This document shows positions 1 to 64,000 of a stretch of 64,000 nucleotides of DNA, piece by piece (position 1 is the stretch's first letter; each line of letters begins with the position of its first letter). The translations under genes were made by a program, and so were the position numbers. This DNA comes from Chlorobiaceae bacterium. GTDB lineage: Bacteria > Bacteroidota > Chlorobiia > Chlorobiales > Chlorobiaceae. The notes beneath the pieces are model-generated. The model was not told where the DNA came from and did not search any database. It worked only from the letters and a program-made list of their open reading frames with translations. The stretch is from the NCBI GenBank assembly GCA_013334565.1, contig JAAXXI010000004.1, positions 24,796 to 88,795 of the forward strand. The letters are read 5' to 3'.

Positions 1-166
1 TTTTCAGGTTTTCGTTCAGGATGTACGCCTGGCCTATGGAAACGAAGGTCAGCAGGCCGATGGAGACGAACGCCGAAAAGAGGAAGGTCCATGCATGTCC
101 CGGACGCACCGATGGTGCTAGATGCAGCGGACCGATCGACCTGTCGCGTTGTTCGTTCATTTTCAT
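1..166 (-). CDS. Partial MFS-type membrane transporter (N-terminus only; continues off the left edge)
   Basis: Reverse-strand translation from ATG at 166: [55 protein letters not shown]...; hydrophobic first TM; overlaps the stop of the downstream-strand lolD by 4 nt (ATGA). Confidence 0.5.
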   Translation of the reverse strand, partial: MKMNEQRDRSIGPLHLAPSVRPGHAWTFLFSAFVSIGLLTFVSIGQAYILNENLK

Positions 167-864
167 ACCCCCTGTCTGCCGCATTCATCGAGCATGCCGT
201 CCTGCATGTGCAGGCAGCGGTCGGAGAGAGCAGCGTACTCTTCGTTGTGGGTGACGATCACGAAAGATGTCCTGCGTTCCTTGCTGAGGCTCGCCATGAG
301 CTCGTAAAGCATCCCGCTGTTCCTGCTGTCGAGATTCCCGCTCGGTTCATCGGCGAGGACAAGTTTCGGATTGTTCATGAGTGCCCGGGCGATCGCCACA
401 CGCTGCTGCTCGCCGCCGGAAAGTTCGGAAGGGAGGTGGTCGAGCCGTTCGCCGAGCCCGAGCTCGATGAGGAGCTGTTCGGCCCTTTTTTTCGCCGGGG
501 GGAGCTTTCCGGTGGCGATGAATTCCGGCATGGCGACGTTTTCAAGGGCGGTGAAATCGGAAAGGAGATGATGGAACTGGAACACGAACCCGATTTTCCG
601 GTTCCTGAACCGGGCAAGCTCTTTCTGGGAAAGGGTGTATTTTTTGTCCCTGAAGAGCTGGGTGCCTTCGAAGAGGATCTCCCCGCTGTCAGGGCTGTCA
701 AGTGTGCCGAGGAGGTTGAGGAGCGTTGTTTTGCCGCTTCCCGAGGCTCCGATGATGGTGACCATTTCGCCTTCCCCGACAGAAAGGGAAATCCCCCGGA
801 GTATCTGCAGCTTCTGCCTTCCGGGGATGGCATAGGTTTTATCGAGGTTTTTCGCTTCAAGCAT
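163..864 (-). CDS. lolD: ABC transporter ATP-binding protein, lipoprotein-releasing LolD type
   Basis: 233 aa; Walker [10 protein letters not shown], signature [15 protein letters not shown], Walker [13 protein letters not shown]. Confidence 0.85.
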
Positions 865-866
865 GG

Positions 867-2123
867 TTACTGGGGCCGGATCTGGCCTTCACCTTCGATG
901 AGCCATTTATAGGTTGTGAGTTCTCTCAGAGCCATGGGGCCTCTGGCATGCAATTTCTGCGTCGAGATGCCTATTTCGGCCCCGAGCCCGAACTGGGCGC
1001 CATCGGTGAAAGCGGTTGAGGTATTGACGTAAACGACCGCGGCATCGACCTTTTTCATGAAGGTTTCTTTCGCCGCCCTGTCGTTGGCGATGATCGCTTC
1101 GCTGTGTTTCGAGCTGTAGCGGTCTATATGTTCGAGCGCCTCCTCGAGCGAAGGGACGGTTTTAACCGACATTTTCAGCGAGAGGAACTCCGTTCCGTAA
1201 TGTTCCGGTTCCGCCCTGTGCAGCAGTGTTTCGGGATAGTGCCCTTTCAGCGCGGCATAGGCTTCATCGTCGGCATAGAGCACCACCTTTTTGTCCTGCA
1301 GCGGCTCCAGAAGCGCGGAGAGGTCCCCGAGCCTGTCCCTGTGGATGACAAGCGTGTCGAGGGCGTTGCAGACGCTGGGGCGTCGGGTTTTTGCGTTGAA
1401 GACGACTTTCCTGCCGAGCTCAAGGTCCCCGCTCCGGTCGAAATAGGTATGAACGATGCCTGCGCCGGTTTCGATGACGGGCACTTTCGAGTTGTCGCGC
1501 ACGAAATCGATCAGGTTCTGGCTGCCACGGGGAATGATCATGTCGATATAGCCGACCGCGTTCAGCATGATGCCTGCCGCCTCCCGTTCCGCGGGAAGCA
1601 GATAGAGTGTGGCGGGGTTTATCCCGTGGTCTTTCAGGACATTGTGGATGAGCTCGGCGATGGCGATATTCGAGTACATGGCATCGCTGCCGCCTTTCAG
1701 TACCGTGGTGTTCCCTGATTTCAGGCAGAGTGTGAAGACGTCGAACGTCACGTTCGGCCTCGCTTCGTAGATGATGCCGATGACACCGATCGGTACGGTT
1801 ACTTTTCTGAGCTCAAGGCCATTGGGAAGGGTACGCTCTTCGAGGACATGACCGAGAGGCGAAGGGAGCGAAGCCACGTTGCGGATGTCTGCCGCAATCC
1901 CTTCCAGGCGGGCTTCGTTCAGCAGCAGCCTGTCGTACATGGGATTCGAAACGTCCATCCGTTCGAGGTCCTTCCTGTTCGCATCGAGCAGCGCAGCGCT
2001 GTATGCCGGTATTCTTGCGGCAAGGTCGAGAAGGAGGCTGTTGATTGCCGCATCGCTCAGTGTCACGATCTCCCTGCTTGCCTTCCTGACGATTTCAAGC
2101 TGGCGTAATATGGTTTCCTGCAT
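867..2123 (-). CDS. proA: Gamma-glutamyl phosphate reductase
   Basis: 418 aa; [46 protein letters not shown] typical of ProA; next to proB. Confidence 0.95.
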
Positions 2124-2138
2124 GGCTTTTATGGATTT

Positions 2139-3227
2139 TCAGGGTGTCAGGTAGAGGTAATCGTAATGGACCAGCGGTTTCTGGTCTTTCTGCCCCATTA
2201 CGGAACGCGTTTTTTCCGAGCCGTACTGCGCCATCCCGTAGCCGAGCACACTTTTCTCCTCTGAATATATTTTAATAATGTCGCCTTTCATGAAGGATCC
2301 TTCAATAGATACCACGCCAACCGGCAGCAGGCTGTTGGCACGAACGTCGGCGACCAGTGCCGTTTCGGCGCCCTTGTTGACGGTGACGGCGCCTTTTTCG
2401 AGACCTTCGCTTGTCGCGATCCATCGCTTCGGGCCGTGGGTGGTTTTCTGGGCGATGAATTTCGTGCCGGTCTTTTCACCCTCGAGCAGCGACAGCAGTA
2501 TTCCCGGTTTGCGGCCGTTGGCGATATGGACCGTTATGCCCAGCCGGGAAAGTTTGTTCGCGATATGGCATTTGGTCAGCATGCCGCCCCTGCCGAATTC
2601 TGATTTTCCGGGGCTGATATACTGATGGAAATGCCTGGTCGAGGGATCGATTTCGCTGATGACGCTCCCGTCATCTCTTGAAAGGTCGAAAAGCCCGTCC
2701 ACATGAGAGAGAATGATATAGCCTTCGACATCCATCATCGATGCGATCAGTCCCGACAGTTCGTCGTTGTCGGTGAACATCAGTTCGGTGACGGAGACCG
2801 CGTCGTTTTCATTGACGACCGGAATTATTTTCTGCTGCAGGAGCGCCGTGAAGCAGGTCTGCATGTTCAGGTAGTGAAGGCGGTCCCTGAAGTCGCTTTT
2901 GGTTACCAGGATTTGCGCCGTGATCAGGCCTTTCTGCGCGAAAAGCTCGTTATAGGTGCTGATGAGCTTGATCTGGCCTGTCGATGCGAGCACCTGTCTT
3001 GCCGCTACAGGCGTGAGGCTGCGGGATGGTTTGACCAGAGACCGTCCCGCACCTACCGCTCCGGATGAAACCAGAATGACCTGGATCCCTTTTTTGTGGA
3101 GCAGGGCAATCTGGGAGGTCAGGCTTTCAAGGATTTCGATATCGAGCTCTCCATTCCTTGATGTGATGACGTTTGTGCCGACCTTGACGACAATTTTTCT
3201 ATAGATGGGTTGCTGTATCTGTTTCAT
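2139..3227 (-). CDS. proB: Glutamate 5-kinase (with PUA domain)
   Basis: 362 aa; VVKVGTNVIT, VSSGAVGAG, VNENDAVSVTELMFTDNDELSGLIA. Confidence 0.95.
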   Translation of the reverse strand: MKQIQQPIYRKIVVKVGTNVITSRNGELDIEILESLTSQIALLHKKGIQVILVSSGAVGAGRSLVKPSRSLTPVAARQVLASTGQIKLISTYNELFAQKGLITAQILVTKSDFRDRLHYLNMQTCFTALLQQKIIPVVNENDAVSVTELMFTDNDELSGLIASMMDVEGYIILSHVDGLFDLSRDDGSVISEIDPSTRHFHQYISPGKSEFGRGGMLTKCHIANKLSRLGITVHIANGRKPGILLSLLEGEKTGTKFIAQKTTHGPKRWIATSEGLEKGAVTVNKGAETALVADVRANSLLPVGVVSIEGSFMKGDIIKIYSEEKSVLGYGMAQYGSEKTRSVMGQKDQKPLVHYDYLYLTP

Positions 3228-3490
3228 TCTTTTTTACCATGTCATCCCGGGATGTTCGCCTTCCAGGGCCAATCACCAGGTTTATCTGCAAGTTCTATCG
3301 ACAAAGATAAAAAATAGCTTCAAACCCGGATATTTTCACTGGGGGTTGGAGAACGTTTTTTTCCGGTTTCCGGCATCGCGGAGTACTTCGTTCTAGCGTG
3401 GAACTGAACAGAGAGGTGTTATGGTGACGAGGCCGGCCGGTCAGGAATTGGATACAGGATCTTTTTCGGACCGGCATCCGCAGCTCTGTA

Positions 3491-3601
3491 TCAGTCTTTC
3501 TGTTTTTTGCGGAGCCGCAATTTCAGGAACAGAAAAATTGATCCGAGAAAGACAAACCAACCTACGAGGAGGTGAATGTCGTCAATACCGATAAAATCCA
3601 T
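3491..3601 (-). CDS. Small single-TM protein (36 aa), candidate smORF
   Basis: Reverse-strand ATG at 3601 to TGA at 3491: MDFIGIDDIHLLVGWFVFLGSIFLFLKLRLRKKQKD; one hydrophobic helix followed by a Lys/Arg-rich tail; below the ORF-track cutoff. Confidence 0.45.
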   Translation of the reverse strand: MDFIGIDDIHLLVGWFVFLGSIFLFLKLRLRKKQKD

Positions 3602-4761
3602 TTGTTTTTTTTTCAGCAGACAAAAGCGCCGGAGGGCGGCAAGGCTTTCTTCCAATAGGCCGTTGCGAGCTTAACTTATCAAATAATTGGCTGATAACAA
3701 ATGTAAATCTTGTTTGAGGGTTTTTTGTTAAGGGCGCTTTATAATAAGCCGGGAACCGGGTTATCCCTTTTCAAATGCAAATCGATCATCCATGATGACG
3801 ATGATGATCAAGCCTGTCATCTTCAGGTACCCTTCGTGATAATCATGAAAAGTCATGAAATATTTTTTTGTTCACTGATCGTATCGATGGGATTTTATCC
3901 TGTCTTTTTTATTTGGATTACATGCGCGCTCAGCGGGAATATTATTGTGAATAATTTTTGTTCCTTCTGTTGGGTTTGTGTTGGTACGTGTGTTGGTGGT
4001 TTGTTGACAGGATGTTGATGATGTGTGGAGTATCTGTTGACAGGTGCCCGGTCGCCGGATGTTGTATTTGTATTTATTGATTTTATTTAAATAACATAAT
4101 CTTGTATTAAGAAAATTGACGTCAGTTTTCTGCCTTCTTCATCTGTAAATCGCTGAACAGTGGCGATTATTACAAGACTTTCCGGCTTGTTGTGAATGAA
4201 TCCTCTATTTTTCAGATGGATTAAAACCATTTTATTCTGCTCAAGTTAATGGATTTGAGATTTTTTTGATGGATTTAAGACGATCGACTTCGGAGTAAAT
4301 TCCAGTAAATAAATTTTCTGCCATCGATTTATTCTTCGCTGTTATCCTCCTGTTTATTTTTTCTCATCTGTATGTTAATACGGTAAAAATCAAAGCTTAG
4401 GTCAGGGTTCAGGTTTGATCCTGATTATTGAAGATCTCCGGTCCGCTTTGATTTCCTGTTGAGCCTTGCGGGGTCGTTTCGTGTTCGGGCGATGTAATCG
4501 ATGTGATTGCCGTGAGGCATTTCAGCAGTTTGGGGAGGTGTGAAAAGAAATGCATATTTCATTGAAAGGCATGTTGTTACCGGGCAGCCGGATGTGCAGT
4601 TGTGATGACCGGCTGCTTTCTGGTGAATACGGAAAATTTTCCGAAATTCACAACCAGTTATTCTGCCTTGAGTTAATGTTATTTGCACGTTTGATGGTGG
4701 CCTGATCAATCGCAGAACAACCACGTTTCGCTTATGTGAACATCTTCTGGATTGCATATCG

Positions 4762-6936
4762 ATGCTGTTGACGAGCCTTTTTGCCATAACCCTGCCGTTG
4801 AAGAATCCGGTCCTGCAGTTTTCACTGATACTGTTCATCATTCTTTTTGTCCCCCTTCTTTTCAACAGGCTGAAAATTCCGAGCCTTGTCAGCCTTATCA
4901 TTGCCGGGGCCATTGTCGGACCGAACGGACTCAACCTCATGCTTCGCGACAGCAGTATCCTGCTGTTCGGTACGGTCGGATTGCTCTATATCATGTTTCT
5001 TGCCGGTCTCGAAATAGACGTCGAGGATTTCCGGAAGAACAGCGTAAAAAGCACGCTGTTCGGTCTCTATACCTTTTTTATCTCCATCACGCTCGGTATC
5101 GCCGTCGGTATCTGCCTGCTGCATTTTCCCCTGCTTTCTTCCATCCTTATCGGCAGCATTTTCGCTTCCCATACCCTTATTCTCTATCCTGTCGTCAGCC
5201 AGCTGGGCATCGCGAAAGACAAGGCGGTGAATATTGCTATCGGCGGCACACTGATTACCGATACGCTCGCGCTTCTCGTGCTTGCGATTGTAGCTGAAAT
5301 ATCGAACGGCGAGATAGGGGGAATGTTCTGGATGAGGCTGGTTATCGGCCTCATGATTTTCAGCGGGATTGTCCTTTTCCTGTTTCCGGTGATCGCACGC
5401 TGGTTTTTCAAGCGTTTCGACGACAATGTGCTGCAATACCTGTTTGTGCTGGCACTTGTTTTTTTCAGCGGTTTTCTTGCCGAAGCTGCGGGGGTCGAAG
5501 CGATTATCGGGGCTTTTCTCGGTGGGCTCAGCCTCAATCGGCTGATCCCGGTCACCTCACCCCTTATGAACAGGATCAGGTTTGTCGGCAATGCCATTTT
5601 CATTCCTTTTTTCCTGATCGGTGTCGGCATGCTTATCGATATCCGGGCTGTTTTCAAGGATTATGAGACCATCCGGGTCGCCCTCGTCATTACGGTTGCC
5701 GCTTCGGTTGCCAAATATTTGTCAGCGTGGATAACCCAGAAGCTGTTCGGGTTCTCCCTGGACCAGCGGCGGCTGATCTTCGGTCTCATCAGTGCGCATG
5801 CGGCTGTTGCCCTCGCCACGGTCCTGATCGGCTACAATATCGTGACCGGGACCAATCCGGACGGTACTCCCCAGAGGCTTCTGAACGAGCAGGTGCTGAA
5901 CGGGACGATCCTGTTCATTCTCCTGACCTGCATCTTCGCGACCTTTACCGGGCAGAAAGGCGCACACAACATCGCTCTTGCCGAATCGGCGGAAGAGGTT
6001 GCGGAAAACCGCAGCGGGATCGAAGAGGAAAGGATCCTCATGCCGCTTGGCGATGCGGACACTGTCGACGAACTGGTGAACCTCAGCGTAACGGTAAAAT
6101 CGCAGAAAAGCCGGAATGGCATCTATGCCGTGCATGTAGCCGATTACGACCTGCCGGACGAGATGGTGAAAAAAACAGGGGGCACTATCCTCGAAAAAGC
6201 CCAAGTGGCAGCTTCTTCAACCGACAACAGCCTGACGCCGATCCTGCGTTACGACAGTGACGTGGTCAACGGTATTGCCGGCGTTGTCAGGGAACGGAAA
6301 ATCACGGTCCTCATCATGGGACTGCACCATAAAAACAGCGTTACGGAAAGTTTTCTCGGCCGTTCATCGGAGGATATCCTGGAGCGGTGCAATGTTACAA
6401 CGATGATTTACAAAGCTGTTCAGCCCCTTTCCACGATCAGGCGTACGATCCTGGTCATTCCGCAGGAAGGGGAGAACGAGCCGGGGTTTTCCCTGTGGAT
6501 GCAGAAAGTCATCAACATAGTCCGCAACACCGGAAGCAGGCTTATCGTCCATGCTTCCAGACAGACCGTCGCGTGCATCAGAAAATCCGACTGCTGGAAG
6601 TTTTTCATTGCCGATTACAGGGTGTTCAGGGATTGGGACGAACTGCCTGCTCTGTCGAAGGAAATCAGAAGCGACGACAACATCATCATCGTCATGAGCC
6701 GGAAGAACCGGCTGTCTTACCATAACAAGATGTCGAAGATTCCTTCGTATCTGAACAGGTATTTTACCGGCAACAGCTTTATCCTTGTCTATCCTGTCCA
6801 GTCAGGAATGCCTGAAGAAACATCCGGAATGTCATCCGATGAGCCGAAGAGGACGGTATTCATCCACTTGCGGGAAATAGGCAGGCAGCTGGGAAATATC
6901 TATCGGCACAAGGAGAAGGAGTCTGTCGGGGAATAG
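4762..6936 (+). CDS. CPA2-type cation:proton antiporter with C-terminal universal-stress-like region
   Basis: 724 aa; about 12 TM N-terminal half with Kef/NapA-like motifs (LASLAGLEIDVEDFRK-type, FFSGFLAEAAGVEAIIGAFLGGL), soluble C-terminal half. Start codon may be internal. Confidence 0.8.
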   Translation: MLLTSLFAITLPLKNPVLQFSLILFIILFVPLLFNRLKIPSLVSLIIAGAIVGPNGLNLMLRDSSILLFGTVGLLYIMFLAGLEIDVEDFRKNSVKSTLFGLYTFFISITLGIAVGICLLHFPLLSSILIGSIFASHTLILYPVVSQLGIAKDKAVNIAIGGTLITDTLALLVLAIVAEISNGEIGGMFWMRLVIGLMIFSGIVLFLFPVIARWFFKRFDDNVLQYLFVLALVFFSGFLAEAAGVEAIIGAFLGGLSLNRLIPVTSPLMNRIRFVGNAIFIPFFLIGVGMLIDIRAVFKDYETIRVALVITVAASVAKYLSAWITQKLFGFSLDQRRLIFGLISAHAAVALATVLIGYNIVTGTNPDGTPQRLLNEQVLNGTILFILLTCIFATFTGQKGAHNIALAESAEEVAENRSGIEEERILMPLGDADTVDELVNLSVTVKSQKSRNGIYAVHVADYDLPDEMVKKTGGTILEKAQVAASSTDNSLTPILRYDSDVVNGIAGVVRERKITVLIMGLHHKNSVTESFLGRSSEDILERCNVTTMIYKAVQPLSTIRRTILVIPQEGENEPGFSLWMQKVINIVRNTGSRLIVHASRQTVACIRKSDCWKFFIADYRVFRDWDELPALSKEIRSDDNIIIVMSRKNRLSYHNKMSKIPSYLNRYFTGNSFILVYPVQSGMPEETSGMSSDEPKRTVFIHLREIGRQLGNIYRHKEKESVGE

Positions 6937-6954
6937 GGGAGGGATCCTGCACCT

Positions 6955-7443
6955 TCAGTTTTTATACTTGGACGGTTCGCCGGAGGAATGTCCGCTGCAT
7001 TTTCCGAAAAGCTGAAGGGTGAAGCTCTCGGGTTCGAACCCATTTTTACTGCAAAGATTTTCGAGTATATCCGAAAGTGACCGGTCGGATATTTCCAGCA
7101 CCTTTCCGCAGTCGTTGCAAACCATGTGCAGGTGATTTTCAACACCGTAGGCTTTTTCGTAATGGGTGTGCTTGTGGCCGAGATCGGTCCTCGATACCAG
7201 ATGGAATTTCAGGAGCAGGTCGAGGGTGTGGTAGACGGTCGCTCGCGAAATGCCGACACCCCGGTTTTTCAGTTTAACGAACAGTTCATCGGCATCGAGG
7301 TGGGTATCGGAGCGGTAGATTTCCTGCAAGACGGCAATCCGTTCCGATGTGCATCGGAGACCATGCTCTTTCATACCGGTTCTGAACTGGGTCTCAGCCA
7401 ACCTGGTTATCTTTGCGGGTTTTTCTTTTTTTCCCATGTTCAT
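6955..7443 (-). CDS. Fur-family transcriptional regulator
   Basis: 162 aa; LRCTSERIAVLQEI, GVGISRATVYHTLDLL, HLHMVCNDCGKVLEI; convergent with the antiporter gene. Confidence 0.85.
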   Translation of the reverse strand: MNMGKKEKPAKITRLAETQFRTGMKEHGLRCTSERIAVLQEIYRSDTHLDADELFVKLKNRGVGISRATVYHTLDLLLKFHLVSRTDLGHKHTHYEKAYGVENHLHMVCNDCGKVLEISDRSLSDILENLCSKNGFEPESFTLQLFGKCSGHSSGEPSKYKN

Positions 7444-7646
7444 CGGTCTCTACGGTTTGCTTTCTCAGGATCGGTTGCTGAGGAAACCATCGCAGGAACA
7501 TCTCCGATCTTATCCTGAACGGAGCATTCGCTCCATGTGATGATTACGGTATTTCTGAATGAAGTTACAAATTCACCATAACCCCTGCAATGCCGGTCCG
7601 GATTCAGCATTGCAGGAATAATTGCGGAGAATTGATGGATGGCGGT

Positions 7647-10600
7647 TTATTTTTTTCCGGTAAGCGATGTGATCATGTCGAGGAGCTCATTTTTCTTGAC
7701 AGGTTTTGTAAGGTACCCGCTGAATCCGGCATAAAAAGCTTTTTCCCTGTCATCGGGTGATGCGAATGCTGTCTGAGCGATGACGGGAAGATCGGGACGG
7801 ATCTCCCTGATCAGCTGGTGGGCGTCATAACCATTCATGACGGGCATCTTCAGGTCCATAAGGACGATGTCCGTTTCAGGGTGCTGCCGGACCAGTTCAA
7901 CTGCTTCCCTGCCGTTTGTTGCGATATGGAGGGTGAACTGTTCACTTTTCAGGGCTTTTTTCAGCAGCAGGGCGCTTACGTCGTCGTCTTCGGCAATGAC
8001 GATGTTCAGTACGGACATATCCGGATTTTCGGGGATTACCGGTTCAGCAGGCACGGATTTATGGACCGGTGTCCATGGAAGGGTGAAAAAGAACCTGCTT
8101 CCCCCGCTCAGGCCGGGTTCCACATGGATGATCCCGCCCAGCAGCTCGATGTAGGCTTTCGTGATGCTCAGACCGAGTCCGGCCCCATCATGAAGCCTTG
8201 AAAGCGAGGTGTCCACCTGGCTGAACCGTTCGAAAATTTTCTCTTTCATTTCCGGTGGAACACCGACGCCGGTGTCGGTGACATAAAATTCAAGGATCGC
8301 ATCCTTTTTTTCATAGCCGAAGTCGATATGCCCTTCGCTGGTGAATTTAAGGGCATTCTGAAGCAGGTTGGAAAGGATCATCCGAAGTTTGCCGCCATCG
8401 GTCACCATGTTGCATTCGTTCTCGGAAAGGCCGGGCTTCCAATTCAGTTCCAGTCCCTTGTTTTGCGCTTCGTCCCTGTATTCGCCGTAGATTTCTCTGA
8501 GAATGCTGTTGAGGGGTGTTTCGGAAAGTTCGATGATCGATTCCCTTGCATCGATCCGCGAAATTTCCATGATGTCGGTTATAAGCTTCATCATCCGTTC
8601 GCCGCTCTGCTGGATAAGCTCGATGTACTCCTGCTGTTCTTCACCGGACAACTGCGGTTCCCTGAGCAGTTCCGAGAAACCGAGGATACCGTTCATAGGC
8701 GTCCGGATTTCATGGCTGATGTTGTTCAGGAAGGCTGACTTCAGCCGGTCACTCTCTTCAGCCTTTTCTTTTGCGGATATCAGTTCATTCAGGAGCTTTT
8801 TGTTATCCGTGATATCTTCCTTGACAGCCACGAAATTGGTTATTTCGCCCTTCTCGTTCCTGATGGGGGCGATGGAGGCATCTTCCCAGAAAAGCTCGCC
8901 GTTTTTCTTCCGGTTATGGAATTCGCCGTGCCATACCCTGCCGGAAAGAATGGTGTTCCAGAGATGTTCGTATACTTCCTTCGGCATGAGGCCGGACTGG
9001 AGCACGCGGGGGTTCTGTCCCTTCACTTCTTCGAGCGTGTATCCGGTATGTTTCGTGAACGAGGGGTTCACGTACTCGATATTGCCGTCAATATCGGTGA
9101 TGACCACGATTGCAGGGCTCTGTTCTATGGCGATACTGAGCTTCTTCAGCTCTTTTTCCACCTGGTTGCGATCTGTAATGTCATGCAGGATCAGGTATAC
9201 GAGCCACTGGTCGTTGGTCTGGATTTTCTGCCCGTACATCTCGATATCGACGATCGCTCCGTCGGCTTTCCGATGCTTGACGACGAAAGTCCGTGTGCTG
9301 TTAGATTTCCATCCTTCGAGGCGTTTCCTGGAATTTTCCGGCGTATCGGTATTTATTTCTATGACGCTCATCCGGACCAGCTGCTCCCTGCTCCAACCGT
9401 AAAACCTTGCAGCGGCATTGTTCGCATCGATGATATTTCCTGTTTCCGGATCGAGGATAAGCATTGCGGCAGAATGCTGCTCGAAGAAATTCCTGAACCG
9501 TTCTTCGCTTTCTCTCAACGACTGTTCAGCTTTTTTACGCTGCGATACATCCCTTCCGGTCACGACCGAACCGGTAATCGAACCGTTTTTATCATATATG
9601 GGGGCGAAATTGTAACTGCCGGTCCATTGTTCTCCGGTATCCTTGCGCCGCAATCCGTATTCGGCCGCTATTCCATGTTCCCCGCGCAACGCCCGCGCCA
9701 CCGCCCACTGATCGAGGGATGCAAGGGAGCCGTCGGCCATGAACACATCGAGGATTTCCGGGTAGTCTGAAAGTTTTTTCAGGCACTCCCTTTTGTTCCT
9801 GAACCTGTGGAACGAAGCGAAAGCCTGATTGAACTCGATGAAGCGGCCTTCCTTGTCGGAAATGAAAACGGCATCGCTCATGCTTTCAAGTGCAGCTTCG
9901 AGCATGGTTTTGTTTTCGATGAGCTCTCTTTCGGCTTTTTTCCTGTCGGTCACATCGTTGACGATGCAGTAGTATACTTTTTTGTCTGCGATCGTGGAGA
10001 GGTTGCAGAATACCTCGACGTCCTTGAAGGAGCCGTCGGCTTTTTTATGAACGGCGGAAAACTGTTTCCTGCTGAGCCGGCTTGCCGCTTCCTTATTTTT
10101 ATCAAGGGTTTCCGGTGAATTTGCGGAGAGCTGTCCGATCTTCATCTGGCAAATATCTGCGGATGGCCAGCCGTAAAAAGAGGTGGCGGCCCTGTTTGCA
10201 TCGATTATCCTGTCGGTTTCCGCATCGATGATGAGCATGGCGGAGGAGTGCTCTTCAAAGAGGTTCCTGAAGCGCTTTTCGTTTTCCTTCAGCTTGTTTT
10301 CCGCTTCTTTCAGGCAGGTGATATCGATGACGACCCCGATATACTGAATAACCTTGTCTTTGCTATTCCTGATGGGGATGCCTTGTGTCATCAGCCAGTG
10401 GTCGGAACCGTCTGGATGGCGTACTCGCCACTGCAACTGGAAAGGATGGCCTTTTTTAACAGCCGCGGCCACTCTGTTTTCGGTTATTTCCCGGTCCTCT
10501 TCGATAATGGCCTGTTTCCAGCTTTCATAGGACGGCGTACAGGAATATTTCTCGATGCCGTAAAGATCCCAAATCTCATCGCTCCATTTGTTTTGGTTGC

Positions 10601-11441
10601 TTTTTATTTCCCATTCCCAGCTTCCGGTACGGGATTTGGCAAGAATGAACCTTAGCTGTTCGTTGCTTAAGCTCAGTTCCTTTTCTTTTTGCTTGTACTC
10701 CTCGATATCGTTCCCCGTACTTACCAGGAATATTCTGTTATCGACGTATATCCTCTTTGTCGTTATCCTGAACCACCTGAATTCAGGCCCACCTTGGACC
10801 AGTATCCTCATTTCGGCGGATTCTTCCGTTCCTTTCTGCAGGATGCTGTCAAGCTTTTCATGGGCGAACTCTCTCTCGTCAGGATGGAACAGGTCGAAGG
10901 TGTTGATTCCCGAGAGGTCATCCTTGTCGTTGCGGGCGATCACTTTATGGAAACGGGAATTGCAGGTGATGATCGATCCTTGCGGGTCGAGAACGACAAA
11001 TGGGCCGGGAATGGCTTCCATCGCTTCCTTGCTGAATGCGGACTGTTCTTTCGATTTTATTTCCGCTGCCAGCATATCGGTCATGTCCTGGGCGAAAACA
11101 TAGAGCTTTTCGATTGAACCGTCTTCGCCCGGGATAGGGTAGAGCGTATTCCTGAAACAACGGCCGTTCGAACGGTCATCGAAGATGATGCGTTTACCGG
11201 TACGGAAGGCTTCGTCTGTCTTTATCCTGCGCTCTTCGGCTACAGTACCCTCTGTGAATAAAAAAACGTCAAGCCCAAGGCACTCTTCCTGCTTTTTGCC
11301 GACAAGTGCAGCAAATGCATTGTTCGCATCGAGGATTTTTCCCTCGCGGTCGATGAGGAATTTCGGGTCGGTACTCTCTTCAAAAATGACCCGGTAGGTG
11401 ATATCCTGCTGACCCCGCTCGTGTCCGGTTTTTCTGGGCAT
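7647..11441 (-). CDS. Hybrid sensor histidine kinase with about 7 PAS domains, HisKA, HATPase and a C-terminal receiver
   Basis: 1264 aa; repeated PAS/PAC motifs, FLNNISHEIRTPMNGILGFSELL, N-box LLQNALKFTSEG, GAGLGLSITKAYIELLGG, receiver VLMDLKMPVMNGYDAHQ. Confidence 0.92.
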   Translation of the reverse strand: MPRKTGHERGQQDITYRVIFEESTDPKFLIDREGKILDANNAFAALVGKKQEECLGLDVFLFTEGTVAEERRIKTDEAFRTGKRIIFDDRSNGRCFRNTLYPIPGEDGSIEKLYVFAQDMTDMLAAEIKSKEQSAFSKEAMEAIPGPFVVLDPQGSIITCNSRFHKVIARNDKDDLSGINTFDLFHPDEREFAHEKLDSILQKGTEESAEMRILVQGGPEFRWFRITTKRIYVDNRIFLVSTGNDIEEYKQKEKELSLSNEQLRFILAKSRTGSWEWEIKSNQNKWSDEIWDLYGIEKYSCTPSYESWKQAIIEEDREITENRVAAAVKKGHPFQLQWRVRHPDGSDHWLMTQGIPIRNSKDKVIQYIGVVIDITCLKEAENKLKENEKRFRNLFEEHSSAMLIIDAETDRIIDANRAATSFYGWPSADICQMKIGQLSANSPETLDKNKEAASRLSRKQFSAVHKKADGSFKDVEVFCNLSTIADKKVYYCIVNDVTDRKKAERELIENKTMLEAALESMSDAVFISDKEGRFIEFNQAFASFHRFRNKRECLKKLSDYPEILDVFMADGSLASLDQWAVARALRGEHGIAAEYGLRRKDTGEQWTGSYNFAPIYDKNGSITGSVVTGRDVSQRKKAEQSLRESEERFRNFFEQHSAAMLILDPETGNIIDANNAAARFYGWSREQLVRMSVIEINTDTPENSRKRLEGWKSNSTRTFVVKHRKADGAIVDIEMYGQKIQTNDQWLVYLILHDITDRNQVEKELKKLSIAIEQSPAIVVITDIDGNIEYVNPSFTKHTGYTLEEVKGQNPRVLQSGLMPKEVYEHLWNTILSGRVWHGEFHNRKKNGELFWEDASIAPIRNEKGEITNFVAVKEDITDNKKLLNELISAKEKAEESDRLKSAFLNNISHEIRTPMNGILGFSELLREPQLSGEEQQEYIELIQQSGERMMKLITDIMEISRIDARESIIELSETPLNSILREIYGEYRDEAQNKGLELNWKPGLSENECNMVTDGGKLRMILSNLLQNALKFTSEGHIDFGYEKKDAILEFYVTDTGVGVPPEMKEKIFERFSQVDTSLSRLHDGAGLGLSITKAYIELLGGIIHVEPGLSGGSRFFFTLPWTPVHKSVPAEPVIPENPDMSVLNIVIAEDDDVSALLLKKALKSEQFTLHIATNGREAVELVRQHPETDIVLMDLKMPVMNGYDAHQLIREIRPDLPVIAQTAFASPDDREKAFYAGFSGYLTKPVKKNELLDMITSLTGKK

Positions 11442-11903
11442 GGTTTCAGTGTCGTTTTTTCAGTTCGCGTTTTGACTTTACCGATTATGAGACGAGAGAT
11501 CGAACCGTTCAGATGCACGATGGGGCGGCATTGATAAATGTTCAAAAAAAGGAATTATGATAGGGGGAATGAAGCCGTTGTGTAATGCCCTTATTACTAT
11601 AATGTTTAAAAAAAAATGAAATACATCAAAAGACTTATAAAATTGCCGCGAATCCTGCGTGTTCCTTCAAGATATTTTTTCGAAAAATCATATCGCTTGT
11701 CCTGATGCAGTATTGCTGTTTTGGAAATCATTCATTTTAAGGGCTTTCCTTACCGTTCCAGGGTTTATACAGGGATGCTTGCCTCTGAAGAACTTTTTCT
11801 ATATTCACTCCGGTTGTATTGCATGAGACAGGCGGGAGAGTGATGCCGCGTACCATTACTGCCATGGGTTCCGGTCTCCCTGATATTCAACAGAGCGAAG
11901 ACG

Positions 11904-12467
11904 ATGATATTACCGATCAATATTTACAGTGACGAAGTGCTGAAAAAGAAAGCCCGTCCGATGAAAGGGGTAGACAGTTCCACGGCGGAGCTTGTCGGTT
12001 CGATGTTCGAATCGATGCGCAATGCTTCCGGAATAGGGCTTGCCGCTCCCCAGGTGGGACATTCGATCCGCCTGCTTGTTGTGGATGTTTCCTGCATGAA
12101 AGAGTATGCCGATGTGCCGCCGCTGGTGGTCATCAATCCGCATATCCTCTCTCTGCGCGGGGCAAACGTGATGGAAGAGGGGTGCCTGAGCGTGCCTGGC
12201 GTCGTGGGCGATGTCACCCGTCCCGCATCGATTACCCTGAAATACCGGGACGAGAATTTTACGGAACAGGTTGCCGATTTTTCCGGAATGCTGGCCAGGG
12301 TGCTCCAGCATGAAATAGACCATCTCGACGGAACGCTTTTCGTTGACAGGCTTGAAAAGCGCGAACGCCGTAAAGTGCAGGGCAAGCTCGACGAGCTTGC
12401 AGCAGGCAACGTCGAAGCCGAATACCCGCATTCCCGCGAAGTTTTTCCCGAAGCCTGTCCGGAGTGA
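11904..12467 (+). CDS. def: Peptide deformylase
   Basis: 187 aa; GIGLAAPQVG, EEGCLSVPG, LQHEIDHLDGTLFVD. Confidence 0.96.
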   Translation: MILPINIYSDEVLKKKARPMKGVDSSTAELVGSMFESMRNASGIGLAAPQVGHSIRLLVVDVSCMKEYADVPPLVVINPHILSLRGANVMEEGCLSVPGVVGDVTRPASITLKYRDENFTEQVADFSGMLARVLQHEIDHLDGTLFVDRLEKRERRKVQGKLDELAAGNVEAEYPHSREVFPEACPE

Positions 12468-12472
12468 GCCCG

Positions 12473-13411
12473 ATGCGTGTCGTTTTCATGGGAACCCCTT
12501 CGTTCGCCGTTCCTTCCCTTCAGGCTATTGCCACACATCATGAATTTGAGCTCGTGCTTGTCGTGACCGGGCCGGACAAGCCCCGCAGGGGAAAGCACGC
12601 GGATGCGGAACCGACGGCAGTGAAGTCTGCCGCGATCGCGCTCGGTCTGCCGGTCTATGAAACCGACGACGTCAGCGATCCGCTGTTCGAAGAGAAGGTA
12701 TCGCAATGCCTGGCCGACGTCATTGTCGTGGCGGCTTTCCGGATACTGCCCCCGTCGGTCTATACAAAAGCGCGACTTGGCGCTTTCAACCTGCACGCTT
12801 CGCTTCTGCCCGCCTACCGCGGCGCAGCACCGATAAACTGGGCGATCATCAGGGGTGAACGGGAGACGGGAGTGACGACCTTTTTCCTGCAGGATCGTGT
12901 CGATACCGGCAATATCATCCTGAAAGCGAAAACAGCCATCGGGCCAGATGAAAACGCCTTCGAACTTGCGGAAAGGCTTTCGCGCATCGGGGCGGATACA
13001 GTCGTGGAGACGCTTCGACTCATCTCGACAGGCGATGCGGCTGTTTCGAAACAGGACGATGCACTTGCCACGAAAGCTCCCAAACTGACGAGGGAAAACT
13101 CCAGGATCGTCTGGTCACAGCCTGTTTCCGCCATTCATAATTTCATCAGGGGGCTCGCCCTGAAGCCGGCTGCATGGACGATGATGGAAGGGAAGACCAT
13201 GAAGATTTTCAGCGCCCGTCCTTCAGCGTTTTCCGAAGATGCCCCGGCTGGTCCGGGGACCGTCATGGTTGGAGATGGCCGGTTCTGCGTCAGGTGCTCC
13301 GATGGCTGGATAGAACTGCTTTCGCTGCAGCTCGAAGGCAGGAAACCCATGGAGGCCGGCGAGTTCCTGCGAGGGTACCGGCAGGCTGACGCTCCAGTCG
13401 TGCTCCGTTGA
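12473..13411 (+). CDS. fmt: Methionyl-tRNA formyltransferase
   Basis: MRVVFMGTPSFAVPSL start; NLHASLLPAYRGAAPINWAI; directly downstream of def. Confidence 0.95.
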   Translation: MRVVFMGTPSFAVPSLQAIATHHEFELVLVVTGPDKPRRGKHADAEPTAVKSAAIALGLPVYETDDVSDPLFEEKVSQCLADVIVVAAFRILPPSVYTKARLGAFNLHASLLPAYRGAAPINWAIIRGERETGVTTFFLQDRVDTGNIILKAKTAIGPDENAFELAERLSRIGADTVVETLRLISTGDAAVSKQDDALATKAPKLTRENSRIVWSQPVSAIHNFIRGLALKPAAWTMMEGKTMKIFSARPSAFSEDAPAGPGTVMVGDGRFCVRCSDGWIELLSLQLEGRKPMEAGEFLRGYRQADAPVVLR

Positions 13412-13525
13412 ACCTCGAATGCCTGCCGCCGGGTTGCGTTCTCATGCACATCCTGCCGTGCCACAATCCCATTATTTCATTATATTTCCGTTTCGCAAAA
13501 TTACGATCAATCAAACGCTCTTTTT

Positions 13526-15343
<1,818 letters not shown>

Positions 15344-15472
15344 GAATGGGGGAATATGCAGGTAACGCTTTAAAAAAAATGAGCATAATGGCAGGAATCG
15401 TTTGAAAAAAACGTCCTGTCTGTTAGTATCAGGAAAAGCCGGGTTTATTTCAACGATAAAAAAGCAACACCA

Positions 15473-16303
15473 TTGAACACGCAGAACAGTCAGCCTGAAA
15501 AAAAGCATTCGAAGGAGTGGTTCGAGGCCCTGATCATCGCGGCGATAATCGCCACCGTTCTCAGGATTTTCGTCGTCGAGTCCTACCGTATCCCGACAGG
15601 CTCGATGGAGAACACCCTTCTTGCCGGCGATTTCCTTTTTGTCAACAAATACGTCTACGGTCCGAAAGTTCCTTTCACCGATTTCAGGTTTCCCGGCCTG
15701 CACAAGGTGAACCGTGGAGAGATCATTGTCTTCAAGTATCCGAAGGACCCGTCGCTCAACTATATCAAGCGCTGCGTCGCCGTCAGCGGCGATACCCTGC
15801 AGATCAGGGGGGGCAAACTGTTCATCAACGGCAGTGAAGTGCCTCTTCCGGAACACGGCCAGTATATCGGCAGCAGGGTACCTGCGAACGAACCCGATTT
15901 CATGATTTTTCCCCAGTCTTCCGGGTACAACAAGGATAATTACGGGCCGATCCGCATTCCCCGCAAAGGCGATGTGGTAAAGCTCACCCAGGCGACATTC
16001 CCTCTTTATGCCTCGGTGATCGCCGGTGAAGGGCATGAAGTGAGCCTTATGGGCAGGGTGGTTTTTGTCGACGGCAGCGCGGCAGACAAATACACCGTTC
16101 AGGACAACTACTATTTCGCGATGGGCGACAACCGCGATAACAGCCTTGACAGCCGTTTCTGGGGATTTCTGCCTGAAAAGGACATCCTCGGCCAGGCAAT
16201 GATGGTTTACTGGTCCTGGAACCCTGACATTTCCATTTTAGGTGATCCCGTTCACAAGCTGGCTTCGATCAGATGGAACCGGCCGGGCCTTTTTGTTCAT
16301 TGA
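15473..16303 (+). CDS. lepB: Signal peptidase I
   Basis: 276 aa, TTG start; FVVESYRIPTGSMENTLLAGDFLFVNK, YIKRCVAVSGD, MGDNRDNSLDSRFWGF. Confidence 0.95.
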   Translation: MNTQNSQPEKKHSKEWFEALIIAAIIATVLRIFVVESYRIPTGSMENTLLAGDFLFVNKYVYGPKVPFTDFRFPGLHKVNRGEIIVFKYPKDPSLNYIKRCVAVSGDTLQIRGGKLFINGSEVPLPEHGQYIGSRVPANEPDFMIFPQSSGYNKDNYGPIRIPRKGDVVKLTQATFPLYASVIAGEGHEVSLMGRVVFVDGSAADKYTVQDNYYFAMGDNRDNSLDSRFWGFLPEKDILGQAMMVYWSWNPDISILGDPVHKLASIRWNRPGLFVH

Positions 16304-16710
16304 CCGTTTGACTCTTCAGCAAGGACCGTTTCACAGACGGACCTTGCTGAAGAACGCCTTGCCGAGCTGAAGAGAAGGATGTCTGCAAGGTCGGGTAACG
16401 GGATTTCCACGGCGTTGATGATGCGCGGCCTGCTATCTGCTGAAGCGCGTGCCGGTTCCGTTGTGATATCGTTGAGCGTCACCGACCCAAGCGTGACGCT
16501 GAGCTTCAGGGACCCTACGGCCAGACGGCGGCTGTTCGCCGTTTTCAGGGCATAAGCGTCCTGAAGTTCTTTTTTGAACACTCCGTTGAGGAACAGGCCG
16601 GAGGAAAGGTAGAGAAACAGATATGCCGCCGGAAAAAGAACCCCGGGCGAAACCATGAACGCTTTCAGCCAGTTGGCGACGAAACGTTTGTCGAAACGGA
16701 AGGGGTTCAT
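16297..16710 (-). CDS. Hypothetical membrane protein, possibly an AsmA-like fragment
   Basis: 137 aa with one N-terminal TM; LAVGSLKLSVTLGSVTLNDI resembles AsmA-type beta repeats; 3' end runs through an inverted repeat. Confidence 0.45.
   Translation of the reverse strand: MNPFRFDKRFVANWLKAFMVSPGVLFPAAYLFLYLSSGLFLNGVFKKELQDAYALKTANSRRLAVGSLKLSVTLGSVTLNDITTEPARASADSRPRIINAVEIPLPDLADILLFSSARRSSARSVCETVLAEESNGQ
16314..16352. repeat. Long inverted repeat between/under lepB and the convergent ORF
   Basis: CTTCAGCAAGGaCCGT - ttcacag - ACGGaCCTTGCTGAAG: 15 of 16 positions pair; no T-tract on either side. Confidence 0.8.
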
Positions 16711-16839
16711 GGGAATGGCTGTTTTGCAGCAGCTTTTTCAGCTTCGCTCCCGCCCGGAGGAGCGACGGCAACATTTAACGATACGAAATAAATCGCTTTA
16801 TTACGCTTTTACTTATAATCATTACCCTTTCATGCCTTT

Positions 16840-18339
16840 ATGACAATTCATCAGACAGGCATATCCTACCTGCTCAAGCCCCTGGTCAGGGAGGTTCATG
16901 CCGACACGGAGACCCCGGTATCCGTATACCTCAAGCTTCAGCGCCCGAATTCATGCCTTCTTGAATCGGTCGAGGGGGAGGAGTACCTTGCCCGTTTTTC
17001 CTATATCGCCATCGATCCCGTCGCCATTCTGAAGGGGTCGGTCGATGGCCCTGCCAGCATCGAAATTTTCAACGAGAAATTCAGCGGCCTCCGTGCTCTT
17101 GCAGAAGGGGAGCCCGACCTCCGCAGGAAGATCGACCGATGCCTCGACGCTTTCGATACCGAAGTGATTCCTCGCAAAAAAAACGGTACGCCGCAGATGA
17201 TCACTTCGGGCGTATTCGGTTATTTCAGTTACGATGCGATGCACCTGATAGAAAGGATCCCGAAACCGGAATTTCCCGATCCGGCAGGCATGCCCGACAT
17301 CCTGCTGCTTTTCTGCGATACGCTGGTGATTTTCGACAATATCATGCGCAAGGTTTTCATCGTGTCGAACTATCTCGATGAATCCGATAAATCCGAGGCA
17401 CTTCGGAAAATCGACGAAATAGCCGAACGGATGTTCATGCCCCTGACGAGGGACGATATCGCTTTCAGGCCCGAACAGCCGGAGGTGGTGGTGTCTAACA
17501 CGGAGCATGATGAGTACCTTCAGAAGGTGCTCAGGGCAAAAGAGTACATCTTGGCGGGCGATATTTTCCAGGTGCAGATTTCCCAGAGGCTCCGCAGGAA
17601 GCTCAACACCCGTCCGTTCGACGTCTACCGGATGCTGCGCACCATAAACCCGTCGCCCTACCTATATTTCTACGATCTTGGTGATTTCCACATCGTCGGC
17701 TCGTCGCCGGAACTTCTGGTCAAGGTGGAACGGGACCCTGCCGGCCGCAGGATGGTCGACACCAGGCCCATTGCAGGGACGAGGCACCGCGGCAGCACCT
17801 GGGAGGAGGACGAACGTATCGCGAAGGAGCTCCTTTCCGATGAGAAGGAACTGGCGGAACATCTCATGCTTATCGACCTCAGCCGGAACGATATCGGGAG
17901 GATCGCCAAAATCGGAACTGTCGAGACCAACGAGATGATGGTGGTCGAGAAATACTCCCACGTGATGCATATCGTCAGCAATGTGCGCGGGGAGCTCAGG
18001 GACGATCTGGGGACAATGGACGCTTTCTGGTCCTGTTTTCCCGCCGGTACACTTACCGGTGCGCCGAAAGTGCGGGCCATGGAGATCATCTACGAGCTCG
18101 AAAAGGAGAAACGAGGGCTTTACGGCGGGGCAGTGGGCTTCCTCGATTTCAAGGGAAACCTCGTGACTGCGATTGCCATACGCACCATGGTAATAAAGGA
18201 CGGAACAATCTATTTTCAGGCTGCCGGAGGCATCGTGGCCGATTCCAGGCCCGAATCGGAATATGAGGAAACCATGAACAAGATGAGGGCCGGTCTGACA
18301 GCCATCCAGAATATCGAAACGATAGCAAACATACAGTAA
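16840..18339 (+). CDS. trpE: Anthranilate synthase component I
   Basis: 499 aa; LKLQRPNSCLLESVEG, PIAGTRHRG, MLIDLSRNDIGRIA, FPAGTLTGAPKVRAMEII. Confidence 0.94.
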   Translation: MTIHQTGISYLLKPLVREVHADTETPVSVYLKLQRPNSCLLESVEGEEYLARFSYIAIDPVAILKGSVDGPASIEIFNEKFSGLRALAEGEPDLRRKIDRCLDAFDTEVIPRKKNGTPQMITSGVFGYFSYDAMHLIERIPKPEFPDPAGMPDILLLFCDTLVIFDNIMRKVFIVSNYLDESDKSEALRKIDEIAERMFMPLTRDDIAFRPEQPEVVVSNTEHDEYLQKVLRAKEYILAGDIFQVQISQRLRRKLNTRPFDVYRMLRTINPSPYLYFYDLGDFHIVGSSPELLVKVERDPAGRRMVDTRPIAGTRHRGSTWEEDERIAKELLSDEKELAEHLMLIDLSRNDIGRIAKIGTVETNEMMVVEKYSHVMHIVSNVRGELRDDLGTMDAFWSCFPAGTLTGAPKVRAMEIIYELEKEKRGLYGGAVGFLDFKGNLVTAIAIRTMVIKDGTIYFQAAGGIVADSRPESEYEETMNKMRAGLTAIQNIETIANIQ

Positions 18340-18364
18340 AGACTAAATAAAAACAGGTGCAACG

Positions 18365-19879
18365 ATGAAAAAGAAGCTTACCACCGCGAAATACCTGCTT
18401 CTGGTTTTTGCAGGCATTGTTCTTGGAGCAGTTGTTTTTTCCAATCTGGAGTTCCGGTTGGGCTCCGAAGGATTCACGCTTTCGGCAAAGCCGAATTATG
18501 CGACTGCGAAAAACAATTTCGAGAATTATCCCATCCAGACGCTGAAAAGCTTCAACGAAGCCTTTGTGCAGATTGCGGAGTCGGCAACCCCCTCTGTGGT
18601 CACTGTTTTTACCGAAAAGAAAATGACCGAGAGGGTCATCATCCCGTTCAATTTTTTCGGAAATCCCTTCGATGACATGTTCGGAAATTCCCGCAGGACA
18701 CCGGGAAACGGCAGCGGGAACGTGAAGCGGGGACTCGGCTCCGGCGTCATCGTGACGGAAGACGGTTATATCCTTACGAACAACCATGTCATCGACGGTG
18801 CCGATCAGATTTACGTCAGGACTTCCGACAACAGGAGGATCGATGCGAAAATCGTAGGCAAGGACCCGAAAACGGACCTTGCCGTCATCAAGGTCAACGC
18901 GAAAGGACTGAAGCCTTTACCATTCGGTGACAGTGACAGGCTGCGTGTCGGCGAATGGGTGATTGCCATCGGCAGCCCTCTCGGCGAATCCCTCGCACGG
19001 ACGGTTACCCAGGGCATCGTGAGCGCCAAGGGACGGGCCAATGTAGGCCTGGCTGATTACGAAGATTTCATCCAGACCGATGCGGCGATCAACCCCGGAA
19101 ATTCGGGTGGCCCCCTGATCAACATCAATGGCGAGCTTGTCGGCATCAATACCGCCATTGCCAGCCGCACGGGCGGGTTTGAAGGCATCGGCTTCGCGGT
19201 CCCGTCCAATATGGCCAGGCAGGTACTGACATCGCTCATCACTACCGGCAAGGTTTCAAGGGGATATCTCGGCGTCACGCTCCAGGACATCGACGACAAT
19301 CTTGCAAAAGGGCTTCGTCTCCAGAAAACCGAGGGAGTCCTTGTCGGAACGGTTGTCGAGGGTAGTCCAGCCCAGAAAGGCGGTATCAGGACCGGTGACG
19401 TGCTGCTTGAATTCAACAGCAACAAGATTACGGACAGCGCCGAACTGCGCAACTGGATAGCGGCCCAGGCCCCGGGCACAGCAGTCACGCTGAAAGGGCT
19501 CAGGGACGGCCGGCCCGTCGTTTTCCAGGTCAGGCTCGATCCACTTCCGGCAAAAGAGCTCGCTGGATCACAGCCGCAGCCGCAGGCCGGGGCTGTTTCC
19601 GCCCTTGGTTTCCATGCCGAGGAGCTGACGGCGCAGACAGCGGTACGTTTCAACCTGAAGCAGGGTGAAGGGAAGGTTGTCATCACCGCGGTCGAACCTT
19701 CATCGAATGCCGCCATGGCCGGAATCCGGCCGGGTGACGTCATTCTCTCGGTCAACAGGCAGCCCGTTGCATCATTTGCGGCTTACAGCGCACTGGTAAA
19801 AAGTGTCAGGGAAGGCGACCTGCTTTTCCTGCTTGTCGAGCGTGGAGGCAACAGGATCTATTTTGCGTACAATGTCTAA
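18365..19879 (+). CDS. Do/DegP-like periplasmic serine protease with two PDZ domains
   Basis: 504 aa; N-terminal TM; YILTNNHVIDGA, TDLAVIKV, QTDAAINPGNSGGPLIN catalytic motifs. Confidence 0.95.
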   Translation: MKKKLTTAKYLLLVFAGIVLGAVVFSNLEFRLGSEGFTLSAKPNYATAKNNFENYPIQTLKSFNEAFVQIAESATPSVVTVFTEKKMTERVIIPFNFFGNPFDDMFGNSRRTPGNGSGNVKRGLGSGVIVTEDGYILTNNHVIDGADQIYVRTSDNRRIDAKIVGKDPKTDLAVIKVNAKGLKPLPFGDSDRLRVGEWVIAIGSPLGESLARTVTQGIVSAKGRANVGLADYEDFIQTDAAINPGNSGGPLININGELVGINTAIASRTGGFEGIGFAVPSNMARQVLTSLITTGKVSRGYLGVTLQDIDDNLAKGLRLQKTEGVLVGTVVEGSPAQKGGIRTGDVLLEFNSNKITDSAELRNWIAAQAPGTAVTLKGLRDGRPVVFQVRLDPLPAKELAGSQPQPQAGAVSALGFHAEELTAQTAVRFNLKQGEGKVVITAVEPSSNAAMAGIRPGDVILSVNRQPVASFAAYSALVKSVREGDLLFLLVERGGNRIYFAYNV

Positions 19880-19920
19880 ACTTTTTTGCCGGACGGAATA
19901 AGAATCGTACATTTATTGGA

Positions 19921-19959
19921 AGTAAAGTCAGCTGAGCCGTGCTGACTTTACTTTTTTTT
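19921..19959 (+). terminator. Rho-independent terminator after the Deg protease gene
   Basis: AGTAAAGTCAGC-tgagccgt-GCTGACTTTACT followed by TTTTTTT; perfect 12-bp stem. Confidence 0.92.
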
Positions 19960-20033
19960 GTATCGTGAGCCTGTCCCGGTTACAGCATTATTTTCAAGGT
20001 CTTTACCTTTCAAACAACAAAAGCGCGAGAGAG

Positions 20034-20513
20034 ATGAGTGACAGAATTTACCTGACCAGGGATGGTTACAACCGGCTTAAGGACGAGTTGTATGTGCTGG
20101 TGCATGAAACCAGAAAGGAAGTTCTGGAGAAAATAGCGGAGGCCCGCTCCCATGGCGATCTGAGCGAAAATGCGGAATATGACGCTGCACGCGAGGAGCA
20201 GTCCCAGACAGAAGCACGCATCGCTGACATTGAGAACAAGCTTGCGTCAGCCAGCATTCTCGACCCGAAGCAGATCAAAACCGACAAGGTGTATATCCTG
20301 ACTTCAGTGAAATTGAAAAACCTTGATGACCAGGAGGAAATTATCGAGTACACGCTCGTTTCATCGGAAGAGGCCGACACCGACCTCGGCAAGATATCCG
20401 TGCGCTCTCCTGTCGGAAAGTCGCTCATCGGCAAGACGGTGGGGGACAAGGTAAGCATCAGGGTTCCAAGCGGCGAACTGCATTACCAGGTCCTCGATAT
20501 TTTCGTTAAATAG
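20034..20513 (+). CDS. greA: Transcription elongation factor GreA
   Basis: [45 protein letters not shown] track extends upstream but ATG at 20034 matches GreA N-termini. Confidence 0.93.
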
Positions 20514-20571
20514 ATTTCTTCCCGGTTTTTACGATCACCCGGTCAATGTTCAACACTTTACGGTGAATGCC

Positions 20572-20964
20572 ATGAAAAAAATATTCCTTGTGCTTTTCAG
20601 CCTCTGTTTGTTTTCATTTACAGCTTCAGCGAAACAGCCAGTACCCTGCCAGAAACCTGCAGTTCCTCCATGCCCTATGATGGGCGGCATGCAGATGTCC
20701 TGCCCGATGTCCGGAGTGATGCAGACGATTGTCGAGGTCATGAAAATTGAGCAGAAGCTTCTCAGCGGCAGCAAGGGTATTGACAAATCCGCCCTGAAGA
20801 TGGAGCTGGAGCAGAAAATATCGGCGCTGGACAAGCAGATGGCAGACATGAAATGCCCCATGCCGGCCATCCAGGCTTCCCAGGCGCCTGCAGCCGGCGC
20901 GCCGGTGCCCTGTCCGATGCAGAACGGCATGCCCTGCAACATGACGATCCAGCCCCTGAAATAA
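20572..20964 (+). CDS. Secreted Cys/Met-rich small protein, possibly metal-binding
   Basis: Signal peptide MKKIFLVLFSLCLFSFTASA; CPMMGGMQMSCPM, CPMP and PCPMQNGMPCNM clusters. Confidence 0.75.
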   Translation: MKKIFLVLFSLCLFSFTASAKQPVPCQKPAVPPCPMMGGMQMSCPMSGVMQTIVEVMKIEQKLLSGSKGIDKSALKMELEQKISALDKQMADMKCPMPAIQASQAPAAGAPVPCPMQNGMPCNMTIQPLK

Positions 20965-20996
20965 TCCTGTTTTTTCCTTCAGGAAAGAATATTGCG

Positions 20997-21027
20997 AAGC
21001 CCGGAGTTTTCCGGGCTTTTCTTTTTC
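20997..21027 (+). terminator. Rho-independent terminator
   Basis: AAGCCCGGA-gttt-TCCGGGCTT followed by TTCTTTTT. Confidence 0.85.
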
Positions 21028-21214
21028 CCGGCGGAAAAAGTCCCGAGAAATCCGCGCTTTTTTTATATTCAGATGCCTGTTTTTTCCTCAAAGCTGCCAA
21101 AAGGCTGCGAACAGGCAATGAGGGGGAACGGTAAGGCGCGTTTTATCCGCAACTTACGGTTTTCTCTTGGGAAATATGCTGCAAACAGGTGAAAATCTTA
21201 ACCAGTTATTGTAT

Positions 21215-21439
21215 ATGGGTAAACGTCAGATCATTTTTCGCCAGGACAAGATCGGCAACAATCAGGAACTGCTGAACCGGGAAGTGAACCTGGTGACCAC
21301 CGAGAACAGGGTGTGGCACGGCAGGGTGATCGCAGTAAGTGAAGGGGATATAAGGCTCAGGGACGACCGATCCGGCAAGCATAAATTTGCCGTTTCAGAG
21401 ATCGACCGGATTTTTCTCGACGTCAAAACAGATTATTAA
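21215..21439 (+). CDS. Conserved-looking small hypothetical protein
   Basis: MGKRQIIFRQDKIGNNQELLNREVNLVTTENRVWHGRVIAVSEGDIRLRDDRSGKHKFAVSEIDRIFLDVKTDY; beta-rich, Sm-like impression; ends 3 nt before tpiA. Confidence 0.65.
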   Translation: MGKRQIIFRQDKIGNNQELLNREVNLVTTENRVWHGRVIAVSEGDIRLRDDRSGKHKFAVSEIDRIFLDVKTDY

Positions 21440-21442
21440 GTC

Positions 21443-22194
21443 ATGCGTACAAAAATAGTTGTCGGCAACTGGAAAATGAACAACACCATTGCCGAATCGA
21501 CAAAACTGGCGAGCGAACTGCTTGCACAACTTGGCGAAGGTTTTTCTGGCTGCGAGGTAGGAATCGCGCCGACTTTTCCTGCATTGCAGCCTGTCGGCGC
21601 ACTTCTCGAAAACGGCCCGGTGCATCTTGTGGCGCAGAACTGCCATTACGAAAACGACGGAGCCTATACCGGTGAAGTATCGGCAAGGATGCTCAAGGCT
21701 GTCGGGTGCGCCTATGTCATCATCGGTCACTCCGAACGCCGCCAGTATTTCGGCGAAACCAACGCCACAGTGAACCTCAGGGTGAAGAAAGCGCTGAGTG
21801 AAGGCTTGAAAGTGATCATGTGCGTTGGCGAAACGCTCGAAGAGCGCGAAGCCGGGGTTACCGGAGCCGTCGTGTCCTCCCAGGTCAGGGAAGGGCTCGA
21901 GGGGATCGACGATATCAGCGATCTGGTCATCGCCTATGAACCGGTCTGGGCCATCGGCACCGGCAAGACCGCCTCATCCGCGCAGGCCGAGGAAGTACAC
22001 GACCTGATCCGCACCGTCCTTGTAAAACTGTATGGAGAATCCGTCGCTTCCGCTATCCGTATCCAGTACGGGGGAAGCGTGAAACCCTCCAATGCCGTCG
22101 AACTTTTTGCCATGCCGAACATCGACGGTGGCCTTATCGGCGGGGCCAGCCTCAACGCTGCCGACTTCGCGGCTATTGTCAATGCCGCCAGGTG

Positions 22195-22195
<1 letters not shown>
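21443..22195 (+). CDS. tpiA: Triose-phosphate isomerase
   Basis: 250 aa; [55 protein letters not shown]. Confidence 0.97.
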
Positions 22196-24166
<1,971 letters not shown>

Positions 24167-24224
24167 TCAGAATGAGCAGGGAGCTGTAAACGGGGAAGGA
24201 TGGCTGGATACGGTGAGCTCCGGC

Positions 24225-24325
24225 TTCATCTTTTCTTGCGTCAGCATTACCTGCATCAAGTTACAAGGGTTTGATCTCAGCTGAATCCATAACGACAATC
24301 AGCACCCCCAAGATGAGAATCTCAT
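24225..24325 (-). promoter_or_regulatory. TPP riboswitch upstream of thiC
   Basis: Reverse strand: ...CTTGGGGGTGCTGATTGTCGTTATGGATTCAGCTGAGATCAAACCCTTGTAACTTGATGCAGGTAATGCTGACGCAAG; has GGGGTGC, CTGAGA, ACCCTT, CTTGATGCAGGTAATGC thi-box elements in order, about 85 nt before the thiC ATG. Confidence 0.95.
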
Positions 24326-24362
24326 CGGCACAATACTTAAATTCACCTTATTTTACAAATCG

Positions 24363-26651
24363 GTGAGATTTTCGGGCATCGGCGGTTTCAGGAGGATACA
24401 AGGAATGATGAACGTTGCGGGCAGATCGGAACATGAACAGAAGGATATCGGGGCAACCACAGGCCTTCCAACGGGGGAGAGGCTGAGCGGCATTGTGGAA
24501 AAGGTGACGTTTTTCAATGCCGAAAACGGTTTTTCGGTGCTGAAGGTCAAATTCGAAGGGGAACGGGAACCGTCAGCCGTCATCGGGCATGTCGCGGCTG
24601 TCAGCGAGGGCGAGCACATCGAAGCGGTCGGCGCATGGCAGAACGACAAAACCTGGGGACGTCAGTTCAGGGCGGACCGGCTGACGGTGGTCCCTCCCGA
24701 CACGCTCGAGGGTATCCGCAGATACCTCTCTTCCGGGATGGTCAAAGGTATCGGCGCCCATTTCGCCGACGTGCTTGTCCGCGCGTTCGGCGAGGATGTT
24801 TTCACTGTCATCGAGGACCACCCGGAACGCCTGCTCGAACTGCCGGGCATCGGGCGCAAGCGCATGGACCAGGTGGTTTCCGCATGGGCCGAACAGCGCG
24901 CGGTCAGGAAGATCATGGTGTTCCTGCAGTCCCATGGCGTCGGGACGGCAAGGGCGGTAAGGATTTTCAGGGCATACGGCGAAGAAGCCATATCGGTCGT
25001 TACATCGAACCCTTACCGGCTCACCCTCGATATTCCCGGCATCGGTTTCAGGACCGCCGACCAGATAGCGCGCAATCTCGGGGTGCCGACTGACTCTCCG
25101 ATGCGGGCTCGCGCCGCGATCGGGCACGTGCTGCTCGAGCTTTCGTCTGCGGGACACTGCCGCATACCCGAAAAAATGCTTGTCGAATCCTGCGGCACCC
25201 TGCTCGATATCCCGGCACCCGTGATCGGGGATGCTCTTAAACAGGAGCTTTCCATCGGTAACGTCATATCGGTCGGTGAGGCTGAGGAGCGCTGCTACTA
25301 CCTGAACGAACTCTACCGGGCCGAGAAGGGCATTGCGGCACATCTCCGGCGTCTCATGCGGGGAAAGCTGCCGTGGAGGAGCACCGATACGATGACCTCC
25401 ATTACGATGGCCGAACGGCACTCGGGCATAGAGCTGTCGGAGTCGCAGCGCAATGCCGTCGCACTGGCGCTGGACAGCAAGCTGCTGGTGATCACCGGAG
25501 GTCCGGGGGTCGGCAAGACGACGATTATCAATACCTTCCTTGCCATTCTCGGTTCGGGCAGGCTTGAAGTTATGCTTTGCGCTCCCACCGGCAGGGCGGC
25601 CAAGCGCCTTGCCGAAGCGACGGGCAGGGAGGCGAAGACCATCCACAGGCTGCTCGAGTTCGATCCCCACCTTCGTGATTTCAAGAGGGGGCCTTCCAAC
25701 CCGCTCCATGCAGACCTGGTTGTCGTGGACGAGTCTTCGATGATCGACGTGGTGCTGATGAACCGGCTTCTCGGAGCTGTTCCCGATCATGCCGCTGTCG
25801 TGTTTGCCGGGGATGTGGACCAGCTTCCCCCTGTCGGTCCCGGTTTCGTGCTTGCCGACATGATCCGCTCCGGTGCCGTCCCTGTCGTACGGCTGACTGA
25901 AATATTCCGCCAGGCGCAGTCGTCGATGATTATCGTCAACGCGCACCGCATCAACCATGGAGAACAGCCCGCACAATCCCCCGGTCCGGGGCTTTCCGAT
26001 TTCTACATCGTCGAAACCAATGCAGCCGCCGATATCCGGCGCAGGCTCCTGCAGGTCATCTGCCAGAGGATTCCCGCCCGTTTCGGCCTCGATCCCCTGC
26101 GGGACATCCAGGTTCTTTCTCCCATGAACAAAGGCGTGCTCGGCACGAAAGCCCTCAACGAGCTCCTGCAGGAAACGCTGAACCCCGGGAACCGCAAAAA
26201 GCTTGTCCGGTTCGGTACTTCGTTCGCCGAGGGCGACAAGGTGATCCAGCTGGTGAACAATTACGACAGGGAGGTGTTCAACGGCGATATCGGGCGCATC
26301 GTTTCCGTCGATGAAGAAGAGGGATCGATGACTGTACGCTACGACGACCGGGAGGCGGTGTATGAGGCCGCCGATCTCGACGAGATCACGCTTGCCTATG
26401 CCATCACCATCCACAAGAGCCAGGGCTCGGAATATCCTGCCGTCGTCATTCCCCTTGCCATGCAGCACTACACCCTGCTTGAAAGGAACCTCATCTACAC
26501 GGCTGTCACCAGGGCGAAAAAACTCGTGATGATCATCGGCGATCCCAGGGCCCTTGCCATGGCCATCGCCGAAAAACGCGCCTCCGGAAGGCTTACGGGG
26601 CTAGCGCAACTGATTGCCGAAGAGAACACTGACGGCTTCCGGCAAGGTTGA
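24363..26651 (+). CDS. recD2: RecD2-type ATP-dependent DNA helicase
   Basis: 762 aa; HhH region, GGPGVGKTTIIN Walker A, VDESSMIDVVLMNRLL, IHKSQGSEYPAVVIPL, YTAVTRAKKLV. Confidence 0.93.
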   Translation: MRFSGIGGFRRIQGMMNVAGRSEHEQKDIGATTGLPTGERLSGIVEKVTFFNAENGFSVLKVKFEGEREPSAVIGHVAAVSEGEHIEAVGAWQNDKTWGRQFRADRLTVVPPDTLEGIRRYLSSGMVKGIGAHFADVLVRAFGEDVFTVIEDHPERLLELPGIGRKRMDQVVSAWAEQRAVRKIMVFLQSHGVGTARAVRIFRAYGEEAISVVTSNPYRLTLDIPGIGFRTADQIARNLGVPTDSPMRARAAIGHVLLELSSAGHCRIPEKMLVESCGTLLDIPAPVIGDALKQELSIGNVISVGEAEERCYYLNELYRAEKGIAAHLRRLMRGKLPWRSTDTMTSITMAERHSGIELSESQRNAVALALDSKLLVITGGPGVGKTTIINTFLAILGSGRLEVMLCAPTGRAAKRLAEATGREAKTIHRLLEFDPHLRDFKRGPSNPLHADLVVVDESSMIDVVLMNRLLGAVPDHAAVVFAGDVDQLPPVGPGFVLADMIRSGAVPVVRLTEIFRQAQSSMIIVNAHRINHGEQPAQSPGPGLSDFYIVETNAAADIRRRLLQVICQRIPARFGLDPLRDIQVLSPMNKGVLGTKALNELLQETLNPGNRKKLVRFGTSFAEGDKVIQLVNNYDREVFNGDIGRIVSVDEEEGSMTVRYDDREAVYEAADLDEITLAYAITIHKSQGSEYPAVVIPLAMQHYTLLERNLIYTAVTRAKKLVMIIGDPRALAMAIAEKRASGRLTGLAQLIAEENTDGFRQG

Positions 26652-26742
26652 ACCGGTTTTTTAGTTATATTGCGTCCCTTGAGTTCCTGCATGGTTTTTT
26701 CCCTGCGGTACGCGGTATTTGCCAAACCATCACTCCCTTGCA

Positions 26743-28104
26743 ATGAACAAGATTGTGAAAACGCTCAACCTGATCCGCCTTTGCATGTTCCAGATGGGGT
26801 TCGGCCTCATGCTCGGTTTTGTCCAGGATATTCTGAACCGGGTCATGATCAAGGAACTCCTGCTTCCGGCGACGATAGCGCTGGGCCTGATCAGCCTCAA
26901 GGAACTGATGGCCATTTTCGGCGTCAAGGTCTGGGCGGGGAATCTCTCGGACCGCAAGAGCGTATTGGGTTACCGCAGGACACCCTACATCTTTCTCGGA
27001 CTTGTCAGCTGTGTCGTCTCATTCATGCTTTCACCTGCTGCAGCCTACGAAGTGAAGGTCGGGGGAACGGAGTTTTCGCATATGCTGCCCGCCCTCTTTA
27101 CCGATATCGGCCTCTGGAAACTCAGCATCATTTTCCTGATCTTCGGTTTCGGGTTGCAGGTGGCCACGACCGCATATTACGCACTCATCGCCGACATCGT
27201 TCCCGAAGAGCACATCGGCAAGATCACCGGGGCAAGCTGGACCCTCATGGTGCTGACTGCCATCATCTCCAACTGGAACATCGGCAACTACCTCAAGGTC
27301 TTCACTCCGGAACGCCTTACCCAGGTCGCGGAATTCGGCGGGCTCCTCACGCTCTTTTTCGGGGTTTTCGCGGTGATCGGCATTGAAAAGCGGAATGCGG
27401 AAACAGGTCCGGGCAAGGAAAAACACAGCATCACGTTCGCGCAGTCGGTCCGCCTGCTTTCATCTTCTCCGAAGACCCTGCAGTTCGCGCTCTATATTTT
27501 CATCTCGATTTTCGCGCTTTTTGCCAACGAGGTCGTCATGGACCCCTTCGGCGCAGAAGTGTTCGGTATGCCGGTTTCGGTCACCACGAAGCTTTTCAAG
27601 CCGACCATGGGCGGAACGCAGCTCGTATTCATGCTGCTTACCGGTTTCCTGCTCTCCAAAATAGGGTACAAGAGGGGAGCGTATTTCGGCAATACCTTCA
27701 GCTCCATCGGTTTTGCGATCATCATGGTCGCCGGTTTCACCCTCAACATGGACCTTCTGCGCGCCGGCCTTGTCGTCACAGGCATGGGGCTGGGCGCGGC
27801 CAGCGTTTCGAACCTCTCGATGATGATGAACATGACCGCCGGCCGCAGCGGCATCTATATCGGCCTCTGGGGCACGGCCCAGAGCCTCGCCATCTTTATC
27901 GGCCATTCCGGGGCCGGTATCGTCCGCGACCTGGTTTATATTTTCTCGGGCAACCACATGCTGGCCTATGCCGCGATTTTCATCGTGGAAATCATCGCAT
28001 TCACCGCTTCGAGCTTCGTATTGCCGTATGTTTCAAAGGAAGCTTTCGAAGAGGAAAGCCATGCGAAGATGTCCGAGTTTGCAGAAGCCGCTAAAGTACA
28101 CTGA
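26743..28104 (+). CDS. BCD/PucC-family MFS transporter (photosynthesis-associated)
   Basis: MNKIVKTLNLIRLCMFQMGFGLMLGFVQDILNRVMIKEL..., DRKSVLGYRRTPYIFLG, 12 TM; PucC-like. Confidence 0.85.
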   Translation: MNKIVKTLNLIRLCMFQMGFGLMLGFVQDILNRVMIKELLLPATIALGLISLKELMAIFGVKVWAGNLSDRKSVLGYRRTPYIFLGLVSCVVSFMLSPAAAYEVKVGGTEFSHMLPALFTDIGLWKLSIIFLIFGFGLQVATTAYYALIADIVPEEHIGKITGASWTLMVLTAIISNWNIGNYLKVFTPERLTQVAEFGGLLTLFFGVFAVIGIEKRNAETGPGKEKHSITFAQSVRLLSSSPKTLQFALYIFISIFALFANEVVMDPFGAEVFGMPVSVTTKLFKPTMGGTQLVFMLLTGFLLSKIGYKRGAYFGNTFSSIGFAIIMVAGFTLNMDLLRAGLVVTGMGLGAASVSNLSMMMNMTAGRSGIYIGLWGTAQSLAIFIGHSGAGIVRDLVYIFSGNHMLAYAAIFIVEIIAFTASSFVLPYVSKEAFEEESHAKMSEFAEAAKVH

Positions 28105-28117
28105 TTGAGAAGGGAGG

Positions 28118-29071
28118 ATGGCAATGAAACATGTGTTCGGACCGGTATCGTCAAAACGCCTCGGCCAGTCTCTCGGGGTCGATCTCTTGCCGCCCAAGAG
28201 CTGCACCTGGAACTGTATTTACTGCCAGCTGGGCAAGACCCGCAAGCTCTTTACCGAGAGACAGGAATTTTTCCCGAAGGAGGAAATCCTCGATGAAATC
28301 CGCAGGGCAATCGAGGAGACGGGGGCTATAGACTGGATAACCTTTGTAGGCTCCGGCGAGACCATGCTCTACAAGGGGATCGGCTGGCTGGTTTCGGAAG
28401 TGAAAAAACTGACATCCATTCCGGTTGCCGTGATTACCAACGGTTCCCTGTTTTATCTCCCTGAAGTCCGAAGGGAAGTGCTCGAAGCCGATGCAATCAT
28501 GCCTTCGCTCAACGCCGGCTCTGAAGCACTGCACGATCGTATAGGGAGGCCTGCCCACGGCCTCGGTTTCCGCCGGCATGTCGAAGGGCTTGCCGCGCTC
28601 AGGAAGGAATACCGGGGCAAACTGTGGATCGAGGTCATGCTGCTCGGGGGGATCAACGATTCTGACGAAGCGCTCACTGACATAGCCACGGCCCTCAGTG
28701 AGATCGCTCCCGACATGGTCCATATCGTCCTGCCGACAAGGCCGGCTCCGGACCAGGTGGTGCACCTTCCGGCCGAGGAGCGCATCAACCGCGCGATTGC
28801 TGTTTTTTCGGAGGTTGCCCCGGTGGTGCATCCCTCAAAAGGCGTTATGGACCTTTCGTCGGCAACGGACCTTCTCCAGGCCGTCACGGCGATTGTCTCC
28901 CGCCATCCTGTCCAGCAGCGTGAACTGCAGAAAGCGGTCGACAACTGTTTTTCCGGCGACCGCCAGAAAGCTTCCGATGCGATGAACGATCTGCTCGAGT
29001 CAGGCAGGTTCGCCATCGTCGATCATCATGGAGAGCCCTACTGGGTCATGAAAAGCGAAAAAGAAGGATAG
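28118..29071 (+). CDS. Radical SAM protein (COG0731-like)
   Basis: 317 aa; FGPVSSKRLGQSLGVDLLPPKSCTWNCIYCQLGKT (CxxxCxxC), ITFVGSGETMLYKGIG. Confidence 0.85.
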   Translation: MAMKHVFGPVSSKRLGQSLGVDLLPPKSCTWNCIYCQLGKTRKLFTERQEFFPKEEILDEIRRAIEETGAIDWITFVGSGETMLYKGIGWLVSEVKKLTSIPVAVITNGSLFYLPEVRREVLEADAIMPSLNAGSEALHDRIGRPAHGLGFRRHVEGLAALRKEYRGKLWIEVMLLGGINDSDEALTDIATALSEIAPDMVHIVLPTRPAPDQVVHLPAEERINRAIAVFSEVAPVVHPSKGVMDLSSATDLLQAVTAIVSRHPVQQRELQKAVDNCFSGDRQKASDAMNDLLESGRFAIVDHHGEPYWVMKSEKEG

Positions 29072-29111
29072 AAAAGGAAAGGGAGCCCGGTAATGGCTCC
29101 CTTTCCTTTTC
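29072..29111. terminator. Long hairpin, probable bidirectional terminator
   Basis: AAAAGGAAAGGGAGCC-cggtaat-GGCTCCCTTTCCTTTT at the 3' end of 28118..29071 and facing 29169..29726. Confidence 0.85.
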
Positions 29112-29168
29112 TGGAGATCAACAACACACACAAAAAACAAGATTTATCCGGGTTTCCCGAAGGCCGCA

Positions 29169-29726
29169 TCACCTCGGGCCGGGGCCTCCCGGTCCTGGAT
29201 TGCCCGGACCCGGGTTGCCATGAGGTCCCTGGTATCCCTGCGGTCCACCCGGTCCGGCAGGAGGCGGCGGTGGAGGAGGTATCGGCCCTGCATTCGGACC
29301 ATGCCCGTCATAATGGCGGCGATCCTGATCGAAGCGGCTGTCCCAGTACCTGCGGTCGTGCCTCTGGTATTCCCTGTCGCGGTACCTTCTCAGCTCTTCC
29401 CAGCGGTAGTGCCTTATCCTCGAGGGCAGCGACTCGTACCTGACGATTCCCCAGGGGCCGCGATAGTTCGATGCCCGGTACCATACGCCGTCACGGAAGA
29501 GGAAGTAGCGGTTCCCGTAGAAAATGATATCGTTCGAACCGTTGAAGGATATGTGAAAGCCTGGTTTCGAAAGGAAAATGAAGTCAGGCCTGCGGTCTAC
29601 CACGATAGTCTGGGGAGGCCTGCCATCAGGACCGTAGTGGCCATAACCTTCAGCCAGTGCATCCGTTACCGGTGAGCCGAGAAGCATTCCTGCGATACCC
29701 GTGACCATCAAGAAACTTTTTTTCAT
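29169..29726 (-). CDS. Secreted hypothetical protein with Arg/Tyr-rich middle and Pro/Gly-rich collagen-like tail
   Basis: 185 aa; signal peptide MKKSFLMVTGIAGMLLGSPVTDALA; C-terminus PPPPPPPAGPGGPQGYQGPHGNPGPGNPGPGGPGPR. Confidence 0.7.
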   Translation of the reverse strand: MKKSFLMVTGIAGMLLGSPVTDALAEGYGHYGPDGRPPQTIVVDRRPDFIFLSKPGFHISFNGSNDIIFYGNRYFLFRDGVWYRASNYRGPWGIVRYESLPSRIRHYRWEELRRYRDREYQRHDRRYWDSRFDQDRRHYDGHGPNAGPIPPPPPPPAGPGGPQGYQGPHGNPGPGNPGPGGPGPR

Positions 29727-29974
29727 CGTTATTCACATTTACGTTTACAGAATGAGCAACATCTCTTACTCCCTTTGATATCATGATTTACAAGTGTCAT
29801 CGAGGAGTTCACAATGTATGACGATGAATTTTTTTGAATCCTGCGCTGCAGAAAAAAAATAATACCAGGGAAGGATTCTGTTCGGACGGTGCGTTATATG
29901 CGGGTTCAGCCTGGAGGTGTTTCAGCATCACGGCACTCGATGATTGCCGGCTATGAGAGGATTGTTCGGGGGTT

Positions 29975-30418
29975 TCAGGAAATGCCTGTTTCGTTACCGT
30001 CGTACTCCGCATAATTGTTGGGCGTTTCGTACCAGCGGATGTGCCTCAGCGTAATCCCTTCCGGAAGGCGGTCCCGGATTTCGTTGAACGCCCATTTTGC
30101 AAGGCATTCGGCTGTAGGCGGTTCATCGGTGATGAGCACCCGTGAATTGCGCCTGGTGATGAAATCGAGGTCTTCGTAGTCGTTTTTCCAGACCGCGAAG
30201 CCATGGTCGAGCCTGTCGTGGATATGCTGGATCATGATTTCTTTCAGGAACTTGAAGTCCATGACCATGCCTTCCTCACCGTCTCCGGAGCGGTTCACGA
30301 CTTTTCCCTCGACAGTTGCCACGACGACACCGCGATGGCCGTGGATCTGGTTGCAGAATGAGTAGCTGTTCGGCAGGGTATGGCCGTAATCGATCTCTAT
30401 TTTCCTTGATATGCGCAT
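29975..30418 (-). CDS. 6-pyruvoyl tetrahydropterin synthase / QueD family protein
   Basis: From ATG at 30418: MRISRKIEIDYGHTLPNSYSFCNQIHGHRGVVVATVEG...MVMDFKFLK...LDHGFAVW; His metal ligands and PTPS fold motifs. Confidence 0.88.
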   Translation of the reverse strand: MRISRKIEIDYGHTLPNSYSFCNQIHGHRGVVVATVEGKVVNRSGDGEEGMVMDFKFLKEIMIQHIHDRLDHGFAVWKNDYEDLDFITRRNSRVLITDEPPTAECLAKWAFNEIRDRLPEGITLRHIRWYETPNNYAEYDGNETGIS

Positions 30419-30769
30419 GGTTCTGGCTGAAAGGTCGGCGAAATGCCGAAAGATACATGATAAAATGAAATTTAAAGAATCTGATCCTTTTTCCGTCCAC
30501 CGGCCCAGGGTTTGTCTGTCGGAACCACTTGTTCGCATTTCTGCCGCACTGTTTCCGGTGAAACATTGCATGGTCCGGATACGCATTCACCGCGAATTTT
30601 TATAAATTCCGGAACGTCGGCAGGAGCGTAAGGTGAATTATTTACGACCGGTGGAAGGTTTACATCGTAAACGTGTCAAAGAAATGGCCCGGGCAAGGAT
30701 TTTCCTGCCGGGTTATTTTTTTCGGTTTTACAGAATCATACTGCGGAACGAGAACCGCAACAGGGAGTT

Positions 30770-31582
30770 ATGGAAGTCGATTTAAAAAATATCTGGAAAA
30801 GAATCGTTGCGGAAACATCCAATGAGTGCGAGCGCGACCCGCAAATAAGCATATTCCTCGAGCAGCATATCCTGCGGTTCGATAATTTCGCGGATTCGCT
30901 GGCGATGCTCCTTTCCGTCAAGCTCGGATCGAAGCATTTTCCTCCACCCGTGCTGCAGGGGCTTTTTGAGGATTTTTACCACCAGTGCCCCGAAGAGGTC
31001 GAGCATGCGGCATGCGACCTGGTCGCGACCCAGCAGCGCGATCCGGCTGCCGTAAACTATTTCGAGATCATGCTGTTCCTCAAAGGGTTCCAGGCGCTTC
31101 AGGCTTACCGTCTTGCGCACTGGTTCTGGAAGAACGGCAGGAAAACCATGGCATATTTCATGCAGAACCGCATGTCGGAAGTCTTTGCGGTGGATATCCA
31201 CCCTGCGGCCGTTATCGGCAAGGGCATTCTTTTCGATCACGCCACAAGCCTTGTGATAGGAGAAACCGCCGTTGTTGAAGACAATGTTTCGATCCTGCAT
31301 GAAGTGACGCTTGGCGGCACAGGCAAGGAGACGGGCGACCGCCATCCCAAGGTGAGGAAATCCGTGCTTATCGGCGCGGGAGCGAAGATACTCGGCAATG
31401 TCGAGATCGGTGAAGGATCGAAAGTCGGGGCAGGCAGCGTGGTGCTCGACGATGTTCCGCCGCATTACACGGTTGTCGGCGTGCCCGCCCAGATTGTCGG
31501 AAAGACCGAAGTTGCGGAGCCGTCTCTCGATATGAACCAGAAAGTGGTTGCTTCCGAGGTTGACGACGACGCTCTTGCTTAA
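30770..31582 (+). CDS. cysE: Serine O-acetyltransferase
   Basis: 270 aa; DIHPAAVIGKGILFDHATSLVIGETAVVEDNVSILHEVTLGGTGKETGDRHPKV hexapeptide repeats. Confidence 0.93.
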   Translation: MEVDLKNIWKRIVAETSNECERDPQISIFLEQHILRFDNFADSLAMLLSVKLGSKHFPPPVLQGLFEDFYHQCPEEVEHAACDLVATQQRDPAAVNYFEIMLFLKGFQALQAYRLAHWFWKNGRKTMAYFMQNRMSEVFAVDIHPAAVIGKGILFDHATSLVIGETAVVEDNVSILHEVTLGGTGKETGDRHPKVRKSVLIGAGAKILGNVEIGEGSKVGAGSVVLDDVPPHYTVVGVPAQIVGKTEVAEPSLDMNQKVVASEVDDDALA

Positions 31583-32772
31583 GCCCGGAAGATGTTCCTG
31601 ATTTTTTCCCGGTGAAGTTCCAGCCTTTCGAGTATCTCCGCGAGATGGTCCCCGCCGAGCTTTTCCAGGATGGCGTTCGCTATCACCGGCGCTACGGTTG
31701 CCTCTGCGACGACGCCGGCAGCCGGGACCGCGCAGGTATCGCTTCGCTCGAAGCGTGAGAGCGTCGGCTGCATCGTTTCGAAATCGAAAGAGCCGAGAGG
31801 CGAGAGCAGCGAGGAGATCGGTTTCATCGCTGCCCGCAGGTGGATGAACTGGCCGCTCGACATGCTTCCTTCAAGCCCTCCTGCACGGTTCGATTTCCTT
31901 GCCGGTACTTCTCCCGCCGCGAAGAGGAATTCATCGTGGACCTGCGAGCCGGGTTTCCGGGTATTTTCGAAGGCCGGGCCGATCTCGACCCCCTTGATCG
32001 CCTGGATCGACATGATGGCCGTGGCAAGGGCTGCGTCCAGCCTGCGGTCGTGCTGCACATAGCTGCCGAACCCGAGGGGCACGCCGGTGATGAACACTTC
32101 GATGACCCCACCCAGCGTATCGCCCTGCTCCTTTACCGCATCGATGGCGGCAATCGCTTCCGTTTCATCGGCTTCGGAGAGCATGCGCACCTGGGATCGG
32201 TCGGCTTCCCCCGCAAGAGTTTCGGCACCGGCATCGAGCAGTTCCAGGAGTTTCGATGACGGGACATTGCCCCCGGCATGCCCGATCGAGGAAACATAGC
32301 TTCCGATTTCAATGCCGAGCGCCCTGAGGAATGCCCTCGACAGTGCCCCGGCGGCAACGCGTGCAGCGGTTTCGCGTGCGGACGAGCGTTCGATGACCGG
32401 CCGGATGTCGTCGAAGCCGTATTTGATCCTGCCCGCGAGATCGGCATGGCCGGGCCTCGGAATGGAAATTTTCGGGATCTCGTCCGAAGGTTTTTCGAAC
32501 TGGGCCATGGTTTTCGTCCAGTTTTCCCAGTCGCGGTTCCGGATGACGAGGGAAACCGGTGAGCCGATGGTCCTGCCGAAACGGAGCCCCGAAAGCACCT
32601 CCGCCCGGTCGGTCTCGATTTTCATGCGGCCGCCCCTGCCGTACCCCTGCTGCCTGCGGGCAAGCTGCCCGTCGATATCTTCAGGAGATACGGGTACCCC
32701 GGCCGGCAGCCCTTCGACAATCGCTGAAAGGGCTGGGCCGTGGGATTCGCCTGCGGTAAAGTAACGTATCAT
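31579..32772 (-). CDS. aroC: Chorismate synthase
   Basis: 397 aa; TAGESHGPALSAIVEGLPAGVPV, RRQQGYGRGGRMKIETDRAEVLSG, RSSARETAARVAAGAL. Confidence 0.96.
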   Translation of the reverse strand: MIRYFTAGESHGPALSAIVEGLPAGVPVSPEDIDGQLARRQQGYGRGGRMKIETDRAEVLSGLRFGRTIGSPVSLVIRNRDWENWTKTMAQFEKPSDEIPKISIPRPGHADLAGRIKYGFDDIRPVIERSSARETAARVAAGALSRAFLRALGIEIGSYVSSIGHAGGNVPSSKLLELLDAGAETLAGEADRSQVRMLSEADETEAIAAIDAVKEQGDTLGGVIEVFITGVPLGFGSYVQHDRRLDAALATAIMSIQAIKGVEIGPAFENTRKPGSQVHDEFLFAAGEVPARKSNRAGGLEGSMSSGQFIHLRAAMKPISSLLSPLGSFDFETMQPTLSRFERSDTCAVPAAGVVAEATVAPVIANAILEKLGGDHLAEILERLELHREKIRNIFRA

Positions 32773-32854
32773 GGTTTCCCGGATTAAAAATGCCCGGCTG
32801 ACTCTGGGAACTGCAGCCGGGCAAGGTGAATGATGCTTTCGGAAACGGTATGCC

Positions 32855-33931
<1,077 letters not shown>

Positions 33932-34045
33932 TCATGCCCGGAAAGGGGAAAAAACATGGAGGGAAGAGCAGCGCAGGATTCGTTATATTACTTTACTGAA
34001 CATGTTTGCGCTTTATTTCCAGGGAACCATGAAACGGAGGATGGA

Positions 34046-34801
34046 ATGGGTTTTTTCGACATGTTTTTCCAGAAAGAGCCGGAGCGTCCGCAACAACCGG
34101 TGCCGGACCTCGGGAAAATCGATATCGCATCGGTTTTCGAGGGTCTTGCCGGCTGGAGTTCGGGGAAGCGGTTTGCCGACGCGGACCCGAAATATTCTGA
34201 TATGATCAAGGGCCTTCCCCAGGGAAGCGGATCGAGCATGAGGCTGTCGAAAATCAGGGGAACGATGACCCTTGGCGGGGAGAACCCGAGGATATTCGGC
34301 TATCCGGGCAACATCGAGCCCAACATGCCGGCCCTGGCTTCACTTGGAGGCCTTTCGCGCATCCTCATCGATCTGGGTTACGAGGGCGTGGACCGTGAAG
34401 CGCCACCGATAGCCGCCGCCCTGGAAAAAAGGCGGTTCAGGATGCGGATGGCCTGTTTCATGGAACCGTATTATCCCCTTGTAAGGCTGCAGCTCGCATT
34501 TATGGAAGGTCTCGCGGAACCGCTTTTCCTCGAAGTGCTTTCCGACATCCTCGACTGGAATGTCCAGGATTTTTACTATGGTGTCGTCACGACCGGGGTT
34601 TACGAACTGTCGCTCCACGTGCAGAGGAACCACCTCGGATCGGTGTTCTGTTCGGTTCCTGACGCTGAAAGGGCATCGATGGCCGCAGGGTTGAAACAGG
34701 TCGCTGACCGCCTCAAAAGTACACCTCCTTCCGGATGGAACATGCAGGAGGCGGTCCGTTCGTTTGAGCGCAGGCATCCCCTCGGAGAGGGTATGCTGTA
34801 G
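34046..34801 (+). CDS. Hypothetical cytoplasmic protein
   Basis: MGFFDMFFQKEPERPQQPVPDLGKIDIASVFEGLAGWSSGKRF...; ORF track extends upstream, ATG at 34046 is the likely start. Confidence 0.6.
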   Translation: MGFFDMFFQKEPERPQQPVPDLGKIDIASVFEGLAGWSSGKRFADADPKYSDMIKGLPQGSGSSMRLSKIRGTMTLGGENPRIFGYPGNIEPNMPALASLGGLSRILIDLGYEGVDREAPPIAAALEKRRFRMRMACFMEPYYPLVRLQLAFMEGLAEPLFLEVLSDILDWNVQDFYYGVVTTGVYELSLHVQRNHLGSVFCSVPDAERASMAAGLKQVADRLKSTPPSGWNMQEAVRSFERRHPLGEGML

Positions 34802-34819
34802 TGGTGCCCCGTCTGCTTC

Positions 34820-35956
34820 TTACAGGAGATAGCCAAGCATGATGCCCGCCGCGAGGGCTGAACCGATGACCCCGGCGACGTTAGGAGCCATGGCGTGCAT
34901 GATCAGGTGGTTTGTCGGATCGGCCTTGAGCCCTTCCCGATGTGCCACCTGTGCGCTGTTCGGTACGGCGGATACGCCTGCGGCTCCGATGAGCGGGTTC
35001 ACCTTGCTCCCTTCCGGAAGCACGAGGTTCATCATTTTCGCGAACAGCACCCCGCCCGCAGTCGAAATGACGAAAGCTCCCGCCCCAAGGATGAAGATCT
35101 GGAGAGAATTCCTGGTCAGGAAGGTCGTCGCCTGGGCCGAAGCGCCTATCGTTACCCCGAGGATGATGCTGACGACGTCGATCAGCGCGTTCCTTGCCGT
35201 GTCGGCGAGCCTTGCGGTCACCATAGACTCCCTGAGCAGGTTTCCCAGGAAAAACATGCCGAGCAGCGGAAGCGAAGCCGGCGCGATGAACCCTGTCAGG
35301 AGCACTCCGATGACCGGGAAGAGGACCTTTTCTTTCCTTGAAACCGAACGGGGCGGTTTCATTCTGATCTTCCGCTCTTTTTCCGTTGTGAGCAGCCGCA
35401 TGACCGGCGGCTGGATGACGGGAATGAGGGCCATGTAGATATAGGCGGCGATGGTTATGGCCCCGATGAGGTGCGGAGCGAGCCTCGAGGAAAGGAAGAT
35501 TGCCGTAGGTCCGTCAGCACCTCCTATGATGCCTATGGCCGCCGAGTCGAGGTTTCCGAACCCGAGAGTGATGGCGCCTATGTAGGTCAGGAATATACCG
35601 AGCTGTGCCGCGGCACCGAGCAGGATGAGCTTCGGGTTCGAAATGAGCGGTGAAAAATCGGTCATCGCGCCGATGCCGAGGAAGATCAGCGGCGGAAAGA
35701 TCCCTTTCAGGACCCCCATGTAGAGCAGGTTCATCACGCTGCCCTCTTCCTGCACCCCGATCTGCAGTCCGGGTTGCCATGGCAGCGGGATGTTGCCGAG
35801 CAGTATCCCGAACCCGATAGGCAGCAGCAGCAGCGGCTCGTATTCGAAACGGATGGCGAGCCAGATGAACAGGAGTCCTACGAAGATCATCAGCAGATTG
35901 CCCGGCGTTGTTCCTGCAAAACCGGTATGTTGGAAAAAGTGCATTATTCCTTCCAT
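34820..35956 (-). CDS. Na+-pump decarboxylase beta subunit (OadB/MmdB/GcdB family)
   Basis: 378 aa; GFGILLGNIPL, FLGIGAMTDFSPLISNPKLILLGAAAQLGIF, GIIGGADGPTAIFLSSRLAP. Confidence 0.94.
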   Translation of the reverse strand: MEGIMHFFQHTGFAGTTPGNLLMIFVGLLFIWLAIRFEYEPLLLLPIGFGILLGNIPLPWQPGLQIGVQEEGSVMNLLYMGVLKGIFPPLIFLGIGAMTDFSPLISNPKLILLGAAAQLGIFLTYIGAITLGFGNLDSAAIGIIGGADGPTAIFLSSRLAPHLIGAITIAAYIYMALIPVIQPPVMRLLTTEKERKIRMKPPRSVSRKEKVLFPVIGVLLTGFIAPASLPLLGMFFLGNLLRESMVTARLADTARNALIDVVSIILGVTIGASAQATTFLTRNSLQIFILGAGAFVISTAGGVLFAKMMNLVLPEGSKVNPLIGAAGVSAVPNSAQVAHREGLKADPTNHLIMHAMAPNVAGVIGSALAAGIMLGYLL

Positions 35957-35963
35957 TGCGGTA

Positions 35964-36383
35964 TCATTCGATTTCTATCAGGACATCACCCTGCATGACG
36001 GTGTCGCCGACCGCGACCCTTATCTCTTTGACGGTCCCGAGTTTTTCTGGGAAAATGTTGTTTTCCATTTTCATGGCTTCGAGCACCACGACCGGCTGGT
36101 CGAGGGCTATGGCCATGCCCGGCTCTACATTGATGGCGATGATCGTGCCGGGCAGGGGTGCCTTTATGAGGCTGATTCCCGGCTTGTTGAGCGGTTCAGG
36201 CGGCTTCGGCGGCACTGTCGGCGAAGAACGGACCAGTTTTGGGGTCTGAGGCCTGGGTATTTCCTGTCCGAGTTCGACGGCATAGGATGTCCCGTTCACC
36301 TCGATTTCAGCTGCAAGGTCGTCAAGCGACTTGATTTCGACATTGTACCTGTTTCCGGCAATCGTGAATTTATATCGCCTCAT
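35964..36383 (-). CDS. Biotin carboxyl carrier subunit
   Basis: 139 aa; IKAPLPGTIIAINVEPGMAIALDQPVVVLEAMKMENNI (AMKM biotinylation site). Confidence 0.94.
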   Translation of the reverse strand: MRRYKFTIAGNRYNVEIKSLDDLAAEIEVNGTSYAVELGQEIPRPQTPKLVRSSPTVPPKPPEPLNKPGISLIKAPLPGTIIAINVEPGMAIALDQPVVVLEAMKMENNIFPEKLGTVKEIRVAVGDTVMQGDVLIEIE

Positions 36384-36763
36384 CGTTTGATCTGGTTGAA
36401 ATTGATGACGTTGTAGATCTTGGAATTCCAGGGGGAATAATTCTTGGCCGCTTTCTTGATGGTCAGGATGGCTGTTTCCTGGTCGTGCAGTTCCTCCAGG
36501 TAAAGCGAAAGAGCGAGGGCGATTGCCGCGCTCACTTCGCCTGGAACCACGGCCGCGGCGCTTTCAGGAAGCCCCTGGGTCCTGACGAGTTTTTTCTGTT
36601 TCCTCCGGCGCATCGCCGGCATCAGGCTGAACAGGATGAAGAGCAGGAAGAGCGAGCCGATGACCGTGACATAACCGAAAACAGCGAAAATCATCTGTTC
36701 TTTCGTAATCGCCGAAAAATCGACAGGCAGGATCGGAGTGCTGTTTGTCATGTGATTGCCCAT
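36380..36763 (-). CDS. Oxaloacetate/methylmalonyl-CoA decarboxylase gamma/delta-like subunit (OadG/MmdD)
   Basis: From ATG at 36763: MGNHMTNSTPILPVDFSAITKEQMIFAVFGYVTVIGSLFLLFILFSLMPAM...; one TM; 4-nt overlap with the biotin carrier gene. Confidence 0.8.
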   Translation of the reverse strand: MGNHMTNSTPILPVDFSAITKEQMIFAVFGYVTVIGSLFLLFILFSLMPAMRRRKQKKLVRTQGLPESAAAVVPGEVSAAIALALSLYLEELHDQETAILTIKKAAKNYSPWNSKIYNVINFNQIKR

Positions 36764-36765
36764 GT

Positions 36766-38307
36766 TTACAATGGAAGCGTGCAATGCTTTTTCGGCGGGT
36801 TGACGTCCTTTTTCGTCGAAAGGGTCTGCAATGCCCGGATTATCCTGAACCTGGTATTGCGGGGTTCGATGATATCGTCGATATACCCGTAACGAGCGGC
36901 TTCGTAAGGGTTCGAGAATTTCTCCCGGTAATCCTCGGCATTTTCCGCTATGAACTTTTTCCTTTCCTCGTTGGAACCGAGGGCCTTCAGCTCGCGGTTG
37001 AACAGCACTTCGATCGCGCCGTTCGGTCCCATGACGGCGATTTCCGCGCTCGGCCATGCATAGTTCACGTCCCCTCGGAGCTGCTTGGAGCTCATGACGC
37101 AGTATGCCCCGCCGTATGCTTTGCGCAGGATGACCGTGATCTTCGGGACGGTTGCCTCGCCGTAGGCGAAGATAAGCTTCGCGCCGTTGGTGATGATGCC
37201 GTCGAACTCCTGGGCGCTGCCGGGCAGGAATCCCGGAACGTCGACAAGGGTGACGATAGGGATGTTGAAGGCGTCGCAGAACCGGACGAACCGCGCGGCT
37301 TTTTTTGATGCGTTGATGTCGAGGCAGCCTGCGAGGTAGTTCGGCTGGTTGGCGACAATGCCCGTCGAAATGCCATTGAAGGTGACGAACCCGATGACGA
37401 TGTTGCGCGCATACTGGGGCTGGATTTCAAGGAACTCCCCGTTGTCGGCGACGGAGTGGATGATGTCCTTGACGTCGTAGGGAATCGACGGCTTTTCGGG
37501 AATGATGGAATTCAGGTTGTCGTCGAGCCGGTCCGGCGGATCTTCGCACACGACGAGCGGCGGTTCTTCGAGGTTGTTCTGCGGCAGGTAGCTCAGCAGT
37601 TTGCGGATAAGCAGGATGCTCTCCTTTTCGTCAGCGCCGACGAAATGGGTGACACCGGATTTTGTGGAATGCATCGATGCCCCGCCGAGGTCCTCGTCCG
37701 AGATGGTTTCGCCTGTGACGGTTTTCACCACTTTCGGTCCGGTCACGAACATGCAGCTGGTCTTGTCGGCCATCACGACGAAATCGGTCAGGGCGGGGGA
37801 ATAGACCGCTCCTCCCGCGCACGGGCCGAAAATGGCCGAGATCTGCGGGATCACGCCCGATGCCATGATGTTGCGCTGAAAAATGGTCGCGTAACCGGCA
37901 AGGCTCCTTACGCCTTCCTGTATGCGTGCACCGCCGCTGTCGTTGATACCGATGAGCGGAGCGCCGACTTTCATGGCCTGGTCCATGATCTTGCAGATTT
38001 TAAGGGCGTTCGTTTCTGACAGCGATCCGCCGAGCACGGTGAAATCCTGGGAAAAGACATAGACCGTCCGGCCGTCGATGGTGCCGTGACCCGTGATGAC
38101 GCCGTCGGAGAGGTACCGTTCACTGTCGAGTTCGAAATCGGTTGTCCGGTGGGTCACGAACATATCGTACTCCTCGAAGCTTCCTTCATCGAGCAGCATG
38201 TCGAGCCTCTCACGGGCGGTCAGCTTGCCTTTGGCATGTTGGGCGTCGATGCGTTTCTGTCCGCCGCCGAGGCGGGCTTTTTCGCGTTCTGCAATCAGAC
38301 GTTTCAT
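36766..38307 (-). CDS. mmdA: Acyl-CoA carboxyltransferase subunit (MmdA/PccB family)
   Basis: From ATG at 38307: [93 protein letters not shown]. Confidence 0.92.
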
Positions 38308-38567
38308 GGGGTAACGGGATAGAGTTTTTTTCGGCGCAGGGCGAAAGAGCATTATTCCGGAGGGGTCGTCCCGTATCCGGTCTTTGGGTCGCAGCTTCCG
38401 GTTGTTCCGGTCTGCGATGTGTTTCTGTAGCTGAGTTTTTCTTTCTATTTTCTCAAGCAGTTTTTCAATATTCAAAAAAATTCCCGAATATCCGCCTTCT
38501 CAATCGGCTTTAGCCGCAGAAGAGTATTATATTTTTAACTTTGAGGCAGAAAAACAGAGCGACCGAC

Positions 38568-39344
38568 ATGACACCCGATCTTCAACTTGCCATAGAAACC
38601 GCTGAAGAGGCTGGCAGATTGACCCTGGGCTACTTTTCGCGCAAATCCATCGAGGTTTTCCGGAAAAGGGATGCTTCGCCTGTTACCGAGGCTGACAGGA
38701 GTGCCGAAAATCTTATCCGCGACGCGATTCACAGGCGTTTTCCGCTTGACGGCCTTTTCGGCGAGGAGTTCGATGAAAGACCCTCTTCGAACCGGCGTCG
38801 CTGGATCATAGACCCCATCGACGGTACGAAGGCTTTCATACACGGTGTTCCGCTCTATGGCATACTCATCGCACTCGAGGAAGAAGATGAAATTCGTCTT
38901 GGAGTTGTTCATTTTCCCGCCCTCCGTGAATTATATTACGCTGAAAGGGGATGCGGGGCTTTTCTCGACGGCTCTCCCATCACTGTTTCATCTGTTGCCG
39001 AAAAGGCCGATTCGACCGTTCTCTATACGGAAAAGGAATACCTTCTCGATCCGCCGTCATCCCATCCTGTTGACCTGCTTCGTCATGAAGCGGCGCTTGT
39101 CAGGGGTTGGGGGGACTGCTACGGCCATATGCTCGTCGCTTCCGGCAGGGCCGAGGTGGCTGTCGACAAGATCATGAGCCCATGGGATTGCGCCGCGCTC
39201 ATTCCCGTCGTGCTCGAAGCCGGAGGATGTTGCTTCGATTACAGGGGAAGGACGACCATTTCGGGTGAAGGTCTTGTCAGTACGAACAGGGTTTTGGGGG
39301 AAAAATTGTTAAGGGCTATTGAAACCATGGATTCCCGTTCATGA
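38568..39344 (+). CDS. Inositol-monophosphatase-fold protein, likely histidinol-phosphatase
   Basis: MTPDLQLAIETAEEAGRLTLGYF; GEEFDE, WIIDPIDGTKAFIHGVPLYGILIAL, SPWDCAALIPVVLEAGG. Confidence 0.88.
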   Translation: MTPDLQLAIETAEEAGRLTLGYFSRKSIEVFRKRDASPVTEADRSAENLIRDAIHRRFPLDGLFGEEFDERPSSNRRRWIIDPIDGTKAFIHGVPLYGILIALEEEDEIRLGVVHFPALRELYYAERGCGAFLDGSPITVSSVAEKADSTVLYTEKEYLLDPPSSHPVDLLRHEAALVRGWGDCYGHMLVASGRAEVAVDKIMSPWDCAALIPVVLEAGGCCFDYRGRTTISGEGLVSTNRVLGEKLLRAIETMDSRS

Positions 39345-40087
39345 TCATTGCGCTTCTCATCATCATCGTTCTGCTTCTGGGTTGTGTTATCTGGCTGCAG
39401 GTGACGGGCTGGACCCTTGTGGAAAAAAACGATGTTGACAGGACCGGCCAGGATATCCGGCGCGAGCTCGCACAGCACAGGGCCGACAACATACAGCTCC
39501 TGCACTCCATACGCATCGAGCTGGAAGAGTCGATCAGGGAGGTTATCGAGCAGAAATTCGATGCTTTCGAATCCCGGCAGCAGGGCAGGGGCGGTTCGAG
39601 GCGTAGACGCACGACCCAGGTCCAGAGGAGTTCCGGCCCCGAGTACACTCCGGCTCCGGTGAACGATCTCAATGGTGCCGATGATGAAACAGAACCGGTT
39701 TCGTCAGGAAAATCACTTTCAAGGTACGACGAGGAGGACGATCGTCAGTTCCAGCTTTTTCCATCGGCTGCTCCCCAAACGAAATCGAAGGCCGCCCTCG
39801 AAGAGGAAATGCGTTCTCTGCTCGAGAAACCCCGTCCGGTCCCCCAGACCCAGTTGGCAGCCGAGCCTGCCCAAAATCAGCGGAAGGCGGAGGTAAAGGA
39901 TGATGATGAATATATTTCGATGATCAGGGTGCTGCCTTCAGCCGATCTTTACGACGATATTCCCGATATCGAGAACCTGCCGTCCGTCAAAGAACATGAC
40001 GCCCATGCCGCCGATCCGGATCCGAAAACCGTCAGGCTCAGGTCCGCAAGTTACATAGACGACATCCCGGATATCGAAGACCTCTGA
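39341..40087 (+). CDS. Hypothetical single-TM protein with repeated C-terminal DDIPDIE motif
   Basis: 248 aa; N-terminal TM; LYDDIPDIENLP and SYIDDIPDIEDL near the C-terminus; 4-nt overlap with the previous CDS. Confidence 0.65.
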   Translation: MIIALLIIIVLLLGCVIWLQVTGWTLVEKNDVDRTGQDIRRELAQHRADNIQLLHSIRIELEESIREVIEQKFDAFESRQQGRGGSRRRRTTQVQRSSGPEYTPAPVNDLNGADDETEPVSSGKSLSRYDEEDDRQFQLFPSAAPQTKSKAALEEEMRSLLEKPRPVPQTQLAAEPAQNQRKAEVKDDDEYISMIRVLPSADLYDDIPDIENLPSVKEHDAHAADPDPKTVRLRSASYIDDIPDIEDL

Positions 40088-40118
40088 ACATTTGTGAGGA
40101 ATTAACGGCGCTGCCCGT

Positions 40119-40865
40119 CTATTTTTCAGCGAGTGCCCCGGCGATCGCTTTTGCGAAATGCGGGGAGTCGAAGTACTCTGGGATGATGTCGGTCCTGACG
40201 CCCAGCTTTTCAAGCGCGTTTGCCGTCGTCGTGCCTATGGCCGCGATCAGGACGCCTTGCGGCAGGGCGGTTGTGCCGATGGCTTCGAAGAAATTGACGG
40301 CTGTCGACGGGCTGGTGAAGGAAAGGCAGGAAAGCCCGCCGGTTTCAAGAAGCTTTTTCACGTTGCCGGTCTCTTCGAGCGAGGGTGGGATATTTTCATA
40401 AACGGTCAGCTCGACGCACGTCCCCCCCCTTTTGCCGATAATGTCCGGAATGATGCCCAGCGAAAGGTTTCCCCTCAGGAAAAGGAAGGTTTTGCCTGAA
40501 ATTTCACTCTCGGGTATCTCTTCCATGAGTGTTGCGGCATCGGCTATTTTCGGGACGGGCTGGGTTTTGACCCCGTTCTCGTCAAGTAGTTGGGATGTTG
40601 ACTTTCCGACCGCCCATACCCTGAGCTGCTGAAGGTTTTTCAGTTCACCGGGGCTCTCTTTCAGGAGGCGCTCCATGAAAAAGCTCACGCTGTTCGTGCT
40701 GGTGAAGAAGACTCCGTCGAAGCGGGAAAGGTCGGGCACCTGCCAGCCGGGAACCGGCCTGATCTCGATTGTGGGAAACACAACGGAGATCAGGCCATAT
40801 TGTTCCAGTTCTTTTACGAACGATTCCGCCTGGTGCCTTGGTCGGGTAACGAGGACGGCTTTCAT
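40119..40865 (-). CDS. hemD: Uroporphyrinogen-III synthase
   Basis: 248 aa; [48 protein letters not shown]; follows hemC. Confidence 0.9.
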
Positions 40866-41806
40866 TACCTCGTTTTGCGGATTTCGGAGAGGATTTTATC
40901 TGCGCCCTGTTTCAGCAGTTCCTCGGCAAGCGCGATGCCGATTTCTTCGGCCTGTTCGGGATTGCTGAGTCCGGCTTTCGTCATTTCGTTGCGCAGTCCG
41001 ACTTTGCCGTCTACCGAACCGACATAGGCGAGCAGGTTCAGCGTGCCGTTCCTGAAGGAAGCGTAAGCACCGATCGGGATCTGGCACCCGCCCTGCAGAT
41101 GACGGAGCAGCGCACGTTCGGCCCTGCAGCAGTATTCCGTGTTCGAGTGGTTGAGGATCCTGACGATTTCCCTTGTCTGTTCGTCATCGATGCGGGTTTC
41201 AATACCGAGAGCACCCTGGCCGACTGCGGGAAGCATGACTTCGTGGGGAAGGATTTCCGAGATGCGGTCGCTGAATTTCAGGCGGTAGACGCCGGCATAG
41301 GCGAGCATCATCGCGTCGAATTCCCCGTCATCGAACTTTTTGAACCGGGTGTTCAGGTTGCCCCTGATGTCGCGGATATCGAGGTCCGGACGCATGCTGA
41401 GCAGCTGCGACATCCTGCGAAGGCTGCTGGTCGCAACCCTGGATTTTTCCGGCAGGTCCTTCAGCTTGACGCCGTTTTTCGAAATGATGACGTCCCTGGT
41501 GTCCTCGCGCTCCGTGAATGAGGTGATGATGAGGCCCTCCGGGGTCGATGTCGGGACATCTTTCAGGCTGTGCACCGCAAGGTCTATCTCTTTGGCGATG
41601 AGGTGCTTTTCAATATCCTTCGTGAACAGGCCCATGTCCCCGATTTTCGAAAGCGGGGAGTCGAGAAGCACGTCACCGGTGGTTTTGACAAGTTTCAGCT
41701 CGATATCAAGCTCGGGGAAATGCCGGGAAAGTTCGTTTTTGGTGAATTCTGCCTGCCACAGAGCGAGAGGGCTGGACCTGGTGCCGATGATAAGCTTTTT
41801 TTTCAA
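40865..41806 (-). CDS. hemC: Porphobilinogen deaminase
   Basis: 313 aa; [56 protein letters not shown]. Confidence 0.96.
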
Positions 41807-41826
41807 GGCGGTTACGAATTATGAAT

Positions 41827-43104
41827 TTAGTATGACTGGTTTGGTTCTTCAAGATCGAAGATGTTGCGCACGAGGTTGACCCTGCTCGGGATGGAATCCG
41901 CCGTATCGATCGGGGCCTTGAGCATCTTGATCGGATGGTGCAGGATTTTCTTGAGGATCCTGTCCGTCAGGTGCTCCATCCGCTGCAGCTCTTCCTCGCT
42001 GACCTTGTAACGGTAGCGTTCAAGCTCTTTTTCCTTGATCTCGATGAATTTCGACTGCAGGTCCACGATCGTCGGCCTCACTTTCAGGGTGTTGATCCAC
42101 TGGGCGAAAGCGACGAGTTCCTCGTCGATGATTGCCTTGACCTTGGGCAATTCGGCGCGACGCCTTTCGAGGTTCTTGTCGATGATATGCTTGAGCGCGT
42201 CGATGTCCTTGAGGAACATGTTCTGCAGCTTGCTTATGTTAGGATCGACGTTGCGCGGCAGGCCGAGATCGAGGATGATCACCGGTTTCAGCTTGCGCTT
42301 CATCATGCTCTGGTGCATCTCCGCTTCACTGAGGATGTACTCCTTGGTGCTTACCGCAGTGATGATGATATCGAATTCGTGGAGATGGTCCCTGTAGGTT
42401 TCGAAGGGGAGGACTTTGCCGGTGCCGAGCTCTTCGGCAAGCGTTTCGGCTTTGGACTGCGTGCGGTTCGTGATGACGATGTTCCTGGCGTTTTTCTGGA
42501 ACATATGCTTTGCCGCAAGCTCTCCGGTTTCGCCTGCGCCGATGAGCAGGATCTTCTTGACCGAGAGATTGGAGAAAATTTTCTGGGCGAGCTCGACAGC
42601 CGCATAGCTTACCGAAACAGCGCCTTCCATGATCTTGGTTTTCGTCTTCACCTTCTTCGCCACGCTGAAAGCCGTGTGGCAGAGGCGGGTGATGAGGATG
42701 CCTGCCGCCTGCGTTTCGGCTGCGATTCTGTAAGCGTTCTTGACCTGCCCGAGGATCTGGCCTTCGCCGAGGATCAGCGAGTCGATTGCGCTCGACACTT
42801 CGAAAAGATGGCGTGCGGTCCCGCAGTAGAACCTTCCGAAAAAGTGCTCCGGACGAACCTCGTTTCGAGCATCCTTGTAGGCGATCAGGTACTCCTTCAG
42901 GTATTCACCGGTAACTTCTTCCATTGCCGGAACGACATAGAGCTCGGTACGGTTACAGGTGGATACAACCATCGCTTCGTGAGCAATGCCACTCGATATC
43001 AGGCCGGAAATGAATTCCTTGTTCTGGGTTTCGGTCAGTGAGATTCTTTCGCGGATTTCAATAGGTGCGGTTTTGTGGTTGACACCAACTGAAATGATAT
43101 TCAT
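41827..43104 (-). CDS. hemA: Glutamyl-tRNA reductase
   Basis: 425 aa; [53 protein letters not shown]. Confidence 0.96.
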
Positions 43105-43238
43105 GGCAGGGTTGTTTTAGTGAACTGATCAAGTACAGATGCATTGAAACCAGTGCTTCCCAAGATCTTCACCGCATTAAGAGCGATGAGCAATCAATAT
43201 ACCGTTTAACTCAGTGATTTTCAAACCTCTCTCGCTAT

Positions 43239-44084
43239 TTAGGGCGTCAGACGGTGAAAAGTCGGTGAAAAGAAAGTCATCAGAACGATCAGCGCCGTCA
43301 CAAAAAGGAACAGGGATATGAAGACATAAGCCATGTGTTTGATATCCCAGCCGATGAGCGGTTTCAGCACGATGCTTGTTCCGTAGAGGAACCAGATGAT
43401 GATAAGGGTCAGCAGTTTCGGTTCCATCAGCGAAATCGATTCTCCTGAAACCTGCTGTTCGAAGTAGCCGGCGAACAGGGTGATGGAGAGGAAAAGAAAG
43501 CCGAAGGAAACGGCATGCATGGTGAGCTTTTCGAGGACCTCGAGGTTCGGAAGCCGCTGGAACAGCAGCTCGAACTTGTTGTGCTGGATCTGCCGGTAAA
43601 GCAGCAGGTAGAGCAGGCTGTAAAGGCCTGCGATCGCTATGGCGCTGAACCCGAAAATGGCTGCGATGAGGTGCACGCCTATGCCCAGGCCGCTGAACGC
43701 CATTCCCTTGTCAGGGCTGAGGGCGGTAAGGACGGAAGAGATCACCTGCGCGCCGGCGGCGAAAGAGATGATAAAAAAGCCGGTCTTGTCGCTTTTCGTG
43801 GTGAACTCGATGAAGAGGTAGGTGAGGCTCAGGGTGATGGCGACCATGCTCATCATGTTGAACGTCGAATAACTGATCTTGTACCCCTCGGTCGAGGTCA
43901 GCAGGCCAAGGTAGAACAGATGGGTCAGCACGGTCATTGCCAGGCCGGGCTGCTTGAAATTTTTGGCGAATTCATTGTCGCCGTAGAAATGGATGCCGTA
44001 GAGCACGCCCGTAAAGACATAGAGCCCCGAAAGCAGCTGGTTGAGGACAAGAAGGGGAATATTGCCGAGTAATATATTATTCAT
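43239..44084 (-). CDS. Cytochrome c assembly / HemX-CcsA-like membrane protein
   Basis: 281 aa, about 8 TM; GLGIGVHLIAAIFGFSAIAIAGLYSLLYLLLYRQ; upstream of hemA. Confidence 0.8.
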   Translation of the reverse strand: MNNILLGNIPLLVLNQLLSGLYVFTGVLYGIHFYGDNEFAKNFKQPGLAMTVLTHLFYLGLLTSTEGYKISYSTFNMMSMVAITLSLTYLFIEFTTKSDKTGFFIISFAAGAQVISSVLTALSPDKGMAFSGLGIGVHLIAAIFGFSAIAIAGLYSLLYLLLYRQIQHNKFELLFQRLPNLEVLEKLTMHAVSFGFLFLSITLFAGYFEQQVSGESISLMEPKLLTLIIIWFLYGTSIVLKPLIGWDIKHMAYVFISLFLFVTALIVLMTFFSPTFHRLTP

Positions 44085-44252
44085 CGTAAAGAAGGAAGGG
44101 ACGTGTGCAACTGTTTAGAGACCGACATGATACCCGGTACGGGAAGCGAAGCCCCGCTTCTCCGGGTTTGAAAGATTGTAGGCGATTTGCTTTATAAAAG
44201 TGTATATTCCGCCACGAAAGAATAAAATATACTTATTTACCGGGGAAAAAAG

Positions 44253-46082
44253 ATGAGCACGAAAAAGAATATCAGGAATATAGCCATTATCGCGCACGTT
44301 GATCACGGCAAGACAACGCTGGTCGATTCGATTTTCCAGAAAACCGGGGCCTTCAGGGAGAACCAGCAGGTGAACGTGAGGGTGCTCGACTCCAATCCAC
44401 AGGAACGCGAGCGGGGCATCACCATTTTTTCAAAGAATGCGGCCGCCCTTTACAAAGAATGCAAGATCAACATTGTCGATACTCCGGGCCATGCCGATTT
44501 CGGAGGCGAAGTGGAGCGTATCCTGAAAATGGTCGATGGCGTGCTCCTGCTCGTCGACGCTTTCGAAGGGCCCATGCCGCAGACGAAGTTCGTGCTCCGC
44601 AAGGCGCTCGAGCTGCACCTGAAACCTATCGTCGTCATCAACAAGATCGACCGCCCGCAGGCTGATCCGGTAAAGGTGCATGACCAGGTGCTCGACCTTT
44701 TCATCGCACTTGGCGCCGACGAGGACCAGCTCGATTTTCCCTATATCTTCACTTCCGCTAAAAACGGCATCGCAAAATACAGCATGACCGACGAGGACAG
44801 CGACATGAGCCTCCTGCTCGATACGATCATCAGGGAGATCCCGCCGCCGGAAGTCGATGACGATGCTCCATTCCAGATGCTCGTGACCAGCCTCGACTAC
44901 AGCGAGTATATCGGCAAGATCGCGATCGGCCGCATCCAGCGCGGAAAAGTGGCCCCAGGCCAGCAGCTCGTAGTCGTTGGTCCCGAAGGCATTGCAGGCA
45001 GGGGTTCGGTAACCAAACTCTTCCTTTTCGACAAGCTGCAGCGCGTTGAAGTCAAGGAGGCGGGCGCAGGCGACATCGTCGCCATGGCCGGCATCTCCGA
45101 TGCAACCGTCGGTATGACCCTCGCCTCGGTCGATGCCCCCGAAGTGCTCGAATCGTTCGAGATCAGCAAGCCTACCCTTTCGATGCTCTTTTCGGTGAAC
45201 GACTCTCCCTTCGCCGGCCAGGAAGGCAAGGAGGTCACGAGCCGCAAGATCCGCGAACGCCTGATGAAGGAAGTGATGACCAACGTCGCCCTCAAGGTAG
45301 AGGAGACCGACAGCGCCGATACCTTCAGGGTTTCCGGCAGGGGTGAGCTTCATCTGTCCGTGCTCATCGAAACCATGCGGCGTGAAGGGTACGAGCTCTC
45401 CATCTCACGTCCCGAGGTCATCATGTACCACGACGACAACGGCACCCTGATGGAGCCCGTCGAGCATGTCACCATCGACATTCCTGATGAGTATACCGGC
45501 GTCATCATCGAGAAGATGGGTCGCAGGAAAGCCGAAATGACCCATATGGGCACGCTTCGCGGCGGCATGGTGAGGCTCGAGTTCGAAATTCCGACACGCG
45601 GCCTGATCGGTTACAATCTTGAATTCACCACCGACACGAAAGGCGAAGGTATGCTTTCGCACGTGTTCCACAACTACCAGCCGTTCAAGGGCAAGCTGCC
45701 GTCAAGGGAGACCGGCGCGCTCATCTCTGCCGAAACCGGCGTCTGCGTGGCTTATGCCCTGAGCAGCCTCGAGGACCGCGGGACATTTTTCGTGCCGCCT
45801 AACACCAGGGTTTACGAAGGGATGATTGTCGGTGAGTCCACAAGAGGCCTCGATATCACCCTCAACGTCTGCAAGACGAAGAAACTCACCAACATGAGGG
45901 CATCAGGTACGGACGAATCGCTCAGGCTGACCCCGGCTAAAATACTTTCACTCGAACAGTCGCTCGAGTTCATCAACGATGACGAGCTGCTCGAAGTCAC
46001 GCCGCAGAGCCTGAGGTTGCGCAAGAAAATCCTCGATTCCAACCTGCGTGCCAAAGCCGCGAAGAAAGAGAAGGCACTGTAA
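44253..46082 (+). CDS. typA: Translational GTPase TypA/BipA
   Basis: 609 aa; [77 protein letters not shown]. Confidence 0.97.
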
Positions 46083-46120
46083 GGTATTCTTTCCCGTTAT
46101 TTCCGGAATTCTTCTTTAAT

Positions 46121-46152
46121 GCCTGCAAGTCAACCGCTTGCAGGCTTTTTTT
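46121..46152 (+). terminator. Rho-independent terminator after typA
   Basis: GCCTGCAAG-tcaaccg-CTTGCAGGC followed by TTTTTTT. Confidence 0.92.
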
Positions 46153-46245
46153 ATCCGATTTTATGGTGTGGCTGAATAATCTTTTTTTTGAGGCGATTTA
46201 CATTTGATGAGACCCGTATCCGGTTTGAATCTCTAAGGGTACATT

Positions 46246-46750
46246 CCCCGAAGCTCTGCTTCGTTAAAAAGTAATAAATTGAGTGACTACATACACAAAA
46301 GTCATAACGTGTCAGTACTGTTATACCATTTTGTCAGCCCATCAAAATACAGACGAGTGGTTTTTTCGGAAGCTGTTGATGAGAGCCTAAAACAGATATG
46401 CCTTGAAATTTCATACAGGTATGAGATTGAGTTTATCGAAATAGGTACAGATAAAGATCATGTGCATTTCTTGATTCAAAGCGTTCCGACAAACAGTCCG
46501 ACAAAAATCATACAGGTGATAAAAAGTATTACCACCAAGGAAATCTTTAAAAAACATCCAGAAGTCAAAAAACAGCTTTGGGGCGGAGAGTTCTGGGGAA
46601 AAGGGTTTTATGTAAATACAGTAGGGAAGCACGGGGATGAAAATACGATCAGAGCCTATGTTCAGGGTCAAGGTCGTGAAAAGGAGTATGTCAAGCTGCA
46701 CTCACAGCAGTTGCGCCTCTTTTAATACCTCGTAGCTCTGCTGCGAGGAT
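46246..46750 (+). mobile_element. Solitary IS200-type element (no tnpB) with hairpins at both ends; exact termini not determined
   Basis: Y1/HUH transposase ORF bracketed by a left hairpin CGAAGC-tct-GCTTCG (46249-46263) and a right hairpin CCTCGTAGC-tct-GCTGCGAGG (46728-46748). Confidence 0.85.
46279..46725 (+). CDS. tnpA: IS200/IS605-family Y1 transposase
   Basis: 148 aa; HVHFLIQ (HUH motif), LWGGEFWGKGFYVNTVGKHG, YVQGQGREKEY (catalytic Tyr region). Confidence 0.92.
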   Translation: MSDYIHKSHNVSVLLYHFVSPSKYRRVVFSEAVDESLKQICLEISYRYEIEFIEIGTDKDHVHFLIQSVPTNSPTKIIQVIKSITTKEIFKKHPEVKKQLWGGEFWGKGFYVNTVGKHGDENTIRAYVQGQGREKEYVKLHSQQLRLF

Positions 46751-46771
46751 TCTTTATTAAATTGTAAATAA

Positions 46772-46787
46772 ATACCTGAAAAGGTAT
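46772..46787. promoter_or_regulatory. Operator-like palindrome 1 upstream of hipB-like gene
   Basis: ATACC-TGAAAA-GGTAT. Confidence 0.75.
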
Positions 46788-46812
46788 AATATTGTAAATT
46801 ACAGTTACATTT

Positions 46813-46828
46813 ATACCTGATCCGGTAT
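46813..46828. promoter_or_regulatory. Operator-like palindrome 2 upstream of hipB-like gene
   Basis: ATACC-TGATCC-GGTAT; identical arms to operator 1, 41 bp centre to centre; 8 bp before the ORF start. Confidence 0.75.
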
Positions 46829-46836
46829 CCAGTATT

Positions 46837-47046
46837 ATGATGAATGATCTGTCAGGATTTGTCCGCGAGCGGCGAAAGGCTTTGAAGCTGACCCAGCCGG
46901 AGCTTGCAGAGAAGGCGGGAACCGGCCTTCGTTTCATCCGCGACCTGGAACAGGGCAAGAAATCGTTGCGTATGGACAAGGTGAACCAGGTTCTCGGTTT
47001 GTTCGGTTACGAGCTCGGTCCGGTCATGCAGGTGCGCGAGGGGTAG
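46837..47046 (+). CDS. hipB: XRE/HipB-like antitoxin (HTH)
   Basis: 69 aa; LSGFVRERRKALKLTQPELAEKAGTGLRFIRDLEQGKKSLRMDKVNQVLGLFGYELGPV. Confidence 0.88.
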   Translation: MMNDLSGFVRERRKALKLTQPELAEKAGTGLRFIRDLEQGKKSLRMDKVNQVLGLFGYELGPVMQVREG

Positions 47047-47049
47047 CAC

Positions 47050-47373
47050 ATGCGGAAAGCCGAGATTACCTGTAACGGCAGGTGTGCAGGATGGCTGATC
47101 GAAGACGGGGGGGGCTACCGTTTCTTTTATTACAAAGCCTATCTCGAGTCGCCGGATGCAAGGCCTGTCAGCCTTTCGCTGCCGTTGCGCGCCGAAGCGT
47201 TCACCAGCATGTCCATGATCCCTTTCTTTGACGGGCTTATCCCCGAAGGGGCGCTTCTCGACGCGGCCCTGAAACATTGGAAGCTGGATCCCCGGGACCG
47301 CATGGGGCTGCTGATGCACTGCTGCAGGGATTGCCCCGGAGCGGTCGGCGTTCATCCCCTTATCATGGAGTGA
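47050..47373 (+). CDS. hipS: HipS-like protein (stand-alone HipA N-terminal subdomain 1)
   Basis: 107 aa; FFYYKAYLESPDARPVSLSLPLRAEAFTSMSMIPFFDGLIPEG, DRMGLLMHCCRDCPGAVGVHPL; separate ORF from the kinase. Confidence 0.85.
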   Translation: MRKAEITCNGRCAGWLIEDGGGYRFFYYKAYLESPDARPVSLSLPLRAEAFTSMSMIPFFDGLIPEGALLDAALKHWKLDPRDRMGLLMHCCRDCPGAVGVHPLIME

Positions 47374-47376
47374 CCG

Positions 47377-48333
47377 ATGGAACGCCGATGTCTTTATTGC
47401 TACGAGCCGCTGGCTGTCGATGAGAGGGATTTCCACCCGAAGTGCAGCCGTAAAATGTTCGGGTGGGGCACGCCTCCGCACCTTCCCTTTCAAAAAAAAC
47501 AGATGGAGGAACTTCTCCTCGATGTCGTCCGTTCCCGGACCTGCATTTCCGGCGTTCAGCCTAAACTTGTCCTTAAAACGGGACCGTCCGCAAAGGACCG
47601 TGCCATCCAACAGTTCGGCCCGGCGGCTTCAGACGGAGGGTTCATTCTCAAGCTTCCCATTCCTGGAGTTCCGCAAATTTGCGAACTGGAGGACCTGGCG
47701 ATGCATATGGCCGAAGCTGCAGGGATCGACACGGTTCCGCATTGCCTTGTTCGCATGCGCTCGGGGAGCCCGGCATTCCTGACCCGCCGCATCGACCGGC
47801 TGAAAAAAGGCAAACGGCACATGGAGGATATGTGCCAGATAACAGGCAGGCTCACGGAAGGGAAATACCAGGGCTCCTATGAGCAGATCGCGGAAGCTCT
47901 CAGGCGTCATTCGGCAAACCCGGGCCTCGATGTCATCAACTTTTTCGAAGTGGTGCAGTTCGGTTTTCTTACAGGCAACGCGGATATGCATCTGAAGCAC
48001 TTTTCGCTGATCGACATGCCCGAACGGGGCGGCTTCAGCCTAGCCCCGGTTTGTGAGCTGCTTCCGATGGCACTTTTCACGCCTTCGGGTGGCGATGATC
48101 TTGCCCTCACGCTGAACGGAAAGAAACAGAGGATCACCTTCGAGGATTTCGTGGCGGCCCTCGAGGTATCGTCAGTAGACGGCATAGTGCAGGAGAGGAT
48201 GTTCAGGAAATTCAGGAAGGTGCTGCCGGCCTGGGAAAGCCTGATCGAACGGAGTTTCCTCGACAGGAAAATGCAGAAAGCTTACCGGGAGCTGATCATG
48301 AAAAAATTCCGCCAGATCGGCCTTGATTCGTGA
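47377..48333 (+). CDS. hipT: HipT-like Ser/Thr kinase (HipA C-terminal kinase core)
   Basis: 318 aa; SGVQPKLVLK Gly-rich loop, FLTRRIDRLKKGKRHMEDMCQITG, GFLTGNADMHLKHFSLID catalytic region, LAPVCELLPM. Confidence 0.87.
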   Translation: MERRCLYCYEPLAVDERDFHPKCSRKMFGWGTPPHLPFQKKQMEELLLDVVRSRTCISGVQPKLVLKTGPSAKDRAIQQFGPAASDGGFILKLPIPGVPQICELEDLAMHMAEAAGIDTVPHCLVRMRSGSPAFLTRRIDRLKKGKRHMEDMCQITGRLTEGKYQGSYEQIAEALRRHSANPGLDVINFFEVVQFGFLTGNADMHLKHFSLIDMPERGGFSLAPVCELLPMALFTPSGGDDLALTLNGKKQRITFEDFVAALEVSSVDGIVQERMFRKFRKVLPAWESLIERSFLDRKMQKAYRELIMKKFRQIGLDS

Positions 48334-48539
48334 CGAACCCTCAGAATGCTGCTTTTTGATGGGCTTTCAGCGTCAACGGCAACACCGAAAAATCCCGATG
48401 AGATCAGAAAACCGTGGAGCATAGCCCCGTTGATTCCAATTTTTTTACCTTTTCCTGATACTTGCATGCATGTGGTTATTTTGCATGACGTTACTATTGA
48501 ACGACGTAAATGAACTCCAGTTTCTCAAACAAAGATGCT

Positions 48540-49004
48540 ATGGACGTGTGCATTGTGACATTTTCTGAAACAAGGGTGGCCGCCATCACGCATACCGGGT
48601 CCCCCGGTAACGAGCACTATACCTTTCGGAAGCTCATCGCCTGGAAACTCGAAAGGCAGCTGACCGATCCCGCGAAGCACCGCCACTATGGCCTGCACTA
48701 TGCCGATCCGGGGAGCGTCGCGCCCGATGCTTACCGGGCCGACTTCTGTCTTTCGTTCGACGGTATCGTCGGGCAGAATCCCTTCGGCATTTTCGAAATG
48801 GTCATTCCGGAGATGCGCTGCGCCTTTGCAAGGGATGTGGGATCGCGATCGAACAACCGGGCAGCGGCAAGCCTGTACGAACGATGGCTGCCTTCAAGCG
48901 GCGAATCTCTGTCGGAATACCCCATGATTTTCCATTACGTCAATACCGGGCCGGACGTAAAGGAAGACGAGGCCATCACCGATGTCTACCTGCCTCTCAA
49001 ATGA
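48540..49004 (+). CDS. GyrI-like / AraC effector-binding-domain protein
   Basis: MDVCIVTFSETRVAAITHTGSPG...; YGLHYADPGSVAPDAYRADFCLSF...YPMIFHYVNTGPDVKEDEAITDVYLPLK. Confidence 0.75.
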   Translation: MDVCIVTFSETRVAAITHTGSPGNEHYTFRKLIAWKLERQLTDPAKHRHYGLHYADPGSVAPDAYRADFCLSFDGIVGQNPFGIFEMVIPEMRCAFARDVGSRSNNRAAASLYERWLPSSGESLSEYPMIFHYVNTGPDVKEDEAITDVYLPLK

Positions 49005-49063
49005 TGTTCAGACCCTGGAGACTTGTGTCCTGAAGCAGAAGGAAGCCTGAATTGTGTAATCGC

Positions 49064-49099
49064 ATCAGGAAAGCGATGCCTTATCGGTCCTGATTTTTT
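49064..49099 (+). terminator. Terminator-like hairpin with T-tract
   Basis: ATCAGGA-aag-CGAT-gcctt-ATCG-g-TCCTGAT-TTTTT, 60 bp after the GyrI-like CDS. Confidence 0.7.
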
Positions 49100-49255
49100 C
49101 GCGCCGCGAGGGAACCTTTTCAGCCCAGGAATCACTTGATTATGATTACCCCAGATTAGCCTTGATTTTTCGTTCCGCTGCCCCAAACTTTTCTTTGGAG
49201 GGTGAACAAGCGTGACCTGCACCAAGTTTCAACATAGCCGGGAGGAAAATTGCCT

Positions 49256-50326
49256 ATGGGCGCCTGTATCAACGACCACCTGAACCGTTACGGCGGTCTT
49301 GCCGTCGGACATGAGGACGAGCAGAAACGGTATTTCAGAGAAAAAAAGCTCTATGCGCTGCAGATTGAAACCACCGATGCCTGCCAGCAGGGGTGCATCT
49401 ACTGTTACGCCGGTTCCACACCCAGGGAGCGCCATGGGCTTGCGTCGGACGAAATCCGAAGCCTGCTCGACGATGCCGCGGCCCTGGAAATCCGGGCGAT
49501 CGACTGGCTGGGAGGCGACCCGCTGCTCCGTCCCGACTGGCACGAATTGATGCAGTATGCAAGGTCGCTCGGCCTGGTCAACAATGTCTGGACCAGCGGG
49601 CTGCCCCTCAGGAACAGACAGACTGCCGCCAGGGTGCATGAAGTGACCGAAGGCGGATTTGTCTCGGTGCACGTCGATTCCATCACCCCGGAAGTCTATG
49701 CGAAACTTCACCGCGGCGGCAATCAGCACTTCATCGATGCCGTCGTCGATGGCGTGACGAACATGCTCGATCTCGGCAAGCCCGCCGACAGCATGATCAA
49801 CTGCATCACCTATACCACCCTGCAGGGTCCGGAAGACGCCATCAGAACGATGCGCTGGTGGTTCGAACAGAAAGGTCTCCGAACCTGCCTGACCATGTTC
49901 AATCCGGCCGGAATGGGTGCCGAATGGCGGGCATTCGAACCCCGGCTGGATGAAATCCGGCAGGTCTACACCGAGCGCGACCGGATCAATTACGGAAGCG
50001 ACAACATGTCCATTGCCGGGATGGATACCGACAAATACTATTGCGGCACCATGGCCACGGTGACATTCACAGGAGACGTGACCCCCTGCTCGGTCATCCG
50101 TGAAGGGGTGGCCAATATCCGGACGACTCCTTTCAGGGAGATCATCGCCAGACATGGCAATACCCTCGTTCACGGAGAACTGCACGAGGTCTGCAACCTG
50201 CCCGCTCCCTGCGATACCTGCACGAACAATCCCCATTGCTGGGGTTGCCGGGCAAGCGCCTGGCACTACAACGGCGACGCGGACGGTCTCGACCCGAAAT
50301 GCTGGCTGATACGCAACAATCTCTAA
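49256..50326 (+). CDS. Radical SAM protein with SPASM-type C-terminal cysteine cluster
   Basis: MGACINDHLNRYGG...; ETTDACQQGCIYCYAG (CxxxCxxC), CNLPAPCDTCTNNPHCWGCRASAWHYNGDADGLDPKCW; RBS-like GGAGGA upstream. Confidence 0.87.
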   Translation: MGACINDHLNRYGGLAVGHEDEQKRYFREKKLYALQIETTDACQQGCIYCYAGSTPRERHGLASDEIRSLLDDAAALEIRAIDWLGGDPLLRPDWHELMQYARSLGLVNNVWTSGLPLRNRQTAARVHEVTEGGFVSVHVDSITPEVYAKLHRGGNQHFIDAVVDGVTNMLDLGKPADSMINCITYTTLQGPEDAIRTMRWWFEQKGLRTCLTMFNPAGMGAEWRAFEPRLDEIRQVYTERDRINYGSDNMSIAGMDTDKYYCGTMATVTFTGDVTPCSVIREGVANIRTTPFREIIARHGNTLVHGELHEVCNLPAPCDTCTNNPHCWGCRASAWHYNGDADGLDPKCWLIRNNL

Positions 50327-50364
50327 ACAACGTAACTCTGCAACCGGAAAAAGGAGGTCCTGGA

Positions 50365-51159
50365 ATGACGATAAAAAAACTCGATGTCACCATCGGAAAC
50401 GTGAACGAGGTCTATGACGGACCAGGCGGAATTCTCTGGGAGATGCTCATGGGCGACCAGATCCATGTCGGCGGTGCGGTGGAGACGGACATTCTCGCAG
50501 CGAAATCAGGGATCGATCCCGACAGCCACGTGCTCGACGTATGCAGCGCGCTTGGCGGCCCTGCGCGCCATCTGGCCCGCATGTACGGCTGCCGTGTTAC
50601 CGGCTTGGACGCGACCGTGCGTATGCATGAAGAGGCTGTCCGGCGCACAAAAGAGGTCGGGCTCGAGAAGCGGATCGAGTACCGGCTGGGGAACGCTCTC
50701 GACATGCCCTTTCCTGAAAACACCTTCGATGTGGTGTGGGGACAGGACGCCTGGTGTTACATCACCGACAAAAAGCGGCTGATCGAAGAGTGCGCCCGTG
50801 TTCTGAAACCCGGCGGGGTACTGGCATTTACCGACTGGCTGGAGACCGGCCCGATGACCGGGGACGAGTGGCTTGCCCTGAACACCTTCATGGTTTTTCC
50901 CTACATGGAAACTCTTGGAGGCTATGCAGCCCTTGCAGAAAATGCCGGCCTGGAGGTGATCGAGAAGGAAGACCTCACCCCCGATTTCGCTGATAATATC
51001 CAAATGTATCTTGACAAGGTGCAGAACGAGTTTCGCCAGGCGATCGTGGAGAACTACGGTCAGGACATGTATGCAGAGGTGGAACGCGGCATCGCCCTTT
51101 GGCGCGACGCCTCGGCTGCCGGCAAGGTTGGAAGGGGAAGGATCCTGGCACGGAAATAG
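50365..51159 (+). CDS. Class I SAM-dependent methyltransferase
   Basis: MTIKKLDVTIGNVNEVYDGPGGILWEMLMGDQIHVGG; VLDVCSALGGPARHLARMYGCRVTGLDAT, MPFPENTFDVVWGQDAWCYI; AAGGAGG RBS; 38 nt after the radical SAM gene. Confidence 0.88.
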   Translation: MTIKKLDVTIGNVNEVYDGPGGILWEMLMGDQIHVGGAVETDILAAKSGIDPDSHVLDVCSALGGPARHLARMYGCRVTGLDATVRMHEEAVRRTKEVGLEKRIEYRLGNALDMPFPENTFDVVWGQDAWCYITDKKRLIEECARVLKPGGVLAFTDWLETGPMTGDEWLALNTFMVFPYMETLGGYAALAENAGLEVIEKEDLTPDFADNIQMYLDKVQNEFRQAIVENYGQDMYAEVERGIALWRDASAAGKVGRGRILARK

Positions 51160-51236
51160 CCGGATAGGAATGGCTTCCTGAGCCTGTTTGTTTCTGCATC
51201 TGTGTGTGTCGCCGCTGATCCTGGTGTGTTTTCTTA

Positions 51237-52412
51237 TCAGATGTTTTCAAGGCATTCAAGCAGTGTGCCGTAGCTGATCTTTTCCTGTTCAAGCCTTACC
51301 TGTTCCCCCCAGTGGTTGTTGCAAAGCTGTTCGTACAGTTCCTGCTCGTCGGTGCTCAGCCGGTTGAGGCTTGCTGTTACGGGATAAGGTTCTGTTTCCC
51401 AGAAATGGCGGTGCTGCAGAAATGTTTGCCGGTCCATCAGAAATGAAGATGCTTCGGGAAAAAGCTCCCTGAACTGGTTGAGGATCGCGAAACCGTGGGT
51501 GTCGATGTCGCCCCAGTAATACATCCTGCGATTCTTCAGCCAGTCGATAGCGGTGAGGTTGCTGAACCCGTAACCTGCACCGAAGATGACCATGGCTCCC
51601 TGAATCGGGGGCAAGGCAAGGAAGTTGATTTCGTTTTCGGTGATGAAGATTTTTTCTGTCCTGAGGTCGAGCCGGGAAAAGTCTTCCCTGGTAATAGTGA
51701 TATCCTGGTCGGTACCGTGCTTCAGGATCGAAAGAGCCGGGTCGAGTATACGGAATCGCACTCTCAGAGGTTTGTCGCGGAAGCCGTAGCGTCTGCAGAA
51801 GTTCCCGGTTCCGCTGGATTGTTTATCGATCGATTCCTGTGGCAGGGCGAGGTCGAGTAGTTCGGACAGCACGCCCCGATGGTTTTCGATGAACTTGCTG
51901 TGTACTCCTTGCAGGTCGATCTGCCGCAGATAGATGCCGGGGCGGGGATGTTCGCGAAGCCACGCGACTATCTGCAGCATGAGCGGCCATGCTTCTGCCA
52001 GCTCGAGTGCGCGCACAGGACGTTTCGAAAGCCATGGAAGAAGAGATGGCTCCAGACGTCGGGTGATGGCGGCCATGCGTGAGAACTCCGCGGCGGCTTT
52101 ATGCTTGCCTATGAATCCGAGAGCATCATCCATGGAATCGATCCATATTTCGGACGGGATGTCGTTGACCCCGATCACCTGGTGTTTGACGGTGCGCCAG
52201 ACGATGCGGTAGGCTCCGGCTGCTTCTTTCAATTGCAAGATCCATGCACGCACATCAGCGAAACATTCACTCAACTGATTTGAATTTGGTCCTTTGAACG
52301 TCAGGCGAAGAGGAAACAGCTCTCTTTCCCCGATGATGGCGCAGTGAAGCATGCCCCGGCTCCAGAGCTTCTGCACCTGGGCTTTGAGGTCGGCAGGAGT
52401 CGTCCAGTTCAT
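51237..52412 (-). CDS. jetD: Wadjet protein JetD (DUF3322/DUF2220, Toprim-like nuclease subunit)
   Basis: 391 aa; N-terminal DUF3322-like, C-terminal MVIFGAGYGFSNL...YYWGDIDTHGFAILNQFRELFP (DxD Toprim-type motif). Confidence 0.9.
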   Translation of the reverse strand: MNWTTPADLKAQVQKLWSRGMLHCAIIGERELFPLRLTFKGPNSNQLSECFADVRAWILQLKEAAGAYRIVWRTVKHQVIGVNDIPSEIWIDSMDDALGFIGKHKAAAEFSRMAAITRRLEPSLLPWLSKRPVRALELAEAWPLMLQIVAWLREHPRPGIYLRQIDLQGVHSKFIENHRGVLSELLDLALPQESIDKQSSGTGNFCRRYGFRDKPLRVRFRILDPALSILKHGTDQDITITREDFSRLDLRTEKIFITENEINFLALPPIQGAMVIFGAGYGFSNLTAIDWLKNRRMYYWGDIDTHGFAILNQFRELFPEASSFLMDRQTFLQHRHFWETEPYPVTASLNRLSTDEQELYEQLCNNHWGEQVRLEQEKISYGTLLECLENI

Positions 52413-55400
52413 CGCATCATGTTCCGTTTTTCTGTACGGTATTCTTCGATACTGAGGTTGCGCAGCACCGATGCCCGTCCGTCCTGGTTGTGCACGAATC
52501 CAACGCTTGATACGAAGGGTTCGATGATGTGGATTTTCTGCAACGGGGTGACGATGAGCAGTTGCAGGTTGAGCCGGGCGAAGAGCTGCAGGCCGTAATG
52601 GGCCGACTCGTCGGAACCGCGGCCGAAAGCCTCGTCGATAACCACGAAGCGGAAGGATTTCGATTGCACCTCATCCTGTTTGAGGCCGAACTGGTAGGCG
52701 AGGCTGGCTGCGAGTACCGTATAGGCAAGTTTCTCTTTCTGCCCTCCCGACTTGCCACCCGAATCGGCATAGTGCTCGTGTTCGGTATGGTCCTCGTGCC
52801 ACCGTTCGCTGGCAGCGAAGACGAACCAGTTGCGAACGTCGGTCACCTTGGCAGTCCAGCGCCGGTCGAGGTCTGTTAAATCATCGCGTCCGCGGAACCG
52901 GTCGATGATTCTGCGCACCTGAATGAACTTAGCTTCGGAATACTGGGCGTTGTCCGAGCCGGTGAGGGCACCTTCGGTGCAGCTCCTGAGCTCGGCCTGG
53001 AAATCGCGGATGTCGGCGTCGGGGCTTGGCTGCGCTTCGAGGCTGATGTATCGGCCGGGGTTGTAGTCGATCTGTGTGAGCGAATTGTTGATCCGGGAAA
53101 TACGCTCCCTGATGGTCTCCCGCTCGCGGGCGAGCTGCGACTGAAAGTTGGCCACCTCACGAATGGTGTTTTCGTTGAGCAGTTCCTTGAAGCGATCTTC
53201 GAAGCGCGGCAGGTCATCCGCGCGTAGCTGCAGGAGCATCGAACGGTACTCTCCTGCAGAAGCGATGCTGACATCGACCTCGCGGGTTTCAAGCTTCCAT
53301 TTTTCGTTGTACTCTGTCATCGACCTGATGATCCTTTCCTTCATGCGTGAGAGCTTTTTGTCTTCGGCGTCAATTTTTCCCTGCAGCCAGTCGCGCATAT
53401 CGCGTTCACGGCTGTCGCACGATTCGACGGTAAGAGCACGATTCTCCCGCATCTCCGCCTGAAGGGCATCGAGCCTCCCGAAGCGCACGATCGTCTCCGA
53501 CATGGCTTCGGTCATGGATTGCCGTGCCTGCTCCTCAAGCTCTTTCGCGCTGCTGATTTTCTGCTCGGTTTTCGACCGCCTGTCCTTGCGTTCGTCGAGT
53601 AACCGTTCAGTTTCCCTGAGTCCGTTCTCCGTCTCTGCGAGCTGAGCGGCAAGGGTCCGCAGCATGTCCGAGGTGCTCTCGAGTTCGCGTTTTTCGGTTT
53701 CAAGCCGGGCGATGGTGACAGCAACCGGCTTCCAGTCGAGGTCGAGGAAGTCGGAATACTCGTCGAGCCGCGAGAGGATGCTGAGGCGTTCTTTCAGGTG
53801 CGTCTGCTCCTTGTGCAGTTCATCCATACGCTTTTTCAGTTCACCGAGAGACTCGCTTTTCCTGCGGGCGTTCTCTTCGAGCACGGCAATCTTTGCAACG
53901 TTGTTCCAGCCGAGCACATAACGGCTGCGGTCGTCGAGGCGGTGGCGGTCGTCTTTCTCATGGCGTTCGCCGGGCATTTTGACCTGTCCGGACATCGTGA
54001 CCGCTTTTTTCTCCCGCCTAAACTCCTCCTGACTGCTGCAACAGACCAGGTCGAAGCGATGGGCTATTTCTCTTTCGAGCCAGTCGAAATAAGGGGAGTC
54101 CGACCTGATCATGAGCTTATACGGCAGGGTGGACGGGTTTTCGGGCAGGTTTTCGCGGCGGGCTGGCAGACGTACCCGGAAATAGATGATGCGTCCCCTG
54201 AGATGGGTGCGATCAACCCACTCGGCCACCAGTGCATAGCGGGTATCGGGTACAAGCAGCGAGAGAGCGAAATTGCGAAGCAATCGTTCGACAGCTCCTT
54301 CCCACACTGCTTCTTCTTTGCGTACCTGAAGCAGTTCACCTGCGAAAGGTATTTCAGTTTCGTCGAGGTTCAGTGCCCGGCAGAGGTCACGACGCATGGC
54401 GATCTGCCGGTCATCGATATTGTTTTTACGTGCCTTCAGGCTCTCGATTTCTGCCATGAGATCCAGGTTCTCCTGCTGCTCGCGGGCAAGCGAGACGCCC
54501 GTTTCGTTGAGATCGTTCTGGACGCTTGCACCCTGTTCTTCGGTGCTCTCGCGCATTGCTTCATGTCCGGTGCGCTGGCTGAGGAACTCTTCGGCGGTTG
54601 CTGCAGGAGCTTTGCCGAGATGACGTAAAAGCTCTTCGTAACGGGAGGATTTCTGCTTTCGGCGTTCGAGCTCTTCCTGTTTCAACCGGATTTCCGATGC
54701 GATGCTCTCGATCCGGTCGCCTCCGTTCTCGGCAATGGTCCGACGCAGGTTGCGTTCATCTTCCTGTCCTTCGCGCCTCTTTTTTTCGAGATGTTCGACT
54801 GCGCTCTGATGGCGTGTCAACTCCTCTTTGAGAGAGTTGAGACGGTGCTGGAGAAGGCCGAGCTTGAGCGAAGCGAACCAGGGGCGGAGGGCATCCCTGC
54901 ATCCACGGAGTTCTTCGGTGGAGGCCGAAAGTTGCAGGTATTGGTCACAATCCTCCACAAGGGGTTCAAGCATGCCGATCTGCTGCTTTGCCTTGAGGAC
55001 CGCTTCGTGCGCGCGGTTGAGGTCTTCGAAATGGCGGATCAGGGCGGTGATGCGGGGCTCGACGTCGAAAGGTTCGAGCATGTGGCTGCGTACGAAGTCG
55101 GTGAGGTTTCCAACCGACTTGAGCGAAACGGTCTGATGGAACAGCTCCAGCGCCTGTTCGTTTTCGATGCCGAAGCGGCGGCGGAACCAGGCACCGTAAG
55201 GCGGGAAGCTGTCGAAGACCTCGATGCTGCCGGCACGCAGGCGATTGCGCAGGGCGGAGATCTCAGTGCCGAATCCCGAGAAGTCCGAGGCAATGGAGAG
55301 GTCACGTTCGGAAGCCGCAAAAAGGCGCGCAGGCTGTCCGGCGGGATCTTTAAACGAGAAGATCTGGGCGAGGGTGACCGTTTTGCCGTAACCTTCATTG

Positions 55401-55777
55401 TGAAATACCCCGAGCACCACCGAGTACGTATTGATCTCACGCAGTGCGACCGGTCTGGCTCCGCCTCCAAGCGACTCTTGGCGCTCCGATTTGTAGAAAC
55501 CGAGCACGTAGGATCGGAGCGTGCGCTCGCGGGTGTCTGCTCCGGCGGCCTTGTTGTAGGCGATGCGCTGACTCGGCACAAGCAGTGTGGTGACAGCATC
55601 AACCAGTGTCGATTTGCCCGAACCGATGTCGCCTGTGAGCAGGCCGTTGCGGCCATCGAGACGAAGCGTCCAGACCCGGCCGTCGAAGGTGCCCCAGTTG
55701 AACACTTCAAGGCGCTGCAGGCGGAATCCGGCGAGGCGGTCGTCTGCGATGAATCCGAATTCGAGGGTTTCAGCCAT
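52409..55777 (-). CDS. jetC: Wadjet protein JetC (SMC/MukB-like ATPase)
   Basis: From ATG at 55777: MAETLEFGFIADDRLAGFRLQRLEVFNWGTFDGRVWTLRLDGRNGLLTGDIGSGKSTLVDAVTTLL (Walker A); long coiled coil; C-terminal SGGKSGGQKEKLAYTVLAASLAYQFG and FRFVVIDEAFGRGSDESAHYGLQLF. Confidence 0.93.
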   Translation of the reverse strand: MAETLEFGFIADDRLAGFRLQRLEVFNWGTFDGRVWTLRLDGRNGLLTGDIGSGKSTLVDAVTTLLVPSQRIAYNKAAGADTRERTLRSYVLGFYKSERQESLGGGARPVALREINTYSVVLGVFHNEGYGKTVTLAQIFSFKDPAGQPARLFAASERDLSIASDFSGFGTEISALRNRLRAGSIEVFDSFPPYGAWFRRRFGIENEQALELFHQTVSLKSVGNLTDFVRSHMLEPFDVEPRITALIRHFEDLNRAHEAVLKAKQQIGMLEPLVEDCDQYLQLSASTEELRGCRDALRPWFASLKLGLLQHRLNSLKEELTRHQSAVEHLEKKRREGQEDERNLRRTIAENGGDRIESIASEIRLKQEELERRKQKSSRYEELLRHLGKAPAATAEEFLSQRTGHEAMRESTEEQGASVQNDLNETGVSLAREQQENLDLMAEIESLKARKNNIDDRQIAMRRDLCRALNLDETEIPFAGELLQVRKEEAVWEGAVERLLRNFALSLLVPDTRYALVAEWVDRTHLRGRIIYFRVRLPARRENLPENPSTLPYKLMIRSDSPYFDWLEREIAHRFDLVCCSSQEEFRREKKAVTMSGQVKMPGERHEKDDRHRLDDRSRYVLGWNNVAKIAVLEENARRKSESLGELKKRMDELHKEQTHLKERLSILSRLDEYSDFLDLDWKPVAVTIARLETEKRELESTSDMLRTLAAQLAETENGLRETERLLDERKDRRSKTEQKISSAKELEEQARQSMTEAMSETIVRFGRLDALQAEMRENRALTVESCDSRERDMRDWLQGKIDAEDKKLSRMKERIIRSMTEYNEKWKLETREVDVSIASAGEYRSMLLQLRADDLPRFEDRFKELLNENTIREVANFQSQLARERETIRERISRINNSLTQIDYNPGRYISLEAQPSPDADIRDFQAELRSCTEGALTGSDNAQYSEAKFIQVRRIIDRFRGRDDLTDLDRRWTAKVTDVRNWFVFAASERWHEDHTEHEHYADSGGKSGGQKEKLAYTVLAASLAYQFGLKQDEVQSKSFRFVVIDEAFGRGSDESAHYGLQLFARLNLQLLIVTPLQKIHIIEPFVSSVGFVHNQDGRASVLRNLSIEEYRTEKRNMMR

Positions 55778-56402
55778 CCAGCTCCTCCGCTGATTTTCCG
55801 GCCAGACGGCGGTAATCGTCGAGGCGGCGGTCGAAATCGGCCAGCCACTGGGCATCGATAAATGCCTTGATGATCCGTCGCACCTCGACCATCTGCTTTT
55901 CGCCGCGAAGGCGGCGGATGAAGCCCAGTTCGGCAATCTTGTTGATGGTGGCATCGACCTGGTCGATGAGCTTCACTTCGTTGCAGCCTGCCGGGAGGAA
56001 GATGCGGATCAGCTCAGCCACTTCGTCACGCGAAAGGATAAGGCGCGTCTCTCCGCCTCCGGCATCGGATTCGGCAAGTTTTTTGCGCAACAGTGCGAGC
56101 ATAAGGCTGACCGGATAGGAGAGTTGTCGCCTTGCTACCAGTCGTGGTATGGTGTCGCCAGCCTCCTCCTCGACAGAGGAACGGGAGCGAAGAAAGGCAT
56201 ACCCTTCGGATTCGTCAAGCATAAGGTCGAGTCCGAGCACGGCGACATAGTCCCGAACGCCGGATTGCAGGTTCAGGAGGGTATTCCAGAGCGCAGGGCT
56301 TTCCTCCTGGTAAATCACCCCTTTCAGTAGAGCTATCACCACCTGTGAAAGCTCACGGGGTGCAGTTTCCGGTCGAGGGGTATGCGTATCAGTCGGGTTC
56401 AT
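55770..56402 (-). CDS. jetB: Wadjet protein JetB (DUF4194)
   Basis: 210 aa; VIALLKGVIYQEESPALWNTLLNLQSGVRDYVAVLGLDLMLDESEGYAFLRSR, KIAELGFIRRL; 8-nt overlap with jetC. Confidence 0.9.
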   Translation of the reverse strand: MNPTDTHTPRPETAPRELSQVVIALLKGVIYQEESPALWNTLLNLQSGVRDYVAVLGLDLMLDESEGYAFLRSRSSVEEEAGDTIPRLVARRQLSYPVSLMLALLRKKLAESDAGGGETRLILSRDEVAELIRIFLPAGCNEVKLIDQVDATINKIAELGFIRRLRGEKQMVEVRRIIKAFIDAQWLADFDRRLDDYRRLAGKSAEELDG

Positions 56403-56520
56403 CGAAGAATATCGAAAAGTGACCGTATCTTGGCAAGTTCAGTATCAATTTATCATTAATGAAACTGTCGTGTATCATGGAATGTTTTTTCAGCCGGGAA
56501 ATCCTGAACTGAACGGAGGA

Positions 56521-56650
56521 CGGGTCTCCTTTTTCTTCCCCTCAGTCCCCATTTCTTTTTTCAGTGCTGAGTGCTAAGTGCTCAGGACTAAGCTTTTTTT
56601 TCTTCCCCATTCCCCATTCCCCACACCCCACTCTCTTACCCATTCCTTAC
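56521..56650. repeat. Short degenerate tandem-repeat tract (GTGCTnAGT and TTCCCCA units) between jetA and jetB
   Basis: cagtgctgagtgctaagtgctcaggactaagc...cttccccattccccattccccacacccc. Confidence 0.7.
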
Positions 56651-58084
56651 AAAAATAATGCGCGGCAGCGTCGCCTGTCGTTTCACGCCGTTTTCTCCTT
56701 CCCATACGATCCGTTCTTCACTCTCTTCATCCACTGCCGTAAACGGCCACTCTCCTGCAATCTGGAGGTAGGTGACGAGTTCGGCCAGGCCGTGGCGCAG
56801 GGGATAGCGGGCAATCACCTCGCCGAGGCTGATCTGGTTCCGCTCCTGCAGCGTCTTGCGAATCTGCCGGGACAGTTCGGCGCGATCGACGATCACCTGG
56901 GCATAGAGCGTTGCGGTGTCGATATCTGCATCTCCCTGGTCAAGCGCGATGCTTTCGATCAACGGCTTGAACGGTGGCCGGAAGAGCGGTCTTTCGAGCG
57001 GCAGTTCGATTTCGGCGTAATTATCCGAAAGCGGCATGAAGCTGCCGCCGGGAATCGATTCTCGCAAGGCGAGGGCTTTGCTTTCGATGTCGTGCAGGAT
57101 ATCCATGATGCGCCTGTTTTCGAGCCACGCCTTGTCGTCAAGGAACCTGCGCAACTGTTCGGACAGACGGGCTACCGTGCGCTGCGTGTGCTCTCCGGCT
57201 TCAAGCCAGTCGTAATGCACCCGCTTCAGACGGGGTTCAGGACCCATTTCGGCAACCGGAGGCAGACTCAGAACATTTTCGAGCAGCATGGTCAGCTCCT
57301 CCTGTCGGGACTGAGACATCAGGAAGTCCCAGAATGCGCGGAAGCTTCTGCCCTGATCGGAATCTGCAATCGTGTCGCGCTTGCCCATGATCTCCTCCAG
57401 GAGAGTTCCTTTGCTCCCTTCCCAGAGAGCGATGTGCTCTCGTACCTGCCGGTCGAGCATGCGGAAGTTGTGCTCCACCTCGCGGAAATCAGCAAGGAGT
57501 TCACGAGCCAGTTGCAGGAACTGCTGGAATCGGTCCTTGAGAGATGTATCGTCGAGCAGGATGATTTCACCTTCATGGATGCGTTCGATTTCAGCGTCGA
57601 TTTCATCGCGCCTCCGCTGCAGTTCGGCAATCCGGATTTCCGGGTCGGCCTGACTTCCTGTATTCATCTGGCGCAGCAGCTCGAAAAGGGTAAGCAGTCT
57701 CGATTCAGTTCCTACGAATGCCCTTTCGGAGAGGCTCTCCAGCCATGCTATCGCTTTTTCGGTGGAAGGGGTGAGATCGTAGTGGGGCTCATCATCGCCG
57801 ACGGGATAGAATTTGCGCAGCCACCCCTTGTCGTTTTCCGCCCAGTCGTTCAGGTAGCTCTGAGCAGAGCCGGGGAACGCGTTTTCACCAAGTTGCCGGC
57901 GCAGGGCGAACAGTTCATCCTCCAGCTTCTCGACAAGGTCAGCCTGCGAGAGGGTACGAATATTGGGAACGATGAACACCCGATGCAGAAACGACGCCAC
58001 CAGGGGAGCATGCTGGGCGCGCAACAGTCGCCATGCCGGGTGGTTCTGGCGGAGCAGGTCGAGGGTGGTGTAATCGAAAGCCAC
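56636..58084 (-). CDS. jetA: Wadjet protein JetA (DUF3375)
   Basis: 482 aa; MAFDYTTLDLLRQNHPAWRLLRAQHAPLVASFLHRVFI...; helical kleisin-like protein; position in the jetABCD order. Confidence 0.92.
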   Translation of the reverse strand: MAFDYTTLDLLRQNHPAWRLLRAQHAPLVASFLHRVFIVPNIRTLSQADLVEKLEDELFALRRQLGENAFPGSAQSYLNDWAENDKGWLRKFYPVGDDEPHYDLTPSTEKAIAWLESLSERAFVGTESRLLTLFELLRQMNTGSQADPEIRIAELQRRRDEIDAEIERIHEGEIILLDDTSLKDRFQQFLQLARELLADFREVEHNFRMLDRQVREHIALWEGSKGTLLEEIMGKRDTIADSDQGRSFRAFWDFLMSQSRQEELTMLLENVLSLPPVAEMGPEPRLKRVHYDWLEAGEHTQRTVARLSEQLRRFLDDKAWLENRRIMDILHDIESKALALRESIPGGSFMPLSDNYAEIELPLERPLFRPPFKPLIESIALDQGDADIDTATLYAQVIVDRAELSRQIRKTLQERNQISLGEVIARYPLRHGLAELVTYLQIAGEWPFTAVDEESEERIVWEGENGVKRQATLPRIIFVRNG

Positions 58085-58092
58085 TGGTGTCG

Positions 58093-61000
58093 TCAGGTAA
58101 AATTCAGGGGTGTTAACCCTTTGAGTTCCGGCAGATCGGTTGCAATCCAGTTGCGCGGGACCCAGTCAGGTTCTCCTGTCGGCATTTCCGCTTTGTCTAT
58201 ATATCGCAATTGATCTGTCAATTTTCCCTGTCCATCCCAGCGATTGTCGACTCGAGACCATGTCAGCCAGGATGATCTTGTGGCTGACATGCATAGTATT
58301 TCAATTCCGGAACGCGCATTCCAGAGGTGTGCAATGCTGTCATCGCCAGCGGTGAGAATGGAGTTTCCGTCCGGTGAGAATGCGCAGGTGAGAATCGGTT
58401 CGAATTGTCCATCGAAACGCTGGATTTCTTTACCTGTTTTAACATCCCATAATTGAGCGATACCGGTATCGCCAGCAGTGAGAATGGAGTTTCCGTCCGG
58501 TGAGAATGTGCAAGTGGAAATCCATTTTGATATGCATTTGAACCGCTGAATTTCTTTACCGGAACGAGCATCCCAGAGAAGTGCAATGCTGTCGTTGCCA
58601 GCGATGAGAATTGAGTTGCCGTCAGGCGAGAAAGCGCAAGCAAGAATCGGTTTGAAATGCCCATTAAACCACTGGATTTCTTTTGCGGACTGAATGTTCC
58701 AGAGTCGAGCTATAGTGCTGTTGCCAGCAGTGAGAATGGATTTACCGTCAGGCGAAAATATACAGGCTCGAATCGGGGCAGAATGCCCTTCGAAGCTACG
58801 AATTTCTTCGCCGGATTGAATGTCCCATAGGCGAGCTATAGTGTCTTCGCCAGCGGTGATGATAGATTTACCGTCAGGCGAAAACGTACAGGCTCGAATC
58901 GGGGCAGAATGCCCTTCGAAGCTACGAATTTCTTTGCCTGATCTGGCGTCCCAGAGTCGAGCGAAGCTGTCATCGCCAGCGGTGATGATAGATTTACCGT
59001 CAGGTGAAAAAGCGCAGGTATAGATTCCGAAAGGATGACCTAAAAAGCTTAAAATTTTTTTTCGAGAAGAAATATCCCAGATATCAGCGCGAACACCATC
59101 GCCAGCAGTGATGATGATGTTGCTGTCAGGAGAGAATGCACAGGCATAAATTCTATCTCCACTGATATTAACATTTGCAATTACAGGGTTTTCAGGAAAA
59201 CGTCCGGCATCTGATGGTAGACCCTTTGCATTTGGCCATGTGGCACCAATGAGGTTTACAGAAGAAAGATTTGTGTTGCTGAAGTCAGCTTCTGCAAGCC
59301 TGGCAAGTCGAAATCTTGACCCGGATAAATCCGTGTTATTTGCATTTAAATTGCGCAGGTCCGAGTCATCGAAAACAGCGTTTCTGCAGTCAGCTTTGCT
59401 GATGTCGATACCGCGAGCCTGTATTCTGAGGGCACTGGTATATCGCAGACTCGATTCCGCGAGGTTTGCACTGTCAAGCAATGCGTCATCCAGTAGGGAA
59501 CCGTCAAAACAGGCTTTATGAAGATCGGCGGCAAAAAGGGAGGAACCTTTCAGGTTGGCATGACTGAAATTGATTTCGTCGGCAAAGAGACCCGACAGGC
59601 GTGTCCCGGCCAGTTGAGCCCCTTTCATGTTTGCGCCTGGCGGGATCAGTTGTTTCTGCGCCATCCGACGTTGATCAGGTGCGAAAATATCGTAATTTTT
59701 ATGTTTTCCCCATTCTGCCTTGACCCTGAATGATGCCGTATGAAGCGCAATCAACAAGGCATTTTCTGAGGATATCTCTTTATAGGAGTTTTCAAGGATC
59801 GTTCGAATAGCAAGAGTCAGCTTGTCAGATGTATCTTTTTCCGATTCGACCAGGTCGAGAAGGAAGTCGGTGGCCTCCTGATTGACCCATCCATACGCGA
59901 GCGCTTCGGAAAAACGGTCATCTTTCAATGCGCGAAGAAGGGCTCGAGCGAAAAAGAATTCAAGAAAACTCTTATGCGAGAACCGGTAATAGCCGTCGGA
60001 GCTTCGGACGAGAAAGGCCGCGGTGCGCATTTCAAGATCGACCCGCTCGCTGTCTATGTTGCGATTGAGCAACTGCTCCTTGCGAAGCAAAGCGGAGAGG
60101 TCGGCATAGTGAATCTGGTTGCGAGGTCGGCTCCAGAGTTCGCATGACATGCGTTCGAGCAATTCGCGCATATGTTCCGGGTTGACCTCGCCCTGGATCA
60201 GTCGTACCGTGTTCAGCCATTTGTTGGTATACGTCAGGTAGAGGGATGCCGTGGTTATCTTTTCGCCCTGTTTCATGAGGTCCGGCAGTGAGGCGACGAT
60301 CATGTCGAGCAGCTGGGGAGTAGATGCGATCTCGCGAAGGCCGTAGGTCTCCTCGATAAACCGGAGTGCCCTGTCGCCCTCGATGGAGCCGAGACGTTTC
60401 TGCAGGTACCTGGAGATCTGTTCTTTTGTGAAGACCGGCAGGGTGTCGATGGTTGCGTCAAATGCGCGGGCGGCCTTTCCGAGCGGCGATTCGGGTTCGA
60501 ACAGTTCGTCATTGCCCTGAACGGCGCGGCGGGCGCTTTTCGTATCCCTGAAAAAGTGGCTTCGTGAGGTGATGAGTATACGGTTGCCGCGAGCTGTAAG
60601 TCCTGCGTTTGACGTCGGGCGGGCAAGTTGGCGGAACTGCTCTTCGACGCTCCGCCCAGGCCGGGCGACGCCCATTTCATCGAAACTGTCGAGCAGGAGC
60701 ACCACACGGCCGGCTTCGAGCAGGTGCAATACGATTTCCGGATTGAGCACGGTGTGGAGTTCGGCTTCAAGGTGTTCCCGTATCAGGCTTTCGAGCGAAA
60801 TGGCGTTCGGGAAATTTCGCAGGTTGATCGTGATTGGTGCCGGGCTTTCGGGATCGGTTTCATATTTGCGGGCCAGTTCGTAAGCGAGACGCTCGATCAT
60901 CGTGCTTTTGCCGGTACCGTAATCGCCAAGCACCAGCCAGAGACGGCTGCCGTTCCCTGCCACCCAGTCGAGAGCGTGGGGCAGCATCGAAGCCAGTTTG

Positions 61001-62388
61001 TCATCCGGTTTGTTTTCAAGTGCAAGAAACTGATCGACATAACTTGCGGCTATAGGGCTTGCCTCATAACGCTGTCGGATTCGGGCGAGGTAGGGCGAGA
61101 AGTCGAAGAGGTTTCGTTCAAGCTCATCGTAGGTGAGTGCCTGGAGTCCCTGTTCCCTTGCGTAGCCGCGAGCATCGGGGCTGAAATCTTTTGCGGCAAC
61201 GATGATACCTTTAGCCTGCATCTGTCTTGCCGACGAACCTTCGAGCCAGGTTTTGAATACCTGAACCGTTTTTTTTGGAATGACGGCCTGATGATCCTTG
61301 CATTCAACGAAATAGACCTCTTCACGGCCAAAATCTGCCCGTTTGCGGGCGACAAGGTCTATGCGGTTGCTGTCGACCGACTGTTCCCGTTCTACGGAGT
61401 AGCCAAGCAGACGCAGCAGGTGCGCCACTTTATCCTCAAAACTCTTCCCCTGTTCGAGCTTGCTTCTGGGTGAACGGGAAATGATATCGGGACGCGCCTC
61501 TTCACTTCGGCGTGCCGATTCGGTTTCGGCGATGACCTGCTGGCGTACAGTTTCGATCTTATGTTCAAGTTCCTTGTATGCAGATGTTACGATATGATCA
61601 GGCATTGTTGCCGCATACAACTCTTCGGTATATTGCAGGCTTTCGTCGAATGGAATCGTTACAACTTCTCTTTGTTCTATACCGAAAGCTTCTTTCCATA
61701 TCTCTTTGCCGACAGCCCTTAATTTGTTTACATCGGTTATTGGCGAAGCAACGAGTATTCGTGTAAGATTTGGCAAGTGACCGCGTAATTTGATTTTGCC
61801 TTCGCTTGCCGGTTCGAGGGCCTTCCATACATGGGCGAGCCCCTTGGTATTCTGGCGTCCGTAGTTTCCCACAAGTACTGTGACGTGGGGCAGCAGAGCG
61901 GCAAGCAGTCCTCCGATATCCGTGATGCCGGTTCGGGAGTCGAGGATCACCGTTTCGAATCCGGCCTCGCCGAATGCTTCGAGCGCAAGATGGAACAAAG
62001 TAAGGCCGCTGTCGAGGTCCCGTGCGAGGAAATCGTCCCATTGAATTTCCTGGTACAGTCCGGCAAAGTCCTTATTTTCGCCATACGCAGGCAGGATGAA
62101 AAGGTTTTCCGAGGTTGGAATCTGGCAGATACGTTTGGTCAGCTTCTTGTAATCAGCACCCTTCGCGCTTTTCTTTGAATCCTGCCATTCGATCAGCCAC
62201 TCGAAAAAACCCTTTTCAATTATCGATGGATAGAGGCCGGGTATGTTATGCATGCCCGGTGCTTCGATATCGAGGTCCCAGAGCAGCGTTTTGCCTCTTC
62301 TGGCACACAGCACACCTACATTGGCGGCGAGCAGGCTCCGCCCGACCCCGCCTTTGTAGCTGTAAAAGGTGATGGTAAAGGGTGTCAT
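58093..62388 (-). CDS. Multidomain STAND-type protein: ParA/MinD-like ATPase + Mrr-like nuclease + NACHT NTPase + pentapeptide repeats + seven WD40 repeats
   Basis: 1431 aa; N-terminus TFYSYKGGVGRSLLAANVG; LLGYSVEREQSVDSNRIDLVARKRADFGREEVYFVECKDHQ (D...ExK); LVLGDYGTGKSTMIERLAYEL and VVLLLDSFDEMG; ANLKGSSLFAADLHKACFDGSLLDDALLDSANL; seven CAFSPDG...AGDDS..LWD blades. Confidence 0.9.
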   Translation of the reverse strand: MTPFTITFYSYKGGVGRSLLAANVGVLCARRGKTLLWDLDIEAPGMHNIPGLYPSIIEKGFFEWLIEWQDSKKSAKGADYKKLTKRICQIPTSENLFILPAYGENKDFAGLYQEIQWDDFLARDLDSGLTLFHLALEAFGEAGFETVILDSRTGITDIGGLLAALLPHVTVLVGNYGRQNTKGLAHVWKALEPASEGKIKLRGHLPNLTRILVASPITDVNKLRAVGKEIWKEAFGIEQREVVTIPFDESLQYTEELYAATMPDHIVTSAYKELEHKIETVRQQVIAETESARRSEEARPDIISRSPRSKLEQGKSFEDKVAHLLRLLGYSVEREQSVDSNRIDLVARKRADFGREEVYFVECKDHQAVIPKKTVQVFKTWLEGSSARQMQAKGIIVAAKDFSPDARGYAREQGLQALTYDELERNLFDFSPYLARIRQRYEASPIAASYVDQFLALENKPDDKLASMLPHALDWVAGNGSRLWLVLGDYGTGKSTMIERLAYELARKYETDPESPAPITINLRNFPNAISLESLIREHLEAELHTVLNPEIVLHLLEAGRVVLLLDSFDEMGVARPGRSVEEQFRQLARPTSNAGLTARGNRILITSRSHFFRDTKSARRAVQGNDELFEPESPLGKAARAFDATIDTLPVFTKEQISRYLQKRLGSIEGDRALRFIEETYGLREIASTPQLLDMIVASLPDLMKQGEKITTASLYLTYTNKWLNTVRLIQGEVNPEHMRELLERMSCELWSRPRNQIHYADLSALLRKEQLLNRNIDSERVDLEMRTAAFLVRSSDGYYRFSHKSFLEFFFARALLRALKDDRFSEALAYGWVNQEATDFLLDLVESEKDTSDKLTLAIRTILENSYKEISSENALLIALHTASFRVKAEWGKHKNYDIFAPDQRRMAQKQLIPPGANMKGAQLAGTRLSGLFADEINFSHANLKGSSLFAADLHKACFDGSLLDDALLDSANLAESSLRYTSALRIQARGIDISKADCRNAVFDDSDLRNLNANNTDLSGSRFRLARLAEADFSNTNLSSVNLIGATWPNAKGLPSDAGRFPENPVIANVNISGDRIYACAFSPDSNIIITAGDGVRADIWDISSRKKILSFLGHPFGIYTCAFSPDGKSIITAGDDSFARLWDARSGKEIRSFEGHSAPIRACTFSPDGKSIITAGEDTIARLWDIQSGEEIRSFEGHSAPIRACIFSPDGKSILTAGNSTIARLWNIQSAKEIQWFNGHFKPILACAFSPDGNSILIAGNDSIALLWDARSGKEIQRFKCISKWISTCTFSPDGNSILTAGDTGIAQLWDVKTGKEIQRFDGQFEPILTCAFSPDGNSILTAGDDSIAHLWNARSGIEILCMSATRSSWLTWSRVDNRWDGQGKLTDQLRYIDKAEMPTGEPDWVPRNWIATDLPELKGLTPLNFT
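58230..59170 (-). repeat. WD40 coding repeat, 126-nt (42-aa) period, seven blades
   Basis: Repeats 2-7 follow IRACTFSPDGKSIITAGEDTIARLWDIQSGEEIRSFEGHSAP; 'atcgccagc' at 58342 and 58468 are 126 nt apart; 48-nt identical blocks at 58761-58808 and 58887-58934. Confidence 0.92.
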
Positions 62389-63002
62389 GATGCTATTTTC
62401 AGGAAACTTGCTGCGCGATGGTTTTCGGTGTCGCGCTTTTGATCGATTTTTTTAGCGTATTGCAACCCGGTTTCAGTCAGTTTCAGGAGATTGTCTCGTC
62501 CGTGCTTTCTTTTGGTAATGAGGCCGTTGGCTTCGAGATTGCCGATGAGTTGCGTTACACGACCGGTGGTTACACCGAGGCGATCCGCAAGATCTGACTG
62601 AGGTCGCTCATGGTTGCCGGTTATGTGCAAGTATACAAGGATTTCTCTGACATGACGGCGTGCGAACTGAGCATCCGGATCTGCATGTACAAGATTGAGC
62701 CGTCTTGCTTCAAGCATATCGTTTGCCTCCTCCCACCGGTATCGATATTCCTCTGGAAGACTTTTTGCCGTGTTGGCTCGATGCAACGTGTAATGGATCA
62801 GGCGTTGTAGTTCCGATATGCCTTCCCGATCGTTCGGATTCGCGATTGCTCTTGCCGACCAGACTGAAATGAGCCGGTTGACGACGTTCAGCTCGGTTTT
62901 GCCCCATTCTTTAAGATTACGGATAGCACTCAGCAATTCGATCGGCGTTGCTTTGTCGACAAGCATGGAAGGATCACTGATATTCAGATTCAGTGTGTTC
63001 AT
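62385..63002 (-). CDS. Winged-helix (MarR-like) DNA-binding protein
   Basis: 205 aa; FARRHVREILVYLHITGNHERPQSDLADRLGVTTGRVTQLIGNLEANGLITKRKHGRDNLLKLTETG; 4-nt overlap with the STAND gene. Confidence 0.85.
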   Translation of the reverse strand: MNTLNLNISDPSMLVDKATPIELLSAIRNLKEWGKTELNVVNRLISVWSARAIANPNDREGISELQRLIHYTLHRANTAKSLPEEYRYRWEEANDMLEARRLNLVHADPDAQFARRHVREILVYLHITGNHERPQSDLADRLGVTTGRVTQLIGNLEANGLITKRKHGRDNLLKLTETGLQYAKKIDQKRDTENHRAASFLKIAS

Positions 63003-63034
63003 TGTACTAAACTATTCTAAGGTATTATCGATAA

Positions 63035-63053
63035 AAATAATTTAACATTATTT
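63035..63053. promoter_or_regulatory. AT-rich palindrome upstream of the winged-helix gene, candidate operator
   Basis: AAATAAT-TTAAC-ATTATTT, perfect 7-bp arms, 33 bp before the ATG; AT-rich so chance is possible. Confidence 0.4.
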
Positions 63054-63077
63054 AATCAATAAAAAATTCATCTCTGC

Positions 63078-63842
63078 TTATCTGACGACTTTAAGCTTGA
63101 TATCAGGGTGTTGGATGGTGATTATGGACAATTCGGTTTCAGCTTTTTCGTTTTCATCATGATACACGAATCCCGGTTCGTATTCCTCTGCATCGGGCAT
63201 CTGCTGATTGGCGACAGCGATAATGGCTCCTTTCGTATCGTGTAAATATTTTGCCTTTTCATTGTGTGGACTGAGTTTGTTGCTCATGCTTGGTACCAGA
63301 AGCCAGTCGAGAGGTAAAGATTGCAGGACAGTGGCGGAATTTCCCGCGAACAGATCCCGGCAGATAGCCATGCCGATCAGTCCGAGAGACGATGTGAGAC
63401 AGGTTATCGGTGTCGGTGAGGTTTCGATCAACTCCCCGTATTTGTTATAGGTGACTCCTTCCCGTTTATCTGAACTGAATAGAGTTGTCCCGTCGTGTCC
63501 GGAGAGTGCTTCTGCATGGTTGCGCCATTTGTTTTCGAATTGTTCGTGAAAGCTGCCTGAAACGACTATCGGAACGGAGAGTTCATGGTCTTCGCCGTCA
63601 CTGAGCGCGAGGTCCATCATCCGTTCGCTGATTTTTGTGCGTATGGCCGGAGTGATGGTAAGCTCTGGCATGATGAGAAGATGGACGCCGGAAGTTTGTG
63701 CATTTCTGATGTGTTCCAGAGCCGAGGCAAGTCGTTGTGTTTCATCGCTGATGCCGCGACAAATGAAAAACCGGTTGCCAGTGTATTTGATGTCGAGTTC
63801 TGCCTTGTCTTCGAAATGGACGATGCCGATCTTTATAAGAGC
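63078..63842 (-). CDS. Nitrilase-fold (carbon-nitrogen hydrolase) domain; start uncertain, coding similarity extends upstream of the first ATG at 63671
   Basis: ...ALIKIGIVHFEDKAELDIKYTGNRFFICRGISDETQRLASALEHIRNAQTSGVHLLIMPELTIT... with LIMPEL (Glu), ENKWRNHAEAL (Lys?) and GLIGMAICRDLF (Cys) resembling the nitrilase triad. Open back to TAA at 63843-63845. Confidence 0.65.
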   Translation of the reverse strand, partial: ALIKIGIVHFEDKAELDIKYTGNRFFICRGISDETQRLASALEHIRNAQTSGVHLLIMPELTITPAIRTKISERMMDLALSDGEDHELSVPIVVSGSFHEQFENKWRNHAEALSGHDGTTLFSSDKREGVTYNKYGELIETSPTPITCLTSSLGLIGMAICRDLFAGNSATVLQSLPLDWLLVPSMSNKLSPHNEKAKYLHDTKGAIIAVANQQMPDAEEYEPGFVYHDENEKAETELSIITIQHPDIKLKVVR

Positions 63843-64000
63843 TTATTCGTAATTAAGTAAAATGAGTGCTATATTTCCTGACTTGTGCCACTTTTTGAAA
63901 ATCTGCGGATACAAAATATTAAGACATTATTTTTATTGCGTTTAGCATTTTCTGATTCTCGAATATTCGCACTAATGGTATCTTTCAACCATGCGTGGAG

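Follow-up and report, generated by a model that had tools for sequence, protein, structure and literature searches.

The locus analysed here raises the question of what a single protein chain might do that places a MinD/ParA-like domain and an Mrr-type nuclease ahead of a NACHT module, and follows these with pentapeptide repeats and a WD40 propeller. The gene lies in a 64,000-nucleotide stretch of a Chlorobiaceae assembly (hereafter the window), is open over 1431 codons with no internal stop, and its modules were assigned by Pfam, NCBIfam and motif matches (Table 1). All five modules of the single-frame fusion described in the original prediction were recovered by profile or motif, and the motifs lie where they had been placed, with KGGVGRS and DLDIEAPG at the N-terminus, IDLVARKRADFGREEVYFVECKDHQ near 61.36 kb, GDYGTGKST near 60.93 kb and LLLDSFDE near 60.70 kb. 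Mis-assembly, raised at the outset as one way in which the fusion could prove spurious, is ruled out, as residues 1–850 form one open frame at 70–83% identity in independent genomes. About 20 Chlorobiaceae share this core of about 850 residues at that level of identity, and Rhodocyclaceae MAGs have it at 54%. Since the core recurs in independent genomes and dN/dS relative to the nearest relatives is low (~0.05–0.12) in each folded domain, the fusion is not a product of chance or mis-assembly; every core domain is under strong purifying selection. Starting from the established domain make-up, nuclease motif, operon conservation, exchangeable C-terminus and retroelement targeting in three relatives, we infer a role in defence: the protein is probably a STAND/NLR-type anti-phage immune receptor with Avs-like logic, a nuclease effector, interchangeable and hypervariable sensors and a nitrilase-like partner.

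Table 1. Features of the receptor locus, in window coordinates.
Feature	Position	Strand	Basis or remark
Receptor ORF: KGGVGR, Mrr, NACHT, helical, pentapeptide, WD40	58093..62388	-	1431 aa; profile matches and homologues
KGGVGR-variant MinD/ParA-like domain, residues 1-290 (HMM match 4-191)	61519..62388	-	NF047398; MinD 4v03; PADLOC PDC-M28B
Mrr-type PD-(D/E)xK nuclease (predicted), residues 313-430, D344...E362-C-K364	61099..61452	-	PF04471; family conservation; fold
NACHT NTPase, residues ~470-640, Walker A GDYGTGKST, Walker B LLLLDSFDE	60469..60981	-	PF05729; Foldseek
Helical region after NACHT, residues 641-850, end of conserved core	59839..60468	-	Homologue alignment and model
Pentapeptide repeats, residues 918-1050	59239..59637	-	Pentapeptide models
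Seven WD40 blades of 42 aa, residues 1075-1368, one propeller, 126-bp tandem repeat	58285..59166	-	PF00400
wHTH (MarR-like) protein, 205 aa, ATGA overlap with receptor	62385..63002	-	PF12802, 34.3 bits
Nitrilase-fold partner, 3' part (model residues 163-417)	63078..63854	-	5' part (1-167) on another contig of this assembly, C20
Apparent insertion sequence end interrupting the nitrilase-like gene; contig end	63852..64000	.	C14 and C20 share nearly identical inverted ends; assignment by eye from the sequence
Complete type I Wadjet operon, JetA-B-C-D	51237..58084	-	8 nt downstream of receptor; JetABCD all present

The nuclease domain matches Mrr_cat (PF04471) with 59.6–60.8 bits against a cut-off of 21 (residues 313–425), and D344, E362 and K364 are kept across the receptor family, including its Rhodocyclaceae members. 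Structure modelling (pLDDT mostly 76–90) recovered the expected PD-(D/E)xK fold, with 1y88, MspJI and AspBHI as Foldseek neighbours. The domain is of the Mrr type and, with its catalytic residues present, is predicted to cut DNA; the fold and the conserved triad thus support the proposed union of a nuclease effector with a NACHT switch. The same region also passes the cut-off of NA-iREase1 (32.6 vs. 27 bits), a family named after inactive NACHT-associated nucleases, but its Mrr_cat score is far higher. The NACHT module itself scores 39.9 bits against a cut-off of 26.7 for PF05729, and its part of the core model has NLRP2, NOD2, NLRC4 and Avs4 bound to the phage portal (8dgf) as Foldseek neighbours. 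The core model has a pTM of 0.41, with relative domain placement uncertain.

The N-terminal domain carries the motif SYKGGVGRS and scores 111.2 bits against AAA_KGGVGR (NF047398, cut-off 90), a variant family whose P-loop has Arg in place of the Lys of GK(S/T). It also matches the profile of the MinD structure 4v03 (E 3e-4) and the PADLOC candidate PDC-M28B (E 4e-14), while in the structure model this half rests on a shallow alignment and reaches a pLDDT of only ~20–50. Kaur et al. 2020 (PMC7159879) describe the MinD/ParA-like domains of conflict systems as predicted inactive. The earlier suggestion of a nuclease effector combined with a DNA-positioning ATPase accordingly holds for the nuclease, given its fold and conserved motif, but not as worded for the ATPase, which is of the Lys-to-Arg variant, MinD/ParA-like domains of conflict systems being predicted inactive.

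Only the part after the NACHT module is exchanged between relatives, while the core is kept. The window receptor and eight relatives end in pentapeptide repeats and WD40, three have a short tail, and four are of a DUF4062-NACHT-FGE type. Residues 851–1060 are 49–55% identical to the eight relatives. The WD40 region (174.7 bits vs. a cut-off of 27 for PF00400) consists of exactly seven blades of 42 residues, in which a few positions vary on a constant scaffold, and one relative has 14 near-identical blades. In three relatives (G003, G023 and G057) the FGE/C-type lectin tail is the variable region of a DGR: the differences between variable region and template fall at template adenines in 17 of 17 cases in G003 (P 7e-14), 11 of 11 in G023 (P 6e-8) and 12 of 12 in G057 (P 3e-8). 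In each, a few hundred bp separate the template from a reverse-transcriptase gene, and in G003 the lectin-tail target and its RT cassette are 75 kb apart. The lectin tail of G012 gave no template repeat, and no RVT_1 match was found in the window's 87%-complete assembly; the window receptor, which ends in WD40 and lacks a C-type lectin variable region, does not qualify as a DGR variable protein.

The receptor comes third in a conserved operon, after a nitrilase-fold enzyme and a winged-helix protein (wHTH), and its start codon overlaps the wHTH stop (ATGA, 62385–62388). The wHTH gene is upstream of the receptor in every relative with enough sequence, and both partners are kept wherever the relatives' upstream sequence exists, Rhodocyclaceae included. 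The nitrilase-fold partner has E224-K290-C325 invariant in 16 sequences and its model finds mouse Nit2 by Foldseek (E 1.7e-11), with the best tested Chlorobi member missing the Pfam CN_hydrolase cut-off (19.7 vs. 23.2 bits), so that by sequence it is a divergent branch of the nitrilase superfamily. In the window genome the gene is apparently split by an IS insertion, and it is broken in several others too, while the window receptor frame stays open; because of this break the system may be partly decayed there. A divergent related trio of a wHTH, a KGGxGR protein and a nitrilase-like protein is carried on Rhizobium plasmids, with no Mrr or NACHT domain by Pfam. It is the only such plasmid set counted as related, since the nitrilase-like genes on Azospirillum, Bradyrhizobium, Sphingobium and Methylobacterium plasmids have no KGGxGR motif nearby. 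KGGVGR operons of Enterobacter, Burkholderia and Calothrix were likewise rejected as the same system, their third genes being P-loop NTPase-like or unassigned rather than nitrilases.

In a rival reading the nuclease is a degenerate or DNA-sensing REase fold rather than the killing arm, and the effector is the separate nitrilase-fold enzyme, switched on by the receptor in a DRT1-like manner. This assignment, which we think unlikely, draws on the NA-iREase1 match, on the invariant E-K-C residues and supported nitrilase fold, on one genome in which the nitrilase gene and wHTH persist with no receptor seen adjoining, on the Rhizobium trio and on DRT1, an example of a nitrilase serving as the effector domain against phage (PMC13275509). 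It sits poorly with a D344/E362/K364 motif conserved as far as the Rhodocyclaceae, with the far stronger Mrr_cat match, and with a nitrilase-like gene that is interrupted in the very genome whose receptor is intact.

In many Chlorobium the system sits at one fixed place on the chromosome, between menH and menD, and is less mobile than a typical defence island, which counts against the defence reading. A phage or plasmid cargo was considered and rejected, with 0 matches in phages, none confirmed in viral contigs and no plasmid bearing most of the core. The life of some green sulfur bacteria in multicellular consortia, together with the fixed site, would suit a non-defence regulator, for instance in developmental or consortium recognition signaling, that uses NACHT and a variable sensor. 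A proposal that DGRs tune cyanobacterial regulatory pathways (PMC7517822) points the same way. We nevertheless regard such a role as improbable, as the nuclease active site is conserved, the distribution is patchy (the nitrilase marker gene occurs in 18 of 66 genus genomes), the genes are often disrupted, a Wadjet operon adjoins and a related trio resides on Rhizobium plasmids. The receptor stop is 8 nt from JetA of this complete Wadjet operon, and its presence beside the receptor is counted in favor of the defence reading. That the receptor is an accessory or enhancer of this plasmid/DNA defence operon, as the shared strand and close spacing might suggest, is rejected as largely refuted by synteny: no JetA match was found in 20 related loci searched, the conserved partners are the nitrilase-like and wHTH genes, and Wadjet is a neighbor peculiar to the window genome rather than a conserved part of the system.

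If the protein is an immune receptor, the C-terminal module, be it pentapeptide repeats with WD40, a DGR-rewritten lectin fold or another type, would recognize a phage or foreign product in the cell. Ligand binding would release the NACHT ATPase to oligomerize, and in the oligomer the Mrr nuclease domains would meet and cut DNA, much as Avs proteins do. The wHTH partner would also repress or anchor the system, and toward it the KGGVGR domain would most likely act as a nucleotide-binding module for dimerization or docking. A second enzymatic arm is probably provided by the nitrilase-fold protein, with some amide or nitrile as its substrate. In the end, either the invading DNA would be destroyed or the infected cell would die.

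More tentatively, the nitrilase, wHTH and KGGVGR receptor genes may possibly constitute a previously undescribed immune system, in which one core is joined to alternative fast-evolving sensors, either WD40 tandem-repeat propellers or retroelement-mutated lectins according to strain. If so, bacteria would possess a receptor repertoire of an adaptive-like kind, tied to both a nuclease and a small-molecule enzyme. On a single effector core, the gene family combines three ideas: switches of the NLR type, sensors diversified by retroelements, and diversification of WD40 repeats. Dore et al. 2024 (PMC10907252) state that experiments have yet to test whether the diversity made by DGRs leads to phage recognition; with a core that hardly varies and a sensor that alone is exchanged, this family offers a direct experiment on that question.

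Among known systems, Avs (AVAST)/bNACHT proteins share the arrangement of an effector nuclease, a STAND/NACHT ATPase and a C-terminal repeat or variable sensor in a single chain. The Avs sensor is of the TPR type and recognizes phage terminase or portal, whereas that of the present family is pentapeptide plus WD40 in the window and FGE/C-type lectin or a short tail in relatives; the window receptor also adds a KGGVGR domain before the nuclease and has regularly linked wHTH and nitrilase-like genes. By analogy the receptor probably works like Avs, and we do not class it as Avs. Mrr-NACHT proteins on Rhizobium, Azospirillum and Paraburkholderia plasmids (e.g., WP_082366437) have the same REase-NACHT order, with 24–30% identity over residues ~306–863, but start at the nuclease; the three examined lack a KGGVGR domain, and neither a nitrilase nor a wHTH partner is annotated alongside. 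KGGVGR-motif AAA ATPases (NF047398; PDC-M28B), whose family cut-off the N-terminal domain exceeds, often have a small gene, frequently an HTH, directly upstream as in the window, yet in the other members examined the fusion partner is a TPR-like, TIR or unassigned region rather than an Mrr-NACHT-sensor chain.

The RT-nitrilase antiphage system DRT1 (PMC13275509) likewise places a nitrilase-fold domain in an immune-type system, but there it is fused to the RT, while here no RT is fused and the nitrilase has its own gene next to a STAND receptor. Its authors note the lack of precedent for a nitrilase-fold enzyme in immunity, and the present operon would add another immune-type setting. The passages searched of Kaur et al. 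2020 (PMC7159879) and Dore et al. 2024 (PMC10907252) likewise describe NACHT proteins that end in a DGR-rewritten FGE/C-type lectin and mention Chlorobi as carriers of divergent DGR reverse transcriptases; the KGGVGR-Mrr effector half and the nitrilase/wHTH partners are absent from these passages. Compared with those DGR-diversified NACHT/STAND systems, the target here can lie away from the RT cassette, as in G003, and the same receptor core also bears non-DGR WD40 sensors.

The coordinates assigned to the receptor gene in the original prediction were right (see table), and its five modules are borne out by models. Curated models recover the KGGVGR-variant AAA ATPase, a MinD/ParA-like domain (NF047398, 111.2 bits, cut-off 90), the Mrr nuclease (Mrr_cat, PF04471, 59.6 bits, cut-off 21), NACHT (PF05729, 39.9 bits, cut-off 26.7) and the WD40 repeats, with pentapeptide-repeat models matching residues 918-1050 below their own family-specific cut-offs. 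In the WD40 part, a 126-bp tandem repeat encodes the blades, which number exactly seven and are 42 aa long.

Coordinates of the receptor gene and of neighboring features
Feature	Position	Strand	Description
Receptor ORF	58093-62388	minus	1431 codons, open throughout
Type I Wadjet operon JetABCD	51237-58084		Complete; 8 nt downstream of receptor
Apparent insertion sequence	63852-64000 and contig C20:1-130 of the same genome (L128)		Splits nitrilase-like gene at about codon 163; near-identical inverted ends

It was conceivable that the fusion arose by mis-assembly. About 20 genomes from the window's own genus and family share residues 1-850, the core, as a single open frame with 70-83% identity, although some of these copies are partial or cut by contig ends. 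Relative to the two closest relatives, dN/dS is approximately 0.05-0.12 for the KGGVGR, Mrr, NACHT and helical parts alike, synonymous sites being close to saturation. Since the core is conserved as one frame with low dN/dS, the fusion is an old protein under selection and not an artefact. A genome scan places core relatives in the Chlorobiaceae (Chlorobium, Chlorobaculum) and in two Rhodocyclaceae MAGs, where the longer match is 54% identical. Phage records gave no matches, viral contigs yielded no confirmed relative, and no plasmid record held most of the core.

Beyond residue 850-870 or so the architectures diverge. In the window and in eight relatives the C-terminus consists of pentapeptide repeats and WD40; three relatives have a short tail instead, and four a DUF4062-NACHT-FGE module, which brings a second NACHT and ends in a C-type-lectin-like tail (FGE). 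In several genomes this last module is a separate downstream gene. Four copies (L038, L039, L040, L041) are truncated near residue 660 (ending at about 662). Three of these share the identical tail AEHSLTAVKEGAQL, which suggests a single ancestral truncation event, and a separate DUF4062-type gene follows the receptor in L039-L041. In one relative the WD40 blades number 14 and are near-identical; variation across blades clusters at a few of the 42 positions, e.g., 4, 5, 7, 17, 23 and 33.

The FGE end is rewritten by a diversity-generating retroelement (DGR) in three relatives: differences confined to template adenines are the diagnostic DGR pattern. In Chlorobium sp. L227-S-6D (G003), the template repeat (C4:536169) adjoins a reverse transcriptase (RT) and lies 75 kb from the receptor 3' end, with 17/17 differences at template adenines (P 7e-14); all differences likewise fall at template adenines in G023 (11/11, P 6e-8) and G057 (12/12, P 3e-8), where the template again lies a few hundred bases from an RT gene. 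Two further DGR targets of 970 and 975 aa (L080:812-3724 and L080:5576-8503) flank the G003 template and RT; this single cassette serves at least three targets. The window protein is no DGR target, because its C-terminus is WD40 and its genome (an 87%-complete assembly) gave no RT match. A second NACHT-FGE protein of that assembly (L081:6720-9959, contig C53), itself without an RT match, has a C-terminal DGR-type variable region, LRGGSWHYEPVILRCRVRYLNFPDNGINVNGFRVVRP.

The receptor occupies the third position of an operon: the same two genes precede it in all 17 loci with sufficient upstream sequence (some matches being partial), encoding a protein of about 420-440 aa and then a wHTH protein of about 205-220 aa. 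The former is a nitrilase-fold enzyme: it falls narrowly below the Pfam CN_hydrolase cut-off (19.7 vs. 23.2 bits), its AlphaFold model (pLDDT 69, pTM 0.71) matches mouse nitrilase-2 (E 1.7e-11), profile searches return NAD synthetase and N-carbamoylputrescine amidohydrolase, and the Glu-Lys-Cys residues E224, K290 and C325 are invariant in the family. HTH partners upstream are common among KGGVGR proteins. In the Rhodocyclaceae contigs all three genes recur in unchanged order, cut by the contig ends. A Rhizobium plasmid has a divergent trio (wHTH gene, KGGxGR protein with a TPR-like tail, nitrilase-like gene), and a second Rhizobium plasmid carries the trio with its KGGxGR gene interrupted by an IS21 element. 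In a Rhizobium plasmid region (L109:5398-16867) the trio is flanked by FRG-domain, SIR2 and nucleoside deoxyribosyltransferase genes, in what looks like a defence island. One locus (L149, genome G075) keeps the nitrilase-like and wHTH genes, and downstream of them no receptor was seen.

The window runs up to the end of its contig, and there the nitrilase-like gene is broken in two, its 3' part in the window and its 5' part on contig C20; the inverted ends at both breaks have the apparent signature of an insertion sequence. Intact copies occur in relatives. Most related Chlorobium loci lie between menH and menD, and a Wadjet counterpart was absent from all 20 related loci searched, making Wadjet peculiar to the window genome among the loci compared.

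The domains, the conserved nuclease motif, the operon and an exchangeable sensor, DGR-targeted in three relatives, are demonstrated. By analogy with Avs proteins, ligand binding by the sensor would open NACHT, and oligomerisation would then activate the Mrr nuclease. Foldseek relates the core model to NLRP2, NOD2, Avs4-portal and NLRC4, and the nuclease part to 1y88, MspJI and AspBHI. The DNA-positioning role first proposed for the ATPase seems less likely: arginine replaces the P-loop lysine, and MinD/ParA-like domains of conflict systems are predicted to be inactive according to Kaur et al. (2020; PMC7159879). For these reasons a docking or dimerisation unit is more likely, the structural model of that half being unreliable. 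The nitrilase-like partner may serve as a second effector; DRT1 is an antiphage system with a nitrilase domain (PMC13275509).

In the open main-text literature searched, we found no description of KGGVGR joined to Mrr-NACHT, of the nitrilase/wHTH partnership, or of one core alternating WD40 and DGR-rewritten sensors. Taken separately, each kind is already known: Mrr-NACHT proteins, proteins with KGGVGR, and NACHT-lectin proteins diversified by a DGR.
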